Below, piece after piece: positions 1 to 64,000 of a stretch of 64,000 nt of DNA. The notes under the pieces were generated by a model, which saw only the letters and a list, made by a program, of their open reading frames with translations, did not search any database and was not told the origin of the DNA. Position numbers and translations under genes: made by a program. Where the stretch lies: the NCBI RefSeq assembly GCF_036785885.1, contig NC_092310.1:1054001-1118000 (forward strand), in the 5' to 3' direction. Source of the DNA: Coffea arabica. Lineage: Eukaryota > Streptophyta > Magnoliopsida > Gentianales > Rubiaceae. The first letter of the stretch is position 1; the number at the start of each line of letters is the position of its first letter.

Positions 1-51
1 TTAAATTATGTAAAAAAAAAACTAGTACTATCAAAATGGGACAGAGGGAGT
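1..51. mobile_element. Right end of a Stowaway-like (Tc1/mariner) MITE, cut by the window edge
   Basis: The sequence ends in gggacagagggagta, the complement of the CTCCCTCYGTCCC terminal motif common to plant Stowaway/mariner MITEs. It is followed by AT-rich host DNA, and the final TA would be the target duplication. Only one end lies in the window, so the length and the second terminal repeat cannot be checked. Confidence 0.5.
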
Positions 52-868
52 ATTTAACTTATAGGCTTGTCTATTACAGTCTAGAGTTCTTGTCATAGAG
101 TAAAGATTGGATTTTTTTTTTTAGGTCAAAAGCCATTTTTGTACGTATAAGTGAAGTGATAATTACAATAGTAATAATTACATAATGTGGCAACTGCTAA
201 TTCATTGCAAGTCAGGGAAGTGATGTTTATACCTAACATCATTAACCAGTAAATTGGAAAACTTTGCTAAACCATGAATACAAAAGGTGGCATCTCCACA
301 TAATAAAGATGAATGATTAACACAAAAATATTCTACTCAAAAGTTTGATATCATCTATTACTATATTTAGGTGGGAGAACGCATTGCATCCAAGATTAAT
401 TATGTCAATTGGCACCTTATAATCCGAATGAATTAGCATTAATATTGGATCTTGTGGCAGCATATGTGGTTGGGTTTTATGCAGTTTCCATGCAGTTGGG
501 GTATCAATGGAATATATATATAGGACACAATTATGTTATATTGTTGCTTCAAATAGGAAGGTCGTGTGTTTTGCTCACCCAATATTATAAGAAATACAAT
601 ACTCACATGGAACTCAACCAACAAAATCATACTAACCCCAAAGTCCCTTTAAATCAGGTAGAGTTTGAAATCCACTGATTTTCTTTATGCCCTAAAACTA
701 AGCTAAAAGAACTTAAAACTTCTTTTTGAGCTCCACATCTTTGAGAATTCATCCCAAACAAAGCGAACCCGATACAAGGCCAGTAGCCTGATGTTAGCTT
801 TGATGGCATAAGCTTTCTATGTTTGCTCAGATAGATATATATATATATATATATTATATTTATTTATA
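52..868. other. AT-rich intergenic DNA, no gene recognised
   Basis: There is one open frame of 89 codons on the plus strand (409-678). It has no recognisable domain and looks like chance. An (AT)n run lies at about 836-855. No promoter or RNA gene was seen. Confidence 0.5.
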
Positions 869-990
869 TACACTGATAGTGTATATACTATCACGATTGG
901 ATGCATGATATATATATAAAATTTAAATTTCAAATTCAAATTTGAATTATGTATTATATATCCAATGGTGAAAGTGTATACACTATCAAT
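869..990. mobile_element. Short palindromic MITE-like repeat
   Basis: The two ends are inverted copies built on tgatagtgtata and tatacactatca, with an AT-rich centre. A second member of the same family lies at 32319-32443. Both are about 120-125 bp. The superfamily cannot be assigned because no clear target duplication is visible. Confidence 0.45.
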
Positions 991-1403
991 ATATAGAAGA
1001 TTAATTATATATATATATATTCACTTATTTTAAAAGGATAAAAGTCGAACTAAAGATTTCAAGATCACCAAACTAACGTCCCTACTTACTAAACTAAATT
1101 CTTGATAATGATGTGCACTTGTTTCACAGGGTATAGAGTTGTTACTACACCCACTACACCCTGTACGTTTCCCACCAATGGTAACTAGGGATGGTACTTT
1201 CTGACACGACCTGAAAACACGACACGAATCTAACACGAAATTAACGGGTTTGGATTGAGGTTTCGTGGGTTTGGGTCAGAATCGGGTCAAACCCGATGAA
1301 CTCGAAAAGAAAATGGATCGGATTCGGGTCAACCCGTGAGTGACCCGATAACCTGTTTATGAATTAAAAATAATTTAATAAACACAAAAATTATTTTATC
1401 TAA

Positions 1404-2685
1404 GGGAAAAGAGTCCCAATGGCCCTCCAACTCTTTACCAGGTAAAGTTTTAGCCCTCTAATAATTAACGGTAAAGTTTTGGCCCTCAACCTAATAAAAT
1501 AGAATATTTGTGGCCCTTCTGTCAAATCTAGCAGTTAAATTTGATGGGAAGCATCATCTTGCGAGATGCACGGCCAAATATTAAGGGTATTATAGTCTTT
1601 AAGCAAAGAAAGGGTAAAAACACTTTCACCACTGATTTTCCCTCCAACAATTTCCACTCCTTTTGGTCCAAAACCCTAGTGTGAAAAAATCAAACTATTC
1701 GATCCGAATGCTACAGCGAAAGTGCTAATTGTTGTGCATCAACTGGAACCAGATGGTCACAATTCATTGCTTGCTCTTAGTCAATCTGAATATTTTGCAG
1801 TGCATGGGCATCTCAATGTCCATACGCCTTCACAGAATTCAAATTTCCCACCATCTGCATCTTGGGCTATTGGAGGTAAATACATAAAATGGAGTTCTGG
1901 TTCTCAAGGTTCTGCCAAAGTACTTGCGAAAGTGGCAGAGTATCTTGGTGTTGCAATAAATCTCAGACATCAGACATACATTTTTCCTTGTGTCTGGATC
2001 AACCAAAGGTACCTCTGCCTTCGTCAACCAAAGGTACCTCTGCCTTCGTTATTGGCAGGTCTTTAATGGTTGACAAAAAGAATTCCACCCAAGGGACCCG
2101 CCATCACATGGCAACCCAAGTCCTAGGCCTGCTGCCAATGATGACTATCAGACTCAATTGCTCTCCCACTCCACTCCTGCTGCCCGACGGAAGCTGATGC
2201 CGACGAAACAATCCCGAACCCTTTCAGGAGTGAAACATTAGTTGTTGCTGCTCCAATCTGAGCAGTTTTTTATAGTAATGCTGTTGCAGACATGGCAGGT
2301 TGTGGTGCAGGCGCATACTGCATACGTTCTTGCCCTGCTGTTCCAAAAATTGATGAATCATGATTTGCCAGCTGCCCCCCAATTTTCACCCCTTCTGCCA
2401 CTTCAAGCCTCAAATTTATAATTCAGATCTGCAATCTTGATGGGTCAGCCAAAGCTCTCCCTTTCTAGATTTGCAGGTTCCCTTCTTTAGAGACTAAAAT
2501 GCCCTTGATATTTAGTCGTGCATCTCACGAGATAATACTTTCCGTCAATTTTAACTGCTGGATTTGACAGAAGGGGCATGAATATGCTATTTTATTAGAT
2601 CGAGGGCCAAAACTTTACCATTAATTGTTGGAGGGCTAAAACTTTACCTGGTAAAGAGTTGGAGGGCCATTGGAACTCTTTTCCC
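1404..2685. mobile_element. Mutator-like element (MULE), about 1.3 kb, possible Pack-MULE
   Basis: The terminal inverted repeats are about 200 bp (roughly 1404-1600 and 2490-2685), starting gggaaaagagtcccaatgg and ending with its near complement. A perfect 9-bp target duplication, tttatctaa, flanks it at 1395-1403 and 2686-2694, which is the Mutator hallmark. No transposase is present. The interior (about 1620-2480) is less AT-rich than its surroundings and contains a 20-bp direct duplication near 2007-2047. It reads like captured gene sequence, with an open frame of 114 codons at 1722-2066, but I do not recognise the source. It lies inside the hAT-like element. Confidence 0.85.
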
Positions 2686-3133
2686 TTTATCTAACTAAAC
2701 TAAGTTATTCTTTTTTTTCCAAAGACATTAATCACTTAATTCTAAATGAATTTATTTAACTTGTGTGAAGTTGAAATTATTATATTTAGACAAATAATGT
2801 ATTATATTATTTTTTACTTTTATATTGTTTTAATTTATTTTAGGGCAAATTATTCAATTGGCCCTTTAACTCTTTGTCTAAGTAAAATTAAGCCCCTCAT
2901 CTATTTTTTGCTGACTTTAAGCCCTCGAACTTGTAAAATGGGGAACCCGTGGCCCTTTCAGCCAGTTTCTCCGGTTTTGCAACCGGATGACCAATTCACA
3001 CGAACGCAAGTGTGCTTCTTTCAAGGGTATTTTTGTCCTCACATTCTAAGCAAAAAGGGCGCACATAGTCCACCTTTCTATTTGATTTCCCTCACTCCCC
3101 TTACTCTTCCCTGCGCAACCCCCACGCAATCCC

Positions 3134-3342
3134 ATGGCCGTCTCTGTCGCCACCGCAGTAGCCGCGGCCGCCGCGGCCTCCCAGAAGCTCTCTCTGCTTA
3201 CAACCCCTCCTCATGACAAGCCCTTCTGCTCTTCCTTCTCAAAAACCCTCCTAAAACCCTGCCACCCCGTCACCACACCCGCAAAGTCCACTGGACCTGT
3301 GTCTCGGCCGCTTCCAAGAAGTCTTTCTTACCCTTGGAACAT
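3134..3342 (+). pseudogene. Captured fragment resembling a plastid transit peptide
   Basis: The plus-strand frame opens with MAVSVATAVAAAAAA and is rich in Ala, Ser, Thr and Pro with few acidic residues, as in chloroplast transit peptides. It runs head-on into the minus-strand kinase fragment at about 3340. The parent gene is not recognised. Its presence beside a fragment in the opposite orientation fits a Pack-MULE that captured pieces of two genes. Confidence 0.35.
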
Positions 3343-4074
3343 GATCCAGCGATCGCATCCCAGTGCAAGCCGGAGTTACAGAAGCACCTCCAGACCCCAC
3401 TGTTCGAATTTGGGTCGAGTCCACAGGTGGATTCCGAGTCACAATCCATTTGTTTCCGGCAAATGGGTTCACTAGGCGAAACCCACTGCAACTCCAGGCC
3501 AGGCTGCGGCCACCTACTCACGGGCAACGAGTAATCCAAGTTGACAAAAGCCCGGTACGCCCGGCAACCCGCATCCCTCACCCGAATGGAATAAGAAGTC
3601 GCCGACCCGCCCGCCCTGAACGTGCAGCATATCTCCGAATTCTCACAAGCGCCGCCATCGCTGACACTCCTGGTCCCGTTGATAAACGTATGACAGAGAC
3701 TGCTTGAGGTACAATTTAAAGGAGAGATCAACAGAGTCTGGGTACAATTGAGGTACAAGATGGTGTTGCTGTTGGTGATGTTGAAAGGCAAGGAAGGGGG
3801 AGGGTTGAATGGTGAGACGCTGGAGTTGAGGGGAAACGGAGGTGACCGGGTAGGTGTTGTTTAAGGTGTCGAATAAAAGTGAGCCGGCGCTGCAGCGGAG
3901 CTTGTAGAGTTGGTCGCCGCAGGTGGGCCTGATGCTTAGTGGGTAGGGAACCGGCGTGGCGCCGCAGTCCGGGCAACGCTGAGCGGAGAGTGTAGGCTTG
4001 GAGAATGTTACCAGAAGCAAGGTGCAGGTGGCCAGGAGGAGGAAGTGGTGGCGAGGGGCTGAAGAGATCGCCAT
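3343..4074 (-). pseudogene. Captured 5' fragment of a wall-associated receptor kinase-like gene
   Basis: The frame starts at ATG 4074 with a signal peptide (hydrophobic LLLATCTLLLVTF, residues about 11-23). A cysteine-rich extracellular domain of the GUB_WAK_bind type follows, with CPDCG, VPYPLS, CGDQLYKLRC and later CCTF and CFCNSGLHWD motifs. This resembles the ectodomain of WAKL15/20-type kinases (family knowledge from memory). One frame change lies near 3785-3800, at a run of Cs. The fragment stops after the WD-like CNSGLHWDAIAGSC segment, with no transmembrane helix or kinase domain. It sits wholly between the inverted repeats of the Pack-MULE, so it is a transduplicated fragment and not a working receptor. 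Confidence 0.8.
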
Positions 4075-4836
4075 TGAAAGAGAGGTATTGGTTGTGGATA
4101 AAGATGGGGTTGGATCCTTTTGTCTGATGTCTCATCTGAAGCCTAAGTCTTGCATCTTTGAGAATATTTATTTTTCTTTACCCAATTCAGTAGTTTTTGG
4201 GAAGTCCGTTTACGAGTCTAGGCGGGCATTTGGGGAAATTTTGGCCACTGTATTCCCCGTTGATTTCAAAGCCAGTGGAGGGAAGGTGGATTATGTGTGC
4301 CCTTTTTGCTTAGAATATGAGGACAAAAATGCCCTTGAAAGAACCACACTGGCATTCGTGTGAATTGGTTCTCCAGTTGCAAAACCGGAGAAACTGGCTG
4401 AAAGGGCCACGGGTTCCCCATTTTACAAGTTCGAGGGCTTAAAGTCAGCAAAAAATAGATGAGGGGCTTAATTTTACTTAGACAAAGAGTTAAAGGGTCA
4501 ATTGGATAATTTGCCCTTTATTTTATATTTGATTTAAGATAAAACACTTTTACGGTGTTTTAATTTATTTTAAATTTGATTTGTGATTATTTATTTAAAT
4601 TTTATTATTTGATTATGTAATTAGTCTTGTGTGAAATTAATTTTATTAAAAATTACAGCAGTAAATTAATAAATTAAAATTACTCGTCAATCCGAAATTT
4701 TCGAATTCGGGGTCAGATATCTTGACCCGTTTTGGGTTGACGGGTTAGATTCGAATCAACGAATTTTCTGATATACCCGGATCTCAACCCGACCCATCAA
4801 CCCGATTTAGACCCGATTGCCATCCCTAATGGTAGC

Positions 4837-6022
4837 AAGGAGTGAACTTCACTTAAACGTCATTAAGATGCAGTTTCAGTTAATCAAATGCTGCAACTTG
4901 ATGAGAATTGATCATTGCACTGACAAAACCTCGTTTATTATCATGCTATACCCAGAGAGTTGCTTAAACCCAAAAAAAAAAAAAAAACGTGGAGTATTGG
5001 GCCAAAAAAAAAAAAGAGAGCGAGAGAAACGAAATTTAAAATACACAATATTTCATGCAAGATCCTTCAGGCTTGCACTAGCTTTTCCATTCTATGGTGA
5101 GTTTGAACCCTGTGAAACAGCTCAAAGCACAACCTTTTGCCTGTATGTTTCAACATCCAAGTAAAATCTCATCCAATTCATGGTTTCGATCATCATTTTG
5201 CTTCCACTGTCTTGAAATTGACTAAACTTTGACTGTGTCCTAACACCGAATCAATACCACTGGCATTAGCTCCCTATCTAAGTAGCTGCATGTTTTGAAT
5301 TCCCTGCTTCATGTCACAAAGACATTCCCTTAGCTGCAGCAGATGAAAGACTTCCGAAATAAACACGAACTGATCAAAATGCAACAAAGTATTCCATTTT
5401 TCTCAAAAGGGTGAAGACATCATTTGAAAAGTACGAGCGTAGAGCAAATAAGACAGAAATCCATAAGTAAAGATCTCATGGACTGTGCAGTCAACTACAA
5501 ATCAGATTCAAAATGCAATACTGGACAATACAAATGTCCTCGAGCTAAATCCACATGAAGCAAAATGGTCTCATAGATTTACACTTGCAAAAATCCATCT
5601 ATCTGGGGACCAGCAAACCAACTAACTTCATCTTGGTAAGACATACCATTTGCCAAGAATCATTGAACATAGTGAGAAACTTTACAGCTTGTAGCAAATT
5701 ATAAATTTTTTTTTTGGCCAGATGCTCCACATCAATAAGCTAGTAAAAAATCAAAATCTGATAAAAAGAAACAGCAAAAATTCCAAACCGGCAACTGCTT
5801 CCAAGCATTCCTTTCAATTTCTTCGAATTAAAAAAAAAAAAGTTACAACAAAAACCATGAAATATACCTCTATCTCACATCTAGGATAAACTTGTTGGAG
5901 AAAAGAAGAAACGAACTTTTTCCTGTGTTGATTTTCCATCCAATGCTCCTGGTAAATCCCTTATCCGCATCTGTTCTACAGTTTCAACCGTCAGTATCAC
6001 ATGATGCTGATATTATTAGTCC
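4837..6022. other. Intergenic DNA and likely 3' region of the BUD13 gene
   Basis: There are A-runs at about 4972-4987 and 5005-5015 and no convincing coding frame. The part nearest 6022 should contain the BUD13 3' untranslated region, but I could not place a poly(A) site with confidence. Confidence 0.4.
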
Positions 6023-7989
6023 TCACATATCAGACACAGACCACAAGTAGGCCTCCCTCTCTGTAGCTTGTTTCTCATTCATTCTCTTAAACATTTGCTT
6101 CTCAAAACCTAGTAGATGCACAAGATCAAACAGATAATTAGTAGCAACATTGATAACGTAAATGAGTTTGGACAAAAGCATATTCATGGGGCCAATGTGC
6201 GAAACAACAGAAACCACATTATCGGTTATATCACTCTATAAAAGGTGGAAGTAAACTTACCATTGCTGCGATCAACGCCATCCCAGTGTCTCCCTGGTTT
6301 AATACCATAACGGTTTGGCGCAGCATCTAATCCTCTTCTTAGCCAGCTGTGACTGGGGATTTCCTGAGGAATGATGAAGCCTGATTCTTTCATCTTCTCA
6401 TCATCACCTAAATCTTCCATAACTGGCTCAAACTGCCTTTTCTTGACCAAGTGTGCCATAGGATCACCCCATCTGACTCTTTCCTTGAGCATTCTGTCAA
6501 GTTCAGGGTCATCTCTTCTTCTTGCAAAGGGTTTGTCTTTCTCGCTCTCTAATTCCTGCAGTCTTGCTTCAGCTTCTCGTTTCTGTGCCAATCCTTTACC
6601 CCATTCCAATTTGACTTCCTTGGGCTTCTCTTCCTTCTTTTGCGATTTTAAGAACTCATCTTTTGACATTCTCTTACCTGTTACTTTATCACGATAGACA
6701 GGCTCAGCACCTCGACCACTTATAGAAGGATCCATTTCTTTAAACCTCAACATATCCTCCTTCTTCTTCCTAGCGATTTCTTCTTTGAGGTCTTGCCCAG
6801 TAACTAGACCAGTTTTCACCTGCTGCTTTGAAGTTGGAGATTTCTCCTTCCTTTTCCTTGGAGGAGAAAGGTCTAAAGCGGAGGATGCTTGTGCAGCATC
6901 ATTCTCATCCAAGTGCTGAGTGGCCCGTCGAGCAGAGAGATCACTTGATACAGATCTATCCTTCCTACCTTTCCTTGGGGGTGAAAGATCTGCCACTGGA
7001 GAGGTATGTAAATGATCTTGATGAAAGCGACGGGGAGGAGAGAGGTCAGAATCTGGATCTCCAGGGCTTGATGTTTCTTCCCTAGTCAATGGTGATGGAG
7101 ACAGATGGCGTACCCTTTGCCGTCGTGGGGGTGAAAGATCCACAACTTCTCTTCGAGACTCTGAAGGTCCAAACCCAGATTTTGATGATGAAGTATCATA
7201 TGAAGCCTTTCTCCTACGAGGAGGAGAAATATCCCTTTCATCCTTTTCTTTTAGGTAATGTTTCTGTCTTTGCCGAGGAGGTGAGAAATCTGCACCTGCT
7301 GCTCTTGATCTCCAATCAGGTTCTGGTGAAGGTGAATCATTTCGAGTTGTACGTGTCCGTTCTAGCAACGATTCAGCATCACCTGTGCCAGGAGGCCTTA
7401 GCATGGGTTCTGGAGAAGGTGTATCATTCCGAACTCTTCTTTTACGAGGTGGTGACAGATCAACATCTCGTCCGCTAGCTGACTTCAGATCATGTTCTGG
7501 AGATGGTGTGTCAGCCCTCCGCCTACGTGGTGGTGAGATATCCAAGACTTTGTCACCAAAGTTTGATGTTTTAGGAGCATCAGAGATTGAAACCCAACCA
7601 CTTCCATCCTCAGATATGGAGCCAAAAGGACGTCTAGCTCTGAGTAGCTCCAATCTCTTCATTCGTTTGACTTCAATGTCCTCATCAACCACGGGCTTCT
7701 CTTCATCTGCACAGAACACCTTGCATTAATCACAACTTAAAAAATTGAAAAGTCTTAGAAGGTACACTGTCAAAGGGCAGAACTTTGCTAACTTACCGGC
7801 TGAATCATTCTCCTCTTCTTCTTCAATTCTCACTGGTTTTTGCCATACGGGATCTTCATCAACAACAACTACACCAGTATCAACCTGTTTAGCCTTCTTC
7901 TTCTTCTTCTTTTTCTTTTTGTCCTCTTCCTCATTCCCATCTTGATATCTTTTCAAATATTCCTTCAGCGACGAGGATGCACCAGCCAT
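6023..7989 (-). CDS. BUD13: BUD13 homologue, RES-complex pre-mRNA splicing factor
   Basis: There are three coding exons: 7797-7989, 6261-7706 and 6023-6108. The introns (7707-7796, 90 bp; 6109-6260, 152 bp) both have GT..AG ends and keep the frame. The predicted protein is about 574 residues. The N-terminus (MAGASSSLKEYLKRYQ) and a lysine-rich tract are followed by about ten repeats of an (S/D)(L/I)SPPR(K/R) motif with TPSPEP-type spacers. The conserved C-terminal BUD13 domain comes next (PNRYGIKPGRHWDGVDRSNG), and the last exon ends in EREAYLWSVSDM. In yeast and animals BUD13 works with Snu17 and Pml1 in the nuclear retention-and-splicing complex on the activated spliceosome; the same role is inferred here. 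The start at 7989 is the first ATG after a likely 3' splice site (gaagcag at about 8000). It is the only non-GLP host gene that looks intact. Confidence 0.95.
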
Positions 7990-8770
7990 TTATTATCCTG
8001 CTTCAGAAGATTCAAAACAATAATTCATCAATCACCAATTAAAAACTAAATGTGCTAATTTCTTAATAAACTAGGTTCTCATCCATCGCCAGTTGTAACG
8101 TTGATTAGCTTTCATCCTACTGCCAAATGTAAAATCTCCAACCAATATCCCAGCTCCCAAGTGAAAGCACTACCATAAAACACTAAAAAAAAAATTACCA
8201 ACGCAATCTACAAAATGCTCATTTTGGATTAAGACAAAGGTAAAATACTAAATTCTTTGCAACTAGAAGTAGACAAGGATTCAACTTTTACATCAAAGAC
8301 CTAGTTTTCTTTCCTACCTCAAATTCACAATTGAAAACAACCCTACTGATCCATTGTATCATGGAGCTAAACCACATACAAAAGAAAGACAACATGCACT
8401 AAGCAATGTCATTTAATCAACCAAAATATGATAAAAGCATTTAAAACCATTAGCCCTAATCCACACCTGATTAGAACGAAACTCATAGATACGAGAACTT
8501 GCCTTGATTAAATTTCATCTCCCAACCCCTCTTCTTTCTCTCTTGTAAGGAAGAAACTAAATTAAAGTTCATCTCCCAACCCCTTTTCTTTCTCTCTTGT
8601 AAGGAAGAAACTAACGATTTCAGAAATTTACCCAAGATTTTATAAATTCCAGTACCAAATCACTTGGTTTTTTGAATTATAGGAGGGTTTAAAAAAAACC
8701 TGGAAGATACGGCAGTTGCGGCTGCGGCGACGGCGGCCGGACCGGCGAGTGCAGCTGGGAAAACCAAACT
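7990..8770 (-). other. Probable BUD13 5' UTR with an intron, and promoter-proximal DNA
   Basis: On the minus strand a pyrimidine-rich run ending gaagcag, just before the ATG, looks like a 3' splice site. A GC-rich stretch near 8700-8760 ends in a possible donor (ccaggtttttt). Together they suggest a first non-coding exon near 8700-8760 and an intron of about 0.7 kb. The exon limits are inferred without transcript evidence. Confidence 0.4.
8516..8616. repeat. Tandem duplication with a 54-bp period
   Basis: A block beginning catctcccaacccc and running to aaggaagaaacta occurs twice, starting at 8516 and 8570, with only one or two differences. It lies in the probable 5' UTR intron of BUD13 and looks like recent slippage. 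Confidence 0.8.
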
Positions 8771-10441
8771 GTAGCAGAGATGTTTAGAAAATATTTTTCC
8801 CTCTTTGTTTTTTTTTTTTTTGGTGGATATATATCATATATTGGTTCCAAGCAAAAATAGTGGGCCCTCTGTTAAGACAATCGAGTTGATATTGGGCCGT
8901 TGATCCACGTCCGTATCAGATATTAATAATTCGGAATCCAACTGGTACTAAAAGGCCAGTCGGAAAAACAGATATTTTTAATGAACAATTGATAAAAAGT
9001 AATAAATGAAATATGGAAGTTATTAGTAATAGTTATGATTTCAAAAAAATATGAGTGTGGATTTTTCTTTTTCTTGGGTTTTTGATAAATATAAGAGTTG
9101 ACAGTCATCTAATTTCTTTTTTAACACTCTACTGCTTTATCTGTAGAGAAATATTGGAAATACTAAAAGAGACTCATGCTTAGTATATTAGAAAGGGACT
9201 CATACTTAATATATTAGAAAGAGACTCATACTAATACTAAACAGTATTGCTTTGTTTTTTTTTTTTTTTAAATAATTGCCTAGAGAAGACTCATAATTTC
9301 CACAATAAAAAAAGACAAAAAAAGAAAAGAGGAGAGTCATAATTTCATGTCCTCTATTATTGTGGACGAGGGATGAACTTGTTTTGTATACTAGGATTCA
9401 TATATTTCTAACTACCCTTTTTAATTAAAAAGCTATGCAAGTTTCCACTTCCGAAGTGGCAATACACATATATTGGAAGAAAGATATTTCAGTGAAGAAA
9501 TTGAAATCCAACAACTGGCATGACAGTATCTGGAAAATAGCAAAATTTTGCAATGTGGTACTTTGGTGTGATGTTAACAACCTAACATCAAGATGTTGGA
9601 TTTTGCAAAGCTATGGACACAATTAGAGAGGCCATTCGAGTTGAGTTAGAGTGGTGCACTACTCGAGTCTAGATTTCGGCTTGAGATAAAATAACTTGAT
9701 TCGACCTCATCGATCTTTTAGAAGTTGAGTTCGAACTTAAACTCGACTTCAATTGTTCTTACTTGAATTCGAACTCGAGTTTGAATTTAATTAAATCTAA
9801 TCGAATTAAATCAAACTCAATCGAGCCTATTCAAGTGTAATCGAGTTTAATTGAGCCTATTCAAGTCTAATCAAGTTCACACAATAAAATTAATATTTTA
9901 CTTATAATTTTAAATAAAGGATATTATTGATATTTCATAATAATAAATATAAAAAACTAAAAATATATATATTATAAAAAACTCGTTAGGCTCGCCAAGC
10001 CTTTGAGTATAAAATATTAGAGCTCGAGTTCGACTCGTGAGCTCAAAAGAGTAGCTCGACCTCGGTCAAAACAAGCTCGAGTTGAGTTGTTGACTGGGTA
10101 GCTTGCGAGATTAAATCAATCTACTTGGTTCAGCATCACCCTTACACACAATTTACTAAATACTTATTACAGGATGCTGTGGGGAGTCGATATTTCTTGT
10201 ATCTAAGAAGGAGGGGAACAAAAAAAAAATAAAAAAGGAAAAAGAGAAAAACGTGAATCATACATTGATGGACAAGTACCCAAAAAAAGAAAAGAAAAAG
10301 AAAAAGTAGTGATTCCATGAATTGCATTTTCCGGTAGCACATAATGTGCCAATGCATTGTTCATCTTAGAATTGAAGTAGTGGTACAAAAGGGTCCAAAT
10401 GATGTTTGGTTTCAAGTACATTAGTAAGGAGATCAAGGTGT
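8771..10441. other. Intergenic DNA between BUD13 and GLP gene A
   Basis: No coding gene was seen. A short tandem repeat of about 28 bp (core gagactcat...atattagaaa) occurs at about 9168-9238. A repeat rich in CGAG/CTCG motifs lies at 9630-10110. The last 300 bp are the 3' flank of gene A. Confidence 0.4.
9630..10110. repeat. Degenerate CGAG-rich repeat, possible old hAT-like MITE
   Basis: Motifs such as actcgagt, ttcgaactt and gagctcgagtt recur at both ends around an AT-rich centre. This is the composition of the hAT-like MITE found in the E, G and I flanks (for example 36757-37120). Terminal repeats and target duplication are too decayed to define. Confidence 0.35.
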
Positions 10442-10518
10442 GAAGGACCCAATTTATTTATCCTTTAACATATTACTATCGCACCATGAATCTCCCATAA
10501 TTTCAAGAATTACCCATA

Positions 10519-11346
10519 TTATGGGTTGTAGTTGTTATCGCACCAAAATTGTGACTGAAGTTTTTTGATGGCGTCGTTTCCAACCTGGAATGCTTTGGTA
10601 AGAACATCAGGAGAAATTGGAGGATCTGATCCGACTACAGCATTAGCAATGGTGATGACTCCTGGATTCTGGCTGCCAAAACCAGCAAAAGCAACAGCGT
10701 CGGTCTTTCCTTGGTTGAATTGGAAATGAATGAGGCCTTGCGGGAACACAAACACGTCTCCTGGATTCAAAACCTTGGTGAAGAGCTTATTCTTCATGTT
10801 CATGCCCGGATTTGAAGTGACGAAGCCAACAAGAAGAGTGCCCTCCAAAACAAAGAGGACCTCGGTAGCACGAGGGTGGGTGTGGGGAGGGTTCAAACCA
10901 TAAGGCGCAAAATCGAGGCGTGCTAAGGAAACACCTAAAGTGTTGAGTCCTGGAATTTGGTTCACATTTACTTGTGTTACATTAGACCCGAGTGGATTTG
11001 CTGTGCTTCCTGGCTTGTTAAGCCCAGGAAAGAAGAAATCTTTGGGTTTCACAAGCTTTGGATCCTTGCATATCTTTCCATTGACAAATACTGCATTAGC
11101 CAAGTTCAATGAAGTTAGTCTGCATGTGACAAAATTAACTAGTGCATTCATTTTAAGCACAACATGCAACAGTATAATACTATCAAAGAAAGTCACGATG
11201 AAAGTTTTGGAAATAACAGAGTTACCGGTGGCATTGGCATCAGGAACTGCCACACAAAAATCCTGCAATGGACTCGGATCAGATGCACAGACAATTGTGA
11301 AAACAAGTGTCAAGATGACTGCGGCTATATGGAAGCGAAAAGCCAT
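10519..11346 (-). CDS. GLP: Germin-like protein, gene A (type 2, most divergent copy)
   Basis: The exons are 11226-11346 and 10519-11090. The 135-bp GT..AG intron has no stop, so an unspliced frame is also open. Spliced, the protein has 230 residues. It has a signal peptide (1 to about 21), a germin box QDFCVAV with Cys31 paired in the family with Cys48, an N-glycosylation site at Asn77 (NVT), and a cupin barrel. The metal ligands His110, His112 and Glu117 lie in HTHPRATE, and His162 in [14 protein letters not shown]. Germins and GLPs are secreted, cell-wall-associated, manganese-binding oligomers; some GLPs have superoxide dismutase activity, and oxalate oxidase activity is not predictable from this sequence. 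The overall sequence recalls GLP subfamily 2 (from memory). The start at 11346 has the shared ACCATGGC context. Cys224 replaces a Trp or Arg seen in the other eight copies. Confidence 0.93.
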
Positions 11347-11428
11347 GGTTATCAAAAAGGAATTATCCTACTATGATGAAACAATGTTTCTAATCAGATG
11401 GTGGAAGAATATGTGGGAAATATGCCTA

Positions 11429-11436
11429 ATTTATAG
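11429..11436 (-). promoter_or_regulatory. TATA box of gene A
   Basis: TATAAATT on the minus strand begins 83 bp upstream of the ATG. It sits in the position of the TATAAATA element of the other eight genes, but the spacing is 14 bp shorter and the last base differs. Confidence 0.6.
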
Positions 11437-11620
11437 CCATGTAAGGTTGAACTAGTCATTCTGTTTTCTTCTCTTGAAGGATAAAAAATGCTCCTTGAGT
11501 TCTTTGTAAATTATTTCTGCACAATTCAACTAATGAATGATTCTACAACAACTACTAGCGACTTCTCAATTATCTTTTCCTCATGCAAGTATGGAGAGAC
11601 TCATTTGGCCATCAAGTTAT

Positions 11621-13434
11621 TGTGAGGATCCAAACGCGAAATAAACAACTATTGAAATATTAAGTACACAACAATTTAATGAGGAACAAGTCACAAGCAT
11701 GAAAGATAGACGATACACAATATTTAACGTGGTTCGACTCCACCATTGAGCTTACATCCACGGAGAGAAACATGTTCTTTATTATGAGAGGAAAACCCTA
11801 TACAAGAATACAACTTGAATCCAAACCCAACCCTTGTATCATCTCTCATCTCCCAAGAACCCTCTCTCACATCCCATGCATAAGGCTACATGATGCCCCT
11901 TGTGTCTCATTGTGTTTCTCTTTGTGTGTTATGCCAACCCACCTATTTATAGATAATATTATTGCCAAAAAACCAAATAACAATTGGAAACCAATATTAT
12001 TTTTTAAACCCATATAGAGTAGGAAATAACATCTAGCTAAATAAGGCTTTACTTGACTACTATTTCAAGTAACTAAAATCAATTAGGAAACTAGCTAATT
12101 CCACACAAAATAAGAATTCTACCTAAAAGAAATTAAGCCAATTTTCTAACAAATCTCCACATTGACAAAAATTTCTTTTAGCAACCATTTGCCTTCAACT
12201 ACCAAATAATATGGTACCAAACTACACACCCGAATTAATACAGTCCTGACACCAAATTGATTCAATCGGCAAATGAACATGTGTAGTTATCCCGAATCCA
12301 ACCCCCAGTTGACTCGTGAGAAGGTGCCTCAATTCACCATCTTCCTTTACAGGATTTCTTCTCACCACCACTTGCAATTTGGGATCCCCTTCTGTGAGCT
12401 CTAACCCTAACTATTGAGGCAATCAAGTGGTAAAGTCACCATACTTCTTTCCATCATCAAGATTGTCTTGCCATGTGTGGTTTTCAAAACTGCACCTAAA
12501 ACGAAAAACTCGTATCTGTCAGAGTCTTCTGGAGCATGAAAATTATATTTTTTTTTGTTTTTTTGGGACACGTGCCACACCATCCAAAGAGTATAACTAA
12601 AATCTAAAATCCACCGAGATGAAGTATCAACCATTGGAGGTGTGAGAAAGTCTCCACCGATTCACGTCCAAAATCAAAATTGGACTTCACCTTTTCCTTG
12701 ACTCTTGAATCATCTGCCTAGATTCACCGTCAAGTATTTTTGTGCTTTTAGACTTCCCATCCTTCACCATTAATGCATTTTGCCAAACCATTGAAACAAG
12801 GATACTACTCATTAAATTGTTTAATTGGTAATAGCCACCAACCCACTTAATCTCAATAGTTAACTAGGATCCAACTACGAGCCTTGAGTAGCCCAGTCTC
12901 GCAACCAAACTCTGATACCACTTGTTAGGATCCAAGTGCGGAATAAACAACTATTGAAATATCAAGTACACAACAATTTAATGAGGAACAAGCCACAAGC
13001 ATGAAAGATAGACGACACACAATATTTAACGTGGTTCGGCTCCACCATTGAGCCTACATCCAGGGAGAGAAACCTGTTCTTTATTATGAGAGGAAAATCT
13101 TTTACAAGAATACAACTTGAATTCAAACCCAACCCTTGTATACCATCTCTCACACCCCATGTATAAGGCTACATGATGCCCCTTGTATCTCCTAGTGTTT
13201 CTCTTTGTGTGTTATGCCAACCCACCTATTTATAGATAACATTATTGCCAAAAAACTAAATAACAATTGGAAACCAATACTATTTCTTAAACTCATATAG
13301 AGTAGGAAATCGCATTTAGCTAAATAGAGTTTTACTTGACTACTACTTCAAGTAACTAAAATCAATTAGGAAACTAGTTACTTCCACACAAAATAAGAAT
13401 TCTACCTAAAAGAAATTAAGCCAATTTCCTAATA
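11621..13434 (-). mobile_element. Small non-autonomous LTR retrotransposon (TRIM/LARD-like), no coding capacity
   Basis: This is a fossil element. Direct repeats of about 530 and 510 bp (11621-12151 and 12923-13434) begin TGTTAGGATCC (TGTGAGG in one copy) and end near TAACA. The 5-bp target duplication gttat flanks it (11616-11620 and 13435-13439). A primer-binding site, TGGTATCAGAG (initiator tRNA-Met type), lies at 12909-12920 on the minus strand beside the right LTR, which sets the orientation. A purine-rich tract (tgtggagatt) abuts the other LTR. The internal 0.77 kb holds no gag or pol, so it would have moved with proteins from a relative. The LTRs differ at many positions, so it is not recent. 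Confidence 0.85.
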
Positions 13435-13829
13435 GTTATATTATATCAAGGCCATAAGATCATGTGAGACCATCCAAGTTTACCATATGTTGGGTGACGC
13501 CAGGAGTTTTGGTGCAGCTTGAAGAGATGGTGCCATTTGATATTTCTTTCTTCCAATGCTATTTGATATTTTAACTCCTAACCTTAGTGCAATGATGCAT
13601 TAGTTACAACTAATCCGTTTAAAATTCACAGACTCGATCTAGGTTTCAGAGAGTAGCAGGAAAAAGTCAAATATATGAGAATCATCTGGGGATGTTGTAT
13701 AGGATCTAATTCCATCTCTTTGTTATACAGTGCATTTGGCTTAAAAAATTCAAGTTTGAACATTTTGGCAAAAACCATGATAGGTAGTCATTTGTGTATA
13801 TTTTAACTAGCTGGACTACTTCCTGCTTC

Positions 13830-14496
13830 CATCCCCCAATACGAATAGTGCAGAAAGCTCATGAGGAATGGTTGGAATATGGTGAAGCTAATCTCACTGC
13901 TTTAAAGAGGAGTACAGAAGAAACAGGAGACCAGCCGCAACCCCCCCAGCAACAAGAACAAACAGCAGGCATTCTGAGATTAAGATTTGCTATCGAAAAG
14001 AGCAAAGACAGCCCCCAAATGGGGATTGGAGCAACTGTCTCTTTGGATAACCAACAACTGATGAGAGGATGGGCTCTACGGGAAAGATGTTCTGGCCATA
14101 AGCTAATTGATGAACTTACTGCAATTAAGCTACTGATTTGTAAAGCTGCTGTGCAGAGTTTGGAGCGGTTAGAAGTTTAGGTCCAGGATAAGCAGACACT
14201 CCATCTTATCCAGCAGCCAAAATCTTCGGATATGCGAGTGGTCACACTGCTGGAGGATATACATAACCTTAAGTACCTGTTTCGTATGTGTTCCTTTTGC
14301 CTAGTTAACAGGGATATTAACCATATTACTCATAGGATTAGCGCTCATGCGCTAGATTTTTTTGTTGACCAGGAATTCTGGATTCATCAGTGATAGTTAG
14401 CACTGACTGTGTAGTTCCCTCAAGTCTTTACTTAAAATTGTAAAGGTTTTGTTCATCTATAAAATCACTTATCGTTTCGAAAAAAAAAAAAAAGAA
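13830..14496 (+). mobile_element. 5'-truncated LINE (non-LTR retrotransposon) with RNase H-like tail
   Basis: A 16-bp target duplication, gactacttcctgcttc, flanks it (13814-13829 and 14497-14512). The 3' end is an A-run, so only the last 0.65 kb of the LINE was inserted. The frame running to 14180 contains RIVQKAHEEW, GIGATVSLDNQQL and DELTAIKLLICKAA, which correspond to the linker and RNase H type-1 (RVT_3) domain at the C-terminus of plant LINE polyproteins. Only a partial set of catalytic acids is visible. The matching empty site is at about 26594, where an uninterrupted ggactacattctgcttc occurs upstream of gene B. Confidence 0.85.
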
Positions 14497-15178
14497 GACT
14501 ACTTCCTGCTTCACGGTGATAATTGGTGATATTGACCTTTTCCTTTCCTGTTTCTTGCCTGCGTAGCGCATAGCACGTTTGTGGACTTTTTCTTTCTTTC
14601 TTTCTAGTTTTTAGGTTTTTCGAAATCAAACTAGGACTTGCATATATAGATTGGCAGTTATAACTTCTAAATCATATTGGAGTTGTTGAAATTTAAATTT
14701 TTTCTAGAAAGAGATTAGTTTAATTTTGCCATGTTTTATTTAAGCTATTTAATGTTGACGAAAATATGGACGTAATCCTTGATGAATTATCCTTTATTTT
14801 GCATGGAACCAATTTGAATTTACTAATTCATTTCAAAACCAAAATTTAACCAACGCAATGATGCATGGAGTGCATATTTACCCAATCAAAATTCATAGTA
14901 GTGTTTGATATATTTGTTTACATTATTGAATCAAATAATTAAAGTTAAAATTATAAGTTATCTTGCTAATTTGTTATGATTTATTCATCTTGAACAGGCA
15001 TTGTTTTAAAAAACATTTCTTGTAAAAATGTGCTAAAGAATTTATTTTAATGACTATTAGAGAATTCTCATACGTATCAAATATCCATCATAATATTTTC
15101 TAAACTTAGTTAATTTACATGATTAGGTAAATAATTCAAATGAAGAGCCAAAAGTTGTTAGAAGAGAAATAAAAATAA

Positions 15179-16505
15179 GGGATAATTTCAGAAACCTCCC
15201 TTGAGGTTTCTAATAATTTCACTTAGCTCCCCCAAATTTTAGAAAATTACAAAAATCTCCCTCGGTTCAATAAAATGACTACAATACCCTCTACTTAATA
15301 GATAATTTACCACATATGTGGGATATAAAAACCAAGCCAAAAGTAAAAGAAAATATAAAAACCTGTAACAACTCGGCATCATCCTCAACCCTACTTTAAT
15401 TAACAACAGTTTCTTTTCTCTTTCCCTCCCTTTTGTTTTATCTCTTATGATTCTCTCTTTCCTACCTATAACCCCACAGTCTCTTCTACCCATCAACTAT
15501 ACCACCATGCAAACCTATCCGAAGTGTTTATTTTTTGTCTATTTTTTTTGTGGTACTTAACTATCAGTCCCCTTGTTTATTTCTTTTCGTATATAATTTG
15601 CATATATTAAAGAATCAAAATTTCCAAAATTACAAATTGAGGGAGCAAATGAAAATTTCATGGTCAAATTAGATGGAAATGATGAAGATGGTTGTGATAG
15701 AGAGGAAAAAAAATGAAATTAATGGGCTATGGTTAGAAGAGAAAAAGGGATGACTCTAGGTTATGTTATTATATCTATTACATACTCGAATCTAATATCT
15801 TCATTTAGTTTCATTTTTGTTTGATTTACAAGTATTGGTGGTGGTTTGTCATAAAGATTCGTTTCTCTGTTCATAACGCCATTGGAATATGGGGTTGCTC
15901 TTGGCATAGACATCAATAATAGTTGGCCAAGTCTTCTGTTCAAGGCAGGTGATATGTGATAGGTGTTGGGTTCACAATTTGAGATGTGAGATTAGCCAAT
16001 TGACAAAATATAGTGTTAATTTCGTGCGGGAAGCTTTTGAGGGCGTTTTAGTTGGTGGTGGTGGTTATGGTCTATTTGTAAAGTGATTCGGGTAGAGTTT
16101 GGAATTTTAATGATGCCAAAATTAATAGAATTTGGAGATTAAGTTGGAGTGCAATTTTGGTAAAATTGGGATTTTAGTGATACCAAAATTGATAGAATTT
16201 GGGAATTAAATTGGAGTTTGCTTGAACGGTTGATGAAGTTTTGGGTTTACAATTATCGTGGAAGCATAGCAAATTTGGATAAAAAGGTTTGTTACTTTTT
16301 TTTTTGGTTAAATTGATCAATAAACCTTTTTTTCACTTTCTTTTGACGTTATGATATTGCATAAGGGTATTTTAGGATGCTTAAGTATAATTCTAGCCTA
16401 ATGGGTCTATAATGTTACTTAAATGGTAAATGCAAGGGAGGTCAGCGTAATTTTCTAAAATTGGAAGGAGCTGAGTGAAATTGTCAGAAACCTCCCAATT
16501 ATCCC
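15179..16505. mobile_element. MULE-type element, 1.3 kb, family GGGATAATTTCAGAAACC
   Basis: Terminal inverted repeats of about 80 bp begin gggataatttcagaaacctc and end with the near complement. The 9-bp target duplication taaaaataa is perfect (15170-15178 and 16506-16514). The empty target survives in the paralogous copy at 22281-22289. A 60-85-codon minus-strand frame is not convincing, and no transposase is recognisable. A related element lies at 28244-28988. Confidence 0.85.
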
Positions 16506-17124
16506 TAAAAATAAAAAGAACTTTATGTAATAGACTTGTTGAGAGAGATAAAAATTTTCAGGATTACTTAATCCTTTATTTATCATCTATGACACTTGTT
16601 TTTCAATTAGTTATGTCATTTGTTTGTTTGTAAATTGGCTATACCACATAGGAGAGAAAAGTCAGTGATTGCAAATATTGCTATCAGAGATATTTATACT
16701 TTACTGGCTCTTCTTCAATTTTATTTTGAGAAAAAATTTTAATTTTGCTCATTCAAGCTTAAAATGAATTACTAGAGCCATTTGAATCCACATAGGAGAA
16801 AAATAAATTTAACTAGTTTACAGCACCAAGAAACAAATTCTCATTTGCATGACCAATAAACAAACAGAGCTTAAAGGCAGTTCCATTGCACTGTTTACTG
16901 TTTAGGATGTTGGTCAAACATGAACAGTCTAAAGACTCTAAACAATCGTTACATTTGCAACTTTTTCAAATGACACAACAATTGTACAAGCTATTGAACC
17001 ATGCAATACATATACAAATAGGATCCGTCTAAATTTAATCATGATTCAATTCGGGTTAAAGAAACTAAAGACAACTCGTCATCTTAAAGACATTTTTATG
17101 TTTGCCAAGGAAGATGGTACTTTT

Positions 17125-17861
17125 TAAGGATGGCAATGGGGCGGGTGGCCGCGGGGGACTAATGGGGCGGGGGCGGGGGTGGGGGTGGGGGAACAGTCCT
17201 CCGGCTTGCCACCCGCTTAAAAAAAAATAAATATATGTATATAAGTATATATTATTATTTAATTTAATTAGTTATAAATTTATGATAATGATACTATTAG
17301 TTATATGTCTTATATAATGTATATTCGTATATGTAATATAATTGATATTATCAATTATACTAATAGTTATATATATCAATTAATAAAAATTATTAATTAG
17401 TTATATTAAATTTACTAATACATTTATACTAAATCCCTAATTATACTTAATACAATAACATTTTTTTCTCAATAAAAAAAGCACAAGCACAATAATAAAT
17501 TAGTGATTGTATTTGTACCAAAAGTGAAAACTTAACTACTTTAGTTATATTTATTTCATCATGTTGGATTATATTCAAATAACTTTAGTTAGATTGTTTT
17601 TATAAGTTTCAATAGTAAAATTACAATGAATAATAATTTGGTGATGTGTTGATATTTTAGTACTTGATTTTTGGTAAAATTTAACTATAATAAAATTATA
17701 TAACAAATTTTTATTAGTTCCGCGGGGGCACCCATAGGGGAAGCGGGGTGGGGCGAGGGGAGCGGGCGGCGAGAGATGGGGGGAAGGGGGCAATTTGTAG
17801 GCAGCCGGGCCGGGGGTAGGGGAGAGGTCCCCGTCCCAACCTCACCCTGTTGCCATCCTTA
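17125..17861. mobile_element. hAT-like MITE with G-rich subterminal sequence
   Basis: The ends are taaggatggcaat and ttgccatcctta. The flanks gtactttt (17117-17124) and gtattttg (17862-17869) form an imperfect 8-bp target duplication. The empty site gtactttt at 22885-22892 in the other copy of this segment continues directly into ctcttgcaatg. One end is a run of GGGGCGGG-type repeats and the other carries their complement; the centre is AT-rich. There is no transposase. Confidence 0.88.
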
Positions 17862-17930
17862 GTATTTTGCTCTTGCAATGAACCAACAAAGACTTGGTAG
17901 GCATCTTTTAACACATCCAAGTTTGAGGCT

Positions 17931-18480
17931 ATGTTTTCATATTCGGACTGGATATCGACTCGATCGAGTTCAGGGTCAAGGGTCGATGGGTTTAATCGGA
18001 GTTGAATCGGATGATGTCATAAATAAAAATTATTTAAAAATTAAAATATTGTATGTCAAATACCTAAGAGCGTGTTAATATTAATAAAGGTATATTCATA
18101 TATATATATATATATGTATATATATTTGAAAATATATTTAATAAGAAAATACAAAAAAATAGAACAATTAAGTAGCAATTTATATTATTCAATGAACATT
18201 AATATGTTTAGAATTAAAATTATGGACTTGATTGAAAAATGACACCCAACTTTAGGACAACATTTATAAAGACGAAATATTTGAGGTATATTAATAATTT
18301 TAACAACCTAGGGGTCAAAACATAGTTTTGAAAATGCTTTGACCTTTTCAAAAAAAAAAAAAGGAAAGCTTTGACACAATTTGTTCTTCCGGTTTCTATC
18401 CATCCGGTATTTTAGGATAACTAGGACCGGACGCCTGGCCGGTTTCTGGTTTGACCGATCCAGTCCGAGTTTAAAAACAT
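17931..18480. mobile_element. CpG-rich TIR element (CCGGT/CCAGTCCGA family), copy 1
   Basis: The inverted ends read atgttttcatattcggactg on the left and the near complement of that on the right (atccagtccgagttt...aaaacat). It is also present at 22954-23526, so it inserted before the segment was duplicated. Target duplication is weak and the superfamily unresolved. The two copies differ far more than the surrounding duplicated DNA, mostly at CG sites. Confidence 0.55.
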
Positions 18481-18502
18481 GAGCATAATTACGAGAAAAT
18501 TC

Positions 18503-18832
18503 TTAAGCTCTTTCTGCCTCAAACAATTCACCTTCATGAAGGTTGTTAAGATCTTTCTGCCTTTGATGCTGGTTGGCTGCCATTCCCTTGGTCTTTTCAA
18601 TACAAACTAGCATAGTTCCACAGCAGTAGTTGTATTTGTAGACTGAGCAGCAAGGTCGAGTACCTTCCACTGCTTTAGGATAGAGAAAAATAAATAAATA
18701 AAACAACGCCAAAAGTTTCTCTAGCTTATAATTCCTGTCACCTAAATGAACAAATGATCGAACAACAATGTCATGCAAATATCTGAAATTTCTTGTTGGC
18801 TTCATTAAATGCAAGATATGATAGGCTTTCAT
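18503..18832 (-). other. Unrecognised 109-codon open frame, copy 1
   Basis: The frame starts MKAYHILHLMKPTRN and ends HEGELFEAERA. It is kept open in the duplicate at 23549-23878 with five base differences, of which about three change the residue. That ratio gives no sign of protein-level selection. It lies in the DNA downstream of where a type-1 GLP gene should be. I do not recognise the sequence, and it may be a decayed exon pair of a host gene rather than a gene. Confidence 0.25.
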
Positions 18833-18880
18833 GGTGTTAACAATCTGACAAATAGATATTTTGGATTCTGCAAGGTTGTT

Positions 18881-21143
18881 TATGTATCAATATTGCGATT
18901 GCGATATATTTATTAAGCTTAGTTACTTTATATAATTAGAATAATAGTCCAAATGAAAGGGAAAAATGACACGTTGGGCCCCCAATGTTTGGAAATTGGA
19001 CAGTTTCTGTTCCTCAAATTTCATCGTGAATACATTTAGCCCCTACAATATCAATTCGATTTATGACAGCAAATCAACCAATTTGTAGGGGTGGGCAAAA
19101 TTAACCGTATTTATCATTTAATTTAAAAAATGATTTATACTAATTTAATTTTACATTTTACACATTCATTTAAGATTTAATAAATTTTTTTCTAAAAAAA
19201 TGTTTTCCACCAAGAAACAAGCATGTAAAGAAAATATAAGATAAAGGAAAAAAATTAAAAGAATTCGAAATCAATAAAAATTTGAAATAAGCAGCACAAT
19301 TTTTAATATATATGTTCCACATTAATTAAACTTTTTTCTATAAAATATAAGATCATGACCTCTACAAATGAATCTTGTAAATAAAGTATAGTCTCTCATA
19401 TTTGTAATGCAATTTGTTCAATAAAATTACTTATTTAGTTCTTCTTATTTTATAGTGTGTGTATAAAAATAAAAATAAAATAAAAAATATATATATGCGG
19501 GGCGGATCGGGTACCCGCGGGTTTTTAATTATGTGACCCTAAACCGCGCCGCATCTTAGCGGGTACCCAACCCTCTTTTGACTCGACCCTATCTAGGGTA
19601 CCCGCTAATATGCGGGGCGGGTAAGGGTCAAAGAATGGCTGACCCGCAAGGTGCGGGTCGGGTCAGCCAAATGGTGAATGGGGCGGGTACCCGACCCGCG
19701 CCCATCCCTACCAATTTGGATGGAAAATATTTTTACAAATAGCTCATTTAGTCCTTTCACTTTTTATGCAAAGTGGTTTTAGTCCATGATGTTTTAATCA
19801 CATTTAGTCATTTTACTTTTTCTCTTACACAAAACATAGTTCTTATTTCACTTCCTTCCATCACGAATTACACCGGTATTAAAAGGGTGTGACCAAAAAT
19901 TTCAATTGTCTCTTTAAGCAAAAAAAAAAATCTTTACTTTCTTCTCATATTTAAATTAAATTTATTAAGCAAGAAAATGTGGGATGGAAGAAGGGGAAAT
20001 TTTAACTCAATACTTCTAATTCTTGAGGTTTTGATATTAACCACTAGACAATGCCTTCAGCAAACTTTCTTCTTATTTGTTTTTGTTTTCATTTTCATAT
20101 AATTTCTTCCTTTTTTTATATTACTTTTTTCAACTATTTTCACCATTTTCCTTTTCATATAATTTATTCTTTTTCTTTAATCCCCTATCTCTTTTTTTTT
20201 TTCCATTTAATAATTTACATTTTTTTAAACACCAAAACTTCCTTAACCAGAAAACTTTTTGCACCATCAAATTAGGTGGCTTTAACGGGTATGACAAGAG
20301 ATCCAACTATTCTTTCTTTTCTAAATGTCTTTAATTTTTTTCATTTCTTTTTACATAATTTCTTCCTTTTTTTTCTTTACTTTTTTCAACTTTTTTCACC
20401 ATTTTCTTTTCGGTTTATCTTTCTTATAGGCCTTCAGAAAGGCAAAGTCTGTAACCTGTTAGAACGGCTTGGTTTGCTCATAAAGGTGGAATTCATGGTA
20501 AACCACGATGAGTCGATGAGATATATACATGAGTAGGATAGCAAACGAATGGGCGACTTCCAAGTGCTTGTATATTTTCACAAATATTAGGTAAATGCTA
20601 CATCCCATGTAGGTAGTTCCAATTGTTGACATATTTTGTGTTGGAGTGAGTTGTTGAGATGCAATATTCATTTAAATCTTTTGTCTAGATCCATTTTACC
20701 TTATCGCATTGTAAGTTTATAACTAGGTATTGTATCGTTGAGCTAAAACATACAGAAAATATTTCACTATTTCTGTGCTCTTTACAATTTGTTCATAACT
20801 TGATGCATTGTCTTTGGGACATGAGACGGCTGTAAATAATTTTTTGGTACGTTTTAATGAAATCAAAAACAGTTTTATACATGATTATATTTAGCTATAT
20901 ATTTTGGGTGTTACATGAATTTCCAATTAGACCTCTTCTGAGGATGCAATTTGCATACACTGCATTTTAGACACGAACTCTGTAGAAAAGTTGACACGAA
21001 TTTTGAAACGCTTTTCTCTTGTTTTTCGAAGGGGTAAGATTTTGCAACACTTCGAATATTTGTTACAAGCGCTTGAAAGGTTTCATTGAGCAATTAAAAA
21101 ATTTAAAGTATGGTACAGAGAGTTCATCCAGTCCATGGAGATG
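18881..21143. repeat. GLP intergenic spacer copy, joined abruptly to the duplicated flank
   Basis: This is homologous to 26945-29140 upstream of gene C, and more distantly to the spacers upstream of C, E, G and I. It contains long T-rich tracts and a hAT-like MITE (19086-19710). It ends with the typical GLP 3' flank (cacttcgaatatttgttaca... to ggagatgc at about 21050-21143). No gene is present. Confidence 0.7.
19086..19710. mobile_element. hAT-like MITE with GGGTACCCG-rich end
   Basis: The ends are taggggtgggc and gcccatcccta. A perfect 8-bp target duplication, ccaatttg, lies at 19078-19085 and 19711-19718. The uninterrupted target ccaatttg is at 27158-27165 in the paralogous spacer. The right third is packed with GCGGGT and ACCCGC motifs. 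No transposase frame is present. Confidence 0.9.
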
Positions 21144-21632
21144 CTATTAAACTTATTTATGTACATATGAATGAACTACGCAGTGGAAATTTAAATATAC
21201 TTATCTCTAACCATTGTTGTCAAGTACAAGTTGATTTCTTCTTGTGTCTTTGACTTCTTCTTATCTATTCTAACAAAATAAAATATGTAGAAGAAGGAAA
21301 ATTAGAAGGAGAATTTAGAGTAATGATCTTCTAACCTATACCTAATCCAAAAGTGTACAATTGATGGAATATCAAAGACCATTTATAAGTTAGGTTAGAG
21401 ACCCTTACTAGCAAACACAAAAATCTCTAGGGTTTCCTTCCATCATGGAAATCCTGCAAAAATTCATAACTGAAAATAATTTTTTCTAACTAATTGATTG
21501 AATAAGATATCAATTAATAAAGATATCAATCAATAATTAACAAATAGGAGATATTAATTAATTATTGATAAAATATCAATCAATTAATGAGGATATCAAT
21601 CACCAATCATTATCTAATGGGAGATAATTAGT
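21144..21632. other. Site of a lost GLP gene
   Basis: To the left, up to 21143, is the sequence that in other units lies about 0.3 kb beyond the stop codon of a GLP gene. To the right, from 21633, is the sequence that in other units lies upstream of a GLP promoter. The 490 bp between hold no cupin sequence, only AT-rich DNA with repeated atatcaat motifs (21490-21610) and a segment near 21300-21450 that could be a retrotransposon LTR remnant. Confidence 0.6.
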
Positions 21633-22953
21633 GATAATTGGTTATATTGACCTTTTCCTTTCCTGTCTCTTGCCTCCGTAGCATAGCACGTTGTGGACTT
21701 TTTCTTTCTTTCTAGTTTTTAGGTTTTTCGAAATCATACTAGGACTTGCATGTATAGATTGGCAGTTATAACTTCTAAATCATATTGGAGTTGTTGAAAT
21801 TTAAATTTTTTTAGAAAGAGATTAGTTTAATTTTGCCATGTATTATTTATGCTATTTAATGTTGATGAAAATACGGGCGTAACCCTTGATGAATTATCCT
21901 TTATTTTGCATGGAACCAATTTGAATGTACTAATTCAATTCAAAACCAAAATTTAACCAACGCAATGATGCAAGGAGTGCATATTTACCCAATCAAAATT
22001 CATAGTAGAGTTTGATATATTTGTTTACATCATTGAATCAAATAATTAAAGTTAAAATTATAAGTTATCTTGCTAATTTGTTATGATTTATTCATCTTGA
22101 ATAGACGTTGTTTTAAAGAACATTTCTTGTAAAAATGTGCTAAAGAATTAATTAATGACTATTAGAGAATTCTCATACGTATCAAATATCCATCATAATA
22201 TTTACTAAACTTAGTTAATTTACATAATTAGGTAAAAAATTCAAATGAAGAGCCAAAAGTTGTTAGAAGAGAAAGAAAAATAAAAATAACTTTATTTAAT
22301 AGAATTGTTGAGAGAAAAAAAATTCCAAGATTACTTAATCCTTTATTTATCATCCATGACACTTGATTTTCAATTAGTTATGTCATTTGTTTGTTTGTAA
22401 TTGGGTATGGCACATATAGAGAAAAGTCAGTGATTGAAAATATTGCTATTAGAGACTTATACACTCTCCTGACTCTTCTTCAATTTTATTTTGAGAAACA
22501 ATTCTTATTTTGCTCATTCAAGCTTAAAATGAATTCCTAGAGACATTTGAATCCACATAGGAGGAAAACAAATTTAACTAGTTTACAGCACCAGGAAACA
22601 AATTCTCAGTTGCATGACCAATAAACAAACAGAGCTTAAACGCATTTCCATTGCACTGTTTATTGTTTAGGATGTTGGTCAAACATGAACAGTCTAAAGA
22701 CTCTAAATAATCGTTACATTGCAACTTTTTCAAATGATACCATACATAATTGTACAAGCTATTGAACTATGCAATACATATACAAACAGGATCCTTCTAC
22801 ATTTAATCATGATTCAATTCGGGTTAAAGAAACTAAAGACAACTCGTCATCTTAAAGACATTTTTATGTTTGCCAAGGAAGATGGTACTTTTCTCTTGCA
22901 ATGAAGCAGCAAAGACTTGGTAGGTATCTTTTAACACATCCAAGTTTGAGCCT

Positions 22954-23526
22954 ATGTTTTCATACTCAGACCGGATATCGACTCGATCGAACTCGGAGTC
23001 ACGGGTCAACGGGTTTAATCGGAGTTGAACCGGATGATGTCATATATAAAAATTATTTAAAAATTAAAATATTGTATGTAAAATACCTAAGAGCATGTTA
23101 ATATTAATAAAGGTATGTTCATATATATGTGTATATATATATAGATATATATATTTGATGTTTAAAATATATTTTTAAAAAATACAAAAAACTAGAAGAA
23201 TCAAGTAGCAATTTATAATATTCAATGAAAATTAATAAGTTTAGAATTAAAATTATGGACTTAATTGAAAAATGATACCAAACTTTGGGACAACATTTAT
23301 AAAGTACGAAATATTTAAGGTATATTAATAATTTTAAATAACCTTGGGGTCAAAACATAATATTAAAAATGCTTTGACCTTTTCAAAAAAACAAGGAAAG
23401 CTTTGACACAATCCGGTTCTTCCGGTTTCTATCAATACGATTTTGTAGGATAATTCGGACCAGACATTTTGCCATTTCCTGATTTGACTGATTGGACCGG
23501 TCGATCCAGTCCGAGTTAAAAAACAT
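22954..23526. mobile_element. CpG-rich TIR element, copy 2
   Basis: This is the duplicate of the element at 17931-18480, with the same termini (atgttttcat ... aaaaacat) and the same place in the segment. Confidence 0.5.
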
Positions 23527-23548
23527 GAGCATAATTACGAGAAAATTC

Positions 23549-23878
23549 TTAAGCTCTTTCTGCCTCAAACAATTCACCTTCGTGAAGGTTGTTAAGATCT
23601 TTCTGCCTTTGATGCTGGTTGGCTGCCATTCCCTTGGTCTTTTCAATACAAACTAGCATAGTTCCACAGCAGTAGTAGTATTTGTAGACTGAGGAGCAAG
23701 GTCGAGTACCTTCTACTGCTTTAGGATAGAGAAAAATAAATAAATAAAACAACGCCAAAAGTTTCTCTAGCTTATAATTCCTGTCACCTAAATGAACAAA
23801 TGATCGAACAACAATGTCATGCAAATATCTGAAATTTCTTGTTGGCTTCATTATATGCAAGATATGATAGGCTTTCAT
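23549..23878 (-). other. Unrecognised 109-codon open frame, copy 2
   Basis: This is the duplicate of the frame at 18503-18832, again starting MKAYHILH and ending FEAERA. Here it lies about 0.5 kb downstream of the stop codon of GLP gene B, on the same strand. No function can be given. Confidence 0.25.
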
Positions 23879-24382
23879 GGTGTTAACAATCTGACAAATA
23901 GATATTTTGGATTCTGCAAGGTTTTTTTTTTTTTTTTTTTTTTTTGTGGTTGTTGTTTTGGGTATGAGATTTTGCTGCACTTTGAATACTGTTTACAAGT
24001 GCTCCAAAGGCTTCACACTGGACAATTAGAGTATGGGATGGAGAGTCATCCAGTCCTTGGAGATGCAGGATGCATGCATTGTTTTAATCTGGAAGAGTTC
24101 ACTTTTCCTGTAATAAAATTCTAAAAGTAAAGAAAAAACAAATTTGCTTCATTTATTGATTGTATCTGAGAGTACAAAATTAGGAAAAAAAAAGTAGCGA
24201 TTCCACAAATTACATTTTTCCTATACCAAGGAAAATGCCAGTGCATTATTGTTCACAGGGTTAGTGTACTAACAACGGGATCCAAATAATGTATGATATA
24301 AAGTAATTAAGGAGACCAAAGTGTAAATTAAAGACCCAATGATTTATGCACCCTGAAGCTCCTTTGGAGGGTATTACCCATA

Positions 24383-25184
24383 TTATGGGTAGTAGTGGTT
24401 ATCCCACCAAAATTGTGACTGAAGATATTTGATGACATTCTTGTCAACTTGGAATGCTTTGGTGAGAACATCAGGATAAATGGGAGGATTTGATCCAAAA
24501 ACAGCATTAGCAATGGTGATGACTCCTGGATTCTGGCTGCTTAGAGCAGCAAAAGCAACAGCATTGGAATGTCCCTGGTTGAACTGAAAATGAATGAGGC
24601 CTTCAGGGAACACAAACACATCTCCTGGATTCAAAACCTTGGTGAAGAGCTTGTTCTTCATGTTCATGCCTGGATTCGAAGTAACGAAGCCAACAAGAAG
24701 AGTGCCTTCTAAAACAACGAGGATCTCGGCAGCACGAGGGTGAGTGTGGGGAGGGTTCAAACCGTAAGGTGCAAAGTCGAGGCGTGCTAAAGAAACACCG
24801 AAAGTGTTGAGTCCTGGAATCTGGTTGACATTTACTGCTGTTACATTCGATCCGAGTGGATTTGATGTGCTTCCTGGCTTGTTAAGCCCTTGAAAGAAGA
24901 AATCTTCGGGTTTCACAAGCTTTGGATCTTTGCATATCTTTCCATTCACGAATACTGCAGTAACAAAGATCAGCTTAGTTAGTTTGTCACACATTATTTT
25001 GTTATATTTCAAGTATAACATGCAACAGTCGAGAAATTTTCGAAAGCAATATATATAGTTTACCGCCGGCATTGGCATCAGGAACGGCCACACAAAAGTC
25101 CTGCAATTGACTTGGATCAGATGCATGGACACTTGTAAAAACAAGTGCCAAGATGGCTGCAGCTATATGGAAGCGAAAAGCCAT
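24383..25184 (-). CDS. GLP: Germin-like protein, gene B (type 1)
   Basis: The exons are 25064-25184 and 24383-24954 with a 109-bp intron; the product has 230 residues ending DNHYYP. The start at 25184 matches the other copies; a second in-frame ATG lies two codons upstream (25190) and could also be used. All four cupin metal ligands and both conserved cysteines are present. Copy-specific changes include Gln62 for Pro (FFFQGLNKP), Phe92 for Leu (GLNTFGV) and Ala116 for Thr within the metal-binding HTHPRAAE motif. None of these touches a ligand. Its flanks match the duplicated block and not the later D-I units, so it belongs to the older part of the array. Confidence 0.93.
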
Positions 25185-25280
25185 GGTCATCAGAAAGTAA
25201 GTATGGAACTGTATGAGCTAATCAGAAAGATGGAAGCTTGTTTCTTCTCTGGTGGTGGAAGGATATGTGGGAAAGATGTC

Positions 25281-25288
25281 TATTTATA
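25281..25288 (-). promoter_or_regulatory. TATA box of gene B
   Basis: TATAAATA on the minus strand begins 97 bp upstream of the ATG, in the conserved CTATAAATAG context. Confidence 0.75.
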
Positions 25289-25601
25289 GATATTTTTGGT
25301 TGAACTGTTCAGTCTGTTTCATTGTCTTAAAGGATACAAAATGCTCCTTAAGGTCTTTGTAGACTTTTTCTGCACAATTCAACTCATGAATGATTCTACA
25401 ACAACTACTTGCACAGTTATCTTTTCCTCGTGCAAGTACGGTCAGACTGATTTGGTCATTTATTATATCAAGTCCATAAGGTCATGTAAACAGAGGATCA
25501 GGTGGCTCTCCGGTTGATATTCAGTTCAATCCAATCGTTGTAATTCTTACAATTTCTAGCATAAATTCATACGATTTCGATTTAGTTGCAAATATATTGT
25601 A

Positions 25602-26091
25602 GGACAGATTAGACTTTATCTCCTGTGATTTAGTATTTTTGTACATAATACTCCTATAATTTCAAAAACTATACGTAACCCTACCATTATTTCGATTAAA
25701 GTATCAAAATGACGAAATGATCATTTGTAACGGAACCTATGAAATGTTGAAATTACTCTTATTTAAAAATTAAAATGACTGAAGTGACGAAAATATATGA
25801 ACATAATATGCATGATACACTAATTTCGTATGGTTTAATGTTTTACCATATAACCCCCTTGTGGTTTAATGCTTTTCAAAATATACACAAAATTCCCCTA
25901 TGGTTAATAAATAATTTTCAACTTAATATAGGGGTATTTTTGATATTTTAGGTGACTCTGTTATCAATTACAAATTTCGTCACTTTGACACTTTAATTCA
26001 AATCATGAGAGAGTTATGTATAGTTTTTGAAACCGTATGGGGGCTATGTATAAAAACACTAACTCACAGGGAAGTAAAGTGTAATTTGCCC
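25602..26091. mobile_element. MULE-type MITE, 0.49 kb
   Basis: Terminal inverted repeats of about 150 bp (starting ggacagattagactttatct; the other end is the near complement, gtaaagtgtaatttgccc). The 9-bp target duplication tatattgta is perfect (25593-25601 and 26092-26100). Almost the whole element is inverted repeat, so the transcript would fold into a hairpin. There is no coding frame. Confidence 0.82.
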
Positions 26092-26100
26092 TATATTGTA

Positions 26101-28234
26101 TGATATGACAAAATTCACGTTTACATTAAAATTGCAATATTTACACCAAATATTGTATGATTTACATAACATACGGCATTGAACAAAATTTCAACCTGAT
26201 CTGTAAAAATATTTCCATGTTTACCGTATTAACTATTGGCCACATAAAGTTATATTTCCTGATGCACGGACTTTTGGCGCAGACGCGGTAGAAGCGAGAC
26301 TCTTTCTTGAAGAAATTGCCTTTGAAAATGATTTAATTACTTTGCTTAATTAATTCATTAGTCACAACTAATAAAATGATGCATTAGTCACAACTAATCC
26401 ATTTAAAATTCACAGACTCTATCCAACATTACATAGTAGCAGATGGGATCGGCAAGAAAGAGTCAAATTTATGAAAATGATTTAATTACTTTGCTTAATT
26501 AATTCTTTCTCATTTGGCTTCAGAACTCGAATTTCCACCTTCTTTTGCAAAACCAACGATATGTAATTATCTGTGTGTATTATATTGACTAAATGGACTA
26601 CATTCTGCTTCAAGGTAATTGCATGTAAATGGACCTTTTCATTTTATGTTTTCTTGCCTTATGTATCTTAGCACGTCGATACATTCAAATTTTGGACGTA
26701 ACCAATTTTCAATGACTCATTCAAATTCAAAAGCAGACTTTAAACCTAAGCATGTATATTACCCAATCATATTTCACAGCAGTGATTTGATATTTTCCTT
26801 TACATCGTTAATTAAAGTTAGAATTATAAATTATCTTGCTCATTCATATGATTCATTCATCTTGAACAGACCTTGTCTTGAAAATTTGGGGAAATTTTCA
26901 TGCAAAAACTGAGCTAAAGAATTATTTTTAATGGATATTCATTAACCAACCTTGTTTATGTATCAATATTGCGATTGCAATATTTATTAAGCTTAGTTAC
27001 TTTATATAATTAGAATAATAGTCCAAATGAAAGGGAAAAATGATACTTTGGGTCCCCAATATTTGGAAATTGGACAATTTCTGTTCCTAAAAATTCATTG
27101 AGAATACATTTTGTCCCTATAATTCCAATCTGCAATCACTTTATTCTAGCAAATCAACCAATTTGGATGGAAAATTTTTTGACAAATAGCTCATTTAGTC
27201 CTTTCACTTTTTATGCAAAGTGTTTTAGTCCATGATGTTTTAATCCCATTTAGTCTTTTTACTTTTTCTCTCACCCAAAAAATAGTTCTTATTTCACTTC
27301 CTTCCATCACCAATTACACCGGTATTAAAAGGGTGTGACCAAAATTTTCAACTTTCTCTTTAAGAAAAAAAAATCTTTACTTTCTTCTCATTTTTAAATT
27401 TATTTTTTTAAGCAAGAAAATGTGGGATGGAAGAAGGGGGAATTTTAACTCAATACTTCTAATTCCTGAGTTTTTGATTTTAACCACTAGACAATGCCTT
27501 CGGCAAACTTCTTCTTATTTGTTTTTGTTTTCTTTTTCATATAATTTCTTCCTTTTCTTTTTTACTTTCTTCAACTATTTTCACTATTTTCCTTTTCATA
27601 TAATTTATTCTTTTTCACTAATCCTCTATGCCTCTCTCTCTCTCTCTCTCCCCCCCATTTAATACATTTACTTTTTTTTTAAAACACCAAAACTTCCTTG
27701 ACTAGAAAAATTTTTGCACCATCAAATTAGGCTGCTTTAATGGGCATGACAAGGGGTCCAACCATTCGTTCTTTGTTAAAATGTCTTTTTACATAAAATA
27801 TAAAGAAAATGGACAAGTAGACAAAGGTAAAAGGGAGAAAAAGAAATAAAATAATAATTAATATAAAGGGGAACTTTTGTCCTAAAACATAAATTAGGGG
27901 AGCAAAGTGCCTATTTATTGAATAGAGGGGTAAAGCATAATTAAGGGTAAAGTTTAGGAGAGTTTAATGCTTTTAACCCTTCATTTTACCTTATCGTAAG
28001 CTTATAATAGGCTTGTATCGCGGAGCTAAATAATGTTTTGGTATGTATCAATGAAATCAAAAACAGTTTTATACACGATTATATTTGGCTATATATTTTT
28101 GTTGTTACATGAATTTCCAATTAGACCTCTTTTCAGTATGCATATACTGCATTTAGCTAGACACGAAGTCCCTGGAGAAGTTCACATCAATGTGGGATAT
28201 GATACCTTTCCGTGGTGTTAACAACCTAACATAT
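26101..28234. other. Spacer between GLP genes B and C
   Basis: No gene. The left part (to about 26944) is the distal upstream flank of B. From 26945 it is the spacer type also seen at 18881-21143. It includes a (CT)n run at about 27631-27648, T-rich tracts, and a degenerate tRNA-promoter-like motif on the minus strand at about 27450-27500 (tagtggttaaaatcaa). Confidence 0.45.
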
Positions 28235-28243
28235 TTTGGATTC

Positions 28244-28988
28244 GGGATAATTTTAGATACCTCCCTCGATGTTTCTGATAATTACACTTAAATGCCCTCT
28301 AAAATTAAAAATTACACTCACCTCCCTTTGATGGACATATTTGATAAATATTGTAGCCTTTATCATTAAAAGGAAGTTAAAAAAATAGGAAAAGGTATTG
28401 ACACATAAATTTTTGTCAACTTTAGCCTCTTTATATTTTGAACGAAACATTTACCATGTTGCTTATAAAAATTAATTAAAAAAGAGAAAAAAGATATAGA
28501 AAGCAGTAGGGATCCTCTCAATATAACAAAGAGTACATATACAATTCTGCACTTTTGACCGTTAAATGTAAGAAGAGCTGGATATGTTGCAATGGCTCTA
28601 TCTTGGTAGCTCATAAGCTAGATAAAGTGTAAAAATGCATGCTATTTTCAACTCTTGACATTCTTCCTCTCTATGGCAGTTAAGGAATAATAAATCAATT
28701 TTGCTTCTCATGATAACATTTGAGAAATGACATAATCAATTTTTCTTTTGCAGATGCTTGTGCCAAGAAGCAAATAAAAAAAATACTGTTGTTGTAGGCA
28801 ATTTTTTTCTCACATTTTTGCAATAATATCAGTCACAACATTTTGAGGGTAAGTTGGTCATTAGGAGGCTTTTGGTGCTGCCATGTTGTCAAATCCATCA
28901 CAGAGGGGAGGTAAGTGTAATTTTGAATTTTAGAGGGTATTTAAGTGCAATTGTTAGAAACTTCAAGAGATGTATCTGAAATTATCCC
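28244..28988. mobile_element. MULE-type element, 0.75 kb, family GGGATAATTT
   Basis: The inverted ends gggataattttagatacctc and its near complement (gtatctgaaattatccc) match the element at 15179-16505. The flanks tttggattc (28235-28243) and ttaggattt (28989-28997) agree at 7 of 9 positions, so it is older than its relative. The uninterrupted target resembles ttttggattctgcaagg at 18862. Confidence 0.72.
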
Positions 28989-29436
28989 TTAGGATTTAGC
29001 AACGCTTTTTCTTGTTCTTCAAAGGGGGCGAGATTTTGCAACACTTCGAGTACCTGTTACAAGCGCTCCAAAGGTTTTTCTACTGAACAATTAAAATTTA
29101 AAGTATGGTATAGAGAGTTCATCCAGTCCGTGGAGATGCATGATGCATTCTTTTAATCTAACAGAGTTCATCTTTCCTGTATCCAAATGTAAAAGAAAAA
29201 ACAAATGTACTTCATATATTGATTATAACTTTAGGGTACAAAATTAAGAAAAAATGTAGTGACCATAAATTGCATTTGCCTGTACCACAAAAAATGCCAA
29301 TTTATTACACTTCATCGAACTATTGTGCTAACAAAGGGGTCCAAATAATGTATGATTTAAGTAAGGAGATCGAAGTGTAAATGAAGGACCCAATTATTCA
29401 TGCATCCTGAAGCTCCTGTGGAGAGTATTACCCATA

Positions 29437-30254
29437 TTACGGGTAGTAGTGGTTATCCCACCAAAATTGTGACTGAAGATATTTGATGACATTCTTGTCA
29501 ACCTGGAATGCTTTAGTGAGAACATCACGAGAAATGGGAGGCTTTGATCCAAAAACAGCATTAGCAATGGTGATGACTCCTGGATTCTGGCTGCTTAGAG
29601 CAGCAAAAGCAACAGCATTGGTCTGTCCTTGGTTGAACTGAAAATGAATGAGGCCTTCAGGGAACACAAACACATCTCCTGGATTCAAAACCTTGGTGAA
29701 GAGCTTATTCTTCATGTTCATGCCTGGATTCGAAGTAACGAAGCCAACAAGAAGAGTGCCCTCTAAAACAACAAGGATCTCGGTAGCACGAGGGTGAGTG
29801 TGGGGAGGGTTCAAACCATAAGGTGCAAAGTCGAGACGTGCTAAGGAAACACCTAAAGTGTTGAGTCCTGGAATCTGGTTCACATTAACTGCTGTTACAT
29901 TGGACCCGAGTGGATTTGCTGTGCTTCCAGGCTTGTTAAGCCCTGGAAAGAAGAAATCTTCGGGTTTAACGAGCTTTGGATCCTTGCATATCTTTCCATT
30001 GACAAATACTGCATTAGCCAAGATCAAAAAAAGTTAGCATGCCTCGTATTAACTAGTACCTTAGCGAAGCATAACATTGTAATACTGTTAAATAAGACAG
30101 TCATGAGATTTTTCATGGTAATAGAGAGTTTACCTCCGGCATTGGCATCAGGAACTGCAACACAGAAATCCTGCAATGGACTTGGATCAGATGCATGGAC
30201 AACTGCAAAAACAAGTGTCAAGATGGCTGCAGCTATATGGACGCGAACTGCCAT
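29437..30254 (-). CDS. GLP: Germin-like protein, gene C (type 1)
   Basis: The exons are 30134-30254 and 29437-30008 with a 125-bp intron; the product has 230 residues. The signal peptide is [21 protein letters not shown], and the mature protein begins [13 protein letters not shown]. It carries [15 protein letters not shown] and [14 protein letters not shown] with all ligands. Arg201 (PPISRDVL) is shared with F and H, where D has Pro. Leader and promoter resemble those of type-2 genes E, G and I (MAVR..., GCCACTTTTGG beyond the TATA box), while the second exon is type 1. This suggests an old exchange between the types. Confidence 0.94.
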
Positions 30255-30352
30255 GGTTATCAGATTAAGGAAGTATCTAACTATATGAGCTAATTAGAAG
30301 GATGGTAACTTGTTTCTTCGCTGGTGGTGGAAGGATATGTGGGAAAGATGCC

Positions 30353-30360
30353 TATTTATA
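30353..30360 (-). promoter_or_regulatory. TATA box of gene C
   Basis: TATAAATA on the minus strand begins 99 bp upstream of the ATG. Confidence 0.75.
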
Positions 30361-31350
30361 GCCACTTTTGGTACGTTGAACTGGTCATTATATTTTCTCT
30401 TCTTGAAGATTAAAAAATGCCACATTGTCTATGTGTACTATTTTTGCACAATTCAACCGGCGAAAGAATCTGCAACCACTACTTTCGACTTCGTCATTTT
30501 CAGTAAGACTGATTAATAGCGTGTAAATGGACTTTTTCATTTCCTGTTTCTTGTCTGTGTACGTAACTTAGAAAGAGAATGGACTTTTTCTTTCTTTTTA
30601 TGTTTTCAAAATCTACTCTGGACTTGCGTATATGCAGATTGGTAAGTTCTGACTTCTAATGACTGCTTTTAAAATCACCTTGGTTTATTATTGCCATATT
30701 TTATTTAAGCTATTAAATGTTGAAGAAAATAATGATGTAACGCTTGATTAGTTTACCAAATTTTGGATGAAACCAATTTTCATTTACTCATTCAATTTAA
30801 TACCAGATTTTACACCCATCATTTTTGTATATTTACCCAATCAGATTTCATAAAGAATTAATTATGGATATTCGTCCACTAGACTTGTAGAGAATTATCA
30901 TATGTAGCAATATATCAATTATAGTATTTACTAAACTAAGTACTTTATATGATAAAAAAATAGTTCAAATTGACACTTTTTGTCCCCAATATTATGGGGT
31001 TGGACAATTTCCGTTCATAAAGTTTCATTGAAAACACATTTAGTCCCTATGAGTTCAATTTACGACCAATTTGGATGGGCAATTTTTTTTTTCTTTTTTG
31101 CAAATTGCTCATTGAATCCTTTGACTTTTTACATAAAGTGTCTTTTGTCCTTGATCTTTAATTTTATCTCAAGTGGTATTGTTTTTTGTCTAACACTAAA
31201 AGTAGTTCTTATTTCCCTTCCTTCCACCACCCAGGGGCATTCAAAGGGTATGACCAAAATTTCGGATTTCTCTTCAAGAAAAAGTTCTTTACTTTCTTGG
31301 TAAAGGGGGGAGTGGGATTTAAACAGTGGGAAAGAAGAATGGGGGGGGGG

Positions 31351-31402
31351 GGGTTTGAACCTAGGATTAATTTCTAAAGTCTAAACCTTAATCAGTAGAC
31401 TA
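31351..31402 (-). repeat. Possible head of a tRNA-derived SINE
   Basis: On the minus strand, tagtctactgattaagg resembles an RNA polymerase III A box and ggttcaaaccc resembles a B box, about 25 bp apart. The B box is followed by a run of 13 Cs on that strand. The same pair, more decayed, is present in the paralogous spacers. No clear SINE body or target duplication could be defined. Confidence 0.35.
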
Positions 31403-31703
31403 AAATCTCCTCAACAAACTTTCTTTCTGTTTGTTTTGTTTTGTTTTTTATTTAATTTCTTCCTTTTCTTTTTTTGCTTTCTTCAACTATTTTCAACTAT
31501 TTTCCTTTTTTATATATAATTTATTGTTTTCCTCTAATCCCTCATCTTTGTTCTTTCATTTAGTGCCTATACTTTTTTTTAAACACCAAAACTTGCTTAG
31601 TCAAAAAAAATTTTCCACCAGCAAATTAGGTAGCTTCAAAAGGCATGACAAAGGGTTTAAATATTCTTAAAAAGGAAAGAAAAAACGTCCTTGTGTTTTT
31701 TTA

Positions 31704-31884
31704 GAATTAATCTTTCCTACATAGTACATTGTTAGTGTATGAACTTTATTACACTAGTTAGTGTAGATGTATGCCAAACAATCTTTATTCAAATTTCAGA
31801 TTCTTTCATTTGCGCACATGGCAGGTATCCAATATGCTCATGCAAAATATTGCTATACTAATAATGTAGAGAAGATTCATTACT
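31704..31884. mobile_element. MITE-like repeat (TTAGTGTAG family), copy 1
   Basis: The inverted ends are built on gaattaatctttcctaca and tgtagagaagattcatt, with ttagtgta and tactaa next to them. The same element sits at the same place in the spacers at 45956-46130 and 54381-54556. Confidence 0.5.
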
Positions 31885-32318
31885 ATTTTTTAAAAATAAT
31901 TTCTTCCTTTTCTTGTCTAGAAAAGAGGAGAAGCAACTCGAAAGAAAGATGCAGAGTAGACAAAGAAAGACAGGGAGCACAGGAAAGAGAGGGAAGCTGC
32001 AAGAGCTAGGGGTGTTCAAGAAAAGCTAAAAATGTCGGGTAATCCAGATACCCGAATTAGTCCAAATTGAAAAATAGGGTAACTTACTTGAAATTTTGAA
32101 AATGGTTAGATTATTCGAACCAAGTTGACATAAATATGTTAGAATATAATTTTTTTTTACTTTTAAAAACCACAATTATCCGAATCTTCGCGCATGTGTA
32201 TGGTTGGTTAGGGTAACCAATACTCAAACCTCAATCTTTAACCATTTAGTCATTTACTTGTAAATTAAGTTAGGAGATCTATTACACATTTATATTTTCT
32301 TTTTGGATTAATCTAATC

Positions 32319-32443
32319 TACACTGACAGTGTATACACTACTAGCGTTGGATAAATGACAACTATGCAAAATTTGAATTTGAAATTCAACTTTTGCACAT
32401 ATATCATGAATCTAACGATTATAGTGTATACACCGTTAGTGTA
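32319..32443. mobile_element. Short palindromic MITE-like repeat, second member
   Basis: The ends ctacactgacagtgtataca and its near complement enclose an AT-rich 125-bp element related to 869-990. It is not obvious in the E-F and G-H spacers, so it may have inserted after those copies separated. Confidence 0.5.
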
Positions 32444-33352
32444 GGAAAGATTTATTCTTTCTTTTTAACTTATCAATTAACTAGTTAATCTTAACTCTCT
32501 GTTATATCTCACTCCACTACTTTTGTTACATCTCACTCCACTACTTTTGTTACTTTTCCTCTATCCAAAATTTTTTGAGCTGTCATTTTTGGTTGTCGAG
32601 CAACCTATTATCGTTGAAAAATGGTTTGATAGTTTTAAGAAATGGAGGCAAGGACAAAAATGTTTAGAATATTCAGCATTTGAGTTATGTGATGTTTATT
32701 GATTATGTAACGTTTTAGTCATGTGTTTTGTTGGTGAGTTTATAGAGTTATGGACTGTAGGATCTTATTTAATTTGGATAAGTATTGTATTATTTTCTTA
32801 GTTAACTTAATTTTGTCTTTTCCATCTAAGTACAAGAGGGTTAGGTTACCCTCTATACCCAACATTTCATATATTTTGGATTTTGCAAGGCTTTTTGTTT
32901 CCTTTTTCCTTCAAAGGCGAGATTTTCCAGCACTTTTTTTTTTTATAAAGATTTTCCAGCACTTTGAATACTTATTACAAGAGCTCCAAAGGTTTTATAT
33001 CGAACAATTAAAATTTAAAGAGTGGTACAGAGAGTTCATCCTTTTCTTGGAGATGCATGCACATTCCTTTAATCTAACAAAGTTCATCTTTCCTGTATCC
33101 AGGAGTAAAAGAAAAATAAATGTTCTTCACATATTGATTATAAATCTGGGTACAAAACATAGAGGAAAAACTGTAGTGACCATAAATTGAATTTTCCTAT
33201 ACCACGGAAAATGCCAATATATTATTCTTCATACAACGATTGTACTAACAAAGGGGTCCCAAATAATGTATAATTTAAAAATTAAGGAGATCAAAGTGTA
33301 AATTAAGGACCCAATTATTTATGCATCCTGAAGCTCCTTTAGAGGGTATTAG

Positions 33353-34174
33353 CTAGTAGTGGTTATCCCACCAAAATTGTGACTGAAGATATTTGATGAC
33401 TTTCTTGTCAACCTGGAATGCTTTGGTGAGAACATCAGGAGAAATGGGAGGGTTTGATCCAAAAACAGCATTAGCAATGGTGATGACTCCTGGATTCTGG
33501 CTGCTTAGAGCAGCAAAAGCAACAGCATTGGTCTGTCCTTGGTTGAACTGAAAATGAATGAGGCCTTCAGGGAACACAAACACATCTCCTGGATTCAAAA
33601 CCTTGGTGAAGAGCTTATTCTTCATGTTCATGCCTGGATTCGAAGTAACGAAGCCAACAAGAAGAGTTCCCTCTAAAACAACAAGGATCTCGGTAGCACG
33701 AGGGTGAGTGTGGGGAGGGTTCAAACCATAAGGTGCAAAGTCGAGGCGTGCTAAGGAAACACCTAAAGTGTTGAGTCCTGGAATCTGGTTCACATTAACT
33801 GCTGTTACATTGGACCCGAGTGGATTTGCTGTGCTTCCAGGCTTGTTAAGCCCTGGAAAGAAGAAATCTTCGGGTTTCACAAGCTTTGGATCCTTGCATA
33901 TCTTTCCATTGACAAATACTGCATTAGCCAAGATAAAAAAAAAAAGTTAGTATGTCACACATTAACTGGTATATTAGTGTTTTTTCTTTTGATAAGTAAT
34001 ATAATGGCACCAATTAAGACAGTCATGAAAATTTTAAAAACAATATAGTTTACCGCCAGCATTGGTATCAGGAACTGCGACACAAAAATCCTGCAATGGA
34101 CTTGGATCAGATGCATGGACAATTGTAAAAACAAGTGCCAAGATGGCTGCAGCTATGTGCAAGCGAAAAGCCAT
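33353..34174 (-). CDS. GLP: Germin-like protein, gene D (type 1)
   Basis: The exons are 34054-34174 and 33353-33918 with a 135-bp intron containing an A-run. An earlier TAG stop makes the product 228 residues, ending DNHY, two shorter than the other type-1 proteins. Thr37 replaces Ala in PDTNAG. The start context is AAGCATGGC, where every other copy has ACCATGGC or the same with one change, so initiation may be slightly weaker. The cupin ligands, the NVT site and both cysteines are intact. It is the type-1 member of unit U1. Confidence 0.92.
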
Positions 34175-34270
34175 GCTTATCAGAGAGGAAGTATCAAACT
34201 ATACGAGCTAGTTAGAAAGATGAAAAGTTGTTTCTTCTCAGATTGTGGATGAATATGTGGTAAAGATTCC

Positions 34271-34278
34271 TATTTATA
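34271..34278 (-). promoter_or_regulatory. TATA box of gene D
   Basis: TATAAATA on the minus strand begins 97 bp upstream of the ATG; the same spacing is seen in F and H. Confidence 0.75.
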
Positions 34279-37200
34279 GCTATCTTTGGTTGAACCAGTC
34301 ATTATGTTTTCCTATCTCAACGATTAGAAAAATGCCACATTGTCTTCCTAATCTATTTTTGTACAACTCAACCAACGAATGATTCTGCAACAACTACCTG
34401 TGACTTCTCATTTTCTTTCCTCTTGCAAGTATAGAAAGACTGATTCGGTCATTTAGGACATTCCCACGAAGTGGTATACTGATACAAGGTGTTGACGGAC
34501 CAAGTAACTGGTAAGACCTTTTCTTGAAGAGATGGCCTTTGATATTTCTTGCTTCCAGATGTTTACTTTCTTACCTCAGTAAAACGATGCATTAGTTGCA
34601 ACTAATCAGTTTGAAATTCGCAGACTCAATCCAGCTTTACAAAGTAGCATCTGGGATTAGCACGAAAGAATCAAATATATGGAAATCGTCTGGGAGTAAA
34701 GGACCTAGTTACTTCACATAATTATACAAAGATGGCTTAGAACTTGAATTGCAAACTTCTTTGGCAAAACCTATGATATGTAATTATATGTGCATATTTT
34801 AGCTAGCTGGAATACCAAGCATTCATTTCCTATTTCCTGTCTGTGCAAATAATTCCTGCTAGCGGGTGATAAATATTCCAATCAATAGCACCTAAATATA
34901 TAGACCCCTTTTCATTACCTGTTTCTTGTCTGTGTAACTCAGCGCATTTCTGGACTTTTTCTTTCCAAAATCATCTCAGAACTTGCCAAATTGCAGCTTG
35001 GAAGTTCAAAGTTAATTCTACCTTCTAAGTGACTGCTTAACCTTCTTAGTTTGATATTGCCGTGTTCTATTTAAGCTATTAAATATTGGAAAAGAAAGGA
35101 AGATGTAACCCTTGATTAATTATCCAAAATTTTGGATGAAACCAATTTCAATTCACTCAATTCAATTTAAAATCCAGATTTCAAACCCATTAATTACCCT
35201 ATTAATTATTGGAGTAATTTATATTTTCATTTACATCAAAATGAGTGAATTATTTGAAGTTAAAATCAGGTTTATGGTTCGACAACTAGGTTTGATAACT
35301 GGGGAGCAGAAATGGTGTAAAAAGGGATGGGAGGGTTAAAAAGAATATTTGAAGCTAAAATCATAAATTATCCTGCTCATTTATATGATTTGTTCATCTT
35401 GAACAGACATTGTCTTGAATACTTAGGAAAATTTTCTTGTAAGACTAAAAGAACTAATTTTAAAGAATATTCATATTAAGCACACTTGTAGAGAATTATC
35501 ATATGTATTAATCTATCGATTATAATATTTATTAAACTTAATTTATACGATCAGGAAAAATAGTTTGAAAGGGAAAATGATACTTTTCCTCTCCAATATT
35601 TAGTGCTTGGAAAAATTTCACCCACAAAGTTTCATTGCGAATACATTTAGTTCCTACAAATTTAATTTATAATCAATAGTACAAGTGAGAGCAAATCAAC
35701 CAATTTGGGTGGAAAAAAAATTGACAAATAGCTCGTTTAGTCCCTCAACTCTTTTTTTTTTTTGTAAATTATCTTTTTTTCTTAATAAATAAAAAATGAT
35801 ATTTTATTTTATCCTGTTTAATGCTTCTATTTTTTTTCCAACCCCAGAAGTACTTTTTGATTTCACTTCCTTCAACCTTCAAATGCGACAATGTTGATGA
35901 GCATGACCAAAATTTCAACCTTTCTTTAAAAAAAGAAAAACTTCACTTTTCTTGTAGTTTTTTTATTTTCTTTTGTACATAAATTCTTTGTTTTCCTTTT
36001 TACTTTCTTTTGCTATTTTTGACACTTTCCTTTCTTCTTTTTGTCTGGTCCCTGATTTTTTTTTTCTATTTAGTCCTTTTATTTTTTCCCCTTAAATACC
36101 ATTTGCCATAAAACTTTTTCCATCACCAGACTCGGTGGCTTAAAAGGGCATGACAAACTGTTCATATTCTTTTTCAAAAAAAGGAAATCTATAATTTTTT
36201 TATTTCTTTTTATGTTATTCCTTCATTTTCTTTTTTGCATTTTTAGTTTAAGAATCTTATTAAATTAGAACTATAGATGCGTGTTAAATAATATTTACTC
36301 AAATTTCAAAATTTTCATTTGCACATGTAGCATGCATTCCAATCCCACTCGTATTAAAAAAAAAACTACTACATTGAAAATCTAAACATTATTTCTTTTC
36401 TTTTTATATAATTTTTTTCCTTTTCTTTTTCAAAAGAGGAAGAAGAGGCAGCACGAGTGATAGATGCAGAGTAGATAAAGGAAGAGTCTGAATTATTGAA
36501 AAGGGAGAGAGAAGCTGCCAAGATTACTTTACAGATGGACATAGATGATTTTGTTCTCTCTCTAATTTGAGATTGAGCTTGAGGACAATCTAATGGCTAC
36601 ATCTTAGTTGTTAGGTGAATTTCCAATTATACTTCTTTTCAGTATATTGAATACATTTCAATGGTGTTAACAAACTCACATATTGATATTTTTGTTTTCG
36701 CAATGGTTTTTATTATTTATTATTTTTTTGGTGTGAGATTTTGCAGCGCTTTGAATTAAGGGTGCAAACGAATCGAATCGAGTCGAGTTTTGATCTAATC
36801 GAATCGAGTCTCAACTTAGTTTTATGAAATTTGAATTCGAGCTCGAGTTTGACGAGTTCAAAATGTAAAGTTCGAGTTCGAACTCGACTAAAATTCGAGT
36901 CAAGCTCAAACTTAAAAAAAAAAAATTATTTTATTTTAAAAAATGAATAAAATAATAATTTTTCAGAATAATATATATATATATATATATATATAATCTT
37001 GTTGGCTCGCGAGTTAACAAGTTGAATATCTTTAAGCTCGAGTTTGACTTGATCAGTTCAAGCTCGAGTCAAGCTCGGATTCGAGCTGCTCGCGAGCTGT
37101 TTGATTCATTTGCAGTCGTACTTCAAATACTTCTTACAAGTGCTCCAAAGGTTTTTCATTGCACAATGAAACTATGGTAAGAAGAATTCATCCAATCTGT

Positions 37201-37527
37201 GGAGATGCGTTCTTTTAATCAGACAAAATTCATCTTTCTAGAATCCAAAAATAAAAGAAGACAAATGTGGTTCATATATTGATTATATCACAGGGTACAA
37301 AAAAATTAAGAAAAGAGGTAGTGATTTATAAATTGCATTTTCCTGTAAGGTGGGAAATGCCAATGTATTAATCTATGTAGAACCGTTGTAGTAACAAAGG
37401 GGCCGAAATAATGCTGGATTTTGGAGTCATTCCATATGGAGATCAAAGTGGAAATGACCCAATTATTTATGCTTCAACAGATTACTGTTGCACCCCGAAT
37501 CTCCTTTGGTTTCAAGAGTTACCCATA
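34279..37527. repeat. GLP spacer of type a (D to E)
   Basis: Matched by 48389-51703 and 57707-60922. A 75-80-codon plus-strand frame starting MINYPKFWMKPISIHSI recurs in all three but at different lengths, so it follows from duplication and not from coding. It contains the hAT-like MITE at 36757-37120. Confidence 0.65.
36757..37120. mobile_element. hAT-like MITE (TAAGGGTGCAAACGAATC), U1 copy
   Basis: The ends are taagggtgcaaacgaatcga and ttgattcatttgcagtcgta. The flanks ctttgaat (36749-36756) and cttcaaat (37121-37128) form an 8-bp target duplication, and the empty site cactttgaatactt survives in the other GLP 3' flanks. CGAGT/ACTCG motifs surround an (AT)n core at about 36969-36995. It is present in all three units and so predates the tandem duplication. 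Confidence 0.82.
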
Positions 37528-38317
37528 CTACGGGTAGTTGTTATCCCACCAAAATTGGGACTGAAGTTTTTTGATGACATTGTTTCCAACCTGGAATGCT
37601 TTGGTAAGAACATCAGGAGAAATTGGAGGATCTGATCCGAATACAGCATTAGCAATGGTGATGACTCCTGGATTCTGGCTGCCTAAACCAGCAAAAGCAA
37701 CAGCATTTGAATGTCCTTGGTTGAATTGGAAATGAATGAGGCCTTGGGGGAACACAAACACATCTCCTGGATTCAAAACCTTGGTGAAGAGCTTATTCTT
37801 CATGTTCATGCCCGGATTCGAAGTAACAAAACCAACAACTAGAGTACCCTCCAAAACAAAGAGGACCTCGGTAGCACGAGGGTGAATGTGGGGAGGGTTC
37901 AAACCATAAGGCGCAAAATCGATGCGTGCTAAGGAAACACCTAAAGTGTTGAGCCCTGGAATTTGGTTGACATTTACTGCTGTTACATTGGACCCGAGTG
38001 GATTTGCTGTGCTTCCAGGTTTGTTAAGCCCTGGAAAGAAGAAATCTTCGGGTTTCACAAGCTTTGGATCCTTGCATATCTTTCCATTGACAAATACTGC
38101 ATTAGCCATGATTCAACTTAGTTAGTTTGTCAAACATAGTTAGAATTCAAGTATAATATACAAGAGTCAAGAAATTTTTGAAGTAATCTAGTTTACCTCC
38201 GGCATTGGCATCAGGAACTGCCACACAAAAATCCTGCAGTGGACTTGGATCAGATGCATGGACAACTGTAAAAACAAGTGCCAAGATGGCTGCAGCAATA
38301 TGGATCCGAACTGCCAT
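37528..38317 (-). CDS. GLP: Germin-like protein, gene E (type 2)
   Basis: The exons are 38197-38317 and 37528-38096 with a 100-bp intron, the shortest in the array. The 229-residue product ends WWDNNYP. Type-2 features are [32 protein letters not shown] and [14 protein letters not shown]. The encoded second exon is identical in residues to that of gene I. The intron carries a cluster of about seven differences from those of G and I. A methionine codon by chance precedes the second exon (ATGGCTAATGCAG), but it lies upstream of the splice acceptor and is not the start. The chromovirus insertion at 39475 lies about 1.1 kb upstream of the start codon. Confidence 0.94.
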
Positions 38318-38413
38318 GGTTATCACAAAAGAGGTATCAAACTATGTGAACTAATTAGAAGGATGGTAACTTGTTTCTTCTCTGGTGGTGGAAGGACATG
38401 TGGGAAAGATGCC

Positions 38414-38421
38414 TATTTATA
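38414..38421 (-). promoter_or_regulatory. TATA box of gene E
   Basis: TATAAATA on the minus strand begins 97 bp upstream of the ATG. Confidence 0.75.
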
Positions 38422-39239
38422 GCCACTTTTGGTACGTTGAACTGGTCATTATATTTTCTTATCTTAAAGATTAAAAAATGCCACATTGTCTATGTGTACT
38501 ATTTTTGCACAATTCAACCGACGAAAGTTTCTGCAACCACTACTTTCGACTTTGTCATTTTCAGTAAGATAGCGTGTAAATGGACCTTTTCATTTCCTGT
38601 TTCTTGTCTGTGTACGTAACTTAGAAAGTGGATGGACTTTTTCTTTCTTTTTATGTTTTCAAAATCTACTCTAGACTTGCGTATATGCAGATCGGTAAGT
38701 TCTAACGTCTAGTGATTGCTTTTTAAATCACCTTGGTTTATTATTGCCATATTTTATTTAAGCTGTTAAATGTTGAAGAAAATATAGATGTAACCCTTGA
38801 TTAGTTTTCCAAATTTTCGATTTTACAAATATAGATGAAACGGATTTTCATTTACTCATTCAATTCAATACCGGCCAACAGCCTCTTGGGGATAAAGGAA
38901 TCAAACCTTGCCTCCCACCCGTCACTACCAGCCACTATATGTGGCTTTGTCCGACGGTGGTTCCCATGCTACAAACAAATTTATTTCAATTCAATACCAG
39001 ATTTTACACCTGTGTTTGTAGCCACATTCTGTGGCTTCCTTCATGGTGGTTCTCGTGCGACAAAAAAAAAATTTCAATTCAATACCAGATTTTACACCAT
39101 GCTCGTATATTTACCCAATCAAAGTTCATAGCAGTGTTTTGATATTTTCGTTTACTTCGTAGATTTGAATAGTTAAAGTTAAAATTAGAAACTATCTTAA
39201 TCATTTGTATGATGTATTCCTTGAACAGACCTTGGCTTG
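38422..39239. other. Upstream flank of gene E (spacer b, left part)
   Basis: No gene. A short local repeat (ttcaattcaataccagattt) occurs twice at about 38983-39093. The same stretch is at 52600-53410 and 61819-62620. Confidence 0.5.
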
Positions 39240-39474
39240 AAAATTTGGGGAAAATTTCTTGTAAAAATTGAGATAATGAATTAAGTTTTTGATAGACTGC
39301 AATTTATCTATTTATTTTATTATTATTTTCCCTATTACCTGACTTGATGTGGATTAATTACTGGATTCTACTCATTTTTCTTAATTTACGTATATTTCAG
39401 GGAGTAAAACGAAAATATGATAACAGGTGCCAAATTGACAGGAAAAGAATTCCAGGAAAATTTGGGGAAATTTT
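39240..39474. repeat. 166-bp foreign insert bordered by a duplicated ~50-bp sequence
   Basis: The sequence aaatttggggaaaatttctt and the 30 bp that follow occur at 39240-39290. The sequence then begins again at 39457, and its remainder lies beyond the LTR element from 45012. Between them, 39291-39456 is a 166-bp segment with no counterpart in U2 (uninterrupted at about 53410-53462). The same arrangement is found in U3 (about 62620-62856). Confidence 0.7.
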
Positions 39475-42400
39475 TGTTATGACCCAATTCCAGAAATGAA
39501 GAAAAGAATTGAGGTGGGGGTTTAGGGAAGAGATTAAAGTCAGAAATTAGGGAGAATGAGAAAGGCTTATTGATTTCATCTTCCAGAATGAATCCGTAGT
39601 ACACGGGAGAAGCTTATTTATCAAGCTTCTAGTCACTTCCTATAACAGAATAACTACTTGCTACTCTAGTCGGTTGAGCTGTAACTTCTCCAACTATCCT
39701 ATGATATCAGAATATTGCCAAAACATAGCACTAATGGATTTATTATACAAGGCATAACATTGCCCCCCCTTAAGAATCCTATCCCCTACTCCCTAGGATT
39801 AAAATCTGGGAATTGTCCCTTGAGCACCGTCCAATCTTCCCATGTTGCTTCTGCAGGAGGCATGTTCACCCAATGCACCAGTACTTGAGTGATTGCAGAG
39901 TTTCCCCTCTTTATCATTCTTCTATCCAAGATGGCTTGAGGGGCCACCTTCACAGTGCCATCATCCATAACTTGAGGCAAACTACCACTCACGGATACAC
40001 CCTTAGCAGTCCTTTTCAACATAGATACATGGAATACCGGATGAATGAGAGCATCTGCCGGTAACTCCAGTTTGTAAGCTGCCGGTCCAATCTTCTGTAA
40101 AATTTTAAAAGGCCTATAGTATTTGGATGAAAGCTTCAGATTTCTTCTAAGTGCTATAGAGCTTTGTCTATATGGTTGAAGCTACAAGTACACCTTATCT
40201 CCTACTTCAAAACTTCTCTCCACCCTATGCTTATCTGCATTCTGCTTCATCCTATTCTGAGCTACCTCCAGATTTTCCTTCAACAGTCTATCCCAATCTT
40301 GTCTTTCCTTCACCCAATTTGCAGCAATTGAGGGGTTTTCTGCAGATGGCAACAAGCTAATTTGAGGGGGAGGATAACCATAAAGAGCCATGAAAGGAGT
40401 CATCTGTAAAGCCGAGTGGTAATTGGTGTTATACCACCACTCAGCTGCAGTCAACCATTGTCTCCATTTGGTGGGCTGCTGGAAGGTCATGCACCTTAGA
40501 TAGGTCTCTAAGCACCTATTCAATCTTTCTGTCTGTCCATCAGATTGTGGATGGTAAGCAGATGATAAGCATAACTCGGTACCCACTTTTGAGAATAAGT
40601 CCTGCCAAAAAGCACTGGTAAAAACCTTGTCTCTATCTGAGACTATGCTAAGAGGTAGGCCATGTAATCTGTAAACATGATCAAAGAAGAGCTGAGCTAC
40701 ATCTTGAGCTGTGTAATTGCTAGTAAGGGATATGAAATGTCCATATTTGGAGAATCTGTCAATGACCACCAGAATGGTGTCATGCCCATGGTTTAAAGTC
40801 ACGGTCGCGGTCACGGGCACGGCCCGGAACGTTCCACATCGGTCTCGGCATATCAGTCGCGGTTTCGGTGAGACGCAAATTTTAAAGTATTTAATCTTCT
40901 AAAAATTGTTAATAATATAAAAAAGTAGGCTAAATAAAAATAATTAAAAAATAGCAAAAGAAATAGCCAAGTCAATCCGTCGCGGTGTGACTCGGCTGAT
41001 TTCTCGTCTTGACTCGGGATAACTCGGTGTGACTCGGCCGAGTCAATCCGTCGCGGTGACGACTCGGCCGATTTCTCGGCGAGTCAAGTATTTCGGTATC
41101 GTTTCGTCACGGTATCGCATCGGTAGGGGCCGAGACGGTGACGACTCGGCCGAGTCGTCTCGGTCTCGGCCGAGACTTCGAACCATGGTCATGCCCCTTA
41201 GATTTGGGAAGTCCTTCTATAAAATCCAGGGAAATATGCTGCCACGCTTGTTCAGGTATTAGTAAGGGATGTAGTAGTCCCAGATATTTTCCTGACTCTG
41301 CTTTACTCCTTTTACAAGTATCACAGGCCTGCACCATTTGTTCCACATCTCTTTTCATTCCTGGCCAGTAAAAATACAGCTTCATTCTATGATAGGTGCC
41401 ACTATTACCGGAATGACCACCAACTGGAGAATCATGCATGCATTCCATCAGCTTCCTCCTCAGATCAGTAGCATTCCCCACAAAAATTCTACCCTTGAAC
41501 TTGATGATACCATGATCATAAGTATAATCTGTCGAAGAGACTCCATTAGTGGACAGATTTAGCAATAGTTCCTTAGCATTAGCATCTCCATTGTAGCTCT
41601 GAGTAACTTCCTGGAGCCATGCAGGCCTCACTACTGATATTGCATTCAATTCAATTTGCTCATTTTCACCCCTTCTTGACAAGGCATCAGCAACAATATT
41701 TTCCCTTCCCCTCCTGTACTGAATCTCATAATCCATTCCCATCAGTTTAGAGAGCCATTTTTGTTGTAAGGGAGTAGTGATTCTCTGGTCTAGCACATAT
41801 TTGAGACTTTCATGGTCCGTCTTAATGATAAAATGTGCTCCCATCAAATAATGCCTCCATTTGGTCACTGCAACAATTAGGGACAGCAACTCCTTCTCAT
41901 ATATTCACATCCCAAGATTTTTATTTGCTAGTACCTGACTCATATATGCTATTGGTCTTCCTTGTTGCATCAACACAGCTCCTAGAGCTTTTTGGCTGGC
42001 ATCAGTCTCTAGGATGAAAGGTTTAGTAAAATCCGGTAATGCTAATACAGGGGTAGAACTCATGGCACATTTCAACTGGCAGAAAGCATTCTTAGCTTCG
42101 GTACTCCACTCAAAGGAATCTTTCTTTAACAAATCAGTCAAAGGTTTAGCTATCAACCCATAGCCCTTAACAAACCTTCGATAATACCCGGTCAACCCAA
42201 GAAAACCCCTTAATGCTTTGACAGAATCAGGTCGTGGCCAGGATACCATGCTCTCTACCTTTGTAGGATCAGTTACTACTCCATCCTTGGTGACGATGTG
42301 TCCCAAGTACTCAACCTGTGGCTGACCAAAAGTGCATTTGGAGAGTTTGGCATAAAGTTTATGATATCTGAGAGTGTCCAGAACTTGTTTAAGGTGAATA

Positions 42401-45011
42401 AGATAGGTAGTCAAATCTGGGCTATATACTAAAATATCATCAAAGAAGACTAATACGAATTTTCTGAGGAAAGGGCTAAAAATTGAATTCATGAGTGCTT
42501 GAAAGGTTGTCGGGGCATTAGTAAGCCCAAATGGCATAACAAGGAATTCAAACAATCCAGTGTGAGTTCGAAAGGCTGTTTTGGGTATATCATGGGGATG
42601 CATTCTGATCTGGTGATAACTAGATCTGAGATCAATTTTGGAAAATACTTTGGAACCATGGAGCTCGTCCAAGAGATCATCAATGATAGGGATGGGAAAT
42701 TTGTCCTTAATGGTGATTTCATTTAACTGTCTATAATCAATACAAAACCTCCAGGTTTCATCTTTTTTTTAACTAGCAAGACAGGTGAAGCGAAAGGGCT
42801 ATGACTAAGCTGAATAATGCCATTAACTAGCATTTCCTGAACTTGTTTTTCAATTTCATTCTTATGAGTATGGGAATATCTATAAGGAATCAACTTGAAA
42901 GGTTTAGAATCTGGCTTAAGGGGTATCTTGTGATCTAATTGTCTAACAGGGGGTAAGGTGGAAGGTTCTCCAAACACATCAGTATAATCAGCCAAGAGTG
43001 CACTTATGGAGTCATCAGTGTGAGATGTTACCTCAGGAGTATCAACTGCTAGAACACAGGGCCTGCGGGAGAGTTTCTTTCTTCTTCCGTCTCAGAAACT
43101 TTTGGACAGTTTTTCCCTTCCTCAGTTTGATGTCTGTCTCTCTCAAATCTCCTTGTAGCTTCACTTCCTGCCCTCCTTGATTAAAGGAGAATTGTAGATG
43201 CTTGAAATCAAAAGTTACAGGACTGTGCTCTCTCATCCAATCGACCCCCAATACCATATCGTACGGCTCAATTGCAAGCACATATGCATCATGAGTGAAT
43301 GTATGCCCTTGCATTTCCCAGGTCATCCGTGGAACCCAGCTATTACACTGTAGCACCTGCCCATTAGCCACCTTGACTGCGAACAGTTTCCTTGGTACTA
43401 CTAATTGAGGATTTTCCTCGAACACTGAAGCTTTAACAAAAGTGTGAGAACTTCCTCCATCCAAAAATATTGAGAGCGGTTTCCCATTAAATTTCCCCTT
43501 CAGTTTGATAGTGCCCTGCAGCAGTTCACCAGTCATAGAGTGGATGGAAAATTCTACATCTTTATGACTACTGGCCCACTATATTCTATCACTTCCCCTT
43601 CGGTCAAGATTGATTCCTCCAATTTCCCTTTGTCTTCATCATCAACGAGTAACATGTGGATCCCCTTCCTACTACATACATGCCCGGGCCCATATCTATC
43701 CCCACATTTGAAGTACAAATTATTGGCCTTTCTGTACTGCAATTCTGATGGGGATATTTTCTGGAACATAGAGATCCCCCTCTTTTACTACTCTCGGCTC
43801 CTTCGAGAGCATGATTAACTCTAGGTGAAGGCAGAGCGAAGCTCTTGGGAGCCATCTTCTGTTTCTTGGTGAATAATTCAAAGGTCTTTTCCTGCATTCT
43901 CGCTGTCTCAAAGGCATCTAACAAAGTTCTTGTGCATTTTGACGGATATCTTGAGCTCTTCAGATAACCCACTCAAGAAGCAAGAGATAAAGAAAGGTTC
44001 TGTAAGTCCTGGGGTCTTGATCAAAACTCTAGCCTTGAGCTCTTCGAATTTCTCCTGATACGTTAAAATGGTGGAGGTTTGCTGCAATTTACTGAACTCT
44101 TCTACTGCATCATCTTGTCCCACTTCTCCAAATCTCTTTATGAGTGCTTCTTCAAACTCAGGCCAAGAAAGCTTACTTAGACCCATCTTGAACCCTTGAA
44201 ACCATATATCTGCCTTATCCTCTAAATGCATTTCTATCACATCGAACCATTGTTCCTCTGCCACATGATATATATGAAAATATTTGATACATTTCCTCAG
44301 CCATTCTCGGGGATTTCCCCCTCTGAACAGAGGAAATTCCACCTTAGGAACAGGGGCGTGAAAATTCTTCCTTACTCCACGTTCTTGATGAGGCTCGTCC
44401 AACCAAATTACGTTCCGATTACCCGATCGATTTGGAGACTTCTCTGCGTTACTGCCGGGACCCAAAATTCCCTTATCTCCATTGATGGTTCGCATGAGAT
44501 TGCCATATTGAGTAGACACAGTTGCTACTAGGGTCTTCAATTCTGCAGTGATAGTCTCCAGTCGTTCATCAGTCTGCTTCCTATTCAAAAGAGAATCTTC
44601 AATGAATTCCTGCAGTTTGTTCTCTTGACGTTTGATCTGTTCCTCCAGAGCTTTGAATCTTGTACCTTCGGCCATGATGGGCAATCAAAAGCTACTGAAT
44701 CCGAGGATCAGTAGCTCTGATACCAAATGTTATGACCCGATTCCAGAAATGAAGAAAAGAATTGAGGTGGGGTTTAGGGAAGAGAGAAAAGTCAGAAATT
44801 AGGGAGCATGAGAAAGGCTTATTGATTTCATCTTCCAGAATGAATCCGTAATACATGGGAGAAGCTTATTTATCAAGCTTCTAGTCACTTCCTGTAACAG
44901 AATAACTACTTGCTACTCTAGTCGGTTGAGCTGTAACTTCTCCAACTATCCTATGATATGAGAATACCGCCAAAACATAGCACTAATGGATTTATTATAC
45001 AAGGCATAACA
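39475..45011 (-). mobile_element. Ty3/gypsy chromovirus LTR retrotransposon, U1 copy (broken)
   Basis: Fossil element of 5.5 kb. The LTRs are 39475-39759 and 44728-45011 (TGTTATG...CATAACA), with the 5-bp target duplication atttt (39470-39474 and 45012-45016). A primer-binding site of tRNA-Met type lies at 44714-44725, and a purine tract abuts the other LTR. Parts in minus-strand order are gag (about 43.9-44.7 kb), a CCHC knuckle (about 43.7), protease (43.0-43.5), reverse transcriptase (42.1-43.0), RNase H (41.6-42.1), integrase (40.2-41.6) and a chromodomain (39.8-40.0). The coding region is interrupted roughly five to eight times, including by a MITE. The LTRs differ by about ten substitutions in 284 bp, which suggests insertion on the order of 1-1.5 million years ago at commonly used plant rates. 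Size and short LTRs recall Reina-type chromoviruses. Confidence 0.93.
40787..41187. mobile_element. CGG-rich MITE inserted in the chromovirus
   Basis: The ends are catggtttaaagtcacgg and the near complement ccgagacttcgaaccatg. The flanking gtcatgcc at 40779-40786 and 41188-41195 is an 8-bp target duplication (9 bp if a shared c is counted). The interior is packed with CTCGGCCGAGTC-like motifs. A TIR element of the hAT or Mutator kind is likely. It lies in the integrase part of the host element and has no coding frame. Confidence 0.8.
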
Positions 45012-47451
45012 ATTTTCATGTAAAAATTGAGATAATGAATTAAGTTTTTATGAATATTCATTAACCAACGTTGTAGAGAATTAGCACATGTATCAATATA
45101 TCAATTATAGTATTTATCAAACTTAGTTACTCATATATGATTAAAATAATAGTTCAAATGAAAAAAAAAATGACACTTCTTGTCCCCCAATGTTAACGAG
45201 TTGTAAAATTTCCATCCCTAGTGTTTCATTGAAAGCACATTTAGTCCCTATAATTTCAATTTGCTACCAATTTATTAGAGCAAATCAACCAATTTGGATG
45301 GGAAGTTTTTTGCAAATAACTCATTTAGTCCTTTTACATTTTATGTAAAGTATCTTTAGTCCATGGTCTTTTATTTTGTCTCACTTAGTCTTTTTACATT
45401 TTTTATAACACTAAACATAGTTCTTATTTCACTTCCACCACCCAGCAGCGTTAAAAAGTTTTGATCAGAATTTCAACTTTCTCCTCAACAAAAAATTCTT
45501 TAATTTTTTGGCAAAGGAAGGGTAAGATTTAAGAAACCGGGGGGGGGGGGAGATGTTTTGAACCTAGGGCTAATTAATACGGTTTAAATCTTAACACTAC
45601 ATTAAAGCCTCCTTGGCAAACTTTCTTCTCTTTTCTTTTGTTTTCTTTTGTTTTAATATTATTTTTATTTTTAGTTTTTACTTTGTTCAACTATTTTCCT
45701 TTCTTAACATAATTTCTTGTTTTGCTCTAGTCCCCATTCTTTTTTTTGCATTTAGCACTTTTACTATTTTTTTAAGCACCAAAACTTCCTTTGCAGAAAA
45801 ACTTTTTTCACCTTCAAATTAGGTAGCTTTAAAAGCATGACAAAAGGTTCGACTATTCTTTAGAAAAAAAATCTTTTCTTTTTTGTCATTTCTTTTTAAA
45901 TATTCTTTTTCCCTTTTTTTTAAAAACTATTTTCAACTATTTTTTGCTATTTTTTGAATTAATCTTTTTTGTATTGTTAGTGTAGCAATTTTATTACACT
46001 AGCTAGTGTAGATGTATGCCAAATAATCTTTATTCAAATTTCAAATTCTTTCATTTGCACATATGGCATGTGTTCCAGTTTGCTTGTGTAAAAAAATTGC
46101 TACACTAATAATATAGAAAAGATTAATTATTATTTCTCTATAATTTCTTCCTTTTCTCTTTTATAAAAGAGGAGGATGAAGAGTAACACGAATGAGAGAC
46201 ACATAGAAGATAAAGAAAGAGAGGGAGAGTGAGAAAGAGAGGGAAGCTGCCGAGACTAAATGTGTTCAAGAAAAGCTGAAAATGTGAGTAATTGAGATAC
46301 CCCAAATTGGTCCAAATCAAAATATAGGGTAACTTACCTGAAATTTTGAAAATGGTTGTGTTATCCGAATATAGTTGACATAAATAGGTTGGAATATTGT
46401 TTTTAATTTTTTAAAAAAAATGGTCATTTGAACCTACCTATATATGTGTATATGATTGGTTAGGGTAAAAATTCAATCTCTAACTATTTAATCATTTACT
46501 TGCAAATTAAGTTAGGAGATCCATTGCACATTTATATTTTCTTTTTGACTTATGAATTAAACCAGTTAATCTTAACTCTCTGTTACATTTTTCAAATGTT
46601 ACATTCATTGTCACTAATTCCATTCACTCCACTACTCTTGGTACTTTTCCTCTATTCAAAATTACTTTTCCTTGCTCATAATATCTATATCTGTTTATTT
46701 GCTCTACTTACTTTTTTTTTTATTGACCTATCCTGTTTGGTTGTGGAGCAACCTACTGTCGTTGAAAAATGGCTTGGTAGTTTTAAGAAATGGAGAAAAG
46801 GAAACAAAATGTTTAGAATATTCAGTATTTTAGTTATGTTATGTGCATAAATTATGTAATATTTTAATCATGTATTTTGTTGATGAGTTTCTAGAGTGGT
46901 CGACTGTAGGCTCTTGTTTAATTTGGACAAGTATTGTATTATTTTTTTAGACATTTCTATTTTTTCCATCTAATTATATGAGGGTTAGATTACCCTGTAC
47001 ACCCAACATTTTAGATGTTTTGGGCTTTGCAAACTTTTTTTTTTCTTTCCATTTTTTTTCAAAGGGTGAGATTTTGAAACACTTTGAACACTTGTTACAA
47101 GAGCTCCAAAGGTTTTATATTGAACAATTAAAATTTAAAGTATGGTAGAGAAAGTTCATCCAGTCCGTGGAGATGCATTCCTTTAGTCTAACAGGGTTCA
47201 TCTTTCCTGTATGCAAGGGTAAAAGAAAAAACAAATGTTCTTCACAAATTGATTATAATTCAGGTACAAATATTAAGAAAAAAATTGCGAAACACGGAAA
47301 ATGCAATGTATTATTGTTCATAGAATTAGTGCACTAACAAAGGTTCCAAAATAATGTATGATTTGGAGTAATTTAGTCAGGAGATCAATGTGTAAACTAG
47401 GGATCCAATTATTTATGCACCCTGAAGCTCCTTTGGAGGGTTTTACCCATA
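45012..47451. repeat. GLP spacer of type b (E to F), right part
   Basis: Continues the flank broken by the chromovirus. It holds a poly-G tract (about 45540-45550), a MITE-like repeat (45956-46130), T-rich tracts and the 3' flank of gene F. No gene was seen. Confidence 0.55.
45956..46130. mobile_element. MITE-like repeat (TTAGTGTAG family), copy 2
   Basis: The inverted ends gaattaatctt...ttagtgtagcaa and ttgctacactaataatata...gattaatt span about 30 bp each, clearer than in the copy at 31704-31884. Confidence 0.55.
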
Positions 47452-48284
47452 TTATGGGTAGTAGTGGTTATCCCTCCAAAATTGTGACTGAAGATATTTG
47501 ACGACATTCTTGTCAACCTGGAATGCTTTAGTGAGAACATCACGAGAAATGGGAGGCTTTGATCCGAAAACAGCATTAGCAATGGTGATGACTCCAGGAT
47601 TCTGGCTGCTTAGACCAGCAAAAGCAACAGCATTGGAATGTCCCTTATTGAACTGAAAATGAATGAGGCCTTCAGGGAACACAAACACATCTCCTGGATT
47701 CAAAACCTTGGTGAAGAGCTTATTCTTCATGTTCATGCCTGGATTCGAAGTAACGAAACCCACAAGAAGAGTGCCCTCTAAAACTACGAGGATCTCGGTA
47801 GCACGGGGGTGAGTGTGGGGAGGGTTCAAACCATAAGGTGCAAAATCGATGCGTGCTAAGGAAACACCTAAAGTGTTGAGTCCTGGAATCTGGTTGACAT
47901 TAACTGCTGTTACATTCGATCCGAGCGGATTTGATGTGCTTCCAGGCTCCTTAAGCCCTGGAAAGAAGAAATCTTTGGCTTCCACAAGCTTTGGATCCTT
48001 GCATATCTTTCCATTGACAAATACTGCATTAGCCAAGACAAAAAAAAAAAAAAAAAGTTAGTATGTCACACATTAACTGGAATATTAGTGTTTTTTTTTT
48101 TAAAAGTAATATAATGGCACCAATTAAGACAGTCATGAAAATTTTAAAAACAATATAGTTTACCGCCAGCATTGGCATCAGGAACTGCGACACAAAAATC
48201 CTGCAATGGACTTGGATCAGAAGCATGGACAATTGTAAAAACAAGTGCCAAGATGGCTGCAGCTATGTGGAAGCGAAAAGCCAT
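47452..48284 (-). CDS. GLP: Germin-like protein, gene F (type 1)
   Basis: The exons are 48164-48284 and 47452-48023 with a 140-bp intron that contains an A-run of about 17. The product has 230 residues. F and H share several changes not seen in other copies: VEA(K/E)DFFFPGL, (K/N)[18 protein letters not shown] and [10 protein letters not shown] alone has Lys57 and Lys65. The Asp101 form [11 protein letters not shown], otherwise typical of type 2, is found here too. All ligand residues and the signal peptide are intact. Confidence 0.94.
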
Positions 48285-48380
48285 GGTTATCAGAAAGGAA
48301 GTATCAAACTATATCAGCTAGTTCGAAAGATGAAAAGTTGTTTCTTCTCAGATTGTGGATGAATATGTGGTAAAGATTCC

Positions 48381-48388
48381 TATTTATA
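48381..48388 (-). promoter_or_regulatory. TATA box of gene F
   Basis: TATAAATA on the minus strand begins 97 bp upstream of the ATG. Confidence 0.75.
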
Positions 48389-51132
48389 GCTATCTTTGGT
48401 TGAACCAGTCATTATGTTTTCATGTCTCAACGATTAGAAAAATGCCACTTTGTCTTCCTAATCTATTTTTGTACAAGTCAACCAACGAATGATTCAGCAA
48501 CAACTACCTGCTACTTCACATTTTCTTTCCTCTTGCACGTACGGCAAGACTGATTTGGTCATTTAGGACATCAGGGTTCACGTAAATATTTCCTTGTTTA
48601 CCCTATATGCTATACATTTCCCACAAAGTGGTACAGTGATACAAGGTGTTGACGGACCAAGTAACTGGTAAGACCTTTTCTTGAAGAGACGGCCTTTGAT
48701 ATTTCTTGCTTCCAGATGTTTACTTTCTGACCTCAGTAAAATGATGCATTAGTTGCAACTAATCAGTTTGAAATTCGCAGGCTCAATCCAACTTTACAAA
48801 GTAGCATCTGGGATTAGCGCAAAAGAATCAAATATATGGTAATCGTCTGGGAGTAGAGGACCTAATTACTTCAGATAATTATACAAAGATAACTCAGAAC
48901 TTGAATTTCAAACTTCTTTGGCAAAACCTATGATATGTAATTATATTTGCATATTTTAGCTAGCTGGAATACCAAGCATTCATTTCCTGTTTCCTGTCTG
49001 TGCAAATAATTCCTGCTTGCGGGTGATAAATATTCCAATCAATAGCACCTAAACATATAGATCGACCTCTTTTCATTACCTGTTTCTTGTCCGTGTAACT
49101 CAGCGCATTTCTGGACTTTTTCTTTCCAAAATCATCTCAGAACTTGCCAAATTGCAGCTTGGAAGTTCAAAGTTAATTCTACCTTCTAAGTGACTGCTTA
49201 ACCTTCTTAGTTTGATATTGCCGTGTTCTATTTAAGCTATTAAATATTGAAAAAGAAAGGAAGATGTAACCCTTGATTAATTATCCAAAATTTTGGATGA
49301 AACCAATTTCAATTCACTCAATTCAATTTAAAATCCAGATTTCAAACCCATTAATTACCCTATTAATTATTGGAGTAATTTATATTTTCATTTACATCAA
49401 AATGAGTGAATTATTTGAAGTTAAAATCAGGTTTATGGTTCGACGACTGGGTTTGATAACTGGAAGTAGAAATGGTGTAAAAAGGGATGGGAGGGTTAAA
49501 AAGAATATCTGAAGCTAAAATCATAAATTATCGTGCTCATTTATATGATTTGTTCATCTTGAACAGACATTGACTTGAATACTTAGGAAAATTTTCTTGT
49601 AAGACTAAAAGAACTAATTTTAAAGAATATTCATATTAAGCACACTTGTAGAGAATTATCATATGTATTAATCAATCAATTATAATATTTATTCAACTTA
49701 ATTTATACGATCAGGAAAAATAGTTTGAAAGGGAAAATGATACTTTTCCTCTCCAATATTTAGTGGTTGGAAAAATTTCATCCACAAAGTTTCGTTGCGA
49801 ATACATTTAGTTCCTACAAATTTAATTTATAGTCAATAGTACAAGTGACAGCAAATCAACCAATTTGGGTAGAAAAAAAATTGACAAATAGCTCGTTTAG
49901 TCCCTCAACTCTTTTTTTTCTGTAAATTATTTTTTTCTTAATAAATAAAAAATGATATTTTATTTTATCCTGTTTAATGCTTCTATTTTTTTTTCCAACC
50001 CCCAGAAGTACTTTTTTATTTCACTTCCTTCAACCTTCAAATGCGACAATGTTGGTGAATATGACCAAAATTTCAAACTTTCTTTAAAAAAAGAAAAACT
50101 TCACTTTTCTTGTTGTTTTTTTTAATTTTCTTTTGTACATAAATTCTTTGTTTTCCTTTTTACTTTCTTTTGCTATTTTTGACACTTTCCTTTCTCCTTT
50201 TTCTCTAGTCCCTGATTTTTTTTTCTATTTAGTCCTTTTATTTTTTCCCCTTAAATACCATTTGCCAGAAAACTTTTTCCATCACCAGACTCGGTGGCTT
50301 AAAAGGGCATGACAAACTGTTCATATTCTCTTTCAAAAAAAGGAAATCTATAATTTTTTTGATTTCTTTTTATGTTATTCCTTCATTTTCTTTTCTGCAT
50401 TCTTAGTTTAAGAATCTTATTAAATTAGAACTATAGATGCGTGTTAAATAATATTTACTCAAATTTAAAAATTTTCATTTGCACATGTAGCATGCATTCC
50501 AATCCCACTCGTATTAAAAAAAAAAACTACTACACTGAAAATCTAAACATTAATTCTTTTCTTTTTATATAATTTTTTTCCTTTCTTTTTCAAAAGAGGA
50601 AGAAGAGGCAGCACGAGTGATAGATGCGGAGTAGATAGAGGAAGAGTCTGAATTATTGAAAAGGGAGAGAGAAGCTGCCAAGATTACTTTACAGATGATG
50701 GACATAGATGATTTTGTTCTCTCTCTAATTTGAGATTGAGCTTGAGGACAATCTAATGGCTACATCTTAGTTGTTAGGTGAATTTCCAATTATACTTCTT
50801 TTCAGTATATTGAATATATTTCAATGGTGTTAACAAACTCACATATTGATATTTTTGTTTGCGCAATGGTTTTTATTTTATTTATTATTTTTTTGGCGTG
50901 AGATTTTGCAGCGCTTTGAATTAAGGGTGCAAACGAATCGAATCGAGTCGAGGTTTGGTCTAATCGAATCGAGTCTCAACTTAGTTTTATGAAACTTGAA
51001 TTCGAGCTCGAAGTTTGACGAGTTCAAAATGTAAAGTTCGAATTCGAACTCAACTAAAATTCGAGTCAAGCTCAAACTTAAAAAAAAAACATTATTTTAT
51101 TTTAAAAAATGAATAAAATAATAATTTTTCAA

Positions 51133-51181
<49 letters not shown>

Positions 51182-51703
51182 ATCTAGTTAGCTCGCGAGT
51201 TAACGACTTGAATATCTTTGAGCACGAGTTTGACTTGATCAGTTCAAGCTCAGATTCGAGCTGCTCGCGAGCTGTTTGATTCATTTGCAGTTGAACTTCA
51301 AATACTTCTTACAAGTGCTCCAAAGATTTTTCATTGCACAATGAAACTATGGTAAGAAGAATTCATCCAATCTGTGGAGATACGTTCTTTTAATCAGACA
51401 AAATTCATCTTTCTAGAATCCAAAAATAAAAGAAGACAAATGTGGTTCATATATTGATTATATCACAGGGTACAAAAAAATTAAGAAAAGAGGTAGTGAT
51501 TTATAAGTTGCATTTTCCTGTAAGGTGGGAAAATGCCAATGTATTAATCTATGTAGAACCATTGTAGTAACAAAGGGGCCGAAATAATGCTGGATTTTGG
51601 AGTAATTCCATATGGAGATCAAAGTGGAAATGACCCAATTATTTATGCTTCAACACATTACTGTTGCACCCCGAATCTCCTTTGGTTTCAAGAGTTACCC
51701 ATA
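48389..51703. repeat. GLP spacer of type a (F to G)
   Basis: Homologous to 34279-37527. It keeps about 60 bp (near 48566-48625, beginning cagggttcacgtaaatattt) that the D and H flanks lack; a relative of it lies in the B flank near 26190-26230. It contains the hAT-like MITE at 50922-51295. No gene. Confidence 0.6.
50922..51295. mobile_element. hAT-like MITE (TAAGGGTGCAAACGAATC), U2 copy
   Basis: Same insertion as 36757-37120, with an expanded (AT)n core at about 51137-51173 and one deleted ctcgagt repeat near the right end. Confidence 0.8.
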
Positions 51704-52495
51704 CTACGGGTAGTTGTTATCCCACCAAAATTGGGACTGAAGTTTTTTGATGACATCGTTTCCAACCTGGAATGCTTTGGTAAGAACATCAGGAGAAATC
51801 GGAGGATCTGATCCGAATACAGCATTAGCAATGGTGATGACTCCTGGATTCTGGCTGCCTAAACCAGCAAAAGCAACAGCATTTGAATGTCCTTGGTTGA
51901 ATTGGAAATGAATGAGGCCTTGGGGGAACACAAACACATCTCCTGGATTCAAAACCTTGGTGAAGAGCTTATTCTTCATGTTCATGCCCGGATTCGAAGT
52001 AACGAAACCAACAACTAGAGTACCCTCCAAAACAAAGAGGACCTCGGTAGCGCGAGGGTGAATGTGGGGAGGGTTCAAACCATAAGGCGCAAAATCGATG
52101 CGTGCTAAGGAAACACCTAAAGTGTTGAGCCCTGGAATTTGGTTGACATTTACCGCTGTTACATTGGACCCGAGTGGATTTGCTGTGCTTCCAGGTTTGT
52201 TAAGCCCTGGAAAGAAGAAATCTTCGGGTTTCACAAGCTTTGGATCCTTGCATATCTTTCCATTGACAAATACTGCATTAGCCAAGATTCGACTAAGTTA
52301 GTTTGTCAAACATAGTTAGGATTCAAGTATATAACATGCAAGAGTCAAGAAATTTTTGAAGTAATCTAGTTTACCTCCGGCATTGGCATCAGGAACTGCC
52401 ACACAAAAATCCTGCAGTGGACTTGGATCGGATGCATGGACAACTGTAAAAACAAGTGCCAAGATGGCTGCAGCAATATGGATCCGAACTGCCAT
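51704..52495 (-). CDS. GLP: Germin-like protein, gene G (type 2)
   Basis: The exons are 52375-52495 and 51704-52272 with a 102-bp intron; the product has 229 residues. Asp212 ([10 protein letters not shown]) replaces the Asn of E and I and is the only residue difference seen from them in the second exon. Silent differences such as gcgcgagg for gcacgagg mark the U2 lineage. Leader [21 protein letters not shown]. Confidence 0.94.
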
Positions 52496-52591
52496 GGTTA
52501 TCACAAAAGAGGTATCAAACTATGTGAACTAATTAGAAAGATGGTAACTTGTTTCTTCTCTGGTGGTGGAAGGACATGTGGGAAAGATGCC

Positions 52592-52599
52592 TATTTATA
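52592..52599 (-). promoter_or_regulatory. TATA box of gene G
   Basis: TATAAATA on the minus strand begins 97 bp upstream of the ATG. Confidence 0.75.
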
Positions 52600-54846
52600 G
52601 CCACTTTTGGTACGTTGAACTGGTCATTACATTTTCTCATCTTAAAGATTAAAAAAGGCCGCATTGTCTATGTGTACTATTTTTGCACAATTCAACCGAC
52701 GAAAGATTCTGCAACCACTGCTTTCGACTTTGTCATTTTCAGTAGGACTGATTAATAGCATGTAAATGGACCTTTTCATTTCCTGTTTCTTGTCTGTGTA
52801 CGTAACTTAGAAGGTGGATGGACTTTTTCTTTCTTTTTATGTTTGCAAAATCTACTCTGGACTTGCGTATATGCAGATCGGTAAGTTCTAACGTCTAGTG
52901 ATTGCTTTTTAAATCACCTTGGTTTATTATTTCCATATTTTATTTAAGCTGTTAAATGTTGAAGAAAATATAGATGTAACCCTTGATTAGTTTTCCAAAT
53001 TTTGGATGAAACCAATTTTCGTTTAATCATTCAATTCAATACCGGCCAACAGCCACTTGGGGATAAAGGAATCAAACTTTGTCTCCCACCCGTCACTACC
53101 AGCCACTATATGTGGCTTCGTCCGACGGTGGTTCCCATGCTACAAACAAATTTATTTCAATTCAATACCAGATTTTACACCTGTGTTTGTAGCCACATTC
53201 TGTGGCTTCCTTCATGGTGGTTCTCGTGCGACAAAAAAAAAAAATTCAATTCAATACCAGATTTTACACCATGCTTGTTTATTTACCCAATCAAAGTTCA
53301 TAGCAGTGTTTTGATATTTTCGTTTACTTCGTAGATTTGAATACTTAAAGTTAAAATTATAAACTATCTTAATCATTTGTATGATGTATTCCTTGAACAG
53401 ACCTTGGCTTGAAAATTTGGGGAAATTTTCTTGTAAAAATTGAGATAATGAATTAAGTTTTTATGAATATTCATTAACCAACGTTGTAGAGAATTAGCAC
53501 ATGTATCAAAATATCAATTATAGTATTTATTAAACTTAGTTACTCATATATGATTAAAATGATAGTTCAAATGAAAAAAAAATGACACTTCTTGTCCCCC
53601 AATGTTAAGGAGTTGTAAAATTTCCGTCCCTAATGTTTCATTGAAAGCACATTTAGTCCCTATAATTTCAATATGCTACCAATTTATTAGAGCAAATCAA
53701 CCAATTTGGATGGGAAGTTTTTTGCAAATAACTCATTTAGTCCTTTTACATTTTATGTAAAGTATCTTTAGTCCATGGTCTTTTATTTTGTCTCACTTAG
53801 TCTTTTTACATTTTTTCTAACACTAAACTTAGTTCTTATTTCACTTCCACCACCCAGCAGCGTTAAAAAGTCAGAATTTCAACTTTCTCCTCAACCAAAA
53901 ATTCTTTAATTTTTTGGCAAAGGACGAGTAAGATTTAAGAAACGAGGGGGGGGGGGGGAAGATGTTTTGAACCTTGGGCTAATTAATACGGTTTAAATCT
54001 TAACACTACATTAAAGCCTCCTTGGCAAACTTTCTTCTCTTTTCTTTTGTTTTCTTTTTTCTATGTTATTTTTATTTTTAGTTTTTACTTTGTTCAACTA
54101 TTTTCACTATTTTCCTTTCTTAACATAATTTCTTGTTTTGCTCTAGTCCCCATTCTTTTTTTTTTTTTTTTTCCATTTAGCACTTTTACTATTTTTTTAA
54201 GCACCAAAACTTCCTTTGCAGAAAAACTTTTTTCACCTTCAAATTAGGTAGCTTTAAAAGCATGACAAAAGGTTCGACTATTCTTTAGAAAAAAAAATCT
54301 TTTCTTTTTTGTCATTTCTTTTTAAATATTCCTTTTCCTTTTTTTAAGAAAACTATTTTCAACTATTTTTTGCTATTTTTGAATTAATCTTTTTTGTATT
54401 GTTAGTGTAGCAATTTTATTACACTAGCTAGTGTAGATGTATGCCAAATAATCTTTATTCAAATTTCAAATTCTTTCATTTGCACATATGGCATGTATTC
54501 CAGTTTGCTTGTGTAAAAAAATTGCTACACTAATAATATAGAAAAGATTAATTATTATTTTCTCTATAATTTCTTCCTTTTCTCTTTTATAAAAGAGGAG
54601 GAGGAAGAGTAACACGAATGAGAGACACATAGAAGATAAAGAAAGAGAGGGAGAGTGAGAAAGAGAGGGAAGCTGCCGAGACTAAATGTGTTCAAGAAAA
54701 GCTGAAAATGTGAGTAATTGAGATACCCCAAATTGGTCCAAATCAAAATATAGGGTAACTTACCTCAAATTTTGAAAATGGTTATGTTATCCGAATATAC
54801 TTGACATAAATAGGTTGGAATATTGTTTTTTATTTTACAAAAACAT
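52600..54846. repeat. GLP spacer of type b (G to H), left part
   Basis: Homologous to 38422-39290 plus 45012 onward, with no chromovirus and no 166-bp insert. It has a poly-G tract (about 53946-53959) and a MITE-like repeat (54381-54556). No gene. Confidence 0.55.
54381..54556. mobile_element. MITE-like repeat (TTAGTGTAG family), copy 3
   Basis: Same place and ends as 45956-46130; duplicated with the spacer. Confidence 0.55.
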
Positions 54847-55711
54847 GGGGGTGTTTGGAACCCAAGTTTTTGAGTAAGTTTGTTTGCTACTAGTTTTTAT
54901 ACAACTTTTGCTACAGGAACCCCAAAAAACTCAAAAAAACTCACGTTTGTTCCCTTGTTAGTCTTTTAGCAAAACGATGTCGTTTTGCCGCATCTTCTTT
55001 TGAAACCCCACGATTTGCCGAAAACACTGCTTGGACTGTTCCTCGTTTTTTCAACTCACAGAAGCGGTGCCCTGTACAGCAATTTACCCGGCTCACCTGC
55101 GCAATTTGGCCATTCGACATGGAGGTGATCGGAGCTTGGAGAAGCGGCGGGAAACAACTGCAGCTCTAACCTGCAGAGTAGAGGCGCTTGATTGGAAGTG
55201 AACGAAGGTTCGGCTTAGCTGATTCAGTCCCTCCGACAAACGGCTGTGCCAGTCCAAAAGCAAAAGACTGCCGTGCTTCCGTTTAGGAAAGTTCCCCTCA
55301 GCCAGTAGCATAGATTTGAGCCAGCCACGCTTCAATTTTTGGAACTGAAACCGCAGCAAGCCAGAAGCATTTTCTGGATTTTTTTTGTTGATTACTCGTA
55401 TATGGCGTGCTGCGGTCTTGGATTCTTTAAGGTTTTGGTATTAAATAAGCCAAAATTTGGAGAAAGGCTGCTGAGTTAATTGCCCTCCCCTCCGTTGATT
55501 TGTTATACTTGGTGTCAATTTCGGACAGAGTTGAAAGCTCCGTGTTGATTAATTTGGGTAATGTGTTAATTAATTCTTTAACATTGGTCTGTTAGAATTA
55601 ATTTGAGTAAAGTTTTTAAAAAATTTGTGCAGTAAATTTTTTTACAACTTCTACAGTGACCTACAGTAAAGTTTTAGACAAACTTCAAAAAAACTCAGGT
55701 TCCAAACGGTT
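54847..55711. mobile_element. TIR element unique to U2, superfamily unresolved, with GC-rich interior
   Basis: The inverted ends gggtgtttggaacccaagtt and aactcaggttccaaacgg enclose about 0.86 kb absent from the other type-b spacers; the uninterrupted site is at about 46425-46440 (aatggtcatttgaacc). The interior (about 54990-55380) is much richer in GC than its surroundings and has an 88-codon minus-strand frame at 55093-55359. This could be captured gene sequence, but I recognise no domain. Target duplication is not clean. Confidence 0.6.
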
Positions 55712-56768
55712 ATTTGAACCTACCTATATATGTGTATATGATTGGTTAGGGTAACCAGTACCCAAAATTCAATCTCTAACTATTTAGTCCTTTACTTGTA
55801 AATTAAGTTAGGAGATCCATTGCACATTTATATTTTCTTTTTGACTTATGAATTAAACCAGTTAATATTAACTCTCTGCTACATTTTGTCAAATGTTACA
55901 TTCATTGTCACTAATTCCATTCACTCCACTACATTCATTGTACTTTTCCTTTATTCAAAATTACTTTTCCTTGCTCATAATATCAATATCTGTTTATTTG
56001 CTCTACTTACTTTTGTTTTTAAAAAGTTTTGACCTATCCTGTTTGGTTGTGGAGCAACCTACTGTCGTTGAAAAATGGCTTGGTAGTTTTAAGAAATGGA
56101 GAAAAGGAAACAAAATGTTTAGAATATTCAGTATTTTAGTTATGTAATGTGCATAAATTATGTAATATTTTAATCATGTATTTTGTTGATGAGTTTCTAG
56201 AGTGGTCGACTGTAGGCTCTTGTTTAATTTGGACAAGTATTGTGTTATTTTTTTAGATATTTCTATTTTTTCCATCTAATTATATGAGGGTTAGATTACC
56301 CTGTACACCCAACATTTTAGATGTTTTGGGCTTGGCAAACTTTTTTTTTTCCCATTTTTTCTTCAAAGGGTGAGATTTTGAAACACTTTGAGCACTTGCT
56401 ACAAGAGCTCCAAGGGTTTTATATTGAACAATTAAAATTTAAAGTATTGGTAGAGAAAGTTCATCCAGTCCGTGGAGATTATAATGCATGATGCATTCCT
56501 TTAGTCTAACAGGGTTCATCTTCCTGTATGCAAGGGTAAAAGAAAAAACAAATGTTCTTCACAAATTGATTATAATTCAGGTACAAATATTAAGAAAAAA
56601 ATTGCGAAACACGGAAAATGCAATGTATTATTGTTCATAGAATTAGTGCACTAACAAAGGTTCCAAAATAATGTATGATTTGGAGTAATTTAGTCAGGAG
56701 ATCAATGTGTAAACTAGGGATCCAATTATTTATGCACCCTGAAGCTCCTTTGGAGGGTTTTACCCATA
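55712..56768. other. GLP spacer of type b (G to H), right part
   Basis: Continues homology to 46425-47451, ending in the 3' flank of gene H. No gene was seen. Confidence 0.5.
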
Positions 56769-57602
56769 TTATGGGTAGTAGTGGTTATCCCTCCAAAATT
56801 GTGACTGAAGATATTTGACGACATTCTTGTCAACCTGGAATGCTTTAGTGAGAACATCACGAGAAATGGGAGGCTTTGATCCGAAAACAGCATTAGCAAT
56901 GGTGATGACTCCAGGATTCTGGCTGCTTAGACCAGCAAAAGCAACAGCATTGGAATGTCCCTTATTGAACTGAAAATGAATGAGGCCTTCAGGGAACAGA
57001 AACACATCTCCTGGATTCAAAACCTTGGTGAAGAGCTTATTCTTCATGTTCATGCCTGGATTCGAAGTAACGAAACCAACAAGAAGAGTGCCCTCTAAAA
57101 CAACGAGGATCTCGGTAGCACGGGGGTGAGTGTGGGGAGGGTTCAAACCATAAGGTGCAAAATCGATGCGTGCTAAGGAAACACCTAAAGTGTTGAGTCC
57201 TGGAATCTGGTTGACATTAACTGTTGTTACATTCGATCCGAGCGGATTTGATGTGCTTCCAGGCTCGTTAAGCCCTGGAAAGAAGAAATCTTCAGCTTCC
57301 ACAAGCTTTGGATCCTTGCATATCTTTCCATTCACAAATACTGCATTAGCCAAGATAAAAAAAAAAAAAAAAAGTTAGTATGTCACACATTAACTGGCAT
57401 ATTAGTGTTTTTTTTTGGATAAGTAATATAATGGTACCAATATAAGACAGTCATGAAAATTTTAAAAACAATATAGTTTACCGCCAGCATTGGCATCAGG
57501 AACTGCGACACAAAAATCTTGCAATGGACTTGGATCAGATGCATGGACAATTGTAAAAACAAGTGCCAAGATGGCTGCGGCTATGTGGAAGCGAAAAGCC
57601 AT
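56769..57602 (-). CDS. GLP: Germin-like protein, gene H (type 1)
   Basis: The exons are 57482-57602 and 56769-57340 with a 141-bp intron; the product has 230 residues. Closest to F (shared [30 protein letters not shown]). H-specific changes are Thr80 (NVTTVNV) and Leu155 in the second cupin motif ([14 protein letters not shown]). The latter is conservative and next to, but not at, the metal-binding His162. Signal peptide and cysteines are as in F. Confidence 0.94.
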
Positions 57603-57698
57603 GGTTATCAGAAAGGAAGTATCAAACTATATCAGCTAGTTAGAGAGATGAAAAGTTGTTTCTTCTCAGATTGTGGGTGAATATGTGGTAAAGATTCC

Positions 57699-57706
57699 TA
57701 TTTATA
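57699..57706 (-). promoter_or_regulatory. TATA box of gene H
   Basis: TATAAATA on the minus strand begins 97 bp upstream of the ATG. Confidence 0.75.
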
Positions 57707-60700
57707 GCTATCTTTGGTTGAACCAGTCATTATGTTTTCTTATCTCAACGATTAGAAAAATGCCACATTGTCTTCCTAATCTATTTTTGCACAACTCAAC
57801 CAACGAATGATTCTGCAACAACTACCTGTGACTTCTCATTTTCTTTCCTATTGCAAGTATAGAAAGACTGATTTGGTCATTTAGGACATTTCCCACAAAG
57901 TGGTACACTGATACAAGGTGTTGACGGACCAAGTAACTGGTAAGACCTTTTCTTGAAGAGATGGCCTTTGATATTTCCTGCTTCCAGATGTTTACTTTCT
58001 TACCTCAGTAAAATGATGCATTAATTGCAACTAATCAGTTTGAAATTTGCAGACTCAATCCAGCTTTACAAAGTAGCATCTGGGATTAGCATGAAAGAAT
58101 CAAATATATGGAAATCGTCTGGGAGTAAAGGACCTAGTTACTTCACATAATTATACAAAGATGGCTTAGAACTTGAATTTCAAACTTCTTTGGCAAAACC
58201 TATGATATGTAATTATATGTGCATATTTTAGCAAGCTGGAATACCAAGCATTCATTTCCTGTTTCCTGTCTGTGCAAATAATTCCTGCTTGCAGGTGACC
58301 TCTTTTCATTACCTGTTTCTTGTCCGTGTAACTCAGCGCATTTCTGGACTTTTTCTTTCCAAAATCATCTCAGAACTTGCCAAATTGCAGCTTGGAAGTT
58401 CAAAGTTAATTCTACCTTCTAAGTGACTGCTTAACCTTCTTAGTTTGATATTGCCGTGTTCTATTTAAGCTATTAAATATTGAAAAAGAAAGGAAGATGT
58501 AACCCTTGATTAATTATCCAAAATTTTGGATGAAACCAATTTCAATTCACTCAATTCAATTGAAAATCCAGATTTCAAACCCATTAATTACCCTATTAAT
58601 TATTGGAGTAATTTATATTTTCATTTACATCAAAATGAGTGAATTATTTGAAGTTAAAATCAGGTTTATGGTTCGACGACTGGGTTTGATAACTGGAAGT
58701 AGAAATGGTGTAAAAAGGGATGGGAGGGTTAAAAAGAATATCTGAAGCTAAAATCATAAATTATCGTGCTCATTTATATGATTTGTTCATCTTGAACAGA
58801 CATTGACTTGAATACTTAGGAAAATTTTCTTGTAAGACTAAAAGAACTAATTTTAAAGAATATTCATATTAAGCACACTTGTAGAGAATTATCATATGTA
58901 TTAATCAATCAATTATAATATTTATTCAACTTAATTTATACGATCAGGAAAAATAGTTTGAAAGGGAAAATGATACTTTTCCTCTCCAATATTTAGTGCT
59001 TGGAAAAATTTCACCCACAAAGTTTCATTGCGAATACATTTAGTTCCTACAAATTTAATTTATAATCAATAGTACAAGTGATAGCAAATCAACCAATTTG
59101 GGTGGAAAAAAAATTGACAAATAGCTCGTTTAGTCCCTCAACTCTTTTTTTTTTTTTGTAAATTATCTTTTTTTCTTAATAAATAAAAAATGATATTTTA
59201 TTTTATCCTGTTTAATGCTTCTATTTTTTTTTCCAACCCCAGAAGTACTTTTTGATTTCACTTCCTTCAACCTTCAAATGCGACAATGTTGATGAGCATG
59301 ACCAAAATTTCAACCTTTCTTTAAAAAAAGAAAAACTTCACTTTTCTTGTAGTTTTTTTATTTTCTTTTGTACATAAATTCTTTGTTTTCCTTTTTACTT
59401 TCTTTTGCTATTTTTGACACTTTCCTTTCTTCTTTTTGTCTGGTCCCTGATTTTTTTTTTCTATTTAGTCCTTTTATTTTTTCCCCTTAAATACCATTTG
59501 CCATAAAACTTTTTCCATCACCAGACTCGGTGGCTTAAAAGGGCATGACAAACTGTTCATATTCTTTTTCAAAAAAAGGAAATCTATAATTTTTTTATTT
59601 CTTTTTATGTTATTCCTTCATTTTCTTTTTTGCATTTTTAGTTTAAGAATCTTATTAAATTAGAACTATAGATGCGTGTTAAATAATATTTACTCAAATT
59701 TCAAAATTTTCATTTGCACATGTAGCATGCATTCCAATCCCACTCGTATTAAAAAAAAAACTACTACATTGAAAATCTAAACATTATTTCTTTTCTTTTT
59801 ATATAATTTTTTTCCTTTTCTTTTTCAAAAGAGGAAGAAGAGGCAGCACGAGTGATAGATGCAGAGTAGATAAAGGAAGAGTCTGAATTATTGAAAAGGG
59901 AGAGAGAAGCTGCCAAGATTACTTTACAGATGGACATAGATGATTTTGTTCTCTCTCTAATTTGAGATTGAGCTTGAGGACAATCTAATGGCTACATCTT
60001 AGTTGTTAGGTGAATTTCCAATTATACTTCTTTTCAGTATATTGAATACATTTCAATGGTGTTAACAAACTCACATATTGATATTTTTGTTTTCGCAATG
60101 GTTTTTATTATTTATTATTTTTTTGGTGTGAGATTTTGCAGCGCTTTGAATTAAGGGTGCAAACGAATCGAATCGAGTCGAGTTTTGATCTAATCGAATC
60201 GAGTCTCAACTTAGTTTTATGAAATTTGAATTCGAGCTCGAGTTTGACGAGTTCAAAATGTAAAGTTCGAGTTCGAACTCGACTAAAATTCGAGTCAAGC
60301 TCAAACTTAAAAAAAAATAATTATTTTATTTTAAAAAATGAATAAAATAATAATTTTTCAGAATAATATATATATATATATATATATATAATCTTGTTGG
60401 CTCGCGAGTTAACAAGTTGAATATCTTTGAGCTCGAGTTTGACTTGATCAGTTCAAGCTCGAGTCAAGCTCGGATTCGAGCTGCTCGCGAGCTGTTTGAT
60501 TCATTTGCAGTCGTACTTCAAATACTTCTTACAAGTGCTCCAAAGGTTTTTCATTGCACAATGAAACTATGGTAAGAAGAATTCATCCAATCTGTGGAGA
60601 TGCGTTCTTTTAATCAGACAAAATTCATCTTTCTAGAATCCAAAAATAAAAGAAGACAAATGTGGTTCATATATTGATTATATCACAGGGTACAAAAAAA

Positions 60701-60922
60701 TTAAGAAAAGAGGTAGTGATTTATAAATTGCATTTTCCTGTAAGGTGGGAAATGCCAATGTATTAATCTATGTAGAACCGTTGTAGTAACAAAGGGGCCG
60801 AAATAATGCTGGATTTTGGAGTCATTCCATATGGAGATCAAAGTGGAAATGACCCAATTATTTATGCTTCAACAGATTACTGTTGCACCCCGAATCTCCT
60901 TTGGTTTCAAGAGTTACCCATA
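57707..60922. repeat. GLP spacer of type a (H to I), mosaic copy
   Basis: Diagnostic bases match D at about 57.73-58.22 kb, F at about 58.26-58.93 kb, and the D-E spacer from 58.999 kb on. A deletion near 58298 removes about 45 bp found in both parents. Contains the hAT-like MITE at 60152-60515. No gene. Confidence 0.65.
60152..60515. mobile_element. hAT-like MITE (TAAGGGTGCAAACGAATC), U3 copy
   Basis: Nearly identical to the U1 copy at 36757-37120, including its length of 364 bp and its right end ttgcagtcgta. Confidence 0.82.
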
Positions 60923-61714
60923 CTACGGGTAGTTGTTATCCCACCAAAATTGGGACTGAAGTTTTTTGATGACATTGTTTCCAACCTGGAATGCTTTGGT
61001 AAGAACATCAGGAGAAATTGGAGGATCTGATCCGAATACAGCATTAGCAATGGTGATGACTCCTGGATTCTGGCTGCCTAAACCAGCAAAAGCAACAGCA
61101 TTTGAATGTCCTTGGTTGAATTGGAAATGAATGAGGCCTTGGGGGAACACAAACACATCTCCTGGATTCAAAACCTTGGTGAAGAGCTTATTCTTCATGT
61201 TCATGCCCGGATTCGAAGTAACAAAACCAACAACTAGAGTACCCTCCAAAACAAAGAGGACCTCGGTAGCACGAGGGTGAATGTGGGGAGGGTTCAAACC
61301 ATAAGGCGCAAAATCGATGCGTGCTAAGGAAACACCTAAAGTGTTGAGCCCTGGAATTTGGTTGACATTTACTGCTGTTACATTGGACCCGAGTGGATTT
61401 GCTGTGCTTCCAGGTTTGTTAAGCCCTGGAAAGAAGAAATCTTCGGGTTTCACAAGCTTTGGATCCTTGCATATCTTTCCATTGACAAATACTGCATTAG
61501 CCAAGATTCGACTAAGTTAGTTTGTCAAACATAGTTAGGATTCAAGTATATAACATGCAAGAGTCAAGAAATTTTTGAAGTAATCTAGTTTACCTCCGGC
61601 ATTGGCATCAGGAACTGCCACACAAAAATCCTGCAGTGGACTTGGATCAGATGCATGGACAACTGTAAAAACAAGTGCCAAGATGGCTGCAGCAATATGG
61701 ATCCGAACTGCCAT
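60923..61714 (-). CDS. GLP: Germin-like protein, gene I (type 2)
   Basis: The exons are 61594-61714 and 60923-61491 with a 102-bp intron; the product has 229 residues, with a protein sequence matching gene E throughout as far as I compared. Silent sites also match E, while the intron matches G. E and I therefore probably encode one and the same protein from two loci about 23 kb apart. Confidence 0.94.
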
Positions 61715-61810
61715 GGTTATCACAAAAGAGGTATCAAACTATGTGAACTAATTAGAAGGATGGTAACTTGTTTCTTCTCTGGTGGTGGAAGGACATGTGG
61801 GAAAGATGCC

Positions 61811-61818
61811 TATTTATA
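61811..61818 (-). promoter_or_regulatory. TATA box of gene I
   Basis: TATAAATA on the minus strand begins 97 bp upstream of the ATG. Confidence 0.75.
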
Positions 61819-62856
61819 GCCACTTTTGGTACGTTGAACTGGTCATTATATTTTCTTATCTTAAAGATTAAAAAATGCCACATTGTCTATGTGTACTATT
61901 TTTGCACAATTCAACCGACGAAAGATTCTGCAACCACTACTTTCGACTTTGTCATTTTCAGTAAGATAGCGTGTAAATGGACCTTTTCATTTCCTGTTTC
62001 TTGTCTGTGTACGTAACTTAGAAAGTGGATGGACTTTTTCTTTCTTTTTATGTTTTCAAAATCTACTCTAGACTTGCGTATATGCAGATCGGTAAGTTCT
62101 AACGTCTAGTGATTGCTTTTTAAATCACCTTGGTTTATTATTGCCATATTTTATTTAAGCTGTTAAATGTTGAAGAAAATATAGATGTAACCCTTGATTA
62201 GTTTTCCAAATTTTGGATGAAACGGATTTTCATTTACTCATTCAATTCAATACCGGCCAACAGCCTCTTGGGGATAAAGGAATCAAACCTTGCCTCCCAC
62301 CCGTCACTACCAGCCACTATATGTGGCTTTGTCCGACGGTGGTTCCCATGCTACAAACAAATTTATTTCAATTCAATACCAGATTTTACACCTGTGTTTG
62401 TAGCCACATTCTGTGGCTTCCTTCATGGTGGTTCTCGTGCGACAAAAAAAAAATTTCAATTCAATACCAGATTTTACACCATGCTCGTATATTTACCCAA
62501 TCAAAGTTCATAGCAGTGTTTTGATATTTTCGTTTACTTCGTAGATTTGAATAGTTAAAGTTAAAATTAGAAACTATCTTAATCATTTGTATGATGTATT
62601 CCTTGAACAGACCTTGGCTTGAAAATTTGGGGAAATTTTCTTGTAAAAATTGAGATAATGAATTAAGTTTTTGATAGACTGCAATTTATCTATTTATTTT
62701 ATTATTATTTCCCCTATTACCTGACTTGATGTGGATTAATTGCTGGATTCTACTCATTTTTCTTAATTTACGTATATTTCAGGGAGTAAAACGAAAATAT
62801 GATAACAGGTGCCAAATTGACAGGAAAAGAATTCCAGGAAAATTTGGGGAAATTTT
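61819..62856. repeat. Upstream flank of gene I (spacer b, left part) with the 166-bp insert
   Basis: Nearly identical to 38422-39474, but it lacks a 16-17-bp stretch found near 38820 in U1. The foreign insert (starting gatagactgcaatttatc at about 62672) and its bordering repeats are present. No gene. Confidence 0.6.
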
Positions 62857-64000
62857 TGTTATGACCCAATTCCAGAAATGAAGAAAAGAATTGAGGTGGG
62901 GTTTAGGGAAGAGATTAAAGTCAGAAATTAGGGAGAATGAGAAAGGCTTATTGATTTCATCTTCCAGAATGAATCCGTAGTACACGGGAGAAGCTTATTT
63001 ATCAAGCTTCTAGTCACTTCCTATAACAGAATAACTACTTGCTACTCTAGTCGGTTGAGCTGTAACTTCTCCAACTATCCTATGATATCAGAATATTGCC
63101 AAAACATAGCACTAATGGATTTATTATACAAGGCATAACATTGCCCCCCTTAAGAATCCTAGCCCCTACTCCCTAGGATTAAAATCTGGGAATTGTCCCT
63201 TGAGCACCGTCCAATCTTCCCATGTTGCTTCTGCAGGAGGCATGTTCACCCAATGCACCAGTACTTGAGTGATTGCAGAGTTTCCCCTCTTTATCATTCT
63301 TCTATCCAAGATGGCTTGAGGGGCCACCTTCACAGTGCCATCATCCATAACTTGAGGCAAACTACCACTCACGGATACACCCTTAGCAGTCCTTTTCAAC
63401 ATAGATACATGGAATACCGGATGAATGAGAGCATCTGCCGGTAACTCCAGTTTGTAAGCTGCCGGTCCAATCTTCTGTAAAATTTTAAAAGGCCTATAGT
63501 ATTTGGATGAAAGCTTCAGATTTCTTCTAAGTGCTATAGAGCTTTGTCTATATGGTTGAAGCTACAAGTACACCTTATCTCCTACTTCAAAACTTCTCTC
63601 CACCCTATGCTTATCTGCATTCTGCTTCATCCTATTCTGAGCTACCTCCAGATTTTCCTTCAACAGTCTATCCCAATCTTGTCTTTCCTTCACCCAATTT
63701 GCAGCAATTGAGGGGTTTTCTGCAGATGGCAACAAGCTAATTTGAGGGGGAGGATAACCATAAAGAGCCATGAAAGGAGTCATCTGTAAAGCCGAGTGGT
63801 AATTGGTGTTATACCACCACTCAGCTGCAGTCAACCATTGTCTCCATTTGGTGGGCTGCTGGAAGGTCATGCATCTTAGATAGGTCTCTAAGCACCTATT
63901 CAATCTTTCTGTCTGTCCATCAGATTGTGGATGGTAAGCAGATGATAAGCATAACTCGGTACCCACTTTTGAGAATAAGTCCTGCCAAAAAGCACTGGTA
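62857..64000 (-). mobile_element. Ty3/gypsy chromovirus, U3 copy, cut by the window end
   Basis: Fossil element. The LTR is 62857-63140, with the left target copy atttt at 62852-62856. It then shows the chromodomain part (about 63.17-63.40 kb) and the C-terminal half of the integrase (about 63.56-64.0 kb). The junction with host DNA is at exactly the same base as in U1, so this is a duplicated copy of one insertion and not a second insertion event. The window stops before the place where the U1 copy carries a MITE. Confidence 0.92.

Follow-up and report, generated by a model that had tools for sequence, protein, structure and literature searches.

Positions 2843 to 4516 of the window, by which we mean the whole 64,000-nucleotide stretch of Coffea arabica DNA analysed here, are bounded by long inverted repeats and hold sequence that reads like host genes. 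The locus raises the question of what kind of element this is, where its cargo came from, in what order and by what route the parts were joined, and whether the product can affect the plant. A first-pass annotation had proposed a Pack-MULE in which a receptor-kinase piece and a transit-peptide-like fragment meet head-on. The element is a Pack-MULE, since it carries pieces of two host genes and both parents were found in the same genome, and the first part of that proposal is thereby borne out; the head-on arrangement is not, for the layout is a piece of a GPAT gene on the plus strand, exon 1 of a WAKL gene on the minus strand, and a second piece of GPAT on the plus strand. The features are as follows.

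2834 to 2842: left target-site duplication, TTTATTTTA, a perfect 9-mer.
2843 to 4516: Pack-MULE, Mutator-like and non-autonomous, taking GGGC...GCCC as its ends.
2843 to 3076, plus strand: left terminal inverted repeat of the MULE type, from the inverted-repeat comparison.
3060 to 3320, plus strand: captured 5' end of GPAT, with 5'UTR, start codon at 3134 and transit-peptide region; donors L018 (contig C4) and L023 (C3).
3315 to 3320: CAAGAA at the left GPAT/WAKL joint, common to both donors if a further, adjoining 7-bp loss from WAKL is allowed.
3321 to 4085, minus strand: captured WAKL exon 1, with start codon at 4074-4072, signal peptide (by eye), GUB_WAK_bind region and Cys-rich tail; donors L011 (C4) and L012 (C3).
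3643 to 4074, minus strand: open frame of 143 aa, made up of the signal peptide, the GUB_WAK_bind match and an out-of-frame tail, of equal length in all three copies.
3791 to 3796: CTTCCT repeat at a 59-bp deletion that shifts the WAKL frame.
4082 to 4085: GAGG at the right joint, 4 bp common to WAKL (C3 donor) and GPAT.
4082 to 4265, plus strand: second captured GPAT piece, internal coding sequence on the same strand as the first, from comparison with the donors.
4266 to 4282, plus strand: filler of 17 bp between GPAT and the right repeat, present with small differences in six of the seven sister elements printed.
4283 to 4516, minus strand: right terminal inverted repeat, from the inverted-repeat comparison.
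4517 to 4525: right target-site duplication, TTTATTTTA, a perfect 9-mer.

The ends had been read correctly in the first-pass annotation: the inverted repeats pair 2842-3076 with 4283-4517 over 235 nt at 95% complementarity (234 bp with the ends at GGGC...GCCC), and the same perfect 9-mer stands at both 2834-2842 and 4517-4525. This pairing is not due to chance, because a 30-base pattern of the repeat start (two positions two-way, at most three mismatches) matched 168 + 167 = 335 places in the searched genome of 1.198 Gb, where the element lies on contig C1, and the backward control matched 0 + 0. Between the repeats, five open frames compared with Pfam gave no match to a transposase, only GUB_WAK_bind rising above its cut-off, and the whole interior is accounted for by GPAT, WAKL and the filler. 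An autonomous element with a gene of its own, the contrary outcome named at the start and looked for here, is ruled out, because the interior consists of pieces of host genes whose parents lie elsewhere in the genome. The interior had also been called GC-rich, which holds for the GPAT 5' piece and the WAKL piece (G+C 0.594 and 0.557, against 0.353 for the whole window) but not for the second GPAT piece (0.413).

Several other features lie in the window. Directly upstream, at 1404-2685, is a second MULE-like element. Its inverted repeats, about 210 nt long, are 87% complementary, TTTATCTAA stands on either side of it (1395-1403 and 2686-2694), and stretches related to its interior occur at many genomic places. 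On the minus strand between 10519 and 61516, nine similar frames of 194-282 aa resemble germin-like proteins by eye, and a Gypsy-like retroelement, again by eye, occupies about 39786-44684, with a piece of a second at 63166-63561.

The genome search that had been proposed for parental genes found GPAT and WAKL loci, both on C4 and C3. Two GPAT genes are full (L018 on C4 and L023 on C3), and the remaining 32 matches fall at 15 loci including the window. The parent of the GPAT pieces is plastid amidophosphoribosyltransferase (GPAT/PurF), a purine-making enzyme: L018 scored 508.7 bits against the PurF model TIGR01134 (cut-off 350), and of the solved structures its best relative is 6lbp, Amidophosphoribosyltransferase 2, chloroplastic (the domain scan of L023 was with Pfam only). 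In the gene, G+C is 0.612 over the first 250 bp and 0.44 over the last 500. The first 17 bases of the GPAT piece at 3060-3320 overlap the inner end of the repeat, where 10 bp (ACATAGTCCA) are common with the C3 donor. An Ala/Ser/Thr-rich plus-strand reading from 3134, noted earlier, is present and is the transit-peptide region of GPAT, but it is GPAT only to about 3320 and antisense WAKL beyond. The second GPAT piece had been missed; with the filler it takes up the space from the WAKL start codon to the right repeat, which rules out a WAKL 5' flank reaching that repeat, as the first-pass outline implied.

Full-length WAKL exon 1 was found by the genome search at L011 (C4) and L012 (C3), which are 99-100% identical to each other, and other relatives are more distant (at most 49%). 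Downstream of exon 1 in L011 is a kinase-domain frame of 153.6 bits, and the name WAKL is based on this domain combined with scores for the GUB_WAK_bind region, which in the donors (28.0 in L011, 28.8 in L012) fall just below the 29.4 cut-off of PF13947 and in the element's minus-strand reading reach 31.6 bits. The signal peptide and cysteine domain reported earlier on the minus strand are thus present, the peptide by eye, in a frame that breaks at about 3791-3796 through the 59-bp deletion. WAKL exon 1 is GC-richer than the kinase exon (0.564 against 0.448). The kinase exon of the C3 parent is split over two frames (L012 865-1973) and that of the C4 parent is one frame, so one WAKL homeolog may be decaying.

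The description of the cargo as a receptor-kinase piece with its start codon stands as regards the start codon; no kinase domain was matched in the scanned frames of the element, and because the piece lacks 59 bp present in the donors and is therefore frame-shifted, it makes no receptor. It is most likely that the plant gets no useful product from the cargo.

An effect through RNA is a separate matter; Pack-MULEs are commonly transcribed or a source of small RNA, though neither is required of them. Because WAKL and GPAT run in opposite directions within the element, a transcript from either end would be antisense to one parent, and read-through RNA might yield antisense or small RNAs by which the expression of both parents is reduced. 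In principle the element could silence in trans, because 406 of the 740 21-mers of the WAKL piece are identical to the C4 parent (356 of 740 for C3; with 24-mers, 366 of 737 and 316 of 737), but the GPAT pieces share fewer 21-mers with their C4 donor (71 of 224 and 36 of 164). We consider it rather unlikely that such regulation operates; silencing of WAKL or GPAT in this way would be the most plausible effect on the host. Pack-MULEs are among the captured-gene elements described as siRNA reservoirs of maize in the portion of a review cited here (PMC13317346).

Whatever its effect, the chimera has moved. At least three full copies exist, on C1, C17 and C3, with pairwise differences of 9, 12 and 10 in 1676 positions (99.3-99.5% alike), and the two copies outside the window have perfect 9-bp duplications of their own, TTATAAAAA and TTTGCAATA, so that all three of three are perfectly flanked. 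Because the copies are near-identical and each lies within its own duplication, the chimera was mobile as a unit after the second capture and reached at least three places. A source of transposase is suggested by the related repeats of other elements. Among the matches listed, repeat starts are found repeatedly in pairs with a spacing of about 6 kb, and two such elements (L036 and L037, 6124 and 6148 bp) have perfect 9-bp duplications and repeats 86-89% like those of the chimera; their frames contain DBD_Tnp_Mut, MULE and SWIM domains of the MuDR type, and each of the two elements has an in-frame stop. Presumably the transposase of related MuDR-type elements moved the chimera.

The order of the two captures can be read from sister elements. 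Among 15 inspected element loci that carry GPAT, three have WAKL (the window, L009 and L010) and 12 do not; copy numbers here are lower bounds, as the genome search scored the best 40 candidates. These 12 are not all separate insertions, since L016 and L017 have both flanks in common and L025, which is truncated at its right end, has one in common with L026. At eight of the 12 the outer limits of GPAT lie near those of the chimera and the inner limits differ: in offsets on GPAT_C3, they are 463 and 1153 in the chimera, 692 and 1144 in L015, L021, L025, L026 and L027, 692 and 1150 in L022, 783 and 1088 in L028, and 651 and 1202 in L024. In L016, L017 and L019 the second piece of GPAT is a short, diverged one (about 76%), and L020 lacks it altogether. 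L025 and L026 hold about 700 bp of extra insert between their GPAT pieces.

Since 12 of the 15 loci have GPAT without WAKL, the simplest order would be that GPAT was captured first, in a single piece of about 1.1 kb, and that WAKL later replaced its middle. From its C4 donors the window copy differs at 10 of 244 and 9 of 184 positions in the GPAT pieces (19 of 428 in total) and at 22 of 760 in WAKL, a weak sign that agrees with this order in direction only and on which we do not rely. At the donors L011, L012, L018 and L023 (8 kb each), the inverted repeats found no match beyond the captured GPAT stretch. A tree of 13 of the 15 loci (without L017 and L025; L026 omitted from the first part, its piece being interrupted, and L020 without the second piece) placed the three chimera copies in one clade with support of 100, and their closest sister is poorly resolved, with neighbouring supports of 14-68. 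In the same tree L024 groups with the C4 GPAT gene and not with the other elements (support for the split 81), and neither the filler nor the right-joint anchors were found in it; there may have been a separate GPAT capture at L024.

The joints bear on how the WAKL piece came in. At the left, CAAGAA can be read as shared by both donors, followed in the element, as in WAKL, by GTC; six shared bases occur in random joints at a frequency of 0.0016, a figure valid for this reading only. The alternative is a plain joint with one extra base at 3321 and nothing shared. At the right joint, where GAGG is shared, random joints between these sequences reach four or more shared bases at a frequency of 0.017, and random 59-bp deletions in WAKL exon 1 reach six repeated bases, as at CTTCCT, at 0.010. 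Repair with template switching, as in animal Pack-TIRs, is the likeliest process that would fit these joints, and the joining of loose fragments could look alike. The WAKL piece apparently extends into the start of intron 1, the splice site being inferred, which argues for a DNA source. An 86-bp gap in the RING cargo of sister elements, described below, sits within the unbroken reading frame of the donor and so looks like a deletion and not an intron; for both reasons capture from spliced RNA is disfavoured.

Taken together, we consider it very probable that this non-autonomous Pack-MULE was built stepwise, by uptake of GPAT, losses from its middle, replacement by WAKL and amplification as a unit. 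A MULE would first have taken up about 1.1 kb of genomic GPAT, as the shared outer limits suggest, and copies then lost different parts of the middle, as is seen in the sister elements. In one copy the middle was replaced by about 0.8 kb of inverted WAKL sequence, made up of exon 1 and the first part of the intron; the order and the donor gene are observed here, and the likeliest route would be that a break or gap within the element was repaired by copying from the donor, the template being switched where short sequences were shared. The 59-bp loss at the repeated CTTCCT, which breaks the frame, would have come during or after the entry of WAKL. The chimera then moved to at least three places, as observed, probably by means of the transposase of related MuDR-type elements, to which its repeats point.

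The WAKL piece might instead have entered by insertion of, or recombination with, another transposon that already carried it, and not by copying from the gene. WAKL exon 1 was captured more than once, because L013 (3310-4563) and L014 (3457-4758) are a separate element type with inverted repeats of 121-145 bp and their own WAKL exon-1 piece, and four further sites hold 112 bp of that region at 98-100% (L029 1185-1296, L030 1219-1330, L031 1242-1353 and L032 1224-1335). But L013 and L014 match element positions 481-815 only, where the chimera holds 481-1244, they have no match to the repeats of the chimera family, and they are closer to the donor WAKL_C4 (4 and 5 differences in 335) than to the window copy (9 and 10). 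As a source of the WAKL piece these elements are therefore disfavoured, and entry by way of any such transposon seems very unlikely beside copying from the gene. In L029 and L030 the 112-bp piece lies near a frame that reads by eye like a leucine-rich-repeat fragment, for which no Pfam match was found in L029, and no clear long inverted repeats were found at L029-L032.

That the chimera is instead a functional new gene, giving a secreted 143-aa protein that interferes with the parent receptor or a plastid-targeted peptide from the plus frame, is hardly credible: the minus frame is open in all three copies and keeps its signal-peptide-like start, but it is out of register after the 59-bp deletion, the copies differ by less than 1%, which is too little for an open frame to imply selection, the plus-strand frame varies in length (113 aa in two of the copies but 133 aa in the other), and nonsynonymous to synonymous differences from WAKL_C4 of 12:7, 10:6 and 13:6, set against 3.14:1 for random change, say nothing on selection on the element because they include the donor's own branch.

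Under the stepwise origin that we prefer, WAKL need not be the only second cargo, and other sister elements hold different ones. In one subfamily, with a length of about 1585 bp, about the first 88 bases are all that is left of the GPAT-like sequence, and the cargo is part of a gene for a RING-type protein, with at least 10 full-length matches to this cargo and partial ones besides; copies outside the elements lie on C7 and C8, the former (L038) with an unbroken 437-aa frame and a RING domain. In L016, L017 and L019 the cargo comes from a CAP/PR-1 gene, of which outside copies lie on C12 (L040, a CAP frame of 220 aa) and C11, and the cargo of L020 is sequence without assigned identity that matches C16 (L039) and C15. 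At the outside copies L038, L040 and L039 no match to the repeats was found. These elements allow the proposal, which we hold with slightly more doubt than belief, that one Pack-MULE lineage has served as a chassis for at least four independent second captures (WAKL, RING, CAP/PR-1 and the unassigned sequence) by template-switching repair after GPAT was in place.

In its long inverted repeats, 9-bp duplications, small size and want of a visible transposase, and in carrying host-gene pieces that include a GC-rich 5' end, the Coffea element is like the Pack-MULEs of rice, maize, Arabidopsis and tomato. Early work in rice reportedly found that Pack-MULEs can hold pieces of several genes. What distinguishes the present family is that a single genome still shows the founding capture, derivatives of it with deletions, four different second cargoes, and copies of all five cargoes outside the elements. 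Among the papers listed by a literature search on Pack-MULE together with the gene names, none contains the word Pack-MULE, and no earlier description of this family was found there.

Beyond grasses, a table in PMC3310237 gives 46 Pack-MULEs for Arabidopsis and 220 for tomato, and a preference for GC-rich sequence has been reported in Oryza, in the part of PMC4858842 cited here. The tomato family PM-ZIBP, as described in the relevant part of PMC3310237, is like the Coffea family a multi-copy eudicot Pack-MULE family with an identified parent gene; its cargo is a piece of a single gene and its members differ in tandem repeats at the ends, whereas the Coffea family varies by swaps of internal cargo. 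How MULEs acquire sequence was described in that paper (2012) as yet to be understood. For animal Pack-TIRs, the sections of PMC8277862 (2021) used here set out gap-filling and FoSTeST models in which, as here, short shared sequence lies at the breakpoints and transposition then amplifies the product; 190 Pack-TIRs (67.6%) had short shared sequence at one or more breakpoints, and applicability of the models to plant Pack-MULEs was called 'worth exploring'. The present case differs in being a plant MULE and in that one of its two joints is ambiguous.

Because this one plant genome retains parents, one-gene intermediates and two-gene products side by side, the order of capture and the joints can be read. 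If the proposal of a chassis with successive second captures is true, the family would be a series of ordered captures in a plant, against which the repair models for animal Pack-TIRs could be tested base by base. The family also shows that a MULE can exchange part of its cargo after it has formed, so that snapshots of single Pack-MULEs may hide earlier cargo.
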